Shown in pieces: positions 1 through 64,000 of a DNA stretch of 64,000 bases (its first letter is position 1; every line of letters starts with the position of its first letter). Source of the DNA: Microthyrium microscopicum (Eukaryota > Ascomycota > Dothideomycetes > Microthyriales > Microthyriaceae); contig MU004231.1 in assembly GCA_010405405.1 (NCBI GenBank), positions 737,736 to 801,735 on the forward strand. Direction: 5' to 3'. Under the pieces are notes generated by a model that searched no databases, was not told the origin of the DNA, and saw nothing but the letters and a program-made list of their open reading frames with translations. A program made the translations under genes and the position numbers.

Positions 1-3000
1 ACGCTGAGTGCAAAGGGAGAACGCATTCAGCAAGAGACACGAACGCGACGACATCGTGGTGTCCGCGCCTCGAAGAAAATGCTCGTTCACACCCCCCAGG
101 CTGCGCGCTTGTTCAAATCAATCACCCACTCACATTATCCAATCCAAGCGAGGAGCTGGCACATGGTTGCTCAACGTGAAACGGCTACACATCTGAAAGG
201 TGAAGATAAACCCGATCGCATGGTTTGATAGTTTCGGTTGTGAAATTGGATTGACAGCACTATCCCAAATCCCACGAGGTTCCTCAAGGCGCGGCCCGTT
301 GGTACTGTTTGCTGGGATCCCACACAGCCAAGGCAGTATTGTAGGCGTGTGGTAATAATAAGCATGAGGAGAGTCAAGCATTGGTGTGAGACTGTGGCAG
401 ATATGACCCGCTAATCTAATGTGGCCCAAGAACCCCTGAGCGAGCTGGATTTAAATCATTTGAGGCCGTGATCCATGGCCCAAGAGTGACGGTTGGAATA
501 AAGGGCGAGGAGGGCTTGGGCTGACGTGCATCATTTCAGATTATTGGAAACGGCAGAAGCAAAAGCAAGTCAAAGACTCTGAAGCAGTTCAAGATTCAAA
601 TGCAGGAAGCGTTTGAGAGCGGTACTGCGTCAACAAGTTCGCTTCTGCGTCAAGGAAGCGGATAATAGACGAAAGCGCGCGGTGAGCGCGAAATGTCGCT
701 TGAAAGATTGAGTGGTGAATCCTTCTGCCGCTTTGATCCCTTTGTGCATGCAAAGGGAATGAGTTGGCCGCAATGCCCCAAATCCCTCACCGTAAACTTG
801 TTAGATTATGCAGAATATACATGCAATCAGGGATGCACCGCAGCAAATCTGTCCTTCTGACCATGGCACAATGTCTGCGCCAACGGCGGGCGAGCTGAGG
901 AGTCGGGCCCGTTTGACAATTGGACAGTCAATTGATTCCGCGGCAGGACTGCACCATAATTCGCGCCAGGCGGCCACGGCGGCAAGCAAGCGACACATAA
1001 AAAGAGGAAACTGGCGCCCGATTTGACTTAGTGGAGACTAGGGGCATCAAAGGCGCATGTTCAGGGAACTGTCAGACATTGACATGCTATCATTCGCTAG
1101 TTGTCTTGGACCTTTCATTCCTTCCCAGATTCCCAGTAGCGGGTCACAATGCAAGTATTCCCGACGGTCGTGTCTTCGGGGATCTTTGGAAGATGAGACG
1201 TTGTGATGGTGAATAATGGATGAACAATGTGCGAAATCACCAATATGTCTCCGCATGGCCTGCTGGGATTAAAAGGCTTGGTCGCAAACTGGGCCATATA
1301 AGTGACTCTCAACTCGCTAATGGAGTTTGTAATGGTCTGGTGAGATTTTCGAGGGAAATCATCTGAAGCCACCTTCCTTGCTCATTCCTTGCTGGTCTTC
1401 ATGAGAATCATTAGTTTGGAACTGCCTTGCCACTCACATCAATAAATCTTTATTGCTTGTCCTAGAGGCAGGGATTCGATGCATAGATTTAATCGCGTTA
1501 CCGCTCGTGCCGCTTTAATCTGCTCGATGTTGGCAATTTGATACCCTTAGATAATATCAGATGATAGATCAAGCGCGGTTTGTCGAAACAGTCCGAGCTT
1601 CAAAAGAGTTTCTAGGATAGCTTTAAGCGCTTGATTGGAGCAAATGCTTTGAGGTGCTTAATTTCTGTATCGTTTGGACCGTGAAAGCAACAGTAATCTG
1701 CAGCCTGAGGAGATTGTGCGGCACAGTAAGTCGGTCGCTTTGGTACATCCGACTCCTTCATCGTAAGCGAAACAACAGCGTGGCCGTCTTGGGGACCGCC
1801 CGGGTTACGCTGTAGAATCTTATCAAAGAGGTTAAGTTTTAACGACCTCTTCACACCATCAGCTATGGAGTTCCTTTTCAACCTCTTGAGTAGTATGAGC
1901 TTCGCGAGGATTCCGGATGAGGTACGAAGGTTATGTCCAAAGACTGCCTTGTTGTTCGTAGTGGCTGTTCGTCAATTATTACCGAAACTCAATCTGGCAT
2001 CGAACACCGCAAGTAAGGTAATGGTCAAATGAGTAAGATCATATTCGTCACCATCGATTCCGAGGGAAAGGATTGCCGACGGCATGACCGCTTGGTACTC
2101 GTCCGTCGTCCACTGAGCTGGTGTCAATACAACACTGGGCCGTCAAGTAGGTCGGTTTTTGATAGTGGTCTGAAAAACGGCCTCCAAGCGGGTAATCAAA
2201 GGTGTCATGTCCGATTGAGGCAGCATAGAAACCAATTCACTATACGGAGTACTTTCAAGTCGTACATGGTTGGAACAACAATGACTGCTCTTGGTGGTGA
2301 AGTTGTCTTGTAAAATGGTTATCGATATGGGCCAAGCTTGAAATATTTTCAGCAGTTGTCCCAACTCCAAGTGTTCACCATCCAAAGGTCCCACAAGTCC
2401 CATAAATCCTAGTACAACCCCTGTCCCTGTAAAAGAGAGATTTGGGTGACAAGCAAGAAGATTTGCCGCCCATGGCCGGCTCGAAGACTACGTCTAGCGA
2501 ATCACGGCTGATGCCACTTTCTAGCTCAGACGCAACGGAACACGCGCGACAGGCCTATCCGCAGTGCAGACAGGCTGAGACTGGCTGGTTGTGCGCCCAG
2601 ACGCTGAAATGCATGTGCTGGCTCTTGTCGATGACCTTCGCGCCAGCCGGCCGCCCCCAAAGCGCCGCTGCCCGCTGGGCCGCTGCAGGTTAGGAGCTCC
2701 AGAGCCAGAGCAGAGGGATGGGCAAAAGATGGAACTTGACATCACATTTGGTTCTGTCTTGTAACGAGCGCTTCCGTGTCAGTTCCTTGCAGGCGGAGCA
2801 TTGTGCTGACAGAAGAGAGTTACGCCCAGCTATCCGGACAAGATGCTAAGATGCTGAAAGAGGTGCTGAAGGCTTGGAGGGTGCAAGCAAAGGCTGAAAT
2901 GCGAGCCTGATGGAGATTGACTGCGGATGGTGGCTCGAAAGCATCATTCCGACCGTCTGGACCTGACTGCTGGCCATGGACGATTTCAGTGTGCCCTGCG

Positions 3001-3057
3001 ACACACCGCCCGACCCGCGCTTTACTATGCTGGGCCCTGGTCTGCTGGGTAGGAGGA
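1..3057. other. Intergenic stretch without a secure gene
   Basis: No frame here gives a recognisable domain or a convincing chain of spliced exons. The best candidate is on the minus strand at about 1612-2403, where two open stretches (about 89 and 86 codons) have a normal, non-repetitive amino acid composition. The first stays open upstream of its ATG to a possible acceptor near 1980. This could be a decayed or multi-exon hypothetical gene, but I cannot join the parts with confidence. The rest is probably upstream sequence of the regulator that starts at 3968. Confidence 0.4.
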
Positions 3058-3058
3058 C

Positions 3059-3123
3059 TCAGGCTCAGGCTCAGGCTCAGCAGCAACAAGCTTACAAGCT
3101 TGAAGCAAGCAAGCAAGCAAGCT
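3059..3123. repeat. Short tandem repeats: CAGGCT units then AAGC units
   Basis: About 3.5 copies of CAGGCT are followed, after a CAGCAACAAGCTT spacer, by about five copies of AAGC. They lie just upstream of the likely leader of the Zn2Cys6 gene. These are simple microsatellites and probably vary in length between strains. Confidence 0.8.
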
Positions 3124-3215
3124 GGTTCTGTGGGCACTTGGAGACTTGGAGTGCTTGGGTACGGTAGTGGGTGGGCTCGCTCGTCTGGCACCTGGCTAGG
3201 CTGGCTTCCCCCATG

Positions 3216-3967
3216 TTGAGAGTTCGTCTGTAACCGCCAGATCGCCCGCCCACCATTTTCTCCCGCCCATCCTTTCGCTTCTGACCTTCAATTCTCCAGT
3301 CCTCCAGTTCCTTCCAATCCATCCCCTCTTCTTTTTCCATTCCAACTCGTGCCAACCGCTTCATTGTCGCCAGCTGAGTGGTTCACACGTATCCTTGCGT
3401 TTGTTGTCACCATTTGCCGTTCCGTACCACCTCGAAGATCGGAGCGCCATCATTCCACTTTTGCTTTGACGCGCCAGCGCCGCCGCGAGCGCGCTCATCC
3501 GCATTTACCGACCTGCTCTGCTCTCTCTGCTCACTTCCCCAGCTCTTCACCATCTCCAATAAGTTTGTTGTCAGTCTTAACATCTGGACCTGCAGCACTC
3601 GCTTCACCTCTCAACTTTTCATTTGCGCTCTGCATCTCAGCGCGCTCGGCAAAGGCAATCGCAACTTGGGAGCGCGCGGTAGTGGGAAGCCGCGCTGCCA
3701 CCTCGACCTTTCCTCCATCAACATCAACATCAACATTAGACTTGGTAGGGACGACCAATTTATTTGGTAGAATAGTTACAGTACTATTATAACCTACCCC
3801 GCCAAAGTAATTCCCAGATCTTCTCAGTTCAAATCCATTTTCTGGATTTAATTACTACTCTTAACATTTGACAATCTTTTAACACCATTCCAACCTCTGG
3901 AGCCTCTGATCCCACCACCTAATAGGCTACCATCACTGGAATTAACATATTCTGATTCCGCGAATCC
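3216..3967 (+). promoter_or_regulatory. Probable long ATG-free 5' leader of the Zn2Cys6-acetyltransferase gene
   Basis: After the ATG at 3213 there is no ATG on the sense strand until the start codon at 3968. That is 752 nt in which about a dozen would be expected by chance. The stretch is rich in C and T, as fungal leaders and core promoters often are. I infer a long untranslated leader kept free of upstream start codons. The transcription start cannot be placed from sequence. Confidence 0.5.
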
Positions 3968-6020
3968 ATGGTGCCTTTGTCTCCTGAAAGCATTAGCTCG
4001 GGAGATTTTCAGCGCAGTTCTATGGCTGGCAAGGACGAAAAGACCAACAGTTTTACTGCCGTCAACGACGACTCTGTACGCAGCCTTGCGGTCAAAGCTC
4101 TTGACCATAACGACAAAGAGTGGTCTAATTCCAACGGCGACCCAAACGCTTATCAGCCGTATCCTGCGACAGCTCCAAAGCGCCGATTTGGTGAAATGGA
4201 GGCCGGTGGGGAAGAAATCACTATACGCGGCTCTGCTACCATCTCTCCTGGGGTCTCAGGTCCTACGACTGATGGCGCAGCAGATGCTCGATCTGGCCCG
4301 CCAAATGTTGCAGCTCCAAGAGAATACAACCTAAATGATCAACAAATTGCCAATTTAATTCAACAAGAGGATTCGAGACCCGATCCTCTCACCAATGGCT
4401 CGCCTCAAAACCGAATGAGCCAATCATCACAAGAGGGGCCGTCTCCGGATCAAAATGGAGCTGCAGGTGATGTATCTGTCATCACTAATGCCGGACTTCA
4501 AGTTGATATGAGAAAGCGTAAGCGTGTAAGTCCAACTTCCTTCCCGGGCAAGAGAATACCTGAATCGTCTCCATTATTTCGTAACATAGCTTGAATCTAT
4601 TGGAAACGCAATCTGACTTCGTTATCAAGGCATTCACCAACCGAACCAAGACTGGCTGCCAAACTTGTCGTAAACGGAAGAAGAAGTGCGATGAAGGAAA
4701 GCCTGCTTGTACGTAGTCCAATTCATGGAGGACGATTATCTTGTACTAACAACCTAGGCAACAACTGCATTCGAGGTGGATTCACCTGCTTGGGTTATAT
4801 GCAGAGAAAGGATCCTGCGATGAAGAATAACAATCTTGCTCGTGGAATTACTCAACGAATTGAACCAGCGCATACACCACATCGAGACTACTGGACTGAA
4901 TCATCAAGCACAAGGTTTGTCATTCTTGGCAATATACCTATTAAGCTAACCTGACAAAGAACGAACACTCCTCGTGCGCCCAGTCTTGATCAAGGTGGCC
5001 ACCCTATGGCCATACAGGATGGACGGCATAGTGGCTTCATGGATGATAGACCATTGACCTCCTGGTCCAGTCCCAGTTACAACCAATCGGCACCACGGCC
5101 TATGGGCAATGATAGATCACTCCCACCTCCGCCAGCTTTCAGCAATCCTCGAGAGCAACCAATACCGTGAGTAGTGTTTTTTAATGTTAAGATTGCACGT
5201 GCTGATTTTGTCCAAGAAATATGAATTACGCGCCCATGGCTGCGGCACGCAAGGCATTGAACCACACAGTGTCTTCGGAGCCCCGAATGGATTATAATCC
5301 AATGTCGAATCCAATTGATGTACGCCCATCAAGCGTTACCGCGGAGGACAAGCAACCCAAATTCAAGCCAACAGAACGACTCATGACCAGAGAAAGAGAG
5401 GTTTGCCGGACCGCTTGTGGAAAGTTCAACTCGGCAATGTTTGAAGGCTCGGGAGATGATGAGATTAGACGGCGATTCCGCCTAATCGTTATTCCCGATC
5501 CACACCAAGGCTCATCACCATCAGACCGACAGGCTGCGGTTGGAAAGGACGTTTGGGTGGATGCGCCCTTCAGTGCCGACTATGGACACAATCTCCAGAT
5601 TGGGGACGAAGTTCGAATTGAATCTGGCTGCAAATTGAAGGATGCTACGACAATCTATATTGGCAATAAAACTGTCATTGGCCCAGGAGTTACTATCTCT
5701 ACCGAATATGCTATCCCGGATACGGCTTGGGCCGGTTGGTGCAAGAAAATACCAGTACGAATTGGCACTGGCTGTTACATTGGCGCAAACTGTACTATCC
5801 AGGCCCAGGATAAAGACGAGCTCGTCATTGGCAACAATGTCTATATCGGCGCCGGCCACACCATCACTATGGTATGTTCACTCTGATACTTGAACGACAA
5901 TACACTCGGTGCTAATCAGTTCAATAGGATATTCCAGCGGGTACAGTCCTTCCGGCCCGTGATACTCGAGGGCCCATGGCGCAACCATACGATAGTCATC
6001 TCTCAGGACTGATGCGATAG
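3968..6020 (+). CDS. Zn2Cys6 transcription factor fused to a maltose-acetyltransferase-like hexapeptide domain
   Basis: Six exons fit the splice signals: 3968-4525, 4630-4708, 4758-4914, 4960-5166, 5217-5871 and 5928-6020, giving about 582 residues. Residues 1-186 are low complexity. A complete binuclear zinc cluster follows at about 196-223 (GCQTCRKRKKKCDEGKPAC, then CxxC and a last Cys in standard CX2CX6CX6CX2CX6C spacing). Residues about 385-420 (RLMTREREVCRTACGKFN) resemble the N-terminal Mac domain of maltose/galactoside acetyltransferases. Residues about 450-560 are left-handed beta-helix hexapeptide repeats (IGNKTVIGPGVTI, IGTGCYIGANCTI, IGNNVYIGAGHTI). Known: GAL4-type clusters bind DNA, and Mac/hexapeptide proteins acetylate sugars with acetyl-CoA. 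Inferred: a nuclear regulator whose C-terminus either senses a ligand or keeps acetyltransferase activity. Exon 3 completes the cluster across an intron. A second in-frame ATG at 4022 is possible. Confidence 0.85.
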
Positions 6021-6998
6021 GATGCTGGTCATGGGGCATGATTTTTGTGTTTTGAGGAAAGAATGAATATTCATCTTAATGACTTTTAATATTGGGGGTT
6101 TTAAGGCGTCTGGCTGGTTTGCCTGGCGCAAACAAAAGCCATGGAGTAGGAGGGGCGGCAAAGATACCAATGGCGTTTGAGTCAATGCTTTTGAACAGCT
6201 ACGTCATAGGGATAGGTTTGCATGACTCTCGAGAAATCCACGAGAACGGTATGAGAGGGAAAATACACTTTTATGTCTACTGTGGTTTACTCTATTAGGG
6301 GTTTGGCTATAGAGCTGGCAGGGCCCAGATAAAATAAAAGCAACCACTATTTAGTTAGTCAGTAATGTACCGAAGAGCCAATGGCTTTGTTTGCTATTGC
6401 CAGTCACCTTATCTTTGAAAGAAAGTAAATATTTGACTCTTCAGGAAGTTCATTGTAGTTGAGAAATTCATAATGAGGCCCGGAAGAGGTGTCAATAAGA
6501 AGCTCCGAGAAATAGCCGGGCATTGTTAGATGGCTGCAACCAAAGAGAAGGCATGGCATGGCTTGGCTTAGGTCGCTTGGTTTGGCTGGGTTGTTCCTTC
6601 CACGACACTTGCTAAAGAAAGAGTAGTCTACCATCCAACATATCTCAAGCAGCCCCAAACTCATTCAAACCACCACCATCAGCTTAACCCCTTTCACTTC
6701 TTCAATCGCTTTATTTGCCAGTTGCCTTCTGTCGCCCATCTCTGCATTACCTTGCGCTCTCTATTAACAGCATCTCCATTCCTCACCGTCCGCGTGTCTT
6801 CTTAATCCTTGCCGTTACGTTTCACAACTTCGGACCGCTACTTGGCTTCGGACACTTCGTCAGCTTCCAACTTTCCCGAGTCCAAACCATACCTCTCCCA
6901 TTCCAATGAGCTAGGACGGCCACGACGCCAATTCCTTTTCATATTCTCCATCTATCAGGAGTTTGGGCGTTGATCACATTGGGCTTCAAGACGAGAGA
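6021..6998. other. Intergenic region between the regulator and the carboxypeptidase
   Basis: The first part is the likely 3' UTR of the regulator. From about 6660 the plus strand becomes rich in C and T and is probably the promoter and leader of the carboxypeptidase gene. A leader ATG at about 6908 would start only an immediate-stop reading frame (ATG-AGC-TAG). No separate gene is visible. Confidence 0.5.
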
Positions 6999-9131
6999 AT
7001 GCGGTGGTTGTCGTCTGCCTCGCGGCAGCCGCCTCGGCGGTTGTTAGATCTCGTTTGCATTTTTCTCGGAAGCCTATTTTTATTGCTGTCGACAGTATCA
7101 GCGCAAGCTGCGGACAAGAAATGTGCAGCGGATTACTTTGTACACAGCTTGCCAGGTGCGCCGGAGCCGCTGCTGAAAATGCATGCTGGGTGAGTGCACT
7201 GTTCCTAGATCACCATTGGGGAAGATCTGCTATACTTGAGGAGCTGTAGCTAACTTATTCGATATAGCCACGTTGAAATCACCCCCGAGCATCACGGCAA
7301 CATGTTCTTTTGGCTCTTCCACAATCGACACGTCGCCGACAAGCAAAGACTAGTAATATGGCTGAATGGCGGCCCAGGGTGTAGCTCCGAAGATGGCGCA
7401 TTAATGGAGATTGGACCATATCGAGTACGAGAGGGCGGCAAGTTGGCATATAACAACGGATCATGGGATGAATTCGCAAACCTGCTATTTGTCGACAACC
7501 CTGTTGGAACTGGCTTCAGCTACGTGGACACTGATAGTTACTTGACTGAGCTTGAGGACATGGCAAAACAGTTTGTCGCCTTTCTAGAGAAGTGGTTCGA
7601 ATTATTCCCGGACTTTTCACATGATGATGTGAGTAATGCGACTGGCGAGAAAGAGTAATAAGCTAACATGAATAGATTTACTTTGCTGGCGAGTCCTACG
7701 CTGGCCAACATATCCCACACATTGCTGAAGCTATACTGGATCGCAACAAACAAAGCGCCAAACCTTGGAATTTGAAAGGATTATTAATTGGTAACGGTTG
7801 GATATCGGGTCCTGACCAGTATCCCGCCTATCTACAATTTGCATACGAAAAGGGTCTATTAAAAGCTGGCACTCAAGAATCACGGGTCATAGAAGCCAAG
7901 CAGAATGCCTGCACCCAGGTTCTGTCAGATGGCGGCAAAGATCGCGTTGATGTGCCCGAGTGCGAGGCCATCTTATCAGAAATTCTCTTCCAAACTTCAA
8001 CTGGGGATGGTAACTCCAGGATGTGCTACAATATGTATGATGTGCGTCTGAAAGACAAGCACCCCAGTTGTGGCATGTCATGGCCACCGGATCTGGAACA
8101 AGTTACACCCTATCTTCGACGACCGGACGTTACTGCTGCATTGCATATTGACAACGCTAAGCAACGAGCCGGATGGACTGAATGTAACGGCGCCGTTGGA
8201 GGCGCATTCCGAGCGCGGGCTTCTACGCCCGCTGTTAAATTACTTCCCGATATTTTGAAAGAGATACCCATCATCCTCTTCTCAGGCGACCAAGATCTTA
8301 TCTGCAATCATCTCGGCACGGAGGAACTAATCCACAATCTGGAATGGAACAATGGCAAAGGATTCGAAATCTCACCCGGTACATGGGCGCCACGCCGCGC
8401 CTGGACTGTCGCCAGCGAATCCGCTGGCTTTTATCAGGAAGCGCGCAACCTCACCTATGTTCTTTTCTACAACTCCTCCCACATGGTGCCATTTGACCAC
8501 CCGCGACGCACACGCGCCATGCTTGATCGGTTCATGGGCGTTGATATTGCCAATATCGGTGGGCCTCCAGCGCTTAGGTAAGATTTTCCAATTTCTAAAA
8601 ACACTCCATCGTAATCATATGCTAACAATCTCTAGTCTTATTGACGGCGATGAAGATCCCCAGACCAGCGTGGGTGGCACTCCTAACAGCACCTTAGCAC
8701 ACCAAGAAACGGACGATAAGATCAAAGACGCTGAATGGAAAGCCTATAGGAAGTCGGGCGAAGTTGCGCTCGTCATCGTCGCAATTGCCGCCGGCGCATG
8801 GGGTTTCTTCGTCTGGCGCGCACGCCGCAGACGCGCTGGATATGCGGGAGTGTGGACTCGCGATCCTGATGAGGAAGCTGGTGCTGGACTTATGCTCAAT
8901 GGGCTGCGCAATGGCCTAAGGGGTAAGAGTGCGAGGCGGAATGGCGATATTGAGGCGGCGGATTTTGATGAGAATGAACTAGAGGATCTGGGGGAGGGGA
9001 GTAGTTTGGATTCAAGTCCGAAGGCGAGACATGAGGAGAAGGGCGGGATTGAGGATAGGGAACGGTTTAGTTTGGGGGTGGATAGTGATGAGGAGGAAGA
9101 GGCGAGTGGGACGAAACGTGCGCCTGGTTAG
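6999..9131 (+). CDS. kexA: Pheromone-processing serine carboxypeptidase, Kex1 type
   Basis: Four exons (6999-7189, 7268-7628, 7676-8577, 8636-9131) encode about 649 residues. After an N-terminal hydrophobic signal ([20 protein letters not shown]) comes a peptidase S10 domain with the substrate-binding [10 protein letters not shown]. The catalytic serine is in GESYAGQ (about Ser191), the aspartate in SGDQDL (about 388) and the histidine in [10 protein letters not shown] (about 453). A single membrane segment ([18 protein letters not shown], about 528-545) is followed by an arginine-rich stop and an acidic cytosolic tail. This is the Kex1 layout. These enzymes sit in the trans-Golgi and remove C-terminal Lys/Arg after Kex2 cleavage. 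Length and domain order match the family (600-650 residues). I chose the ATG at 6999 because it directly precedes the signal peptide. Confidence 0.95.
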
Positions 9132-9250
9132 GTATCAAGACGCACAATTCCTAGGATTACGTTTTCTTCTCCCTAGAATATATGAAGCCTTTTTTGCATG
9201 TATATTAGACAGTTCGGTGCGCAAAAGCAACTTTCGTGTGGATCTCTATA

Positions 9251-9811
9251 GATCGTTATTAACCATCCACCCCAGAACCTTAGTTATCCACCTCTTGATA
9301 TTATTTGTCCACCCTTTCTCACTAAAATAGTAACTATTCTCGCTAAATAGTAGCCTCATCACTCACTCGTTGAGGTCCAGAGGTCTTACTATAGGACCTT
9401 TACCAAACTATCTCTTTTAAAATATATCGAAAATAGATTTTAAGAAACGTGATAGTAGCTACTAAGAGAGTTAAGATAATGGCTTTTCTAGAATTTTGGA
9501 AGCTTCTAGGTAAAGCGAAAAATCCTTAAAAGAAGGCAAAGTAAAGTATATGTATAAGGGGGACAATTTAATAGCGTCCTCTCTTGATATATTAACCTAT
9601 ATTTGAATTTGCTATAACTCCCTCAATATAAGTGATAAAAGAATTCCGAAAAAGCTAAATGGAAGAGCGTAATCTACTCTATAGTAGAATATTTTAAAAT
9701 TATAGATAATTCTTATCTTGGAGCTTCAATGTAGAGTATAAAAATAGGGGTGGATGAATAAGATCAAGGGGTGGATAATTAAGATTTTGGGGTGGATGGT
9801 TAATAACGATC
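9251..9811. mobile_element. Non-autonomous Mutator-like DNA element with 9-bp target duplication
   Basis: The two ends are inverted repeats of about 63 bp (left 9251-9313, right about 9749-9811) that begin GATCGTTATTAACCATCC and differ at only a few positions. Each arm contains three spaced copies of a TCCACCCC-like motif. The same 9 bp, ATCTCTATA, lies directly outside both ends (9242-9250 and 9812-9820), as expected for a target-site duplication. Long inverted ends and a 9-bp duplication fit Mutator-like elements. The AT-rich interior has no transposase frame, so the copy is non-autonomous. It lies about 120 bp past the carboxypeptidase stop, possibly within its 3' UTR. Confidence 0.85.
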
Positions 9812-11015
9812 ATCTCTATATTGCCGCCGCAGCATTGAGGCGAAGCAACATGCCCATTGGGTGGCGGACTTGGCAAAGATGCATACGAGCTGTACAAAGG
9901 GGTACTTCGAGTAGTTAAGGACCTTCCTGGAGCTGACCATATTGTGAGATCTCTAGCAAACACACCGTTGTCAGAAAGATCGACAACTTTTACCGCTATA
10001 AGGATAGTCACCCATTTTCACCAGCACTTCTCGACGCAAGCAACTGAGATCATGGGTCAGATTAGCTACTCACCATTGAGCGTTGAAAAGAAGGAGATCC
10101 GGCTATTGACTCTCTTTTCAAAACCTACCGTTATTGAGGACGCGCGCGATGCTGCAAACAAGGCCCTGGCAGATCTGAGCATCTCAGGCGAAAGTCACCC
10201 TGCGGACGGCTTCCAAAGCCAGGACGAGTCAAAGCCCTGCGGCGGGTCACTTACGATAGTTTCATTGAACGATAACCCCGAGTACGAAGCATTATCTTAC
10301 GTATGGGGAGATGAGAACCTGAAATCTACCTTCATTCTTGACGGCGTGGAGGTCAAAATCACCGAAAACCTTGCCGTTGCACTTCGACACCTGGAACCGA
10401 CCGAAAAACCTCTAGTACTGTGGATCGATGCGGTAGGTACTCTTACAACCGCTTTGGCGATGCGAGTGGAACATATATGCTGATTAATGGCACAGATATG
10501 TATAAATCAATCCGACAACGTAGAGAAAAGCCATCAAGTCTCGCAGATGAAAGACATATATTCAGCCGCAACTTCCGTGACAGTATGGCTTGGTCCTTTC
10601 GCCGATGGCAGCGATTATGTCATGTCCCAGTTTGAGAAGTTTGATGAGAAGTTTGACGTCTTTTCAGACTCTAATACAACTACCCTGGTTGGACTCGTGC
10701 GCCAGGCTATGGAAAGCGGCTTGACGACTCTAGAGCAAATCTGTTCACCCGTCGTCAAACAAACTGCCGCACAAATTGAGCAGTTGTTCAATCGTGAGTG
10801 GTGGTACCGTGTATGGGTGAGTAGAGTAGCCCTTGTACAAAGACTGTTTCTTCTAATATGTTTATTCTGACGAAGTCTAGGTTTTGCAGGAACTGGCCGT
10901 AGCGAAAGAGGTCGTTTTTGTGTGTGGTAACAAAAGAGTGAGTTTAGACAGACTTGAGCGCGCAGATGCCACGTTTGTCAACTTCATCTTCGCTCTGCTA
11001 TTAAATGTGCATGAA

Positions 11016-11112
11016 GGGGGAGTAGTACAGTGGTAGTACTTGCGATCTCGCGGCAGGCCCTACCTGTTTGAGAATCCGCAGGGCACGGGTTCGATTCCCG
11101 TCTCCCCCACCA
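11016..11112 (+). tRNA. tRNA-like sequence with encoded CCA (head of the retroposon)
   Basis: Positions 11016-11022 (GGGGGAG) pair perfectly with 11102-11108 (CTCCCCC). A D arm forms from GTAC/GTAC, and the T arm is ACGGG-TTCGATT-CCCGT. The A box TAGTACAGTGG and the B box GGTTCGATTCC match the polymerase III consensus. The anticodon region is about 45 nt. A 4-bp stem, TGCG (11041-11044) with CGCA (11077-11080), encloses 32 nt, which could be a loop plus an intron, so I cannot assign the anticodon. After the discriminator A (11109) the DNA encodes CCA (11110-11112). Eukaryotic tRNA genes do not normally encode CCA. Whether it makes a working tRNA is unknown. Confidence 0.6.
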
Positions 11113-11158
11113 CCCCAAAAAGGCAATCGTTACTCGCTTTTAAAGCCACGTTCACCCC

Positions 11159-11187
11159 TTTTTAGGGAAGGTTATCCTTCCCTTTTT
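11159..11187 (+). terminator. T5 run, hairpin and second T5 run after the tRNA-like head
   Basis: A run of five T (11159-11163) is followed by a perfect 8-bp hairpin (AGGGAAGG, loop TTAT, CCTTCCCT) and another T run ending at 11187. T runs of this kind stop RNA polymerase III. A transcript started by the tRNA boxes should therefore end here and not cover the 1-kb body. Confidence 0.45.
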
Positions 11188-13380
11188 AGCAGGTGTGGAG
11201 GACGAGCTACAGCTCTTTTTAACACGTCGCGGAAGGTGCAAATTTTTGTATCACGTGACCGCTGTATGCAGCCACAAGATCATCCTTGTCGAAGCCCCAC
11301 CAACAATAACGGACTAGCGTCAAAAATCACATGATTGGAAACCAGCCACATGGCACGCAAAGCCACACACAAAAAGCCACAACATCGCCGAAGCGCAGCA
11401 AATTCGGCATGCCGAAGCCAATTCTTTTACGGCTCTTGGCAATTAGATCGGACGATCGGCCCTGGCTTAGTAAGACCGAAATCCCAGCCGCGTGAGGCAA
11501 GGATCGGACCGAACGACACGGCAGAAACTCACGGGATCTAGGGACACCACGGCTCGGTAAGTACGGTGCCCGCGGGTCGGCAATATGGCGCTATAGGAAA
11601 AGTCGGCAGACTCGGGGGAGGTGACCCAGAACACGCCGGTCCGAAGGACCCTAGATCTTGGCTTGAAAGCGAAGCACAGCGTAGATGGATAGCTCTTAGC
11701 AGACTGTTGGCGCTGCCTCGGACTTGGTATTGCGGCACGAATGGAGGGATCTGACATAATAATAAGGAAGGAATCTTGGCCCCTTGGGGGACGACAATAT
11801 TGGCAACTTTAAAGAACTTGAAGCAGTGGACTGAATGGAAGAACAATAATCCGTAACGGATACTGGCCTAGAGAGGTGCCGCGGTTGGATACTACTCGGA
11901 ATTCGGCTCTCCTGACTTACCAATGCTTCTGTGGCTTGGGAAGCCGATGGGGCTTAGCATAGTATTAACGGCCTTGGCATGGATCGGCCTACGGAACACG
12001 ATAGTGGGGTTTTCCCTTATATAGTTAGCGCCTCGGTTTGCTGAACATGTAGGGGTTAGCCGAAGCCGGACTAGGCCTTAGGCCTGGAGTGAGTTAGCTC
12101 GGCTAGATTCGGGTAGATTGGCTGATTAGATAAGGGTTTTTACCCGCTTATTAAGAGTAGCGTCTGCATAGCCCATTAGCGTAGCTGAAAGACAATAAAC
12201 AAGATTCAATAAAAAAATAAATGTGCATGAACGAGGAGTCGCCTCTAGCAGGTCTATGCCGAAGCTCCCTTTCAATTATGCTGCTCGCAGGATGCTATTT
12301 CAAAGGCGTAAATACCAAAACAGACTAGAAGGTTACTCGAGTTGCACTTTAGGAGCCTTGCTGCAAGAGCTGTACGGGGTTGAGGAATGGACAAGCAGTC
12401 TACAGACATCTAGAGCTGTGGACAGGATCTACGGACTACTTGGTATAGCGCAAGATACAGAGGTACTAAACCTAGTTCCAGACTATTCGAGGGACACGGA
12501 GTGGGTATACACTGATGCTGCTGGTAAAATGCTGCAGCGCGGTGAGTTTGGGCTTCTTTCTCTGGCTCAACACGCAACACAACCATCGTTGTTACCCTCC
12601 TGGGTTCCGGATTGGCGTCTTCCTATGAAGGCACCCGTTGCCAAAAGATCTTTATCGCCAGTCTTTCGTCCATTTGGCAACATAGAAATCGTCTGCCCGT
12701 CTCCCCAACCAAACGACTTCAGAGTACTCGAAATTGCCGGAACTGCCGTGGATGAGATTGAACAGGTAGGATTACCTCTCGGTTACAGTTACCAGCAAAC
12801 CACGGCAGAAAACTTGCAGCATGTCCAATGTTATCTCTCTCAAATACAAGCCTTCTGTCGTCAATCTGCTTCATTAGCTACAGGCCTCTACGGCGACTCT
12901 GATAGATGGATGGAAGATGCTTTCTGGCGAATACCTATTGGAGACTTGGCAAATCCGACCCCAGGCCAATACACTATGGTGAGAGCAACCGAGACAAGTT
13001 TCACCTACCACCAAAGTCTACTAAAGGTCATCGCGGTTTCGAATGAAGCTAAAGACAGCACTGTCGGAAACGAAGAGCCTACGAAGCTGGCTGCTGTTAG
13101 ATCTGCCGAGTTCGGAAAGTACGAACAATATCTTTTTGGAGTTGTGAACAAAGCTGGACAAGCGCCATTCATAACCAAACGAGGCTACGTGGGTATTGGG
13201 CCGCCAAATATGGCCGCTGAAGACATTATTTGTATATTCTATGGAGCACACGTGCCGTACGTTCTTCGACCTGTGGAGGACGGGCGGTACACTCTTATCG
13301 GAGAGACCTATGTCTATGGGATCATGGATGGCGAATTTATGATAGACAGTCCAAAGAAAGATATTTTTCTTGTTGTATGA

Positions 13381-13749
13381 GCTTCAGAAGTTGGTCTTAA
13401 AGTCTTAAATCGAGTCTTCAGAGTAGGAATGAACGGGATTAGATAGGTGACAAATACAATGGAACGAAGTAATCTGAGAAACACGCGAGTCATATATTGA
13501 TCGTCAACCCTCAGTATGTCATTACTACTGAATGAAGCATAGGTATGTAGTGGACCGTTAGTGCGGGAAGGAGTTTGGAACATTCTAAGCACAATCATGA
13601 AGCTTCCCCGCGCCATCAAGATGCTAAACACTTCAACTGTTGAACCTGAACCGTTCTCGACCTTTGGCATCAAAATCAACGGTGATGAGATATACGTTCC
13701 TACCAGCAACTAACCACTTCACAAAAACCGAAGAAAGAGATAGGATACA
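13381..13749. other. Intergenic spacer
   Basis: This 369-bp spacer lies between the HET gene stop and the P-loop kinase start. I see no gene in it; it must hold the 3' end of one transcript and the promoter of the next. Confidence 0.5.
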
Positions 13750-14554
13750 ATGGAAGACCAAGTAAACAATCTCGTCCAGAAGCTATGGAGTACGTCCTCC
13801 CAATTACCATCACAACCATCATCCATCATCTGATATCCTGTCAGCAAAATACCAAGCTACAAAGTCTACTCAGCGCCTACTCGTAGGCATAGCCGGAATT
13901 CCAGGCTCAGGCAAAACCACTCTCGCCGCTCTCATCACTGCTCGCCTCAATGCGCTCAGTGCGCTCAGTGCGTTCAGTGCGCTCCAAACTCCAGCCATAT
14001 GTATACCTATGGACGGCTACCATCTAACGCGCGCCCAACTTTCTGCAATGCCTGATCCAACAACCGCAAACGCGCGACGCGGAGCAGCATTTACGTTTGA
14101 CGCAGATGCCTTTGTCAACTTAGTGCGCGCACTACGAGCGCCGATAGGTGAGGGCGTCGTGTATGCGCCGAGCTTCGACCATGCCGTTAAAGATCCGGTG
14201 GCAGATGACTTGGCGGTACATCCCAAGCATCGCATCGTAGTGCTGGAGGGGTTGTATCTAGCGCTTGATGAGGAGCCATGGCGGGCGGTGGAAGGGATGT
14301 TGGACGAGCTGGTTTTTGTGAAAGTTGACTTTGACGTTGCGCGGGCACGATTGGCAGCGCGGCATGTCAGGGCGGGAATAGTGCAGACGGAAGAGGAAGG
14401 GAGACGGAGAGCTGATGAGAGTGATTTGGTGAATGGGCGGCAGATTTTGGATCATCGGGTAAAAGGAATCACGGAGACTGTGGTGAGTAGGGAGGATGGT
14501 GGATGGAAAGATGGGGGAGCTGTTGAGGAGGTTAAAGAGGAGGTTGTGAGATAG
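13750..14554 (+). CDS. P-loop kinase of the uridine kinase/phosphoribulokinase-like family
   Basis: A short first exon (13750-13789) is spliced over 55 bp to 13845-14554, giving about 249 residues. The joined protein begins MEDQVNNLVQKLWTKYQ and soon shows a Walker A motif (GIAGIPGSGKTTLA). It then has MDGYHLTRAQL and later RHVRAGIVQTEEEGRRRADESD, a lid-like region, as in the uridine kinase/pantothenate kinase group and yeast Yfh7. These enzymes transfer phosphate from ATP to a small nucleoside, vitamin or sugar. The substrate cannot be read from the sequence. After the Walker A helix there is an insertion of repeated Ala-Leu-Ser/Ala-Phe-Ser encoded by a 9-bp minisatellite. Confidence 0.8.
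13952..13984 (+). repeat. 9-bp coding minisatellite GCGCTCAGT
   Basis: There are three full units (GCGCTCAGT, GCGCTCAGT, GCGTTCAGT) and a partial fourth, in frame, encoding A-L-S-A-L-S-A-F-S-A-L. The unit is a multiple of three, so copy changes would alter length without shifting the frame. It lies shortly after the Walker A helix of the kinase. Confidence 0.85.
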
Positions 14555-14618
14555 GTTGGTATTATGATATCGCTAACTGTAATCTATTGTTCAATATGCT
14601 GCATTATGCTGTGAAAGA

Positions 14619-15851
14619 CTATCGCACGCCTTCTGCGTGTAGACCTTTGCTTTCGTTGGATCCCAATTCTTCTTCTTTCCAGCCTCCTCCGCTGCCGCCA
14701 ACTAATCGACCGCCTTCTTTCCGCTTGACTCGACACCACAAACCTACAGCGTCGTCTAGGATAAATTGCCAGATGACATATACCCAGCTCTTGTGGTGTG
14801 GTAGGTCGGCATAGAACTCCTTCGCCATGCTATGTAATTTCGGCAATCGGGTCCATGGTACTGCCGGAAAATCATGATGCTCGTTGTGTAGCCCAACATT
14901 GTACGTGAAGAGATTTAGTGGGCCATAGTATGAGTAAGTCTCCGGAATGGGTATTGTAGGGTCGTATGGTGTCCGTTTCTTCATTGATCCACCCTCGCCA
15001 CGCGCGAAAACATAATGTTCAGCAATGAAATGTGCGGCGCAAGGATGAATGCTGCCAGCCAGGAATGAGCTCATGATCAAATAGAGCAGTGGCTTCCAGG
15101 AACCAGTCAGGGTGATGAGTATATAGTCGAAAGCTACTTGAACGATAACATTGAATATCTGAATGTTGGTGACTGGTAAGCTGTAGACAAACATGGGCCG
15201 AACGGCGTAGAAGAGGATCTGAAATGTGCAGAAGAACGCTTTGCCGGCAATCGAGTTTAGAAACAAGGCTTCGAAAGCTGTAGGGAGGTCGGTATCAAGA
15301 CCATCGACACCGAGGGATTTGTGGTGTGTAAGATGATATGGCTATTCAGTTGTTAGTAATCTTTTATAACGACAATACGGAGACTTGAAGCATACTCGAA
15401 AAGATGCGCTGTACGGAATTCCAATGGGTAAGTTTGCAAACACGGCCAAGATCCGATTTTTCCAGCCTTCCTTGAAAGCGAGATTGTGACTGATCTCATG
15501 TATTGCCAGGAATAGGTTCTGATTCAAAGTCGCTCCAATAACGTATGCTGTAGCCAGAAATTTCCAGTTCAATGGGTGTGTATCTCTCAGCATCCAAGCA
15601 CAGGCGATCTGAAGACTGACGACTCCCAAAACCAGCCATTTTGTCAATGGCTCGGGACCACAAAGCTTTGTAATTTCTGGATGAGCTTTTATTATAGCCC
15701 GTCGTCTCGATCGATGTGGCTCCTCGGTGTATGACCAGAAAAATTGTTCGTAACCTCCTTTGGCGGTGTCGGCTGGTAGGGGAGCTTGGGCGGGGCTGGA
15801 GGCGGCGATCTTGGTAGACGCTCTGGTCTTGACGGTGGTGGATGAGGCCAT
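14619..15851 (-). CDS. DES1: Sphingolipid delta(4)-desaturase
   Basis: Two exons (15396-15851 and 14619-15341, intron of 54 bp) encode about 392 residues. The N-terminal DES domain is visible at about 33-70 (GGYEQFFWSYTEEPH, then HPEITKLCGPEP). The three histidine boxes of membrane di-iron desaturases follow: HEISH (118-122), HLTHH (about 155-159, just after the intron) and HNEHH (about 293). Four hydrophobic segments surround them. Known role: it introduces the 4,5-trans double bond into dihydroceramide in the ER, feeding glucosylceramide synthesis. The C-terminal 25 residues are Gly- and Glu-rich and look unconserved. I chose the ATG at 15851; one 30 bp upstream (15881) is also in frame. 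Confidence 0.93.
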
Positions 15852-16121
15852 CGTACCAATATGAATGACCGAACGGGTCAATGGCGAGGGACTTTAGCGA
15901 GAGAAATTGAGCATTGCAGGACAGGATGCAGAGACGAGGAGAGAGAAAGGGAATAGTGGGTGGTTAGATTTAAAGTTTTGGAGCCTTGTGCCTGGACCCT
16001 GGACGTGGGTCATCTTGCTTTTGCCTCAAAAAGGGTGGATATCGTGATCTTCATTGCCAAAGGGACTTCATTGTTACTTCATACATTATCATCTTTCCAT
16101 CTCTCGGCTCAATCTTGGTAT

Positions 16122-16940
16122 CTATTGCAGAACAGGCACAACCCATCCGCTTTTAAACCGCTTGATCACTTCGTAGCTCTCTAATGAGCTGATCGGTCTC
16201 TCAATCCGCGCAACAATATCCATTGGCCTCTCTACTCCATCCTCCACCAACATGATCGCATCGCAGATCTTGGTATTCCAATTTTTACTCCATATTTTTT
16301 GAGTCGACAGGCCTTTGGCCACCTTCTCGATCAACCGCAGTGTCACTTTGCCGTTGTGTCGTCCAGGATGTAGCCCGACCTTGAGCAAAACGCCATTACC
16401 CTTTGTGATGAACGACGTGCCTGGATTGAGATATCGGTGCTCTACGACATCGACAAACCACGGCGTTCCCTGAGCAGCTTGCAGAGTCCATCGTGTAAAC
16501 ACAATCCGCTTGTCTTGTGCGACTACCATGTTTCCTGAGACCACCGACGCGCCTTGCAGACGACGTTCCCACCGCTTCATGCTAACCATACCGCTCGCGC
16601 CGCTTACATGGCCAACGACGTTGAGCATGGCCTTGTCCCCTTTCGTAATGTTTCTGTCCACGTCATTTGCGTTCATTTGTTGTACTTTTCGCATTTTCCT
16701 TTCGTAATGTTTCTCAAGTATGCCGACCTGCTTTTCAGAGTAGAGTGGCAGAAGAGGTAGGTGGGAAAGATGCGCGTAACCTGGCGCGTAACCACCAGAT
16801 TGTTCGCCTTGCTCTGGAATTCCCTCCTCAGCGGCAGCCGTAATTTTGGCATCGATGCGCTTTGTGGGGATCTTGTTGAGAATGGAGGTGGCTGACGGGC
16901 CGCCAGAAGATGGAACCGCGTCAAATAGTTCAGTGACCAT
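16122..16940 (-). CDS. Conserved-looking hypothetical protein
   Basis: A single open frame of about 272 residues starts at the ATG at 16940 (MVTELFDAVPSSGG). The frame stays open 45 bp further upstream but without an ATG, so an upstream exon is possible. Composition is that of a normal soluble protein. A basic stretch around EKHYERKMRKVQQ could form a helix, and the C-terminal half is rich in beta-forming residues (WFVDVVEHRYLNPGTSFI, VLLKVGLHPG). I recognise no family, signal peptide or membrane span. It runs in the same direction as the desaturase, separated by about 270 bp, which is too far to say anything about shared regulation. Confidence 0.6.
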   Translation of the reverse strand: MVTELFDAVPSSGGPSATSILNKIPTKRIDAKITAAAEEGIPEQGEQSGGYAPGYAHLSHLPLLPLYSEKQVGILEKHYERKMRKVQQMNANDVDRNITKGDKAMLNVVGHVSGASGMVSMKRWERRLQGASVVSGNMVVAQDKRIVFTRWTLQAAQGTPWFVDVVEHRYLNPGTSFITKGNGVLLKVGLHPGRHNGKVTLRLIEKVAKGLSTQKIWSKNWNTKICDAIMLVEDGVERPMDIVARIERPISSLESYEVIKRFKSGWVVPVLQ

Positions 16941-17395
16941 TTCAAAATCGCGAAGCAGGTGAGTGTCAGACTGAGTCAATATCAACCTAATCTATTGCGC
17001 GAGATATCTGGCAGACAAGGTGTAGAGCCGCTTTGTGTTTTCAACGAGGGGACGTGTTCCTGTGATATATTCTACTTGTCTGGTGAGACACTCCTCCCTC
17101 ATTTGCTTAACTTCTTTTTCATTAGGTCTGTCTATCGACGAATTGTAGCACTGCAGCCTCGCGTATACCGAAATACCATGCACTCAGCTCATGCATACCA
17201 AGGAAATACTGCCCCTAACACGCCAGTGGCGCGGCCTAGAACATCACATTTATAGAACCACTGGTTTCTTGTCACCCAAAAGCTCTTGGCTTTCTATCTT
17301 AACTTATATTTGTATCGATAAGTTGTTATACTGAAGACTGGACCGAGTATTATTCGACAAATCCTCGAACATCCTTAGATTTTGGGTGCTACTTC
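16941..17395. other. Spacer between the hypothetical gene and the decayed paralog
   Basis: I see no gene with support. A minus-strand frame of about 63 codons (16992-17183) could be a leader or an upstream exon of the hypothetical protein, but it has no clear donor site. Confidence 0.4.
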
Positions 17396-17398
17396 AAC

Positions 17399-18470
17399 TT
17401 ACTCTAACATTCTTCGGAGGCATTCATACAAATTAACTGCTACCATGACCTCCTGAGTAGTCGCCTTGTCCGCCCGTCCACTGTGACGATCTCTACGTCT
17501 ATCCCGAGGCTGTACAACCATCCGATCCTCTGATTCCTCTGCTTCTCCAGCACGTTGCTCGGCTTCCTGTTGCTCTTCGAATCGGCGCAGAGCTTCCGCC
17601 TCCTCTTCAGCAATCCGCGGGGCCTCCACTTCCTCTCGGATACGGCGTATGGCTTCCTTCTATTGCTGACGCTTATGTCTGTTCTCTTCTTGTTTGGCCA
17701 CGCGCTGTGTTTCCTCCCATTCGTTTTCAAGAGCTCACTGGACAATAGTCTCTCGGGTCTTCACTTACTTGGGTGCATGATGGCATGCGATAGCAGTACG
17801 CTGTGTGGTTTGGTGGACAAATTCGATATAGGGAAATTTCGCGATCTTGAGCAGATTTCGTTCCACCCTGTTGAGCGTGGCCAAGTCCCCACTTGGAATC
17901 GGGCAGATGCCATCTCTGAAGCGGAAATGCTGTTCGAGCAATGTTTTGTGGACCTCCTGCTTTGCTTGACCCCGGCGGCTGTCTATATATCAAAAAGGCT
18001 TGGTAGCGCTCGCCCCGCCACTCTCGCTGTCTCTCTATGCTGGCACTGTCCTCTGGCTTATACTTACACAGCGAACGATGATGCTTTCGTACAGCTCAAC
18101 AATTGTGATATGCAACTTCCGCGCCACAATCATCCTAGGTCAGGCTATGGCACATCTGGCAGTGCTTATGCGAGCCGATCACAGTCGAGCACTCTATCCC
18201 TTCAGATAAAGCTATGAGATGGCTAACAAGCACTCAAGCATTGACGATCGAGTTAGATCCGTTGTGCTGGTAGTATACGAGTAGGATGCCGCGGATGAGT
18301 TAATATGCAGCGTCATTTCCTGCATTATGCAAGTGCTCTCAGAGCGCTAGCGGATCTCGAGAGATTGATATACATTGACAGAGGCAGGTCGAATCCCTTT
18401 TGATAGGCAAACCAACTTTGAGGCGAGATTATCAAGTGATAGAAGGTAGCAGACTTCTTTAGAACAGCTC
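17399..18470 (-). pseudogene. Decayed C-terminal copy of the neighbouring Gfd2/YDR514C-like gene
   Basis: Read on the minus strand, about 18330-17990 gives LHNAGNDAAY, LIRGILLVYY, SNSIVNA, GSHKHCQMCHSL, DDCGA, HNC and KHHRSLC. Each has a counterpart in the same order in the intact gene at 19084-20658 (LHNAGNDAAYQLICGLVLTYY, NSILNA, GTHTHCQHCNRH, DNCGA, SNC, SHHTSLC). Several in-frame stops and shifts break it (TAA after NDAAY, TGA after NA, TAG before DDCGA and TGA after HNC). Further on, an Arg/Glu-rich coiled-coil tail runs to 17399 with one more stop. The N-terminal third is missing. This is a host gene copy in the same orientation as the intact gene, so probably an old tandem duplicate. 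Confidence 0.8.
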
Positions 18471-18525
18471 AGAGATGCTAACCTACTTTTGAGGTGACTG
18501 TATCAAGCATCCAGAAGGCACGACA
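18411..18525. repeat. Diverged direct repeat of about 45 bp
   Basis: The segment at about 18411-18455 (ACTTTGAGGCGAGATTATCA and on) matches about 18481-18525 (ACTTTTGAGGTGACTGTATCA and on) imperfectly, about 70 bp apart. It lies at the upstream edge of the decayed paralog and may mark the duplication boundary. The match is by eye and modest. Confidence 0.4.
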
Positions 18526-18529
18526 AGTA

Positions 18530-19083
18530 CTCCAAGTGATAATCAATATAAAGGTCAATCTCTTCAAAGTTTTATGCCGATCGACCACAGCGAGTTCTCT
18601 TCAATCACTTCCGGCCTCATTTTAAGTAATCTTATGGAATGGAAGTTTTTGAACAACAAAGGAGTGGCACAAGTCAAAATACTTTAAGCTGTGTATTATT
18701 GGATACGTATGTTGAGAGACGCTTTGGTTGATTGATCTATGGCATACATGAGCAGGTAATGCTTTCGACATAAGCAACAGTCCTCGAAAATAAATGAAAC
18801 TGTATGATGGGCGAGTTAAAGAAAAGAGAATGAAGAGGAAATTTATCATTGAAATTATCTTCGTGCTGGCTTGGTGGTGATATCTCGATATGGCCATTAC
18901 TTCCTTTAGGCATGCTACTTCCTGTCGTCAGCACCAGTACCTGTTTCTGAACTTCTTACGTCCAACGACTTAGAGTCTATTTTCTCGAGTGTGGTCTTCG
19001 ACCTGATCAGATCTGTTGGCTAGAGCCGAGCAGATCAGGCAAAGTATAACGACTCAAAGCCCTTCGCGACTGGTGGAATGGAT
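18530..19083. other. Spacer downstream of the Gfd2-like gene
   Basis: No gene is visible. It holds the 3' flank of the intact minus-strand gene. Confidence 0.4.
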
Positions 19084-20658
19084 TCACTCATCCCAGCTTC
19101 GAGTGGTTGCTTCTTCAAATTGTTCATCTTCTTCATCAAACGCGTTCACTTTCTCCTCTTCGGCAACTAAACCAGTTTCCTCCTCTTCGACCGTCACATC
19201 CAATTCCTCCTCTTCAGCACTCGCGTTGATTTCCAGATACGCCGCTGCGCGTGCATGCTTTTTCATAGTGGCATGGACGTATTCCATCTTGCTGTGTTTG
19301 GAACTCATATCCAGGTCAAGCATTAGATGGGCTAAGGTAGTCGATTGGTAGTCTTCGGAAGCGATCATCGGACGGTTTGAAGCTGCCTGAACACGATGTT
19401 GTCGATTGTGAGGACCCCGCTGGGGTTGCCACTCAGTAGGAACAGGGCCCACTCCGCCATTCTTTTGTATGTGCTTCTCCAGTCGCTCTGCGTCCTTCTT
19501 CATTCGGTATTTGACATTGTCAAATGCAAGCTTGCGCTGAAAGTTATCGTACGCAGTCTGATTCTTCCGTCGTCGCCAGTCTAATGATCGCCGATCAGTT
19601 GGAAGGATGGGACATAGTGACGTGTGATGGCTATCTACTGCGTAGCAATTGCTGCAAGAAACCAAAGCTCCGCAGTTGTCATGATCATGTCGGTTGCAGT
19701 GCTGACAATGCGTGTGGGTACCCACCAAACATGGAAATGGCTGTCCGCTGAGTGACTTCTTTAACTCGTGGATATAGAAATTAGCATTGAGGATGGAGTT
19801 GGGTCCCAACACAGAATAGTAGGTAAGAACGAGGCCGCAAATAAGTTGGTAAGCAGCATCGTTGCCAGCATTGTGCAGAAAGCTCGTGTTGCCCTTGTCG
19901 ATTCCAAGAGCTGACATGACTGTGTGCACGCTGGGACGATGGCCGATGGTGGTCACTAGATCTGACCACTTGAGGGTCTTGAGAGCTTCGTGTTGGTTAT
20001 TCATGGTCCAGCTCTCTCGGAGGACTTTCTGGAGATCATAACCGAATTTTTGGAATTTGGTCTCTTCCGCCCGATTTGCATGTCCATAGAAAATGCAATC
20101 CCGATGTCCTTCCTCGGGATTTCCTAGGATTCTTATCATGGCCTCTTTGAGCTGGGATTCTTGCACAAACTGCGATTTTCCAAATTCAAAGTTGTCCGAC
20201 TGATCCATATTGCACCCCTTATCTCCCAAAATCCATGGTTCATCACTTCGTCTCATGCGATGATCCGAGACTCGGATGTGGAGGACTTGTACTTGAGCAA
20301 TCGCTTCCTGGAGAGTTGGGACTCGGTCCAGAAAATTTCTCAAGTCCAGAATAGCTATCCCGATCTCAGATGTGAGACCATGGGGATTAGATGCTTGAGC
20401 TTTGGTCATCCAGCCTTCAGTGTCCAAGGACATCAAGACCGCGCGGTTTCCCTCGATAGATACTGGATTGAATATATGATCTGCCAGTAGCTTGAGACTA
20501 CCAGTCCCTGAGCCTTGTTTGCTCTCTGAGGACCACTTCTTGTCAAAGAATTCAGCGTTCTCCGCCATGTTCTTGTAGAACTTGAACCATCCATCCTTCA
20601 ACATGTTGAAAACTGGATCCTCGGCCACTTCGCCAGTGGAGACTTCATTTAGAGCCAT
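19084..20658 (-). CDS. Gfd2/YDR514C-like RNase H-fold protein with Cys/His cluster and acidic tail
   Basis: This is an uninterrupted frame of 524 residues. VLMSLDTEGW (D79, E81) matches the first acidic motif of DEDD exonucleases. HNAGNDAAYQ (about 262-270) matches the third (H-x4-D). The segments between (EIGIAILDLRNF, VLHIRVSDHRMRRSDEPW, FEFGKSQFV) fit the Gfd2/YDR514C C-terminal family, so the fold could be a nuclease. Residues about 318-350 form a Cys/His-rich patch (THCQHCNRHDHDNCGA, CSNCY, HHTSLC) that may bind zinc. After it come a basic helical region and an acidic Glu-rich end. Yeast Gfd2 is linked to mRNA export; activity here is inferred. Two decayed partial copies lie nearby (17399-18470 and 25442-25860), so the family has multiplied locally. 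Confidence 0.75.
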   Translation of the reverse strand: MALNEVSTGEVAEDPVFNMLKDGWFKFYKNMAENAEFFDKKWSSESKQGSGTGSLKLLADHIFNPVSIEGNRAVLMSLDTEGWMTKAQASNPHGLTSEIGIAILDLRNFLDRVPTLQEAIAQVQVLHIRVSDHRMRRSDEPWILGDKGCNMDQSDNFEFGKSQFVQESQLKEAMIRILGNPEEGHRDCIFYGHANRAEETKFQKFGYDLQKVLRESWTMNNQHEALKTLKWSDLVTTIGHRPSVHTVMSALGIDKGNTSFLHNAGNDAAYQLICGLVLTYYSVLGPNSILNANFYIHELKKSLSGQPFPCLVGTHTHCQHCNRHDHDNCGALVSCSNCYAVDSHHTSLCPILPTDRRSLDWRRRKNQTAYDNFQRKLAFDNVKYRMKKDAERLEKHIQKNGGVGPVPTEWQPQRGPHNRQHRVQAASNRPMIASEDYQSTTLAHLMLDLDMSSKHSKMEYVHATMKKHARAAAYLEINASAEEEELDVTVEEEETGLVAEEEKVNAFDEEDEQFEEATTRSWDE

Positions 20659-22227
20659 GATGAGCGAAATAGCTATTCTAATCAGTATATCAATGCGTTC
20701 AAGAGCGAGAAATGTATGGTGTGAACGTATATAGTGGAGGCAAGTAATATGATATTACTGGGTGGCTGCAACTGATGAAGGTCAAGAATGCGATGGTTGT
20801 CCTGACGAGTATATTGGGGTTTGGTGGTATTCAAAGAGCCAAAGAGACGGCTGAGCTTTAAGGGCAGAAAAGCCTGAGCTAAACATGACCGTCTTCACTG
20901 TTTATTCAGTGACTTTGTCCACCTAGAAATTGAGACTACCCGGTCCAGTGAACGCGATGAACAGGTGAGCCAGTGAACGCGATGAACAGGTGAGCCAGTG
21001 AATGAGGCACGCTTTGAGCCACCTCAAATGGACCACCTGGAAAGCCTCCAAATCGCAAGAACTTTAGAAACATAGCTGCGTTAAGCACCCGTAACCAAAG
21101 CCTGGGATGCATACGATATCGCATGGAGGCATAAGGAGTGAATGTAGCCTGCGCCATAGCGACCAGAATGATAAGCTGCTAAGCATTTCGCCGTACTCTC
21201 TACTCTGCATGGATATTGCCCTTGGTTTGAAGGGTACTGCATAAGCTTCGACGTGTTATACGACTGACGACATGGAAAATTAACTGGACAATATGCCAAA
21301 GTTTTACTTAGCACTGTTTGGTCAAGACCTGCAGACACCTAACAAAGTACAAAACTTTCGGTCGACATTCTCCCAAACAATATAAGAGTTGATCGAATTT
21401 TAGTACTGCTCCTCATTTCGCTCTGCACTGCTGTTCTGATAAATTCAGATAGATAGTTTGCTAAACACGCTTGATCGGTAGAAGCATGTTTTCTACCTGT
21501 AGTTTGACGGGCTCGAATCAAACAACTTTGTTCGCCTATTTGGAAACCCCATTCTATTGTCATTGTAACGCAACGATATAAAGCTTGCTTGACCTCGCTT
21601 GATCTATGTCTAATCATCATCAAGTGCTCTTCGCACTACTTCACGATTTGTTTCGCTGGAACACTGCAGGATTGATTGTGACCATTAGCAAACATTACTC
21701 TAGCCCGAGTCCGCTTATTGAAAGACTTTGCTCAAAATCCTTGGTTGCACTAGTCGGATCATCAATTGTGTTCTTGATCAAGCAATTCATATTCTTAGTA
21801 AGTCTAGTTGTGTCATGGTTGCGCCACGTGCTGCGTTTTGGCTTCGCTGCTTTCGTAAACGTGTTTCCATGCGCTCTCTAGACGGTTCTAAAGGTCGCTT
21901 AGTTGAGTCCGTTTTTAAGCAATGCAGGCTGTACGATATCATGTGAGGACTTGATCGCGCATTCAGGCTGTAAAGACTCCAGTCTACTGTCGCAGCGCGC
22001 CGATTGGATAGCCTGTTGTCCCTGCCACCTTCGGATATATTTCATATTCTTGATCATATCAATTTTTTTCTGCAGGAAGCTGGCATCATTTATTGGAAAG
22101 GGAACGATCGCGAAAAGGGGTCTGAAATTCATGTGTTTACTAACCCATTACGTTGCCACAGCAACTTGAAATTCGATCGACGTAGCCTGAAATCCTACTC
22201 ACATCTGCTTTTCAACTACCAGTCATT
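20659..22227. other. Intergenic region, divergent promoters
   Basis: The region separates two divergently transcribed genes. Short frames (for example plus 21606-21881, hydrophobic) have no recognisable domain. A small tandem repeat is at 20945-20999. Confidence 0.45.
20945..20999. repeat. 25-bp tandem repeat, two copies and a partial third
   Basis: The unit CCAGTGAACGCGATGAACAG-GTGAG occurs at 20945-20969 and 20970-20994 without change, then begins again at 20995. Identical copies suggest a recent duplication. Confidence 0.85.
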
Positions 22228-23454
22228 ATGCCGTTATCGCAATCAACGTGTATGAACCCATCAGATACAATGATGGCCCATACTGGACTCACGTATTCCA
22301 AAACTTCCGCGTCTTCCGGCGGCCACAATCTCCACACGCTGCCTGGCGACGTGCTCCATGAAATCTTGCTCTTATGCCCTACTTTGAGGTCTCTGTACCA
22401 TCTGGTTGAAACCCACCCGGCGATATATCGAGCCTTCGATGCAAGACGCCGTCTAATCTTACGCACCGTCTTTGACAAGGAAACGAGGGGCCGCGTTGGC
22501 CGAAGAATCGTGGACGCACTACTTGCTCGAACAGCAGTCGAAAAAGCAGTAGATGCTGTTGCACTGCGTGAAGCATTATATCGCCTATATGAGCCATTTT
22601 GGCCAACCCGGTTGCGCTGCAAACTGGCCATGGTGCTGCTACACAGTTACCGTGCGGCAAATATGAAGGATGAAGCTCTTGCATTCGCAAAATCTTTAGC
22701 TCCTACAGTACTAAGTTGCAAATCGCCCATGAGCGAAGCTCGTCTGCTAGCCCGAGCTCTGGTCCAGACGTACGAAGGCGCAGACCTCGCTCATGACGCC
22801 CTTCAATTCCAAGAGTCATTCTTGCATCTGATTAAGCCACAATCGCCTGAGCATAATACATGGGCTAAAGATCTGGTAGCCAGGTACCAGACTATAAAAG
22901 GGCCTGAACAAGCCTGTCAGCTGCAGGGTACTTTTTGGGAGCTTTACCAGACGACTCTAGGCCCGGGCAATGACATTACTTTGAGCTGGGCACGATTAAT
23001 TGTATCAGAACGTCAATCTGCGGGTCAAAACCAACAGGCAGTGGCCTTTCACCAACAAGTTAGACGTTCACTGGATCCCGCATCAGCGCAATATGTTGCA
23101 TGGTCACGACAGCAGATTAAAATGCTGCAAAAGTTGGAGCAAGATGATAAAGCAATCTTGGTCACAGAGGACGTCTGGCGCCATCTTCAGCCTGAGTCGC
23201 CTGGATATAGGGCATGGACAGCACAACTCAGTGACCAATATGAGGCTGCAGGACGATCCGAAGATGCAATTGCGGTCTGTCAAACTGCTTGGACAACGAC
23301 AAAGGCATTCTTGGACGGTTTGCCAAACGACAAAGCACGAAAATATCGCGCTCGAGGCGCCGCACTTTTGCTTGCCAAAGCTTATCGAAGAAACAATCAA
23401 GCAGAAGATGCCAACTCTATTGAGGCAATATCGGAATCGTATTGCTCGTCGTAG
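22228..23454 (+). CDS. F-box protein with helical (TPR-like) repeats
   Basis: A single exon encodes 408 residues. Residues about 33-80 (LHTLPGDVLHEILLLCPTLRSLYHLVETHPAIYRAF) match an F-box, the Skp1-binding motif. The rest is a series of paired helices with a repeating pattern of about 42 residues: a stretch like DDAxxxxxxxWxxLxPxSPxYxxWxxQL recurs (FLHLIKPQSPEHNTWAKDL, VRRSLDPASAQYVAWSRQQ, VWRHLQPESPGYRAWTAQL). This resembles a TPR-like superhelix. Inferred role: a substrate adaptor of an SCF ubiquitin ligase. The target is unknown. In-frame ATGs at 22252 and 22270 are alternative starts. Confidence 0.75.
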   Translation: MPLSQSTCMNPSDTMMAHTGLTYSKTSASSGGHNLHTLPGDVLHEILLLCPTLRSLYHLVETHPAIYRAFDARRRLILRTVFDKETRGRVGRRIVDALLARTAVEKAVDAVALREALYRLYEPFWPTRLRCKLAMVLLHSYRAANMKDEALAFAKSLAPTVLSCKSPMSEARLLARALVQTYEGADLAHDALQFQESFLHLIKPQSPEHNTWAKDLVARYQTIKGPEQACQLQGTFWELYQTTLGPGNDITLSWARLIVSERQSAGQNQQAVAFHQQVRRSLDPASAQYVAWSRQQIKMLQKLEQDDKAILVTEDVWRHLQPESPGYRAWTAQLSDQYEAAGRSEDAIAVCQTAWTTTKAFLDGLPNDKARKYRARGAALLLAKAYRRNNQAEDANSIEAISESYCSS

Positions 23455-23735
23455 TGATCGAAAACAACATGCATTCGTGGAGTGTGTCAAAGATCAGACG
23501 CTAAAATTGATATCGATACATACCGCACTCATGGTAAACATGTTGCACGTGTATCTTGTCTCGAAACGTAAGGATAATTTGTACGATTGAAGGCCTCTTA
23601 GTACAGAAATATTACGAGCCAGGAAGATTACCAGAGACATCCGACCAAGCACAAAACTAGCCATTCGGACGCATAGGACCGGAGGCCTATTTGTCCACAG
23701 TCAGTTCACAGTCTACTGTAGATGGATGAAGGATA

Positions 23736-24828
23736 TTAAAGACATACCCTGTAAAACTTCTGCTTGTTCGCTACTCTCTCAGTTGCCCACGATGCCGCAG
23801 CACGTGTGATGAGCTCCTTTTTCTGCATTTTCTTCTCCGTTAACATAAGGCTCCGCTTCTGCTGATCCGAGACACCAATGAGGCCCATTGCACCTCGCAC
23901 AGCCACTCTTCGATCCCGAGAAGGTTGTGCTGCTGTAGACTCATTCGGATGCTCCTCATCTTTAGGAGCATCTGCATCTAGCTCTCTCGTGATAGCCTTC
24001 CTCGCTACATCTTTGGCAGGCCGCTTTTTGGTTGTACCCTTCGGTCCTTCATGCTGTGATCCGACAATTTTTCCTGAGGCCAGCAGTAATGTGTCGTCGG
24101 GCATCTTTCGATAGGACGCCGAGTTTACATCCCCTGACATATATTCTGGCCGAGCCTTACTGATACTTTCTGAATCTTCATCAGAATCAGCTTCAGCATC
24201 GGAGAAATCCCAGAACTCCAACAGCTCTGGTTCACGTTCGAGGTTGATCATACAATGACCTTTCTCCAACATATGTTGCTTAACGCCATTTGCGGAGCGT
24301 TTCGCTAGTCCACAGTATATACATTCATGGTACTGATTTATCACTCCCCAGATGTATTCGACAAAAGTCTCCACGCTGGCGAGATGATCCAGTTCTGGGA
24401 TGTAAAGCCCATGCTCGGACGACATGTGCTGCAAATTGATGTCCAATGTCGGGAGGGTTTCTTTGCAGAACAAACATTGGTTGATATCTGCTTCCTCAGT
24501 GGGCGTGGGCTCATCAATATCCAAGCCCTCAACATCATCGGCCAAATCTTCCATGGATGGTTCGGCAGGTGCTGATGGCTTCTTCGGCTCAGCGGTGGAT
24601 GATGGCATCTGTTCCGCATATCTTTCAGCGGACATTGGCGGTAAAGATGCCATACGTCTTTTGAGGTTATACACACTATGGCCACTCATTAGCAGTTGTG
24701 ACGTGGAAGATACTGGCTTGAGCTTACTGCCATGACTGTCGCATGTGCGCTCGCTGCTCTACGGAGGTCGCGAAAGCAAGCTCGCAGCCATTACAAGTGA
24801 ATGGCAATTGCGTTCTTGATATCTCCAT
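23736..24828 (-). CDS. REI1: Cytoplasmic 60S pre-ribosome factor, Rei1/Reh1-type zinc-finger protein
   Basis: Exon 1 (24728-24828) and exon 2 (23736-24684), joined over a 43-bp intron, give about 349 residues. Exon 1 supplies the first finger (FTCNGCELAFATSVEQRAHM), and across the splice the protein reads QSWHGHSVYNLKRRMASLPP, the Rei1 signature. Two further C2H2 fingers are CLFCKETLPTLDINLQHMSSEH and CIYCGLAKRSANGVKQHMLEKGH. An acidic stretch and basic KKRPAKDVARK follow. Known role: Rei1 helps release and recycle shuttling factors from late 60S subunits in the cytoplasm. The 3' end is uncertain. A donor-like GTATGT lies just before the stop, and splicing to an acceptor near 23690 would replace the last few residues and end at 23657. 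Confidence 0.85.
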
Positions 24829-25441
24829 TGTAAAACAATAAGATTGGTTGATAACTCGTAAGATTGATTTTATGCGTTTTCTGGTCAGATTTCCACCGAC
24901 TTATTTGAGCGCCCGTTCGAGGATATGTCTTGCGAAATATTCAGGAAGACCTCCAATCTTTTTATGTAGCCATTTTTACTATTTGATGTAGCAGCGGGAG
25001 TATGTTCCACCGTTTAAGATGAGTCAAGATTGGGCTGCGCCCCAGTGCCTGCATATAATAATAGGTGTTATGACGCGGTAGGATTATTGCTTGCAGGGAT
25101 CATTGTCTCCCCTTTTTTGATAATATGCCGATCTGGATATCGTCCTTTTAACTTCGTCTTGCTTCTGCCATGCTAAGGTGTCGTTCTCTCTCAGCCGTAA
25201 ACTCGAAAGATAATATCAAACTGGCGGCTGGGACTACCCACCCGTACAATGACTTCGGGACCCGAACATCGTTGATAAAGAATCATATTTCTGATTTAAG
25301 ACGACATAACGAATACGAGCAGGACATGTATTTGCTATCTATTCTATACCATTACGGAACAGACCACTGAATGATCTCGAGAAGCTCCTATATCTTTGTC
25401 TCCGCCTTCAATGCTGACCAAATTAACAGCCGTAGCAGCCC
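24829..25441. other. Intergenic region upstream of the Rei1-type gene
   Basis: No gene is visible. The part next to 24828 must hold the promoter of the Rei1-type gene. A plus-strand frame of 66 codons (25170-25370) has no support. Confidence 0.4.
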
Positions 25442-25860
25442 TTAGCAGTCAGATAGCCGCAAGCGATGATGTGCAACGCGTAGATGGAGAAACTCCATGT
25501 GAGAAATGGCTTCTTCTAGACTCGGTGGGTCGCATTTGAGTTTTTGTGTATCCACGAACGAAAAGCCAATTACTGTAGCCGCAGTACCAATCGACTTGCC
25601 AGTCTTGGAACCAGTGAAATCGATCCACAACTCAGTGTCCAGGGACATGAGAATAGGGCCATTGGCATTAGTCAAGTCTCCAGGCTTGAGGCCCAGAGCT
25701 TCTTTGATGCTCTCTAGGGAACCGGTGCCCGAGCCGGCGCGAGGATTCCAAACGGTGTCTATATGTTGCTCATTTCCGCTTGCTGCTCGTAGAACGCGAT
25801 ATACTCCCCTTCTTGTCTTCGAAGTCTTGTTGACTCCAAGGAGCAGATGCGCTGTCTGCA
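25442..25860 (-). pseudogene. Decayed N-terminal copy of the Gfd2/YDR514C-like gene
   Basis: On the minus strand, AGSGTGSLESIKEAL, then GPILMSLDTELW, then FVDTQKLKCDPPSLEEAI and VAHHRLRLSD match the intact gene at 19084-20658 (KQGSGTGSLKLLAD, AVLMSLDTEGW, LDLRNFLDRVPTLQEAI, VSDHRMRRSDEPW) in order. A frame shift separates an upstream FYEQQAEMSN segment, which matches FYKNMAENAE. The copy stops right after RLRLSDC, where the intact protein continues with EPWILGDK. The remaining two thirds are absent. It is a truncated host gene copy. Confidence 0.8.
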
Positions 25861-26520
25861 GTTGCCATACTATATGGCGGTCCTTAATGCAGCTAGGTGG
25901 AAGTCAGACATTAGCAGAGAATTTTCAAGAGGAAGACAAACATATAAAGGTGAGCATAAGAAATATGACGAGATAAGAGTAGGAACACAAAGATATAAGA
26001 ATCGAAGTTCATGTGTATATTTAGACTACCTTAAGTAGTTCTACACGAAAAGCTAAAGGTGCATCAATCACCAAGAAAATTCCCTTTTCGACAGACGCCC
26101 CAAATGTGGGAGTGTATCATAACGATAATGGGCCGGGAGACCACACTATCTCTAAAAACGCCCCAGCGCCGGTGTTCTTTCTATCCGAACATGTAGTTTC
26201 CCCATCTGTAGATACGAGTACGAGCTATAAAAAACATTCAAAATAAAGACGCTTCCGAGCCGCCCATGGGGTGTTTGTAAAAGCGAGAAACGATCCCAAG
26301 CAAAATAATCATATTCATCAAAGTCGTGCGCGCGCCGCCTCTATTCCTCGTCTTCCTCATCATCACAATCAAGCTCCAAATCGGTCTGCTGTGGAGCAGT
26401 GGAGGAGTTGGTGCTGGATGGAGGTGGTGCAAGACCTGGAATAGGTGGAAGAAGGCCTGGGATAAGACCGCCGCTAGCGGGTGTGGTGTGGTTGGTTGGT
26501 TGATTGGACGATCCATTATA
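25861..26520. other. 3' flank of the GH55 gene
   Basis: This is the downstream flank of the minus-strand glucanase, probably including its 3' UTR. I see no separate gene. A long minus-strand frame that runs from here into the glucanase (26238-27077) is a Pro/Ser/Thr-rich shadow of that gene. Confidence 0.5.
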
Positions 26521-29037
26521 CTACTCTGGTCGCCAAAGAGCCAACGTGGCACAGAAGTTGCTGCGGTTGTCGGCGTCGGGTACTTGTACTGAGGCAACGG
26601 CACGGCTGTTGGCAAGGGTGGCATTGGCAGATCCCATGGCGCCAACGGTGTAGCCGGTGGTGCTAACCATGTTGACGGCGGCTTTGGTGCTGAGACCAAA
26701 GAGGTTGAGATTGTTGGTGGTACCCTCAATGCTGACCATGCCGTTTTGGCACGTTTCAGTGTTGACGCACTTTTGGTCGTAATTTTCGAAGAAGGAGTAG
26801 AGACCAGCACCAAAAACGAGGACATCAGATGAGTTGACGATACGCAGACCCCAAGCTTTGTTGTCAGCGTTGGACACGCCAGTGAATTGAGGGTCAGTGG
26901 CCTGGACCTTGAAGGGAGCCGGGGCGGCCGGATTGGTTTGGAAGTATGGGGTTTCGGACTGAATGACGGACATGTAGACATTGGCAGCATTGTTGAGTTG
27001 GTATTGGTACATGACGGAGTGTTCGCTTGCAGTGCCATACATCCAGACCGGGTTTTGCGACTCAAGGAGTACACCACGACCGTTAAAGATGTTTATCTGA
27101 TTGTGGTCCTTGATATCGAGCTCGTGATCGGCAACCCAGAACCAGGTGTTCTCTAATAGAACTGACGCACTTTGGGTGGCATGGAACAAGGTGTGAGCAC
27201 CAATACAGGCTGGATTAGCAGCGGCGATGGCTGTTGGATCCTTGGAGCACTTGTCAGATTGAAGATCAGTGCCAGCGCTACCTCCGATGCGGAAGTGCAC
27301 ATCCCATAATCCGTTGGTGCCTTGCATAGCGGCGTTGGAATTCCATTGCATCATAATAGCACCAGGGACAGAACCAACAGTCTCGAAAATGAGATCGGAC
27401 ATCTCAACAGCACCGGTGTCATTGGCCTGACCAACGGAGAAGACAGGTTGTGGGTTTGTTTCGTCGCCGAAGAATGTACCCTTGGCCATAATGAGAGGCC
27501 AGATCTCGCCAGTGATCTTGATGTTCTTGTTTCCGGGGACGTTGACGGTCTTGGTGACAATGTAAGCACCATGGTCGAAATACAAGACTTGGTTGTCCTG
27601 AAGAGAGTTGAGAGCGGTTTGAATGGCAGCAGTGTCATCCGTCTGACCATCACCCTTGGCACCAGCGGACTTGATGCTCACGAATGAGCTAGCAGGGTAA
27701 GATTCGTACTGAGGTTTGCTGCGCTCAAAGATCTTGCCATCAGATCCCATCAAAGCCTTTGGCTTCATAGCAGCAGTGACAGGTCCTTGTTGTCTAGTGC
27801 CAGTGGATCCCGCGTACATTTGACCTTGAGCCCAGGAATCAACCACACCGCCTCCGTTCAGAACGGTGGCACCTGTGTATGATTTGACAGCAGCTGGAGA
27901 TCCAGTGAAGTCGACATTGTCAATGATGAGAGTTCCGCCGCCGGTAGGAATGCTTTGTTGGGCGAAACTGGTGTTGACACCAACTGGGGTGTTGAGAATC
28001 GAGCTGTCTTGTAACAAAACAGAGCCAACGGTTTGATTGGCTGGTGAATTAGCCATGTCCAGACCAACCTTGCAGTTGTTGACTGTGATGGACTTCCATG
28101 TCCACAGCCAGTTCCAGTTCATGAAAATGGCAGTGTTGCAGTTGTTGAAGGTCATATTGCGAGAGGTAAACTGTTGGCTTCCGACAAAGGCGCCAGTGTT
28201 ACCACCATTGAAAACCAAGTCACTCATGAAACCTCCAGAGCCATTGTCCATGAAAACACCTGACTGTGTGCTTGCGCCCTGCACCATTTCAAATCGGATG
28301 TTTTGAAGTGAAGTTCCTTGGGCAACTTGCCAGTGGATTCCGGCACCATTCTTGGCAGTGATTCCAGTGAGATCAATAACAAAGTTGCGAACTTGTCGGA
28401 AGAAGTTGTTTTGATTGGTGTACCAATTGGCAGCTGTACCGTTGACATATTCGTAGGGATCAGCGTCAATGACAGCCATGCCTTCAAAGGCAGCTGAAGC
28501 TTTGAGAGTTGGAGGATTTGTTGCATCTCCAATCATTTGCGTGTAATAGTACTGAACAATCGGCTTGCTCACAACATAGGTACCAGCTGGGAAGTAGACC
28601 AAGGCGGGAGTTGTGGTGCTGGAATCACAGCCAGAGCCACATCGATTCCCATCAGAGATAGCCAAGTTGATTGCAGCCGTGTCATCAGTGCTTCCGTCTC
28701 CCTTGGCACCATAATCTTTGACGTTGCGGTAGACTTTGTATCCAGTGGTTCCAAATGGAACGGTTCCTTGACGTTGGACGGCGGCTAACCAATAGCCTCC
28801 GGCAGCAGCTGGAGCAGCAGCTGAAGATGGTGCTGATCCTGGAGCGACATCTCGGACTTGTTGTGAGATGTAGCCATCTGGAGAGGGCTTGGCTGTATCG
28901 AAAAATGAAGCCAAAGTCTTTTTGACGAAGTTGAGAGGGTTGAGATCAGACCCATCCAAAGTGAAATGGTTATAAGGCCGTGCGTTGACGAGGGTAGTGG
29001 CAGACAAGCCAGCCAGGGCTACGAAGGAGACCTTCAT
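26521..29037 (-). CDS. Secreted exo-beta-1,3-glucanase, glycoside hydrolase family 55
   Basis: One exon encodes about 838 residues. I chose the ATG at 29037 because a clear signal peptide follows (MKVSFVALAGLSATTLVNA). An Ala/Pro linker leads to two beta-helix domains, each opening with the pectate-lyase-3 type motif: YGAKGDGSTDDTAAIN (about 110) and AGAKGDGQTDDTAAIQ (about 515). Between them are typical GH55 segments (YFPAGTYVVSKPIVQYYYTQ, GAGIHWQVAQGTSLQN). Two related right-handed beta-helices joined by a linker are the GH55 fold. These enzymes release glucose from the non-reducing end of beta-1,3-glucan, for wall turnover or attack on other fungi. Length is normal for the family. Asn-x-Ser/Thr sites suggest glycosylation. 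Confidence 0.93.
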   Translation of the reverse strand: MKVSFVALAGLSATTLVNARPYNHFTLDGSDLNPLNFVKKTLASFFDTAKPSPDGYISQQVRDVAPGSAPSSAAAPAAAGGYWLAAVQRQGTVPFGTTGYKVYRNVKDYGAKGDGSTDDTAAINLAISDGNRCGSGCDSSTTTPALVYFPAGTYVVSKPIVQYYYTQMIGDATNPPTLKASAAFEGMAVIDADPYEYVNGTAANWYTNQNNFFRQVRNFVIDLTGITAKNGAGIHWQVAQGTSLQNIRFEMVQGASTQSGVFMDNGSGGFMSDLVFNGGNTGAFVGSQQFTSRNMTFNNCNTAIFMNWNWLWTWKSITVNNCKVGLDMANSPANQTVGSVLLQDSSILNTPVGVNTSFAQQSIPTGGGTLIIDNVDFTGSPAAVKSYTGATVLNGGGVVDSWAQGQMYAGSTGTRQQGPVTAAMKPKALMGSDGKIFERSKPQYESYPASSFVSIKSAGAKGDGQTDDTAAIQTALNSLQDNQVLYFDHGAYIVTKTVNVPGNKNIKITGEIWPLIMAKGTFFGDETNPQPVFSVGQANDTGAVEMSDLIFETVGSVPGAIMMQWNSNAAMQGTNGLWDVHFRIGGSAGTDLQSDKCSKDPTAIAAANPACIGAHTLFHATQSASVLLENTWFWVADHELDIKDHNQINIFNGRGVLLESQNPVWMYGTASEHSVMYQYQLNNAANVYMSVIQSETPYFQTNPAAPAPFKVQATDPQFTGVSNADNKAWGLRIVNSSDVLVFGAGLYSFFENYDQKCVNTETCQNGMVSIEGTTNNLNLFGLSTKAAVNMVSTTGYTVGAMGSANATLANSRAVASVQVPDADNRSNFCATLALWRPE

Positions 29038-31673
29038 ATTGACCGTGAGATTGTTGTAGCTGTAGATTTGGAAGGGGAATGGCAGAAAAAGTGTGAGAAT
29101 GAGAGTGCTTTTGATTTTATAGCAAAGAGCTCGTCGACCAGCGGCGAACAAGCAAAGAAATGATGGTGTCAGGAGAACACAGTAAACCAGACGTGGTGAA
29201 GACAGAGGGTGGTGGAGTGCAACAAACGACAAAAGAGTGAGCGGAAGAAGAGGCAGCTGATGATCCTGTGGAAGTTGTTGGAAATGAGAGCGGTTCGTTC
29301 CAGAGTAATTTTAAATGTCGTAGTGAGCGGCAAGTTCAACACATTGGAATGGTGAACAATAGCAAGTGAAGAAGTTGAAGAGAGAATGAATAAACAATGA
29401 ATTGCCAGCAACAATCAACAATAAACTCTGATCAACAGCAATAGGAAAAGGCTCAAAGCTCTCAGAGCGCAGGTGCACACCAGGTGGGGGAGAGAATCAA
29501 CTTCAAGGAAGGAAGGAGCAATGATAAAGGAACGGAAAGAGCTCTTGGAAGAGAAGGGCAGGTGCGATGGGTGAGGGTTTGCAAATATACAGTCGCGACT
29601 GCCTTATGGGCCCAGAGACTATGGCGATCCACTCCCATAAGAGAGAGAGAAGGAGCACGGACGAAGAGTGGCAATGGAAAAAGTCTAGAAACACAGGGAG
29701 CTTGAGCCAGACACCCCCGATTGCCAGGTTGAAACAACACACTAATATATCCAGTTTGCTAGGGATATGTCCTATCATACACTTTTGCTCAACTGTGTTC
29801 CATGTTTCTGCGCGGGTCGCTGCCGCTGCTCCCAGCATTGCGCTAGATCCGGCGTAAAGCGAGCGAATGCCATGGTCGCTTCTTGAGGTCGCAGTCGGCC
29901 ATGTCTAGTGTTGTGGGATGTTGCGATGAGCCACAATGAGTGTACCCAGCCCAAGGACAGTGGAATGGGCAAAGATTTAGAGACAACATTCGTGCAGTTG
30001 GACAGACAGATGCCAGTCACAACGGTAGCAGTTGAAACTCTGAAACACCATCTTGTTTAAGGTTCGCCTCAACGGCAGCGGCGCATGCAGCTACCCCCTG
30101 TCCCACCAATCACCGACCCCGCTCCAGCGCCACGCTTCAACTAGCCCACCACGTCTGTCTGGGACCTGGCGTGCAAAAGGCCTTGGGGCCCGGCCTACTG
30201 GACTCCTCAAGACGTCCTCTGTTGGACCACTCCTTTAAAGAACTTCACCTCGCGCCCAGAAAACTTGATCTCGCCCTGTCAAGTTTCACAATCAAAAGAA
30301 CTCTGCGCTGGTCGTTATTGTACTTGCTTTTGGTTGTACAATCCCGCTGCGCAATTTCGCTGCCTAGGCTATCGCCATTCATCTCATCTCTGTTGTGGCA
30401 ACCATCTGTAAATCCATGCCCCCTCTCTTCACGATCAGCGCATACCTTGCCATGATTGCTATTTGCACCGCTATAGGAGCTGTGCGTTGAAACAACCCCC
30501 CAGGTCATTCAGGGCAAGCAAACCTTCCATTGGTTCTGTACCATTAGCGACGCGGCTGTTGGCCCTGACCCAGAACAAGAAATGAAGAACTAATAATGAT
30601 TAAAGGACGTCCAACTAGTCATCAATTGTCCATGTTCAGGAGAAGACGGCAAGAAGTGCCGTGAGTTGCGCGTTTGCTTTTCAAGTTGATCCATTTCTGT
30701 GCAACCGTCCCACACTGGAAGCACAAACTTCACTGCCCACTTCCCAGCAAGGGGCAAATGACAGTCCCTGTTTCCGTAATTAAGGTTGCGTAGATAGATT
30801 GTTCCGTTCTTCCAAACAGATAGGCATCTGGAAGTTATGGTAGCAAACATATCGTGACTTTTGAATCGCATGTCCACCTTTTTGTTCGGAAACGCCATAC
30901 CAGGCGCCCAGCGAGATCGTTTCCATTGTCCGATTAAAACATGTTTAGCCATCTTGGTAAACGGAACGTACAGGGGCTGCATGACTACACGGCAGAGGCT
31001 TGATCGCCTGCATGCAAGCTACAACTCGCTGACAGCCGCTGTGTAGCCATTGTATGATTGCTGTTGGGTACCAAGGAAATGCCGATGCCGAGTACTTGAC
31101 TACTCCAATCTTTCTTCTAGTACACATAATAAACTCAAAGCTTCTGAGCCAGAGTGCTTTCTGGAAGTTATGGTTGTATTCCTCTAAAAAGTGTTCGAAC
31201 CCAATTCTTTAATATGCCATTGGCTCTTGGAGATGTCAATGATGCCCAGGTGTTAGAGGTTGACTATAAGCAGTACTTGCATTTGATAGTTCACTTATTC
31301 TTAACACATCCACTATAGTATAGAAGCCTTATATCAAAGAATATTCCATCAGGTACCGTCACACCATTCCGAACCCTACCAAAATACAGTTTGGTCTATC
31401 TTTTGCTTCAATTTATACTTTCATTGCGAACCCTTAGAGGGTCTTCATTGAACTAAGATTTCTAATTCTCGGCCGTTGGATTAAGCTCATCATAGTACAG
31501 TGACATTTGCAAGTCCACGAAACTATGATTGTATCCCGAAATCTGCCTATTCCATGAGGCAGATTGATGTTGCACTTAGTGGCTTGTTTTGTAGCGCATT
31601 TAACTTTAACGTGGACAGATTAAGCTCTACATCGTTGTAGCATTAAGTCAGCCAATGAGTACTATTCTATGCT
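29038..31673. other. Large intergenic region
   Basis: The part next to 29037 must hold the promoter of the glucanase gene. The rest has no recognisable gene. A minus-strand frame of 130 codons (30590-30982) starts with an ATG but has no family resemblance, so I do not call it. Confidence 0.4.
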
Positions 31674-33404
31674 CTAACTATACTGATTTTGGTTAATGCT
31701 AGATGACCTTTCTCCAGAAGAATGTGAAGATGGGTCCTCAATCATCCGCTTAAGGGCTTTGCCTAGTCTCTCAATGCTCTCGCTGAGCATGTCTTCATCT
31801 TCCCAAGCGAAACATAATCGAATGAAACGATCTTTGGCTTTGTTGGGCTCCTTTCCTCCACTTTTTGGAATTGGCACTCTACATAGCGCCTCTGTTTGAA
31901 TGATAACATTCTCTTTCATCGCTTGCTCCGCAAGATCTGTCGCGCTGATACCTTTCGGTAGGAGGGCATAAATGAAATATCCTCCAGCCACAACATCAGG
32001 TACCGATTTGTCTCCAAAAGTTTGCTCAGCCAGCTTTTGGACCTCCGCATCTGTCGACGACCTGTCATTAACGCTCGCAACACTGATGCTTTTCCAAGGC
32101 AACTGAACTCCCAAAGGTTCTAAGTGTTCCTCAATTGCTTGTACCATGGTCTTCCAACGTTTTGCATAGTCTGGTATCAATACTTCCGTGATATGTTTCT
32201 GCAGATCTCCATTTTCTAGTGACCTCGCCACAAAAACGCCCGTCAAGTTCGATGACGCCCCGCCCGATCGAATCGGACCAGCCTGTGAGAGCGCAAAAGC
32301 GAGTTTACTCGTCGCTAAGTAATATTAGCAAGCTGACTTTGGTAATAAAGCCTTTACTTAGCGCAGTCACAGTTGTACATTACCTTCAACCCATCCCGTT
32401 CGCACTCCAGGCCCGCAAATCTTGCTAAAGCTGCCATTGCTTAGCGCATTGCCAAAGCCATCTGCGCCCTTGCGCTCTGCACCACCATCAAGCACCCGAT
32501 CAACATCTACTATTCGCGGAATGACAGCTCGAATTGCGCCCTTCTTTGGAACTAGTTCATAGTTTAGTACTGGCTCGCAATTCCTCGAGGGCCCGTCATA
32601 CCTTCTCCCTGTGCTGGCCACCAAAGCACATCATACACATCATCACAAACAATCAACGCATCAAACTCCCTCGCCAGCCTCACAAGCTCCACGCGTGTCT
32701 TCAGCGACATACACCTCCCAGTCGGATTGCTGAATGACGGAACGCAGTAGATGATATGCTTGTATAGCTTCGCCGGCCAAGCGCGTGGCATCGGCTTGTA
32801 AACCTGTATTCCCATCAGCCAGCTGCCCATGATAACCACTGATATCATTATTCAAACTCACCGGCCCAGTCTTCCCCTCCCTCACAGCCTCGTCCTCAAC
32901 TTCCCTCAGTTGTCTCCTGAAATCCGCAAAATCAATCCCATCAACTCCATCTTCCACGCTCTTCGCCTTGAGCCCTGCATCGTCAATGATCCGGCAGGCG
33001 AGGAAGTATGTTGGTTCCACAACCCAGACGGCGCGCGTATATCCCGGATCTGCACAAGTGTTTAAGATAATGCCGAGGGACTGTGACGCGCCACCAGTGG
33101 TTGATATCCGGTCTATAGGAACGGGCGAGTGTGGTGAAAAAGTTTTAGTGAGGAATGTTGATAATGCGTTCCGGAGCTCGGTAGGTCCCTTGTTAGGCGC
33201 GTATTGCAGGGCTGGCACGAAGACTTCTGGCTCTTGGAGGACTGAGGTGGCGGCTCTGAGTAGGAGTTTGGAGGGCAGCAGTGATGGGGCTGGCCAGCCT
33301 GTTCTATGTTAGGCATTTGAAGGAATAAGGATGGTTGATACGGCAGCTGAGAGGTTCATTGAAGACTTACCTCTGAGGAGATTGATCAAGCGTGGAGAAG
33401 ACAT
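31674..33404 (-). CDS. PLP-dependent aminotransferase, class I/II (YER152C-like)
   Basis: Five exons (33371-33404, 32862-33298, 32602-32803, 32384-32551, 31674-32314) encode about 493 residues and all phases fit. The N-terminus is MSSPRLINLLRGWPAPSLLP. Fold-type I features follow: LQYAPNKGPTELRNAL, TTGGASQSLGIIL, VEPTYFL, the YCVPSFSNPTGR substrate/PLP loop, ALIVCDDVYDVL with the PLP-ring aspartate, and SNGSFSKICGPGVRTGW with the Schiff-base lysine at about 268. The C-terminal domain ends RFIRLCFAWEDEDML. This matches fungal proteins related to yeast YER152C and bacterial 2-aminoadipate/valine-pyruvate type transaminases. The substrate is not evident. Confidence 0.88.
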
Positions 33405-33600
33405 TGGCTGATCTAGTCTAGTTTGGATATGCTGATGCTTTATTAAAACCATGTTATTTTTGATTAAACTTTCATGTTTTGGATGTTTCTACAGAAAATT
33501 AAGCAAACGATTTGGGATGAGATGACGTTGATATGTGGACCCATAATAGTCGAGCTGGAACCCAGGTAGGAGAGCTCTACGGTGAATATGGGAATCACTA

Positions 33601-34029
33601 TTATGGCAACATACTCCATTTCTCCATCTGACTGCGGAAACCATATGGGTAGTAAAAACAATAGAAAATCAATTGATCTGTGGTTTGTTGAATACAAGAA
33701 GGCTCAATTTCAGGAGTGAGATGGTTATGTTGAAATGCTAATTTTAGAGTATTGTAACAACACAAAGTGAGTTCTTGACCTTTTTGAAATGTGCCAATTG
33801 TTGTTGCTTCAACCCAAAAGTCGTCAAAAAAGCTCCCATAAAGTCGCTGTTCCTGTGTCATCGTTGAGAAGAAGGGCTTTGGGTGAGAGCAGAGAAATTG
33901 ACAAATGCCGCTAAGAATTATCTTGAAGTTCGGATTTTCGTGGTAGCTGTGAGGGATAGCACCTCGAAGGATCTGTAGCATATTCTCAGGATCTAGGGCG
34001 AAGATGGCATCAGACAAGGGCTGGCTCAT
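33601..34029 (-). CDS. Hypothetical small protein
   Basis: An open frame of 142 residues starts at the ATG at 34029 (MSQPLSDAIFALDPENMLQILRGAIPHSYHENPNFK). It has a normal amino acid mix and a plausible helical start, but no family I recognise. The frame continues upstream to 34236 with Ser/Pro-rich sequence that looks like leader. It could be the last exon of the uncertain gene just upstream. Confidence is low because nothing but the frame supports it. Confidence 0.35.
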   Translation of the reverse strand: MSQPLSDAIFALDPENMLQILRGAIPHSYHENPNFKIILSGICQFLCSHPKPFFSTMTQEQRLYGSFFDDFWVEATTIGTFQKGQELTLCCYNTLKLAFQHNHLTPEIEPSCIQQTTDQLIFYCFYYPYGFRSQMEKWSMLP

Positions 34030-34259
34030 CTTGAAGCTTTTATAAGCCCGCTGGCTTAGCTGATGTAAGAACGACTGGACTTTGAGTAGAATGAAAACGA
34101 TTGGCAAGTTTGATGGCCTTGGGAGTGATTGATAAGATAGATACATTAACGGACTTAGTGATGGCTGCGATCTTTGATGGAGACGTCGCTTGTTGTGGTT
34201 TGGCAAATAAGGTCGAGATGTCGTTTGTGACCACACAAGCCTTCTCTGAACGAGCTGAT

Positions 34260-34931
34260 CTAGGCTTGGGCTTCAGTTGAGAAGAGAGCCATTTTCCGCA
34301 TTGCTTTCCAAAAAAAACTCTTTGAGTAAGGTTGGTGATTCCAGTTGGCTTTGAGCCTAGTAGAGACTAATTGGAGGGTTTCCGTGAGCTTCTTTGAACG
34401 AATGAATTCATAATCAAAATCAAGTTTGTGCTGATGGTCCCCAGGGCGTCCTCCCTCAACGGCGATGACTCCCATAGACGCTCCCAGATAAAAGAGGCTG
34501 TATTTTATTGCCCACCAGAAGCGTTGGAGCTTCACATCTGTCAAGCTAAAATTTCCGATCGCGGTCAAGAACCCATCGTCTGTCTTCATAATGGGTGATG
34601 GCGGCCAGCAAGTGTGATGGAGATTTGGCCCATTTCTTGTTATTACCCCTGAGTACCAAAACACTTGGAAATCCAACGTCAATAGAGAGCCTCTTAATCT
34701 TGAGCTTATCTTTCGGGAGCATACAAGAATGAATACGACCTGGCTTATAATATTCAAGAATTGCTTACCTGCAAATCCGGCTGTGTGCTCGCTTATAGCA
34801 AATGGTTCTAAGTAGCAGTCCACGGCAACTTGCATGGCGTAGGGTAAGTGCTCCAGAACGACATTAGCAATGTTGATATTATCATACTTACCTGAGTAGA
34901 TATGATCAGTAGGATAGTCATCTCTGTACAT
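34260..34931 (-). CDS. Hypothetical gene of uncertain structure
   Basis: There are two competing readings. Read through, the frame is open for 223 residues from 34931. Alternatively, good donor sites at 34891 (GTAAGT) and 34768 (GTAAGC) with matching acceptors give three exons (34892-34921, 34769-34850, 34546-34709). These encode about 91 residues: MTILLIISTQ joined to HLPYAMQVAVDCYLEPFAISE, then DKLKIKRLSIDVGFPSVLVLRG and NNKKWAKSPSHLLAAITHYED. The spliced protein looks more natural than the read-through one in that part. Further minus-strand coding-like sequence (LNEVKELIKKDRWKRRDLLNEA) lies upstream near 35000-35075, so a longer multi-exon gene is possible. No family is recognised. Confidence 0.35.
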   Translation of the reverse strand: MYRDDYPTDHIYSGKYDNINIANVVLEHLPYAMQVAVDCYLEPFAISEHTAGFAGKQFLNIISQVVFILVCSRKISSRLRGSLLTLDFQVFWYSGVITRNGPNLHHTCWPPSPIMKTDDGFLTAIGNFSLTDVKLQRFWWAIKYSLFYLGASMGVIAVEGGRPGDHQHKLDFDYEFIRSKKLTETLQLVSTRLKANWNHQPYSKSFFWKAMRKMALFSTEAQA

Positions 34932-35678
34932 CAGTATCGTTCTGCGTAATATTCATTGCGGTCACCTGTTTCAGCTGCATGAATCGATTAATCAGCCTTG
35001 TTGCTTCATTCAGTAGGTCCCTCCTCTTCCATCTATCTTTCTTGATTAGCTCCTTCACTTCATTCAAACTGATATCTTTTATGCTGTCTACAAGATTTTA
35101 TCGACTCTCCGCATGCATCATAGGCAATCAATAGCTCCATGAAGTTCCGAGCATCTAGTCTTTGAGAGTCTTCTTGGAAACAGAAATTACTCACTATCAA
35201 CAACGTCCGCGGCCATACATACCTAGCAATCGTCCTTCCTCTTGATTTCGCCCCACCTCTGTCTCATACTTTCAATATAAACAGCTCTTTCGTACCTCAT
35301 GGTCGTTTGAGCCTCAACCGCTTAGCAACAAGCCCTAGAGCAACTTCCTCAGAATCTCAAGGCTCACAGACCGCTTCACATCGTGAGGCAGTTGCCATCG
35401 ACTAGCCCAGCCCGCTGGTGCCTTCCATTGCTCCTTCTAAAAGCAGTTGCTCTGGACAACCCGCCTCACGCACTGAAAACCCGACACCTTTTTAAATCTT
35501 TGTCGTGTCCTCAACTTCTTCCTCCTCCCACCACCTTTGCGCAATCTTCTTCATCCTCTTCCTATCAAATTTGCGCCTTTCCATCAACTTTACTAGAGCT
35601 GAAGCCTTCTGCTCGCCTTTATTTAGTTCTCTCTACTACCTAAAGCTCTTTCAACCACTTCTTCCAACTCACTTCAGG
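34932..35678. other. Spacer with leader of the zinc-knuckle gene
   Basis: About 34940-35230 has coding-like minus-strand pieces that may belong to the uncertain gene downstream. From about 35270 the plus strand is rich in C and T. It has no ATG between 35301 and the start codon at 35679, and is probably the leader of the zinc-knuckle gene. Confidence 0.4.
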
Positions 35679-37515
35679 ATGTCTGAGTGGGACACTCCAA
35701 CAAATGGCGCTGCTGCAACAGATGATGCTTGGGGCACCGCCACCAATGGAACCCCCGACATCATGGCCCAAGGCGATGATTTTGGCGCTCCTATCAATGC
35801 CAATGATGCCGCAGGATTCGACTTCGACGGCGAAGGCGCTACCAATGGTGAAGAGAAGCCCGCCGCTCCGATCGTCATCAACCCACGCGGAGCCTTCGAA
35901 TTCGACTTCAAGACTTTTGGAGTAGTCATTCCAGAGATGACTGACGAGGAAGCATGGCACGCGATGAAAGTTGCTGACGACAATCGTGATGTCCTTGGCC
36001 TCAAGGCTGTGAGTGTTCAAACACCGTCGGTTATTTTCGTTGCTAATGTCATAAGCATCTCATTGCCTACGCAAAGGCTCTCCACAACCAAGGTGTCGCC
36101 CTCAACCCCGCCGATGTGGCCGCGAGCATGAAGGGAGACAAGTTCAACCTCCACCTTGTCGCTATCGTATGCCAAAAGACTGCCTGTGTTCAATGAAGTG
36201 CCTGCTAATAATGTTATTCAGGATCGCCCACTAGGCGCTCGCTATTGCCCAATCGGCTTGCAAGGTCAACAAGGCCTCAAGTATACCTTGACCATTCAAC
36301 AGGGTCCCAATCCACCAAACAACAAGATGCATTCTCACTGGCCGACCTCTGAGGGACAGAACATGGAATGGCTCGCCTTGTCCGGATACACTGTTGAGTC
36401 AGACGCATTAGTTTGTCATAATTGTGGTGGTACTGAAGTCATGCATTCTAGTGTCTGGACAGTTCGCTAACTTATATCTCTTAGGTGTGGGCCATGGCCG
36501 CTCCGGTTGCCCTGAGCCAGTTGAGGAGCGCGTTGCGCTGGTAGCATCTTGTGTTCACTGCTCTGGAGAGCACTTCAGTCGCTATTGCACGGAGCCTCGA
36601 GTTGAGCGAGGAGGCTCGGCCAAGACGTGCAAAATCTGCGAGAGTCCAGACCACCTTGCGTCTGAATGCCCCGATAAGCCAGTTCGTGACAACCGCTGCT
36701 TTAACTGTGGCGAAGGAAAGTATCTCGTGTCCTTCTCTTGAAACCCACTGACTTATCTAGATGGTCATTCCAAGGCCGATTGCACGAACGAGCGCGTCAT
36801 GATCTGTAGAACCTGCAACCAGACTGGACACATGGCGAGACAGTGCCCCGAGGGCGGTGACAATGAGGGCGGCGACAATGATGGCCGAGATGATCGCGGT
36901 CCAATGGTCTGTCATAACTGCAGCCAAGGTTCTTCAACACTATACAGTGGTTAGCATCATTGACTAATCAGATGTAGAGGGACACAAAGCATCAGACTGT
37001 ACAGAGCCGCGAGCAATTACTTGTCGCAAGTGCGGCGGTGAGTTTTATCGTAACTATCCTTGATACAAATACTCACACTAGACAGAGGTGGGACACATGG
37101 CTCGCGAATGCACCAACACCGAGGTTGCTGATCGCGCTGTAACGTGCAAAAATTGTGATGCCGAAGGTAATACTCCATTTCTTTCATGTTTGCTACGGGA
37201 TGCTAACATAATCGTAGGTCATTCCGCTCGCGATTGCACCAAGCCGCGCGATTGGTCTCGCGTAAAATGCAGCAATTGTGATCGCACAGGTCATACTGCT
37301 AGTGAGTGGATCTGCAAAAAGTGAATGTTAACTTGTACTAACCTAGCATATCAGTCCGTTGCCGTGCTCCAAAGAAAGTTGTCGCTCCAGTCGCTGAGGT
37401 CAATGACCTGTCTATCGCTGGGGATGCGAATGGAGACTTTGGTGGAAACACCAACGGTGGCTTCGACGAGTTTGACAGCTCTGCGAACCCGGCTCCAGCG
37501 GTCAGCGATTGGTAG
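35679..37515 (+). CDS. CCHC zinc-knuckle nucleic-acid-binding protein with nine knuckles
   Basis: Nine exons fit: 35679-36008, 36056-36166, 36222-36429, 36485-36715, 36761-36928, 36978-37037, 37086-37166, 37218-37301 and 37355-37515 (about 477 residues). Residues about 1-210 have an acidic Asn/Gly start and then a compact region (FEFDFKTFGVVIPEMTDEEAW, HLIAYAKALHNQGVALNP). Then come nine CX2CX3-4HX4C-type knuckles: CHNCGGVGHGRSGC, CVHCSGEHFSRYC, CKICESPDHLASEC, CFNCGEDGHSKADC, CRTCNQTGHMARQC, CHNCSQEGHKASDC, CRKCGEVGHMAREC, CKNCDAEGHSARDC and CSNCDRTGHTAIRC. Such arrays bind single-stranded RNA or DNA, as in yeast Gis2 and CNBP. One intron (36716-36760) would need a GA donor in place of GT; read through, the protein would stop at 36741 after four half-complete knuckles. 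Confidence 0.85.
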
Positions 37516-38014
37516 AGGATTCCGGTTCACCTTCATTCCTTCGGGTTTTGTGTTTTGAAATTGTGATTACTTCGATCTTCGATCGATTGGGGACAGTGGA
37601 AACTTGACTATCGATGACTTGGTCTTGTTGCAATGCTTGACTCATGGCGGGCAATTTTCGACTTTGCCTTGCAGAATTGTGTTGCTCAGGGATAGAAAGG
37701 CTGAGAGCATCGGTGCTTATCGAAATTGGGATCACAAAGATGTGTGGCGATTATGTGCGGTAAACCAGGACTACCAGATAGATAGTTCATAATGAAAAAA
37801 AGTAGTTGCTTCGATTCTTCCGCTCCAATTCTGGCATTGTGCATCAAATGGACAGGTCCATGATAGATTTAGTCTCCATGGGAGCCAGGAGTTCTTGTTT
37901 GAGTTTGGTGACCGAGTCTCGAATATGAGAATGAAACTACATTATTTCGAGTGCATGGACTATGTACAGTGATAGAGTTACAAGGGCCATACCGCGTTTC
38001 TTTTGATTGAGAAT
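37516..38014. other. Convergent 3' flanks
   Basis: The two neighbouring genes point towards each other here. This 0.5-kb stretch should hold both 3' UTRs. No gene is seen. Confidence 0.5.
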
Positions 38015-38835
38015 CTATGATTGTGGTTGTCGTTCGAAATATGACCATTGACCTTCGGGTGCTTTTTCTGTCAAATCTTCCCATCTACACGGCGGTTAGC
38101 AGAGCACTCCAAAGGATCTATCAGCATTACTGACACTTTGTTTTCTATCATTGTGTCGACAAGCTTGTTCTCGCCTTCAGCAACCTGAATAACCTCTTCA
38201 ATAAGCCCTGCACCGATCTTCTCCTCAAGCTCTTCGATTCTATAGCAAAGGTCAGTATCGGTTTCTGTGACGCAGTATCCACGGTCAACTTGCTGTGACA
38301 CCGTCAACAACGGTTCCTGCTCCACAGTAGTATGCCTCTGCTGCTCCAGTTCATTCTTAACCTGAAACGCCTTCAAATCTCGATCCGCATCCTCCTGCGA
38401 CTGCGGCCCAAAACTCCGACTCCACAAAATCTCTCCATCCCATTCCAACTTTCGCAAATCAACCGGCGGCTCCCACATCTTCGCTGGCACAAATGTCCGT
38501 CCCTTGTACTGGAAAAGCTTTGCCCGTTGCTCCTCGCTCATATTGCCCGTGAGCTCCGCAAGCTCGTGCGCCATCCGTGATTCCCAACGGTCAAAGCCAG
38601 CTGGTCTGACAGCTTCTACGATGGCCAGACGTTTGTTGGTAAGTGCGGCGGTCGCTTGGCGGTATATGCTGTGCTCTGGGACTTGTTCGAGCTTGGAGAG
38701 GATGCTGCTGTAGAGAAAGATGAGGGTTGAGCGTGGGGATGGGTGGGTTGCTAGGCCGGTGAGTCCGGTGGGTGTGCCAGGCTCTAGGGTGCGTGCTGAG
38801 CGCACGGCGGCGAGCAGACGAGTTGCTGGCCGCAT
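38015..38835 (-). CDS. Mitochondrial complex I subunit, NDUFA5/B13 family (29.9-kDa type)
   Basis: Exon 1 (38135-38835) and exon 2 (38015-38084), joined over a 50-bp intron, give about 256 residues. The N-terminus, MRPATRLLAAVRSARTLEPG, is basic and hydroxylated as in mitochondrial targeting. TGLTGLATHPSPRSTLIFLY, LEQVPEHSIYRQATAALT and YKGRTFVPAKMWEPP match the ETC_C1_NDUFA5 family as in the Neurospora 29.9-kDa subunit. Splicing restores the family's C-terminus (VWEDLTEKAPEGQWSYFERQP). Without it the frame would end in an unrelated tail. The protein is an accessory subunit of the matrix arm of NADH:ubiquinone oxidoreductase. Confidence 0.93.
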
Positions 38836-39814
38836 TGTATGTGGTTTGGATGCTCAATTGACCAAGGAGATGGTGCAATGGGGTGAATTGAGCTGATATG
38901 GCTGGTGTATAGAAAGTTGGTGATAGCAGTGGTGGTTGGAGGCAATTGACAGGGGTGGGGCTTGGCACTTCCTTATGGAATATGGACAGGCAAAATCAAT
39001 GGCATCTTGATGCTTCCATCAGCGTCGCCGGCTCCCATCAACGCTACGCAAGGAAAGAGGCTGTATTTCTAATTACAGTTGATGAACAGTCAAGAAAGTA
39101 GCACCAGCTTTGGAAAATAAAGCGCTCGATAATACCAAGCAGCATATGGGAGCCACCGAGGCTGATAGAGCGCGCCATTCATTCTGTCCATCTATTGATT
39201 CCCGTACAGTCATATGTCTACCATAAGCTGTGCTTTACTATCAAGTGCTTTGCTGCCCATCACATGCCTGAAAATTCAGATCTTCATCGAATGCACTGGG
39301 AGTCAAAGCATGTTCTAGTTATAAAGTGCCATTCCTGCCATATGCTACGCTTTACCACCAAGTGCTTTATTCACCATCAAATGCTTAAAGTTACAGACAT
39401 CACCTGGAATGTAAACGGATTTAAAGCAAGCTATCTTATAAAATGTGGTGGTTGATTTCGTAGTTGATATAGGCATGAGCATAAGGCTTGGCGCGGTTGG
39501 ACGAGTGAGGTTGTGGCTTCCCCTGCATCCCCAGACGCTACCAAAACTCGCGGTTTGGAGACGTGGTGCTTACTACTTTCCATCATCGCCTGTTTATTAT
39601 TTACCCTCCTCCTATCTATCTATCTGTACGACTTGAACTTCTCCCACCCGGCTTTCATCGGCTTCTTGTCTTCGTTTCTGCGAGCGTTCTCTCGCCTCCA
39701 TATCTGACTCGTATGACCGTCTGCGCCAATATCTAGGGCCGCCCCGTGAGGCAACGACCTCCCCTTTTTGATTCCCCGCTCTCCTCCCTCTTTTCCACAT
39801 ATACACACGCAGTA
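38836..39814. other. Divergent promoter region with an imperfect repeat
   Basis: It separates the complex I gene (minus) from the disulfide isomerase gene (plus). About 39225-39330 and 39340-39430 share the sequence GTGCTTTACTATCAAGTGCT / ACGCTTTACCACCAAGTGCT followed by similar CCATCA-ATGC text, so they look like diverged tandem copies. No gene is visible. Confidence 0.45.
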
Positions 39815-42026
39815 ATGAGGTTGTCATGGCTGCTATCGCTGGCAGTCCTGGCAGCGCCCTTATGGGCCGCTACAGTCGAAGCCCCAGCTGAATCGCCTGA
39901 GGATGCCTCGACAAAGTTCAACGGCATAGAAGTTCCTGCCATGAAGCAGCTAAGGGGTGATCAAGTGGATGAGACGATAGCCAGCGGGCATTGGTATGAA
40001 GACACTACGACATATGGAAGGTGACATGAACTAACAGAGTCTTACAGGCTTGTCGAATACTACTCCCCATACTGCGGTCACTGCCAAGCTCTGGCACCAA
40101 TACTACAGACGTTATACGAATACTACTATACCAGCAAGCCTGTAGGAGCTCCTTCATCTTCCACCGACGAAGGTCTCAATTCGTTCTCTGGCTTTTACAA
40201 ATTCAAATTCGCAAAGTTAGATTGTGTGGCGTTTGCAGACGGATGCGTTAGCCACAAGGTTGAAAGTTGGCCCACGCTTGCATTTTACAAGGACGGAAAA
40301 GAAGTCAAGAGATCAGTTGGTACCAAGCAGTTACCAGAGCTCAGCAAATGGCTGGAGGAAATTCTGGAATCCATCAAGCCAGGGTCTCGTCTTCCCGAAG
40401 GACCAATATTACCCAAAGTTGGTGATCACGAGGCACCAGCTGGCGCAAAGACCGTCAACCCCGACCAAAAGGATAAAGATCCCGCTGCTGGCAAAGCTGC
40501 TGGTAGTAAACACAATTCTATTGCTGCTGCGACTGCCACAGGCGCTCCGAAAGTGGTCGACAAGAACAAGCCTGTGCCAAATCCACAGGGTACTTCGACT
40601 CACCTCACCCAAGAAAGCTTCCAGAGACTTGTCACCACTACTCGCGATCCTTGGTTCGTCAAGTTCTACGCTCCATGGTGCCATCACTGTCAGGCTATGG
40701 GACCAAACTGGATGGAAATGTCTCGCGAAATGAAGGGCAGCTTGAATATTGGCGAGGTCAATTGCGATTTAGAAAAGAGATTATGCAAGGATGCTAAAGT
40801 AAAGGGTTTCCCAACTCTTCTCTTCTTCCGTGGAGGTGAACGAGTGGAGTACAATGGGCTCCGTGGCGTTGGCGATCTCATCGGCTTCGCGAAAAAGGCT
40901 ATTGACGTTGGTATGGGGGTTGATGACGTTGATAACGCACAATTCAAGAAACTGGAAGAAACGGAAGAAGTCATATTCACATACTTCTACGACCATGCTA
41001 CCACAAGCGAGGATTTCGCTGCTCTTCAGCATCTCACCCTCTCCTTGATTGGCCATGGAAAGCTCGTCAAGACTAACGACCCCAAACTCGCTGAACGATA
41101 CAAAATCTCTACCTGGCCTCGCCTCGTGGTCAGTCGCGATGGCAAGCCCAGCTATTACCCTTATCTGGCACCCAAAGATATGCGCGACTACCGTCAAATT
41201 CTCACTTGGATGAAGACCGTCTGGCAACCACTTGTCCCAGAATTGACTGCATCTAATGCGCGCGAAATCATGTCGAATAGTATCGTCGTTCTTGGTGTGC
41301 TATCGCGTGCGCGCTCCGACGAGTTTATCATTGCACGGCGCGAGATGAAGAGCGCAGCCATAGAATGGATTGACCGCGAAACACATCTCCGCCAATTAGA
41401 GCGCCAGGAACTTCGTGACGCAAAGCAACTACGCATTGAAGAGGCAGAAGACCGTGGTGACGATCGAGCTAAGAGTCGCGCACGCGGAACGCGCATTTTC
41501 CTCGAACCCAAGCCAGAAGTCAAATTCGCCTGGGTCGACGGCATTTTCTGGCAACGGTGGATTAAGACTACATATGGCGTAGATGTTGCTGATGGTGAAA
41601 AGGTAGTCATTATCGACGAAGATGTAAGTTTTATGAATTCACTCCTTTTAAACTCACACACGAGTTTATCACGACGACGAATACTAACATATCCATCAGA
41701 ACAAGCGCTACTGGGACACAACCATGACTGGAAACCCCATCGTACCCAGTCGCACAAGTATTCTTGAAACCATTCCTCGCGTGCTCGCAAACCCACCCAA
41801 AATTCCACCAAAATCAAGCGCCTCCACCATCGGCACAGTATTCTATCGCGTGCGCTCCACCTGGCGCCAGCACCCGTGGTTCAGCACGCTCTTACTCGTC
41901 GGCTTCCTCATCGGCAGCTATGTTATCGCACGGCGTTTCCGCCGACGGCCCTTTGGCAGCGGAGGCTGGATCAACCTGGACGGCGAAAAGGGAGCATTTG
42001 GCAATGGCGCATCCAAGGTCGATTAA
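39815..42026 (+). CDS. EPS1: ER membrane protein disulfide isomerase, Eps1-like
   Basis: Three exons (39815-39993, 40048-41623, 41700-42026) encode about 693 residues. A signal peptide opens the protein (MRLSWLLSLAVLAAPLWA). The first thioredoxin domain has the redox motif in SPYCGHCQALAP (Cys69, Cys72), and its Trp codon upstream is split by the first intron. The second has APWCHHCQAMGPNW (about 271-274), followed by FPTLLFFRGG with the cis-proline. Near the C-terminus is one membrane span (WFSTLLLVGFLIGSYVIARRF, about 643-662) and a basic cytosolic tail (RRFRRRPFG). Two active thioredoxin folds with a C-terminal anchor match the yeast Eps1 group. These act in disulfide exchange and quality control of membrane proteins in the ER. 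CHHC is an unusual but known active site in this group. Confidence 0.88.
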
Positions 42027-45000
42027 TCAAATATATGTTTGAAAATGGTGGGATGAGGGTGGAACAGTTGTGTTACTGATATATTGGCTTCCCGGAACGG
42101 TGGGGGAGCATAATGCGGAACTTTTCTCGTTTATGATGATCATTGCGGTGCGGGATTGGGCGTGTTTTCTCAATTCTCACATTGTTTTTATGTTGTGCTA
42201 ATATTAGCTATTCTGGACGTGTGAGATTGGGCACTTGGGGCATCTTGTATATTGATTTTCGCTACACTACCCCTGGCACACAGCCTTATGGGATCGGAAT
42301 GTGGGTTTTGATTCCCGGGATATGGCGTTTCTGGTACATCTGGATCTTTGATAGATGGGAGTTCCGATACAATTGCCATGGCGCATGTGGCATTTTCCAT
42401 ATTACCTGAAGAACATATTTTGATTGATGTGTGATATATTCACAAGCATCCCTTGGCCGATGCTATTGAGGCTGTGCTTTCGTACTTCATATTCAAGGAC
42501 CGAAAGCTTATAGAGCCTGATAAATATACGCCAGCCTGTAATTGACATGTGTTGAGGCAACATGTGCTTTCAACCTCGCCGATATCGATGATTGCCATCA
42601 TGGGCAATTGACAATGACATGACACATTGCGATAGCCCTGATATAGTTCACTGCGGTTGCGCAAATGATGAGAGGTTGGGATATCAAATATTCCAATATA
42701 TCACTCCAGGAGCTACCCTGGCGCAAACTGTCCTGTACAATGCTAGCATAGACAGCAATGAGCTTGTATACGAAGTTCATGCATATCATGCATTTCGTCC
42801 ACGAACCCGAGCTTGCGCTTTCATCAACAGACCTGCGATTGCAATCTTCTATCCCGCTTGCAGCAATGAGAACGAGCCGTCGACTACCGTACCAGCCTTG
42901 CGATTGCTGAGGCAATTGTTTGGAGGGTAGCGAATTATGCACTAGAGACGTAAACAGAGTCATACATAACAATGCATCACAACCTTATCGATGTTTATTG
43001 ACATGACTACCAAGGGTCATACATAATAGCGACATTGGCGGCCTCTTTTAGAACCTACACTTTACTAACAATGGCCAATCGCCACGTATCGTCACTATGC
43101 TTTGGTGATGTTACTTGGGCCCGGGTAAAAGGCTTATCCGCCCCACTGCACATTCCGCTAACTGCATGGCATAGATAGAGCTGTGTAGTTAGCGTGAAGG
43201 CCAGCAGCAATGCTGCCTGCCTCATTATTAAAGGAAGCGCTAAACTCAATCGCTGGTTTACCAATTCGACTAAGACCCCTGGTAGTACCAAGTAACGACG
43301 GACTTAGCCGTGGATCTGGGATTTTTGGTAGCATTCTTTATCTTGAAGATTGGAACACGATTGGACGGGCCAGCATACCTACAGCGACCGGGCCCAAAAA
43401 GCTTGCTGCAGCTTGCATGCTCCAAAGCTTTGGAAGAAAAAAGGAAAAGCGGAAACAAAGTCGTCGTTTAAGGTTTTTCGATTGTGGAAGTGGCAGCCGG
43501 AGACTGGCGGAAAGGATCCCGCAGAGCTTTGGTCGTTAGTGCTGTCGAGATTGAAGGTGGTTGCATTCGCGCCAAATGATTAGAGATGATCTTTGTTTGC
43601 TATCTTGCATGTTTTGGCTTCTTTCTATTGTGAGGAGAAGGATCTCGAGTATGGTGTATGAAGTACCAAAGGAGCATCACGGTTTGAAGAGCTCATGCTG
43701 TCAGTGGTTAGCTTGGAGTACGGTTAGCATGCAACAGTGCAGAATGTACTGAATGCCATGTCGGCTTCGGTTTTCGGCGCTTATTTCTCGTTCGGGTTTA
43801 AATCATCGATCGACAGACGCGATGATCGGCATCGAGAGCAAGCCAAGCACGAGGAAGACAGCTAATACCGACGGGTGGAAGCCCGCTTGGCAGACACCAG
43901 CAGGAGCACGCTTGGCATCATGACACGGATAGGGCCAAGAAGTGATCGGGTCTTGGAGATATAACTTCCAAGCGCAGAACAAGTGTACGCGAACTCGCAC
44001 GATCCGAAGTACAGACATTGGTTGACCGTAGATTTGGGCCTTTTGAACCGTTTTCAGGAGTAATTGATGGTCTAGAAAACAAAAGGCAAAATGTGTCATT
44101 CTTGACAGGTAATAGGTGCCATTGGTAGTCGCAGACGCTTGAATTCCCGTCAAACATGGTCCTTTTTGCTTTTGGTCGCACGATTGTAAGGGAAATCAAG
44201 ACTTGGACTCCAATGGTCATTGGTAGATGGCAAGCAACGGTTTTATTGCCGTTGCGAATTAGATGACGACGCTCGAGAGAGTTGAGACGGAAATTGCTGT
44301 TTTGTTGAAGCTATCCTTGCCGTAAACCCGGAGAGATCCTTTGCTGGGTTGAATTCGTAGCACGGCAAAAGCCATTGAAGGATTCTGGTATAGCATTGCA
44401 AGGCATGTCACAAAGACTTGTGGTAATTGTCCCATCCAATATGATAATTTCAGCAGATATCTATGATGATCTGGCGTCATGGGCATTTTAGGTGGGCGCA
44501 ATACATTTTCAAACACTAGAATGTGCAGCTTGAACCTTGTACATGCAGACTGGTGGCTTGAATGCTGCAACTTGAGTATCTTCGTACGTTTAAGATCTTT
44601 GGTTGACACTTTCGCCCTTTAATTCCCGGCATGGAGGAGAAGCTTATAAAATGTAAAGGTTGCGACTTGGGACAAGATCTCCCCTTGGATGTCTGGAACC
44701 ACAGTTCAGACAAACCAGTGAGGCGAGTAAGGCAATTGAGACGCATCAGAACCTTGATACAAAGTAGAAGTTGTTTTTCTATACTTGCTTTGGTATCCGT
44801 AATTTTGTAGGTCGTCGGATCGTCCAGTCGGAATTTGCCAACCCCAGGGTCTCAATAAACGGCTGTATCCATTGAATTGAGTGAAGTAGCAGTATCCTAT
44901 CAACGGCTGTTCCCTCAGCACTGGATTTTTATCTCGCGTGGACGTGGGACCTGTTCAATGCCGTCGGAAGTCTCTAGCCAGTTACGGGATAGCCGTTTGA

Positions 45001-45679
45001 TCTTGGGCTTTCTTGGGTCTGGTAGATATCTACGCGGAGATAATTCGGGCTCGAGTCCGTGATTCATCCAGCAGCCTTTCTTGGAGCCTTTGGACTTCAA
45101 TAGTGACCACCCGCCCAAGGGGTTTGGCTGTCTGGTCACTCTGGCGAAGCTTACCAGCTTCCGAAGGCGTCCATCAATCGATGCTGGCGCTCCTTCGCTG
45201 ATGGACAACCGAACGCCCAGCAAGCCACACCGCTGTCATGAGTAGCGAAGAGACGTGGTTGAAGCCAGACTGACCAATCAGCGAAATAGACAGCCCTTTT
45301 GGAGAACATGAAATCGGGGCTTTGGCCGTGTCGGCCGACAAGCTGCGGGAATAAACTTGCAGGGAGAGAGATCGACAGGGAGTTACAAGCTGGGTGGTAG
45401 TTCGAGAAGTCGAGCGAGCAAGCTGTGAGAGCTTCTGTTTGCTGTGGTCTACCGCTTGGCGCTCGGATTTTGGAATTGTTACGGGCTCTCAAACCAATCA
45501 ACGGCCAAGTGGTGCATCTTACGTGCTTCGATATGCCCCAAAAGGTCTAGTGCTGTCTGATTTGCCTCTTCCAAGTTCAACTTGTCACTTCGCATCCGAT
45601 TATGCTCTCGGAACGAGCTTCCATGTGGCTTGCGCAGCCGACTGTAACATTTGGCCTTGTTCTGGGGACTGACCAAAAT
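42027..45679. other. Gene-poor region, no supported gene
   Basis: Base composition is ordinary, but no frame shows a domain or a credible exon chain. Some minus-strand pieces have a protein-like look, for example 45479-45682 (KLNLEEANQTALDLLGHIEARKMHHLAVDWFES) and 44915-45223 (SFARVTRQPNPLGGWSLL). They may be remnants of an old gene. I do not call them. The end of this stretch is the left inverted flank of the AT-rich element. Confidence 0.4.
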
Positions 45680-45738
45680 CACAATGAAGTTGGGATATCA
45701 AATGATACCGTAGAAATCCGACAACATGTCCGCAAGGT
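45680..45738 (+). repeat. Left inverted flank of the AT-rich element
   Basis: This segment matches, on the opposite strand, the segment at 48926-48990. The inner 17 bp (CAACATGTCCGCAAGGT, 45722-45738 against 48926-48942) are identical, and about 40 bp further out match imperfectly. Read as protein, both arms give a similar end: VEIRQHVRKV here, VQIYQHVRKV there. They are either worn terminal inverted repeats or inverted copies of a gene fragment. Confidence 0.65.
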
Positions 45739-45779
45739 CGAGGGCGCTGGAGAGGCGTTTTTAGGGCGGTTTCTGTAGA

Positions 45780-48700
45780 AATGCCCCCTATAGTAATTTT
45801 GCAGTAATCTATTTTTAGAACGCTAAAAGCTATAATGGCGTTCCTATCCCTAAACCTACTGAACACCTAAAATTGAAGCTATATAATGATATCTTTATTA
45901 GTACAAAATAGTAAGAATAGGAAGATGTAGTATTATATATAAGTAATGCTTTTAAAGCGTGTTTTTAATGCTAACATAGAGTAGATGTTATCTATGATTT
46001 CTATCGCTTATCTATATTTGCTATAGGCTAAGAATACTGCCTAATTTAATGTCTAATCATTGATTTGAGTAGTCCTATTGATGATAGAATATCGCTATTA
46101 AATACTAAAGATAGATATTTTGGCTAGGTCGTTTAATGAGATAGAGGTTAGATTGAAGAAGCCCTAGATGCTAGAATGCTAGTGTCGATATTAGTAATAA
46201 AGAGGTAGTTAGATACTAAATTTTAGTAGGATAGGACTCTTTATATCTACTAAGTAATCCGTTTTAGGGGAGGCTATTGGACGACTTAATTGCCTATTAA
46301 TTTTAGTAAAAATAGTGGTAATACTGCTTAAAATCCTTTAGCGAGGGAACTTAGTAATTAGGCTAAGGGTTAGGCTGAGGGTTAGGCTAAGGGTCAGGGT
46401 ATAGTAAGATAATTAGTAATAATACGGGTATTAGGTCGTTTATATATAGATTTTGCTATATATCTTCTATTAATTTAATGAAGGATAAATTTACTATAGC
46501 TTCATCTTCGTTAATAGGTAGAGGAATATAACCCTTAACTTCTTCTTTATTATAGTATTCCCTACTATTATTATTACTAATATCTTTAGCTTCAATATTA
46601 GGGTCGTTTATCTCTTCTTGCTCTTTATCTTTAACGGCACTAAGAATATTAATAGATTCTTGCTTCACTACACGCCAGTTCAAGAAGTCTAATAATAATA
46701 TTAAATCTTTAATGCTAATATTATTCTTCTTGTTTGTAATAACATTTTTAGGCATAGTATTCAACCCCGTAGTAATAAACGAGCGTCTAATTATTAGAGA
46801 GCTATTAAAGTAAATTTGTCGCTAGGCCTTTGTTATAACATAAGTTATAAATACTTAATATTAAGATATATTCTAATTAAGGGGGTCTAAATCTTTGATA
46901 TTTATATCCTTAAAGCACTCTTATGCATAGAATGTAGAGGCCTATAGGTCTTAAAGGTTCTTAACGAGTTATTTAAATAGCTTATTTACGCTAACATTAA
47001 GCAGTTAGATTTTAGATGTATAACTAGGAGGAACGATAGTAATAACAATATTGTAGTCTTTATACCATTACTTAACGATAGCCGTTTTATAAGCAAAGAA
47101 GGCGTCTATAATAAGAATAGAAGGATTGGAAATACATATTATAGATATTAAAGAAGTAGAAGATATTAAAGATATTAAAAAGGTGCAAGATATTAAAGAG
47201 GTGCTAGTAGGGCTTGATTTTAGAAGAGATGTTATTAAATTAAGCTCTAGATCCCGTAGTTAGTGCTAAAATATTTCCATTTTAGGAAGGTACGAGAAAG
47301 GAATTACCTAAAGTAGAAGGAGACGGAACATCTTTAGACCGTTTAGACCCCTCTAAAGGCTCTTTAAGATTCTCTACCGCTATATCTAATCCTCTAAGAT
47401 AATAATATTCTAACCACTACTACATAATATCCTTATTATTCTACGCCATCTTATTGTATTTAATAAACACCTCCTAGTTATAGAACGTACCCTTAGTCTT
47501 TAAGATACGACCTTTATCTTTATTAGTAGTACTATAGAAGATAATTAGTAGTGAGATTTAAAGCGTGCCATTAGCTGTTATTACTAACATGACCGTTATT
47601 TAACGTTTATCATCTCTATCTTTATAAGTATAAATCAAAACCGTCTTTAACCCTACATTTACTAAAGTATAATCGCTAAAGTTATAAAAAAGCATTAGCG
47701 TCTCGTCTATATTAACAATTTGATAGGCAGACACTATAGCTTTTAATTCTTCATCTAATACTGTATTAATATTTACTTAAAGACTACTAGCTAGCGCTAT
47801 GGCCTTATAGGTCACAAGTTTTATAAATCTAATAAGATTGCTACATTAAGAAACTTATTCTTTAGGCAGTTTCTAAGCTACGTAGGTTACCTTTCTTCGC
47901 ACAATCCTAAAGCGCTTTAGGTAGTTTTAAAGCTAGCCCTATAAGAATTAATAAATCGCTAGTATCTCTTAAGCCTTAATTTTAGCAATATAAATATAAG
48001 GGTACAACGCCTTAGCTTTCTAAAGCAATTAATAAGTACCTATAGACCTATTCTTAGCTCGCTATTCATAGTACTATACATAAACGGCATCTTTAAGTCT
48101 AGGAAAGTGCTCCCTCTATATATCTAGACGCTCAACTCGACGGCTTACATGCAAAATTAACCATAATAACTAGCGCTAATGCCACCACCATCATACAGTT
48201 CTCTTATTTAACGCGTAGTATTAAGTAGCTTTAATAGCTATACCAGTACACTACTATTAATTAGTATCCAGACATTTATACTATTTTATGCCCTCTAATA
48301 GTAAGTATCACTATTCATTAGGGGATAGCATATAACGCTATTATAGTATCTACGCTACTACTTCTATTTATAGTTAAACTAAAGCGGTGTTAAACAACTT
48401 AGATTTAGGAGCGATAGTAACGACCTTCTAAAGATTAAATCCCTTACTCTTTTTAGCATGTAGTTTTGCCCTTAAAGGACGTAGATAATTTATCCCTATA
48501 ACATTTAAGTCTAGTTTAGCTAATAACGCTCATTATAATTAGCGTGCTTCTTTTAGTGCCTTTAGCATAGTTATAAATATCGATTTTGATGTTTTTTAAT
48601 TAGATTAAGTCAAGATAATAGATATTCAAAGCTTTTAATTAGATTAAAGAAGAAGATAAAATTCTATAGCAAAATCTACATATAAAGTTCTATATAAGGC

Positions 48701-48870
48701 TTTAGCCTAATTATAATAAATATACCCCTATCGTCAAAATAACAATATTCTGCTCAAAGCAGGTTAGCTTATCTTTAAAAACGTCAAAATCTGTCAAAAT
48801 AGCTTGCTTAGCGCTGATATTAGGGCGTTAAAAACGGATACTACCTAAATTACTAGCGCTACATTTTCGA
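45780..48870 (-). mobile_element. AT-rich, mutated DNA transposon relic with pogo-type DDE transposase
   Basis: This 3-kb block is far richer in A, T and TA dinucleotides than its neighbours. On the minus strand, around 47710-47650, it encodes NIDETLMLFYN, the first catalytic aspartate region of pogo/Fot1-like transposases. Near 47115 it gives ILIIDAFFAYKT (second aspartate). Near 47030-46980 it gives PPSYTSKI followed by LLNVSVNKLFK, the conserved block before the third acidic residue. A short open stretch at 46456-46764 fits the C-terminal tail. Many stops interrupt the frames, mostly of the C-to-T kind expected from RIP. The copy is dead. The N-terminal DNA-binding part is not readable. 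Confidence 0.8.
46358..46399. repeat. Telomere-like 12-bp tandem repeat
   Basis: Three units read TTAGGCTAAGGG, TTAGGCTGAGGG and TTAGGCTAAGGG, then TCAGGG. Each unit resembles two TTAGGG-like hexamers in a row. It sits inside the AT-rich relic near the 3' end of the transposase remnant. It may be an interstitial telomere-like sequence or chance drift of a repeat inside the element. Confidence 0.75.
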
Positions 48871-48925
48871 CGCCCCCTAGCGCGCTATCCTCCTCAACAC
48901 CCTGTTTTGGCTAAATCGATTAGCT

Positions 48926-48990
48926 ACCTTGCGGACATGTTGGTAGATTTGTACGGTAACTTCTGGTTCATCCTGACACTCTACTGGTTA
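48926..48990 (-). repeat. Right inverted flank of the AT-rich element
   Basis: This is the counterpart of 45680-45738 in inverted orientation. Its minus-strand translation is DEPEVTVQIYQHVRKVANRFS, which is more protein-like than the left copy and could be the less damaged one. Confidence 0.65.
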
Positions 48991-49258
48991 GCGTTCCGTC
49001 GTGGTCCGCCAGGACACCAGCCAAGATGTGAGAGCCAAAGCTGGGCGAGCGACTACTCTCAGGGCATCTCGATTGTCTGATTTGATCTCGCTCATGATTT
49101 CATGTGCAAAATAACGGGCTTGTGAACCTGTAAAGGTCCAAGGAGAGAACGAGGACCAAAATTGCTGCTGAGACCACGGGAAGCCATTGGCGCTGTGCTG
49201 TGCGATCCATGCTTGGCCATGTCAGACAGGCGTCAAGTTGCAGACGTCCTTGTCATCC
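48991..49258. other. Short spacer, no gene seen
   Basis: Ordinary base composition returns here. A 92-codon plus-strand frame (49162-49440) runs through the left arm of the following inverted repeat and has no family resemblance. Confidence 0.4.
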
Positions 49259-49591
49259 TACCGAAAACTTCTGTTGAAACGCAACATGCTAGCGTGCCTA
49301 TTTGGGTCGCGGTCCCACTAAATTTAGCGGGCGCTGCCCCTGTTGGTGATCATTTGTCCCTTTTGAATCACCTGAAGGTAATTGGCTCGAAAGGAGTTTC
49401 CCTTAAGCCTCTATCCGCTTTTACAAGGATTAATGAATAAGTTAATACGGTAAGTAATCCACATTTAGAAGAGAATTATCCCTGTTAACACCCTTCCTGA
49501 CCCCTTTTGCCCCATCTAGCGCAAGCCCAAAAGCCTTCTCTAATCCAAATAGGCACGCTAGCATGTTGCGTTTCAACAGAAGTTTTCGGTA
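49259..49591. repeat. Perfect 47-bp inverted repeat with a 239-bp spacer
   Basis: Positions 49259-49305 are the exact reverse complement of 49545-49591; the arms begin TACCGAAAACTTCTGTTGAA. The match stops on both sides within a few bases, though weaker similarity seems to continue into the spacer. There is no transposase frame. Exact identity suggests recent origin or gene conversion between the arms. A transcript across it could fold into a long hairpin. Confidence 0.85.
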
Positions 49592-51390
49592 CGCCTGAAG
49601 TCTGCTTGCGCAGCTCTGCATCATCCATTCAGAAGCGATACATCCAACGTCCAGGCAGTTTAGGTGATTCCCCCTTTGATTGCGTAAGTGACTATAGCGT
49701 GTTTGAGGAATCAATTGATCCCCAAGGACGCGCAGCATAAATATTTGTTTTGCTGAATGAATCTGAGCCGCTGAGAAGCTTCTCAAAATAATAGTGAAAG
49801 TCTAGAGAACTGGTCGCATAGAGTTAGTGGACCAAAAAAGCCGGAAAACAGATGTGAGAGCACAAATTCCGCGTTCCTGGAATTGGTTCCGAGTTGCTTG
49901 ATAATAACAGCGACGACGTAAGACGAAGAAAGACCTTGCGCCAAACATGATTCAAACTAGAGCCAGGGACCGGACTTGTAGCTCAAACTTTACTTGAGCG
50001 TTTTCGCTGTCAGTGCCATTGCTCACAACTGGCCAAAGCATGCATACGAGTGATAACTAGAGCAGATATCATATGCATAGCAGGCATAGAGATCAAGGCA
50101 CCCTTCGCGATACACGCAAAAGTTTGCAAACAACGAGCAGAATAACGAGGGATGCTGCATTGTAACTCGTACCCATCACAAGAAGCTAGGATGTTCCAAT
50201 TATAGTTACCATGCTTTTCTCCTTGGCCCCAGTGGCCCCTTCCAGAATGGTGGGAGGCCGCTTCAAACCACCAGAATGGGACTGTCAATGCTGTGAAATT
50301 CTCGACCTCCCTGCTTCGATTAGAGTGTGTGCTCAGATGTGTAACCGATAGCTTCAACACTACCTAAGTAGCTTTGCTGCGGCTCCGTCTTCGCCATTCC
50401 AACGGGAACCCTGCAGCGTGGGAGTACTTGTAGGTATGGCATTTGTTATCACCAATTCGTCACTAGTAGTTGAGCGAACATAATTGATGTTACTCTGGGA
50501 ATCTCGCGATCCGAATTGCCCGAGCCAGGAACTTAAGTCGTTTCTAAAGAGTCAAATGTTACCGTAAGTTGTGAAGTGATGACGGCATCACGGTGGAACG
50601 ATTGAGGCTTGAGCCAATGGCCGAGAGCCGCCGTACGAGGCTGAAAGACACGACGTTCGCGTGCGAGAGAGCTGGAGGCTAGTAGCATCGACATGTTAGT
50701 GTAGTTGAGGCGCGCGAAGCATGAACTACTGCGTCAAAATAGCATACGCCGACAAGATAATGACGAACACCACAGCTCGTGGCCTCGACTGGCGGGCAAA
50801 GTAACGGAACGGAGATGATGTTGCTAATTCGTGGGATTGGCGTTGCTGGCGTTGAAAGGTACTTCAGCGTTTCCAAGCAGTTCCAAGCAGTCCAAGGCTC
50901 GTTATGTGTGCCAGCTGGTGGCATGGATTTGATGTGCAAATCGGTCGGGCGGCACACAAAGTTGATGAGCGCGTTCCGACCAGGTTCCGAGATAACATGG
51001 ATCAATGATGAGAGAAGGGAAGGATAAGCCAAAAGGGAAATAGCAAAAGGCTAAAGACACAGAGCGCGAGCCTTGTTGGGGTGTTTGACTATCCAGAGTA
51101 CGTGGTAGTGCCTGTTGGCTGGATTTGTAGTTGAAGTGGTGGTGTTGATGGTATTGGTGGTATTGGTATTGGTATTGGTGTTGGTGGTGGTATTGGTGGT
51201 GGTGAAGTGCTTGCGTTGCCTGCATTTCAAATGTCAGTTCATCGGGAAAAGGCTCCTTGACCACCATTTCAGTATTAGTCTGAGCCTTTTAGCCTTTTAG
51301 CCTTTTCTTAATCCCTTCAAGCATCTTGATCCTGATCCAGTCCAGTGTGTGAACCTGAGCCTGAACCTGAGCCTTTGATTACTTAGTATG
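49592..51390. other. Intergenic region
   Basis: No supported gene. The only notable features are the GGT-rich microsatellite at 51136-51205 and the beginning of the ATG-free leader. Confidence 0.4.
51136..51205. repeat. GGT/GGTATT microsatellite
   Basis: The stretch is an irregular run of GGT, GGTATT and GGTGTT units, 70 bp long. On the minus strand it would encode His/Gln/Tyr repeats, which explains an apparent frame there that I do not believe. Confidence 0.85.
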
Positions 51391-52385
51391 CTTTAGTCCC
51401 CCAAGTGCCACACACGGACTCGAAACCTTCTTGCATCTGCATACTACTCTAGTCTTCGACCTCCTGTACTTTGTACTTTGTACTTGTATCTGTAGTAATA
51501 ACCTCATTATCCTTCTGTTCCTCCTCTCCTCCATCCTGGATTCCTGATCATCCCTCCTCTTCCTCCTCCTGCTTGCTTCAAAGTTCAACCTGCTTATCCT
51601 GAGCGTCAAGCGTTTCCTCGATTCCTGGATTGGCGAATATACTTTATTACACGATTACGACTTTTTACCTGGTTCCTGGTCTCTTCTGGTTTCTGGATCC
51701 TGACTTGTTATTGGCTTCTCTTCTCTTCTCCTTTCCAACGTAGAGTAACTTCCAGTTTCGACTCTTGGACTCCCACCTCAACCAGTTCCCGCCCCTCGCC
51801 ACTGCCTTCCAATTCTCTGGTTTCTAATTTCTCCCAAGTCTTCGCCACCAATCCTCTTTCAAATTAGTTCTTCAACCTTTTACACCTGTGATCGCGAATT
51901 TGCTGGAACGCCAAAATTCGGTGCCAATCCGCCAACTCCCCTCTTCAGCTTCCTACAGCTGTCGATAGTCAAGGTCTTATTACCACTACTCGAGTTTAAT
52001 TCTTTTGACCTTGACACACAAGGTTCAACCTAATCAAGCGAACCGTCGTTCTCCTGCCCATCAAGGTCATTGGCATCCCAATCCCAAGGGTTGCCGGCAG
52101 ATCCGCTCATTGACCGGGTCTACTTAGTCCCGTTTAACCTGCAGACAAGCTCCTGGATACTCAGTCCTGTTCCAGGATCTCTTTAAACAATTTCTAGACT
52201 CGAATTAAGAGGCTAGAAATATAGGTTCGTTCAATCTGCAAGCCGTCAACTTGAGGGGCGACGAGCCCAGCTCGTACGGCGGCTATCCGCTGTCGAACCA
52301 GTCGTCAGCTACGACTCCCAACAGCATCATTTCGAATTCTCAGCAGCAGGCTCTACTAGCTCCTAATAGACTGCAATTACCTGTC
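51391..52385 (+). promoter_or_regulatory. ATG-free leader of the C2H2 regulator gene
   Basis: I read all 995 nt from after the ATG at 51388 to the ATG at 52386 and found no ATG on the sense strand; about 15 would be expected by chance. The stretch is rich in CT runs (CCTCCTCTTCCTCC types). The last 180 nt are also open in the frame of the zinc-finger protein and read NIGSFNLQAVNLRGDEPSSY. It is either a long leader cleared of start codons, or contains an intron acceptor (about 52222) leading from a distant first exon, or supports a non-ATG start. Confidence 0.55.
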
Positions 52386-53367
52386 ATGGCGCAAACTCAA
52401 CAATATCTGCCGCATTGGCCGACCCCGCCTCACCACCAAATGCATCAAATTCCACATCAACAGTCATATCTGGACCAACATCAACAGATGCATCAATGGC
52501 ATGGTATGTCATCATCAATGCCGCCTCAACAACAACTTCCACAACACACTGCGCATCCGATGCTACAGCACAATTACATTTCACATGACCATTTACAACC
52601 GACAAACCAACGGGGCTTGACTATCAACACATCCCAATCCTTAATACCGCATACTCAAGCGCTTTCTCATCCTCAGCAAGGTCTTCCACAAACACAGCTC
52701 TCGCTTCCACCACCACCGCAAACACCATTATCTCAGGCTCAATTAGATCGGTACAATCAACCAGTTCCGCATCAAGTAGTAGGACAGCAAGGAATTCGCG
52801 GTGTGTTGCCTAGTGCAACTGGAGATCCGTCTTCACCTGATGAACCATGCGAACCAGAACAAGATGAAAAAGACGGAAGTTGGCCCTGTAAATGCTGCGG
52901 AAAGCGATACCGTCATGCGAAGCACCTTCGCCGACATCATTCAAGACGTAAGTTATTCAACCAGCGTATTGAAGAGAAAGAGGCCCCTCATATCTAATTC
53001 GTGACTTGTGTGAGACTGAGCTGCACTATGATGTACGCGCATTGAATCAATTGCTAACATATATGCTATAGACACTGGCGAAACTCCGTACGAATGCCCA
53101 CTGTGTTCTCGTCGCTTTGGTCGCTCCGACGTGCTCAAACGCCACTACCATAAGTGCGCCACGCGACGCGGTGCAATTGTGGGTGACCACCTGGCCGGCC
53201 AGCGCGGACACCCCCGTCGTCAGCGAATGAAGAGTGGACAGCTCATGGACATCAAGGACGACGAAGGCTATCTGGGCATCAAGCATGAACTGGGTTCGCC
53301 TATCACTCCTGGACCAATCGACAACAAACCGGCAATGGGGGACCAAATGTCAAATTTCTTGTCTTGA
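52386..53367 (+). CDS. C2H2 zinc-finger transcription factor with Gln/His/Pro-rich N-terminus
   Basis: Exon 1 (52386-52947) and exon 2 (53072-53367), joined over a 124-bp intron, give about 285 residues from the first ATG (MAQTQQYLPHWPTPP). The N-terminal 150 residues are rich in Gln, His and Pro, as in activation domains. Two adjacent C2H2 fingers straddle the intron: CKCCGKRYRHAKHLRRHHSRH, the linker TGETPYE (classic TGEKPY type) and CPLCSRRFGRSDVLKRHYHKC. A basic segment (GHPRRQRMK) follows. This is a nuclear DNA-binding regulator; the target genes are unknown. The frame is open for about 60 codons upstream of the ATG, so the true N-terminus may be longer. Confidence 0.8.
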
Positions 53368-55789
53368 ATGGTCACAGATTTGCGCGTCAGACCCACCTTG
53401 GAGTCTGATGCGTATCTGACTCCAAAAGTATTCGGCAAAGTCTGCGCGTCGGTACGGTTTCTTTCAAAGGCGTTTAAGGTTGTTTCATGGGAGCATTACA
53501 AAAAGCTGCAGGAAATGGGACTGGTCGATAGATTTGATATGGTTCGGATACCATACGGCGTAATCTGGGCATGGGAGCAGAATTCTGTTCGGTGACGAGG
53601 GAACACGAACGTGAGGTGCATGCATTTATTATAATGCTGGTATGCATAGGCGGAGTTCTCCAAGGATGCTATATTTTTTGGCCCAGCAGGCCTTATTCAG
53701 AACTGAACATATGCCACCGGCGCAAAGAGGGAAATGGAAAGTTCACACATAATCGATGAATTGGTCGGACACCAGTCCTATGGACCATTAGACATTAGCC
53801 CTTAACGCGTGAGAGGATTCAATACTTCCTCTGCAGATACATTAATACGAAACAACACGACCAGCAACGAAATGCCCAATTCCCAGATCAAAACATGAAT
53901 GAAAAGTTCAACATTGAAATTCGATTCTATCACGTGTCTTCCTCTGCTCAAATGACGATGGTGCCCGTTAACCTTTGGCTATAAAATTACAGGACTCTTT
54001 GGACCGTGGTCAAGAGGCTTTTGTCATCTTTGTTTTGACTTCTGAAGTAAAAGTGGCTTCCAAGGCTTCTACGGGGCTAGCTGCGTACGCATCTACGAAT
54101 CATCAACACCCGCTGGCCAGTGGGATCCTTTTCAACCCCTGCTATCTGATCGACAATCTGCCCATGGATTCTTCTGCAGACTGCAGCAAACACGTCTCGC
54201 AACACGTTATCCGGCCTTGAAAAATGATACAGGTATTTGAAGATCGGTAACAACTTTGATTCTTCCTCTTAGCGGCCATCAACAATCTCATACAACGTCC
54301 AATAATCCGCCAATCCCAAATCAGTATTTGATTTTCCTTCACGATTCGATCTTCATTCCTTTTCCGCCCCAACATCTCGCTGAACTTTTGATGCATGGCC
54401 CCGGTCACAGCCGGCGTTCTTCGATGTGGCTTGTCAACACACGAGCTCAACATCAAGCATTGAACTGCTGGCTTGCATAAAAGCTGCCAGGCACGCGGGT
54501 GACAAAATTAGCGAGACTCGAAAATCTAACTCGCAGCTTTTATATAATATAGAACAACCATTTCATGTCTGTTGGACTCCAAAATTATGTCTATATGTAG
54601 ATAATATCTTCTTCTTTAACCTGCGAAATTTTGTTTAGATAAAATAAAGAAATGAGCTTGTAGTGAAGGATAGTCATAGAGAAAGTATGTTTTAGCGTTT
54701 ATCGCTTAATATCTTAACAACGAATCTACTGATTATTCTCAAATTTTAACAGCTTATTTATACGGCTCCTTTATAAGCCCGACATAAATTTCGAGCGATA
54801 AAGTCTATTATTGAAGGCGTGATGGTAGAAAGTATCTCTTCAGAGCCTTTTTGGAGTCTCGCTAATATTGTCACCCGCGTGCCAGGGTACCCGGAAGCTA
54901 ATCGTCCATGCACAGCCAAGAAAAGCTCAACAAGAGAGAGAAAAAAATCTCCGACAAGTCTAGTCCGTAATGGGAGCACTTCAGCGCCGCCTTTTTTGCG
55001 AGGCTAGGATTTCAAATCGTTCAGAATCGGAGCCGCGTAGAGTGGGCTTGCACAACAAGGCGGGTTTTCAGCCTCGTCGTGTTCATCGGTTTGTTTAAAA
55101 GTTGGGCGTTGCACATGCCGTCAAGCCGGTGGTTCCTTCCGTCGGAAAGTCAGGGTAGGTTTTGGTATATTTGGAGTGGTTTGAGTGATCCTTTGAAGTC
55201 AGGTTAGGCCAGAGTTGTGCGCCATGGGTGTTCTTGGGAGAGATTGCTTTGCGGCCAGGAGGATGTTGTTGGTCATGAATGATATGATGGCTTTGTCTCG
55301 GTTCCGAGATCTAAAGTTGGTTGATGTTCGATGTACGAGATGCGCTGATATGCGGTCGTTCCACTTGTCATTCGTTAAAGTGCCAACCTGCAAAATTTCC
55401 TGATAGCTTAACCTCATGGATTTTCTTAGACGCTGTTAAGGACTCAAGGCTGTCTGCTCTCGGTTTCCATGTCGATAAGGTTTGGGTATCTATATTCAAC
55501 GAAGCGTCAGACACTAATATAGACTTGGTAGCTTCAACTCACGACGGCACAAGATGAGTTTCAGCGAAGCATATTGATATTGTTAATGCTATGATTATTC
55601 CTCCCGTTCATTGTAAGCAATAAGGATGTTCCAATGCACTCTCCTCTGATAAAAGTCCTTTGCCGCGGTCGTTAACCTCCTTGTATACATAGTAATTAAG
55701 GGATGAGTCATGCGCCCAACTTTCGTTCCGTCCTTCAACAAGTTCGCTTCTCCAACACCGCCGACAAAATAGGGAATCCCCCAAGCCGC
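53368..55789. other. Intergenic region without supported gene
   Basis: It begins with the 3' flank of the C2H2 gene. Short open frames on both strands (up to about 104 codons) show no domains. About 54530-54760 is AT-rich. Confidence 0.4.
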
Positions 55790-55792
55790 GTC

Positions 55793-56105
55793 GTGTCCAA
55801 CCGCCGATTCTAATCCGCCTTGATATCCTGCATAGTCCCGAGATGGTCAATGACTAGTGAAAGTGCACGCACAAACATTATGTCAAAGAGACAAGTCCCA
55901 CCAAAAGATTCCTCGAGTCCAACCGCCAATTCGAAGCCGCCTTGACATCCTTTTGAACTCCTGAGATGGTTATTGACTAGTGGAAGTGCATATGCACAAA
56001 CATTTTATCAAAGAAAGAAGTTCCATCAGAGGATAGCAAAGGAGATGGGCAGTGACTAGTGAAAGTGCAGATGCACAAACATTCTGTCAAACAAGAAGTT
56101 CCCAT
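55793..56105. repeat. Tandem repeat, unit about 122 bp, two and a half copies
   Basis: Copies start at about 55793 and 55914, each opening with GTCCAACCGCC-ATTC text and closing with GACTAGTGAAAGTGCA, then CACAAACATT and TGTCAAAGA. A half unit with only the second part follows at 56045-56105. Copies differ at roughly one site in seven, so the array is not new. Confidence 0.75.
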
Positions 56106-56365
56106 CCCTAGGCCGCAAGTGAAATTCTGGGCGGGCAGTCGATGTGGCGAGGATTGTGGGTTGCCGATATGATTTGGCTAGGAATAAGAAGTGGCCGTGG
56201 AAGGCGCTGATTGTCATGCACCCAATACTGTCAAGCTCTCACCCCAAGGCCGCAAATGGAATGATGGACCGGCAGTCGACGTCGCTGATTTGACCAGGAA
56301 TCAGAACCGACTTTGGAAGGCGCCGATTGCTATGCACCCAATGATGTCAAGTTCCCGTCCCAGCA
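56106..56365. repeat. Second tandem repeat, unit about 130 bp, two copies
   Basis: Both copies contain GGCCGCAA, then GGCAGTCGA, then GGAAGGCGC, GATTG and CATGCACCCAAT, ending in GTCAAG with C-rich text. Copy one is about 56106-56235 and copy two about 56236-56365. It directly follows the 122-bp array and could have grown from the same amplification. Confidence 0.7.
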
Positions 56366-56617
56366 GTGAGTGAGGGGCTGGTATGATGTTCGAATCGATA
56401 TAAAAAGAGCTGTGGCGTACCGTTGTACAGAAATATCCAGGCACGCGGTCTTGATGCCAAACATGGAATAATAGTCGTAATCCGGACTGAATCATCGTGG
56501 AAACAGCCTCGCCCAACCAACCCTCCATTTTGATTAAGTTGGAGAAACTAGGTCTATGACCAGACCGATGAAGAGAGGCTTGAGAGGTCGACATGGCGGA
56601 TGAAGAAGTCGATATCA

Positions 56618-57838
56618 TCAAGAACCAAAAAGCGAGAGGAAGCGGAGGGACGACTGCTTCAGATGTGGTGAGTTGAAGATTTGCCAAAGGTCGTCACTAT
56701 TGCCATGGGGCGTGGTTTTGTTGCAGTTGCTATCAGCCGTAGCTTGGATATTTGTCTGGATGTTGGTCGAGCTTGCAGAGGGTGCTCGCTGGATTGCGGT
56801 AGGTGCTGTATTGGGGACAACATCGGAAATGCTGCTGCCAGAAGTCGCAGTGCCTGCCGGTGGATGGACCTGGCTAGTACCTGTTGACGAGGCGGCAGGA
56901 ATGCTCGCGTCAACATCATTGCTGCTTGTAAGGGTTACTGGATGTTGCAGAACGGGATAGGTACTAGCAGAATTGGGAACACTTACCCACTGGAGATGAC
57001 TGAACCAGGCGCGGATCACAGGACTTGATGAGAAGCTGGGGAAATTGGTTCTCATCCACGTCTCGAAATCTTGAACGAGCGCTTGCAGCCGCCACTTGAG
57101 ATAGGCCACGCTGAGTTTCGCGAACCACTTCTTTGGTGGCTGTGGAAGCAACTTCCGTTCAGGAGTCTGCGAGTTCGACATCTCAACATCCTTTTGACAA
57201 GCGACATCTCTTAGAGGAGAAGGGGCATTGTCCATATCCACATCACCCCCCAAGTCTTCGCGCTTGCATCTTTTCTCAGGAGAGAAATCTTCGCTGACTT
57301 CAAAGTCGGAATCCCGGGAGCGCTTGCGAGGCGCGTCAGTCATTACTACTCGTTCCAGGTAGCCAGCCATCATCTTTGCACCACGCCGAGAAAGCTTGAG
57401 GCGGCTTGTTGTAGGGTTGGTTGTCGGCTGTTTGACTGGTTAGTTCGGAGCTGTTTAGAAAGAGCAAGGAGCAGTACCACGGCTTCCAGTTGGTCCGACT
57501 TATCAGACGCGCATTCCTTTCGCGGAGTCTCACTGTTTAACAGCTGATTAGAACGTTTCGCGGATTGCTTGTGGTATAGTCAAGTCTTACCTGCTCAATG
57601 ACAGTTTGCTGATACCCATGGTCAAAAGCTCAATGGGTCCACATGCTGGCAAGATCTCCCTGTTGAGCAGCTGGTTAGATATTGCCGCGGCCCGATGTGG
57701 CATGGTAGAATCTTACTTCTCTAGGGAAAGCTTGCTGATCGCTTCGGTCAACTTGTCGACGTCGCTTTGAAAGAAGCGCCGAGTGCCGCAGCATGGGAAG
57801 AAGAAGGCAGTGAAAGAGAAGCTGGGACTGAAATACAT
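56618..57838 (-). CDS. Hypothetical nuclear-type protein with a duplicated exon-intron unit
   Basis: Four exons (57717-57838, 57591-57659, 57478-57532, 56618-57427) with matching phases give about 351 residues. It starts MYFSPSFSFTAFFFPCCGTRRFF. The exon 1 end encodes TEAISKLSLE and the exon 2 end TMGISKLSLS, a repeated module. Then come basic, probably nuclear-import segments (SRLKLSRRGAKMM, APRKRSRDSD, EKRCKRED), a helical part (KKWFAKLSVAYLKWRLQALVQDFETWM) and a Ser/Thr/Pro-rich C-terminus. No family is recognised. A GTAAGT donor in exon 4 near 56991 with an acceptor 49 nt on would end the protein at HLQW, so a shorter isoform is possible. The start was chosen as the first ATG of the open exon. 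Confidence 0.6.
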
Positions 57839-58991
57839 CTTGAAGCTGATGATGTTGATCGAAGGAGTAGTTTGAAGGAGATAGAATTGCTGTTTTGATG
57901 AACTCCGATGGATAGCTTGAAGGCTTGAAGGCTTGGACTATCAACGATGCTCAGAGCAGACTGGGAGGAAGAGGGAAGAGGTGAGGGAAATTCGAGAATC
58001 AAAAAAATTTAACGGCGTCAGTGGGCCGTCCCCTCCATCTACTCTGGGAAGGTACGGGTGAATGTCTCGTGGCTTCCATAAGGTGTAAGTGCCTCGTGGT
58101 TGCCAACTATAGACTGGCGAAGGGAGGTAGTCGCACCCGCGAGGGCACCTCATGAGAAGGCAGGTACGCCGATCGGCATTCAACATGGCAGGAACTACCT
58201 AGCAGATGGGGATTACTGTACTGAGCAGTTCCACCTCATCACAAGATGGAAGGCGCCATGGAGAAGAACTTAAAACACGATAGAGAGGGCCCGAATGGTT
58301 GATTAGATATATATGTATATAGTCTCGCACAACTACAAGCTGAGACGGAGACTGTGAGTTTGAAATCAGGTTAGACCATGTCTGATTCGAAGTGCTGTAA
58401 TAGTTATACCTTCTAGTGTGCTACGGTAGAATAAAAGCGACTATGTTTGCAATCAGTTGATAGTTTGATGGCCACAAACAACGCTCAACCCCAATCTTGT
58501 GGCAGTAATGTCAAATCGTGTTGTAGAACGACCGTGCATAGAATAGACAACAATCGGTGGCAGAGCGACTTGAGTACTCGTCCCACTGACTTCATGCTGA
58601 GTGTTGGAGTGAATACTGTCACTAAATATTCCGAGGTTTGAAAAGAAGCCTAGAGGATTTCAGAGACGAAACAAGTTGTGACATCACAAGAAATCAAAGC
58701 AGGAATGTGTAAGGCAAAATCTATGCCATTCAAAATATATAGCCGCTACCAAAAGGGTGCGCATTTATGTCCAGCGGAAGTCATCTCTCCGCCATCCGCA
58801 TGCCTACCCTCCTAACTCATGTACACATATCACCTAGGCCTAATTGTACATCCTCCGCCGCGGATAAAAGCATTTGCGCATGTCTTGCATGCCTTGTGTA
58901 CGTCTCCTAGTCGAGATGTACATAGAATTGTCTTCAACCAAAGAACAGCTGCTCGCTACACCGGAGCGAAGACCACACACAGAAAGGAAGA
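57839..58991. other. Intergenic region
   Basis: The part next to 57838 should hold the promoter of the minus-strand gene. The rest shows no supported gene. A plus-strand frame of 107 codons at 58819-59142 competes with the one called next and is judged weaker. Confidence 0.4.
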
Positions 58992-59348
58992 GTGCTCCAG
59001 AACCCACTACAATGGGGCTTTATTGAAAAGAAATATCGTCTTGCGACGAGTCCCGAATCCAAAAAGAAAAGGAGAATCTCAAAAGGTCGTAATCATCCCA
59101 GGGCCGCCCGGAAAAACAAAGAGGTATCTGAAGGAGGACTAAAACAAGTAAAGAACCATAAAGTCATACGACCAGTGATGTCGAGGTCGTTGGAAGAGCA
59201 ACGTGAGCTATGGGCTCAGGCTTGCATTCATAAAATGCAGGTGGAAACGGGGATAGAATCATCCAAGATGAGTGTTGGTGGTGATGCTTTTGTTCGTAAG
59301 ACCTTGAATCGCCGGTACACCGCGCAAAATCGAGTTGACGTAATGTAA
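58992..59348 (+). CDS. Possible small basic hypothetical protein
   Basis: An open frame of 118 residues begins with ATG and is strongly basic in its middle (ESKKKRRISKGRNHPRAARK). A helical, more ordinary C-terminal half follows (MSRSLEEQRELWAQACIHKMQVETG). It ends only 20 bp before the convergent RasGEF stop. The basic stretch could be an RNA-binding or targeting segment. The frame lies over another open frame, and no family is recognised, so it may be chance. Confidence 0.3.
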   Translation: MLQNPLQWGFIEKKYRLATSPESKKKRRISKGRNHPRAARKNKEVSEGGLKQVKNHKVIRPVMSRSLEEQRELWAQACIHKMQVETGIESSKMSVGGDAFVRKTLNRRYTAQNRVDVM

Positions 59349-59368
59349 AGAATTAGAAATTAGGTGGC

Positions 59369-62300
59369 TTAATTGACTTGGAAGTCAAATTTGTCCTTTA
59401 CACTACCGATGCTGTCTTTGCTGATGCTCTCTTTGGAAGAATGCCCATCTCGTTGGCTAAGAGATTCTGCGTCAGACTGAGAGAGGGTAGGTTGGTGCGA
59501 AGGCTGTTGTTGTACTACTACGGGTTGGTAGTTTGGTGTATATGAGCTGTACCAATGAGTTTTAGGTTGTGCAACGGAGGCTTCGCGGGGCTCGAGGAGA
59601 AGACTGCGACGATAGTAACTTTGAGTATTTGCCGAATCACTCTTTGAGACGCGATTGATCTGCATCTCCATCCATTCCTGTAGTTCAGGAACGGCGATGA
59701 GCCGGTAGGGTATTTGGAAACGCTGCACTTCACCAATCGTCTTGGCAATTTTCATGCATCGATCGAAGTTGATGACATATCGCTTGGGTTCAACGCCAGG
59801 GAGCTCGCGAGAAGCAGGATTACCAGCGTTGGTGAAAGTCAAGTCTGTGAGGTACATTCCAACGTAGGGAATGCAAGGGGCAACGTGATTCTTGAGGCGT
59901 TCACGAAGCACAGAATGATTTCTTGAGCATTCGACAATCGCTGAAAGTTCTTCCAGGCGAGTCTTGGTCTTTTGAGAAATCAGTTCCCATGTTCGTTTTA
60001 GTCGTGTAACGACACTAGAATTGATTGAGCAGATTATGGCCATTAGAGTGTCGTAGTTTGCAAGTTCCAGACACTTCATGCCAATCTTGATCCACTGCTT
60101 GATCATAACAGCGCGTTTTTTGGGCTCCTCGAACTGTAAAATGCTCTCTGCGACCAAATTGGCCAAATCGGTAGCTAGAGTTGACATTGCCAACACATTG
60201 GCAACTCGCGACTCCGATTTCTTGGTGTACTCAAAGTTTAGCAATTCCTCTGGGCCAATTGAGCAGTAAATCCTAGACTCGATGATCGTGAATTGTCGCG
60301 CCAGTTCCATGGGGTCGAAATCCAAAATAGAACACTGAGAAACTCCCATGCGAGCTTGGCGAAGAGCATTTAATTGACTTTTGCTCATGATAGGGCTTGG
60401 TATTTGGTTGTCTGCGGACGAGAAGACACTGACAGAACTGCTTGTTCGACCAAGGGTCGACACAAGACGAGGTACCAGCGTTCCAGTTTGTTGTTCAGAA
60501 ACTTTGGTAGTCAGCTCGAGAATCCGTTTGCCTGCTGATGGCAAGCTCAAAGTCAACTTTGTTTGCGCAAAGTCGGTGATGACTGGTAGCACATCCGCAT
60601 CAGATTCGGGCTGCCAGTGTGTTTCAAGCCAGCCTTTGAAGACGTTGCTGATACGTAGCCGCACTGGGACACCAACATTGTGGCTGTCTCCAATATAGTC
60701 GAATCGATCGATTAGGCCTTGCGCGAAGTCCATAGGGGTGGTGAAGAGGCGGAAAGTTAGATAGAATGTAGTAGAGAATGTTGCATCTGGCGTTGAGTCA
60801 TGTGCAGTTAGACGCTCAATCAAAGCAGACAAGGAGCCGCCGAGAACTTGACCGTCCTTGCTAGGAACTAACTCATGTGCAAAGGTAGTATCAAGCATCT
60901 GTTCTTCTCCGGTTTCTTCGCTCACGACAGACTGGAGTTCGGATACACTTCCAACGCTATTGGACATGAGAGAGTTATTTGGTTGGTGGGTGGGTGAACG
61001 ATCCGGAGTGGTGGCCCGGGTAGAGGTATGCGAAACTATGCTCGCGCCATCTTGCATACTATTCCGCCAGGTGCTATTTGTATCGGCTGCAGATGCTGTT
61101 GAGGTATTGACACTATCGGTTCTAGGCATGCGCGAAAATTCTGATGGCTGAAGAGGAGGGCTTTGGAAAGAACTTGTTGGGCTGACATCTTGCTGAATAC
61201 GTGGTAGGACTGAGATAGCTGGGGCAATCGAGGAGCCTGAGGATCGAGTTGGTGACTGTGTTGATGCCTGTGGTAAGGGAGCTTCAGCGATGCTTTCGGT
61301 GATTGGGAGGGGTGAGTGCTTTGGTGGTTCAGGAAGTGGTTTGGAATCGGTCTTGAGAGGCGGTAGTGGAGGTCGGGCGGTTGGTTCTGGAGGTCCATGT
61401 CCGGGCGCAACTGGTAGAGGCTTATCTACCAGTGAGAATGAGGCCCTAGTGGCTTCGCTGTCTGCAATTGACGCGGCTGTTGAAGCTACCGTTGATTCTG
61501 ATGGAGAAGCTGATTGTGTTCGTGATAGAGCGCCAAATATTTGATCTGCGAGTCCAACTGACGACGATTCGAACTCAAAGTCCCCGATTCTTTCAATGGT
61601 ATGTTTGGCCTTGCTAACACAGTCGCCAGCTGCCAGAATACAATTGGTGGTGGTCATAACCAAGCGATTTCCCTGCTCTGGATCCAGTATGTCGTCGCCA
61701 TTTTGGGCAGTAGCTAACATATCTTTGGCCGTTTGAACCAAGTCTGCGAGCTTAGCATACATAACATCTCTTGCGGATTTGAGCGAATCTGTTCTGCGGC
61801 CGTCGCGTGCCCATATTTCTTCAACCACAGCAATAAGTTCCCTGCAGGCTATGACTGATTTATGAGTCGTGGCCGCAAGCTCGTGGGAGGAACGCGATTT
61901 AATGTGGAGACCAATGAAAGTTCCAAGTAGGCCCATAAACGAGTCGTGAGCTGCACTTAGGCGTTCCGAAGCAAGGTTGTGCTTCTGTGTACCCCCGCCA
62001 CCCTTACCGATGTAGGACAAACGGTGAGATACGGAGATCCGCTTCGTTGAGATCGATACTGGACGTGGTGCAGACTGGGATTGCGCCGACAAATCTTGAC
62101 CAAAAGAACCCGATGGGCTGGCCAGTCCACCCTCGTTTTTCGTGAGGCTGTTGTCCACCTTCATTTCGGGCAGAGCAGGTTCACTGCTTTTAGTGAAGTG
62201 ACTGTCTACAGAGACAGCGTGTGACGTACTGTCTTCATGCTGCTCAGCGCCTGCTGTTGACTGCTCATCAGTTGCATTGTCCACTGGAGGTGTCGGAGGC

Positions 62301-63338
62301 CTGTTAATGGAGGTCTGCGCGGACAGAGCCTTGTTGCTTTCACTGTCCACATCCTGGCTCCATATATCGTGAAACCTTACAGCCCGCTCAACAACTTTGA
62401 AAGCTTTGAGCACTAGCTCATCGAGCTGCTCAAATACTAAAGTTTGGGTAGTGTCCGATTGTACCGCTAGCTGCAGCTCTTTGGCGATCCGTACGAGCAT
62501 GGAAAGGTCACTTAGGAGACCCTTGCGCAGTCTGCGCAAGCCTACATGGCTAAGAATAAGCGAGGAATCTCTGGATAAACATGATGTTTGTTCCTGCGTT
62601 ACATTAGTATCAAGGCCCCATGTTGCGCAAAGTAGCTCAAATTCAACTTACCAAGAAAAACCGTACACCAGCAATCATGCCTTTGACGTAGTCCTGACGT
62701 GAGAACACAATGAGAGATTCATGTTCAGGGCTCCGGACAAGATCCCAGAGATTTGTTAGAGAGTTGAGGAGAGTGCGAATCTCTGGCGGATCATAAGGTT
62801 CGCAATAATTGGTTGGGAGCCATCCTCGTGCTCCAGATGTTAGAAGCGAGCCGTCAGCCCAGCCATTTGGGTGTATTGAATGAACTAATATAACATCGCC
62901 TTGATTGATGGGAACTGTTATGGACGACTCATCTCCCGACGATGATACTGTTGATGATGGGTGAAAATGGTAGAAAGCTCGAAGGTAATGATGGAATGTT
63001 GTTTCGACTTGGGAATCGGTTTGAAACTCAGCGCGCGACTCGGTTTGCGATTCGGGTCGAGGTTCGTATTGTTCCTCAGGAAGCGCCTCCTTGGAAGTAC
63101 GGGGTGTTAATGGCGGGGACATTTGTGATAAGTTGTTGGATGGACCTGTTATTCGTGTTGAACCAGAGGAGGTTTGCTGCGCATTAAGATAATCCCAGTG
63201 TGTTGTCAATTCAGCTCTTTTTGAGTATCCCTCCCCATGTGAATAACTTCTTGTTTCTGCTTCTCTTCTCGCTCCAGCACCAGTCGCAGTCCCAAACTCC
63301 GCTTTCGACTCTCCAAGATAGTTTTGTATACCGTTCAT
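59369..63338 (-). CDS. cdc25: Ras guanine-nucleotide exchange factor with SH3 domain, CDC25 type
   Basis: Exon 1 (62652-63338) and exon 2 (59369-62593), joined over a 58-bp intron, encode about 1303 residues. An SH3 domain lies at about 115-190 (LRAFYHFHP, ITVPINQGDVILVHSIHPNGWADGSLLTSGARGWLPTNYCE). A long middle region holds a helical segment and Ser/Pro-rich, probably disordered sequence with many PxxP motifs. The RasGEF N-terminal module follows at about 800-930 (GGSLSALIERLTAHDS, TFYLTFRLFTTPMDFAQGLI). The catalytic CDC25 domain is at about 985-1225 (DPMELARQFTIIESRIYCSI, LSAIVECSRNHSVLRERL, PCIPYVGMYLTDLTF). It exchanges GDP for GTP on Ras and so feeds cAMP or MAPK signalling at the membrane. 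The ATG at 63338 is the first in frame; an upstream coding exon cannot be excluded. Confidence 0.92.
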
Positions 63339-64000
63339 GGTCCGAGCAAGACCATTCAAAAGTCTAATCCGATGAAAATGACGGACTGGTTAGAGTGGTC
63401 GCGCGCATTGGTTGAAAGCCTAGAATAAAAGACTGTTATTGAAAGAGACTGGAGAAGATGTATTTGACTTTCGTCTATTGCTGTGAGGCTAGGAGGCCAG
63501 TGGGGCTATCGAGTGTTTGGTTCTGGGAGTGTTAGCCTCCTTGATGCCAATGCACAGAATGCACCAGCACGTACCTGTTGTGGGGTCGAGGAATGGAGGG
63601 ACAGACGCATTCCAATATATCCAAATAGGAAGAGAGAAAAATGCCTGCAGGTGCTATTGACCAATGTTGAGATGATGGCGGCTATCAAAGCGGAAGTTGC
63701 TGGCCAGAGCAGAGAAGGCTATTTCCAAGACGGGAAGCAGCCAGAAACCAAAAATTATGCTCGTCAGAGTTGGACCACGTTTTTTCCCTGCGGGTCTTCA
63801 GTTAATGATGTCGCCCTTGAAACTATGCGAAGTTGTTTGTTTGCTCAAACGTCAAGCGTCGACAGTCAGAAACTGCGCGAGGGGTCCTTTGGCGAATCGC
63901 AAGGGTAGACCGAATCGAGATGTGCAAGAAGCTCGTGTTGACATCAACTGGTATTTTCCTTCTACGGGCCGTTGTTGCCACGGAACAGATGGTTCGATCG
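63339..64000. other. Upstream flank of the RasGEF gene
   Basis: This must hold the promoter and leader. A plus-strand frame of 141 codons (63483-63908) has no domain and probably is chance. No other gene is seen. Confidence 0.4.

Follow-up and report, generated by a model that had tools for sequence, protein, structure and literature searches.

A 1202-bp retroposed copy on the plus strand of contig MU004231.1 of Microthyrium microscopicum (11016-12217 of the window, the whole 64,000-nucleotide stretch analysed here, positions 737,736 to 801,735 of the contig) runs from a tRNA-like head that carries an encoded CCA to an A-rich end. What kind of element is this, and how was it copied? The original prediction, made from the letters alone, described a modular retroposon starting exactly at a tRNA 5' end, judged its length and modularity excessive for an ordinary SINE, and suggested that the head had been copied from a CCA-bearing tRNA precursor and joined to another RNA before insertion. 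Analysis of the element and its relatives in the 36.9-Mb assembly (20 contigs) bears out the retroposon and leads away from the fusion: the element very probably belongs to a tRNA-headed, LINE-tailed SINE family and is not a one-off event. Within this well-known class it is oversized, and it stands out by its 1.2-kb length, by a cloverleaf whose anticodon arm is replaced by an extended one, and by carrying CCA or CTA in 16 of 16 copies. Coordinates are collected in Table 1.

Table 1. Features of the element and its surroundings (window coordinates)
Feature	Position	Strand	Basis
Host HET-domain gene region, probably broken by the insertion	9857..13380	+	open pieces 9857-10483, 10487-10870, 12223-13380
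5' target-site duplication, TAAATGTGCATGAA, perfect 14 bp	11002..11015	.	sequence TAAATGTGCATGAA
Whole element, 1202 bp, lightly mutated copy	11016..12217	+	genome matches, flank repeats, alignment
tRNA-like head, 7-bp acceptor stem, discriminator A at 11109	11016..11109	+	ARAGORN, Rfam, predicted fold
A-box-like sequence TAGTACAGTGG	11023..11033	+	comparison with consensus
Extended hairpin replacing anticodon arm	11039..11082	+	predicted fold
B-box-like sequence GGTTCGATTCC	11088..11098	+	comparison with consensus
Encoded CCA, directly after discriminator base	11110..11112	+	sequence, alignment
Non-coding body, without an Rfam match at the cut-off, genome copies found within the family only	11113..12151	+	
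First T5 run past head	11159..11163	+	sequence
Hairpin between first two T5 runs, 8-bp stem, UUAU loop	11164..11183	+	predicted fold
Second T5 run	11183..11187	+	sequence
Remaining T5 runs	11216-11220, 11243-11247, 12137-12141	+	sequence
3' tail, common to LINE-like family	12152..12208	+	genome matches
A-rich end, A7	12211..12217	+	sequence
3' target-site duplication, TAAATGTGCATGAA, perfect 14 bp	12218..12231	.	sequence TAAATGTGCATGAA

The element lacks coding capacity, its longest open reading frames being 102 aa on the minus strand and 88 aa on the plus strand, and its internal repeats amount to one 14-nt tandem pair. An Rfam scan up to E 10 returned only the tRNA model and two sub-threshold matches, both overlapping the head. 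Predicted folds of the body as a whole and of the tail are unremarkable (z -0.39 with 20 shuffles and z -0.58, respectively); the 148 nt directly 3' of the head fold more stably than shuffles (z -2.94). The window copy does have the A-rich end between identical 14-bp duplications that had been described for it, and its A7 is atypical, as other family copies terminate in ...ATTTAATAATAA or similar.

Use of the whole element as a genome query gave at least 40 matches, which like the other genome match counts are lower bounds: 17, counting the window copy, are longer than 1 kb, one is limited to the final 184 bp and 22 are confined to the tail. These matches define a dispersed family of at least 18 copies, the full ones being of similar length to that in the window. 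Recurrence of the unit 17 more times in the genome, each time in different flanks, is more than chance. Fifteen of the 18 copies have tRNA base 1 as their first base (the BLAST alignments open at base 1-3, and bases missed by them look by eye like changes of the G-to-A type), and sequence extending 5' past the tRNA start, which the original prediction had named as evidence against itself, was seen in none of these 15. All 15 headed copies are bounded by exact direct repeats of 10-19 bp ending no more than 4 nt from tRNA base 1; dispersed copies with target duplications are one mark of a SINE. As a control, the 5' flank of each copy was paired with the 3' flanks of all other copies: repeats of 13-19 bp occur in 14 of the 15 own flank pairs versus 0 of the 210 mismatched pairs, while repeats of 10-12 bp were reached by 17 of the 210, and the 10-bp repeat of L022 lies within this control range and is not beyond chance by itself. 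The common first base and differing duplications are those of a family, as had been anticipated. At the 5' junction of one copy (L011), one extra G separates the target duplication from tRNA base 1, possibly a non-templated addition.

Scoring of the head (11016-11109) against the Rfam tRNA model RF00005, a check that the original prediction had proposed, gave 52.5 bits against a cut-off of 29, with the model covered over its full length. ARAGORN placed a tRNA at 11016-11112 with no clear anticodon and no amino acid given. The minimum-energy fold is predicted to be a cloverleaf (z = -3.07; 2 of 200 shuffles were as stable), in which the acceptor stem has 7 bp, a T arm is present and ACCA forms the 3' overhang; a long hairpin stands in place of the anticodon arm, and the anticodon loop is absent. 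As far as prediction goes, then, the head is a tRNA-like structure without an anticodon loop, and its Rfam score and fold fit a SINE 5' head derived from a small Pol III RNA. A functional tRNA gene would have an anticodon loop and a sequence resembling host tRNAs; the head shows neither, in its predicted fold or against the non-family host candidates listed. When the head was used as a DNA query against the genome, at least 12 matches were obtained, every one a family copy and none a host tRNA gene. A genome tRNA scan, in which 63 of 1477 candidates were scored, listed 32 matches, 30 of them with loci, namely 10 family copies and 20 others. The strongest of the non-family matches listed (L064, anticodon GCA by our own reading) was rejected as the host parent, since its match is weak (89 versus 188 for a perfect match). 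The scan may possibly have missed a host parent, because only 63 of the 1477 candidates were scored. That no parent tRNA was found by either the DNA search or the scan counts against the SINE reading. Its high tRNA score might suggest that the head is an ordinary host tRNA gene lying by chance in front of a repeat, but the same head opens 15 copies that are dispersed in the genome and individually flanked by direct repeats of their own, and it has no free anticodon loop in the predicted fold, which makes this explanation extremely improbable.

Another explanation is a founding chimera, in which template switching during copying linked a CCA-bearing, intron-containing tRNA precursor with another RNA and so gave rise to the family. 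The encoded CCA directly after the discriminator would fit such an origin, as would the 94-nt length of the head, whose anticodon arm contains an insertion at the place expected for a tRNA intron. However, the insertion is predicted to fold within one continuous arm, the DNA search gave no host tRNA relative (the host tRNA list being incomplete), and the 15 headed copies carry one common head-body-tail unit. A body elsewhere without its head had been proposed as confirmation of a chimera; the body alone (11200-12120) as a genome query gave at least 18 matches, all of them family copies and none outside the family. The headless bodies are only incomplete copies with differing start points: L021, which starts at element base 67 and passes into Ns at the 3' end, yielded no direct repeat; L014 starts at about base 164-169 and has a 10-bp repeat, a length also reached by the control; L026 starts at base 1017, has a 14-bp repeat and resembles a normal 5' truncation. 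The start of L014 (locus position ~896-901) coincides with the 3' arm of the stable hairpin downstream of the head, which might reflect a stop of reverse transcription or the beginning of an alternative RNA at this point. Together, the single unit carried by all headed copies, the finding of the body only within the family, the lack of a host tRNA match for the head in the DNA search and the predicted replacement of its anticodon arm by a hairpin leave the claim of a fresh fusion unsupported. A founding chimera is unlikely as well; template switching could belong to the distant origin of the family and not to its present copying.

Evidence for the copying machinery comes from the 3' end. The last ~57 bp of the element are 87-96% identical to the 3' end of another repeat, and the suggested search for a LINE with the same tail was productive: with the tail as query, a LINE-like repeat was found, 22 non-family loci matching at 87-96% over 51-66 bp. 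Twenty of the 22 were fetched (C12:1359624 and C3:23518 were left out); 18 contain at least 2-3 kb of a single repeated element, and L028 and L040 contain ~0.4 kb and ~60 bp of it; four loci (L028, L033, L039 and L043) align to the whole element over 77-88 bp at 81-83%. One copy of this partner repeat was followed for 7.5 kb. An RT-like frame lies ~3-4 kb from the 3' end of the repeat, and the RT-like region is present in 9 of 10 further pieces fetched, the tenth (L078) having 1038 N in 1301 bases. A profile built from eight of the nine RT-region pieces matched the RT of locus L090 with 59.4 bits and E 1e-19 over ~270 residues (in a set of six frames, filters off, composition bias 21.9 bits), and a single RT-region piece reached 70.7 bits in this comparison; L090 itself matches Pfam RVT_1 above the cut-off (E 4.7e-12). 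Searched directly, the RIP-damaged translations of the region matched no reverse transcriptase in Pfam and nothing in PDB, which is understandable because the frames are damaged, yet is still a negative. Inspected by eye, all 98 RVT_1 matches of the genome search fall outside the 20 fetched tail loci and the ~7 kb upstream of them, and L091, another RVT_1-positive locus, did not match the partner-repeat RT profile. In view of the Pfam and PDB negatives and of L091, the RT assignment depends on one comparison, that with L090. Two other loci, whose RT frames are intact, seemed on reading to be LTR elements, and L088 gave no tblastx match to the partner repeat. On the L090 profile match, the tail-sharing repeat is taken to be a non-LTR LINE, so that the element has its 3' tail in common with a partner LINE, a frequent but not universal trait of SINEs, and this larger repeat probably copies the tRNA-headed element. 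Two further arrangements were seen among the tail loci: in L040 (reverse strand, 2982-3072) the LINE tail alone is inserted where the adjoining sequence is unmutated, flanked by two TGGAACGAGC repeats at a distance of 81 bases, and in L035 (~3188-3555, reverse strand) an inverted second copy of the LINE 3' end adjoins the first.

The unit structure, exact 5' ends, direct repeats, 5'-incomplete copies and common tail thus make up the anatomy of target-primed reverse transcription, and such anatomy is that of foreign RNA copied by a LINE. Here, the partner LINE would copy the RNA of the tRNA-headed element by this route through the common tail. The accessible portions of PMC3747384 are in line with this anatomy of LINE-driven SINE retroposition, and Tad1-type LINEs are named as fungal SINE partners in Table 1 of that paper and in sections 3 and 14 of PMC5063351, likewise available in part. 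The element's 1202 bp lie well past the customary SINE range, which counts against the SINE reading, although the range is not a mechanistic criterion: the available text of PMC5063351 gives 100-600 bp, yet elements of 700-900 bp are counted there as SINEs. Of the judgement that length and modularity set the element apart from ordinary SINEs, the first half holds, in that the length is unusual, but modularity is normal for SINEs.

Comparison with known fungal SINEs leads to the same class. The repeated non-coding retroposons described in the accessible parts of PMC5063351 and PMC3747384, several of them tRNA-headed and with target duplications, are of the same kind as the element here, which is longer than any named there. 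Lengths in PMC5063351 are 472 bp for Mg-SINE, 800 bp for mgsr1, 700 bp for Egr1, 900 bp (the longest) for egh1/EGH24 and 500 bp for nrs1; Foxy, SINE2-1_BG and AfuSINE2 are also listed, and Mg-SINE and SINE2-1_BG appear in Table 1 of PMC3747384 as SINEs with a LINE tail. A search of titles and abstract openings in the fungal and long-SINE literature, a set that mostly excludes subscription papers, found no 1.2-kb fungal SINE. The element differs from the listed SINEs in the heavy RIP mutation of most copies. Its cloverleaf is well preserved, as is stated for Mg-SINE, unlike AfuSINE2, for whose heads PMC5063351 itself, as far as its accessible text goes, reports no cloverleaf. Even so, AfuSINE2-1a (370 bp, PMC5063351 Table 1, as printed in the available text) resembles the element in its predicted acceptor stem, T arm and long hairpin at the place of the anticodon arm, and part of it resembles a Tad1-type LINE according to the table note. 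It is shorter and, by our own reading of the printed sequence and its fold, has CAA after the discriminator, with C74 present and CCA absent; a single base such as this C74 has a chance of ~1 in 4. Outside fungi, the gammaherpesvirus TMERs likewise fuse a tRNA-like head to further RNA (PMC7773990, available in part), but TMER RNA is processed by tRNase Z, as cited there, whereas the CCA encoded here would be expected to hinder that cut.

How the 1.2-kb RNA is made is less straightforward. The A- and B-box-like sequences, judged against what we take to be the consensus, are intact in the window copy and L010. The element also contains five T5 runs, four of them in its first 232 nt, versus 1.49 expected in 2000 first-order Markov simulations (p = 0.016 for a feature picked after being seen), and these should stop much Pol III transcription, a point against the SINE reading. 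The runs are kept, in order, in 15/16, 16/17, 17/17, 16/17 and 16/16 of the aligned copies covering them; since non-RIP divergence is very low, this retention says little about selection. Because full-length copies exist despite the five runs, the master RNA got past them somehow. The T-run and hairpin that had been noted after the head are real, and so is the difficulty that the T-runs pose for Pol III. The RNA could come from Pol III reading through often enough, or from a Pol II transcript trimmed at tRNA base 1. In the latter case, read-through or internal Pol II transcription would yield the 1.2-kb RNA, which RNase P would cut at tRNA base 1. In favour of this, Pol III would be hindered by the T5 runs, which nearly every copy retains, all headed copies begin at the RNase P site and an AATAAA lies close to the 3' end; on the other hand, Pol III SINEs also usually start at tRNA base 1, and the intact boxes speak for Pol III. 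A Pol II origin is possible, though rather doubtful.

Fourteen of the 17 long copies carry mutation damage of the RIP type. With the window copy as reference for the 16 other long copies, C-to-T changes were counted at 715 of 1104 CpA and 631 of 1199 CpG sites, versus 97 of 1054 CpT and 139 of 1150 CpC; the changes on the other strand number 639/935 at TpG, 230/1669 at GpG and 103/1348 at ApG. GC content is 0.51-0.54 in the window copy, L010 and L011 and 0.27-0.43 in the other 14, and since the GC of L010 exceeds that of the window copy, the latter is itself slightly mutated. Transversions number only 4-29 per long copy, and for this reason the family seems, from the aligned copies, to be young apart from RIP. 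The minimum duplication size for RIP is about 400 bp; the 1.2-kb length exceeds it, and most long copies are indeed mutated.

The window copy probably also affected its insertion site. Two open pieces upstream match the Pfam HET domain (PF06985; 9857-10483, E 3.9e-08, and 10487-10870, E 1.6e-16), and the downstream piece, 12223-13380, has no Pfam match. When the empty site is reconstructed, a single reading frame crosses the junction, with 45 open codons on the upstream side and a continuation into the downstream piece ending at 13380. Since the frame is continuous across the empty site, the element probably broke a HET-domain (heterokaryon incompatibility) gene that, by its reading frame, was open at this point. 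An intron-like stretch, GTGAGT ... GCAG, was noted by eye at ~10817-10889, upstream of the insertion. A HET gene together with the RIP pattern would point to a filamentous ascomycete.

There remains the CCA, which does follow the discriminator base in the DNA of the window copy, as described originally. The alignment gives CCA in 5 and CTA in 11 of the 16 copies covering this stretch (the 15 headed copies and L021; L014 and L026 do not include it). As CTA is the RIP product of CCA, the ancestor, judging from the aligned triplets, most likely carried CCA. The chance of a CCA triplet is ~1 in 65 at the element's own base frequencies, and CCA in all copies was inherited from one ancestor and so counts as one event; by itself the triplet is weak evidence, suggestive and no more. 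Encoded CCA in SINE heads is otherwise read as a trace of tRNA primers or of a CCA-tailed tRNA. It is also quite possible, if somewhat short of an even chance, that it is a meaningless triplet, only three letters at such a frequency within the C-rich stretch CCACCACCCC. The CCA stands, however, in exact register with the discriminator of a well-folded head, and a 'tRNA-related CCA end' is labelled for a set of other SINEs in the Table 1 legend of PMC5063351, the marked bases being lost in the available text.

A more speculative alternative, to which we give a rather low probability, is that the encoded CCA is a selected shield against tRNase Z that keeps head and body joined. CCA has been reported as a tRNase Z inhibitor. 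An intact acceptor-T-arm fold would put the head of a SINE at risk of removal by tRNase Z, and a CCA encoded in the DNA would block that cut, so that head and body stay one RNA; the 5' end would still be set at the RNase P position, the head being 'matured in front, protected behind'. CCA was not found in PMC3272025, PMC8010984 or PMC10886601, and the accessible part of the literature on SINEs, CCA and tRNase Z/RNase Z contained no link between encoded CCA and SINE stability, which is not proof of absence.

For the biology of these elements, the family indicates that neither a length of 1.2 kb nor several apparent Pol III stops need keep a tRNA-headed SINE from spreading in a fungal genome. 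If the CCA shield were true, it would account for both the exact tRNA 5' end and the CCA, C74 or CCA would be expected in SINEs whose heads still fold well, and encoded CCA in SINE heads would have a testable reason.
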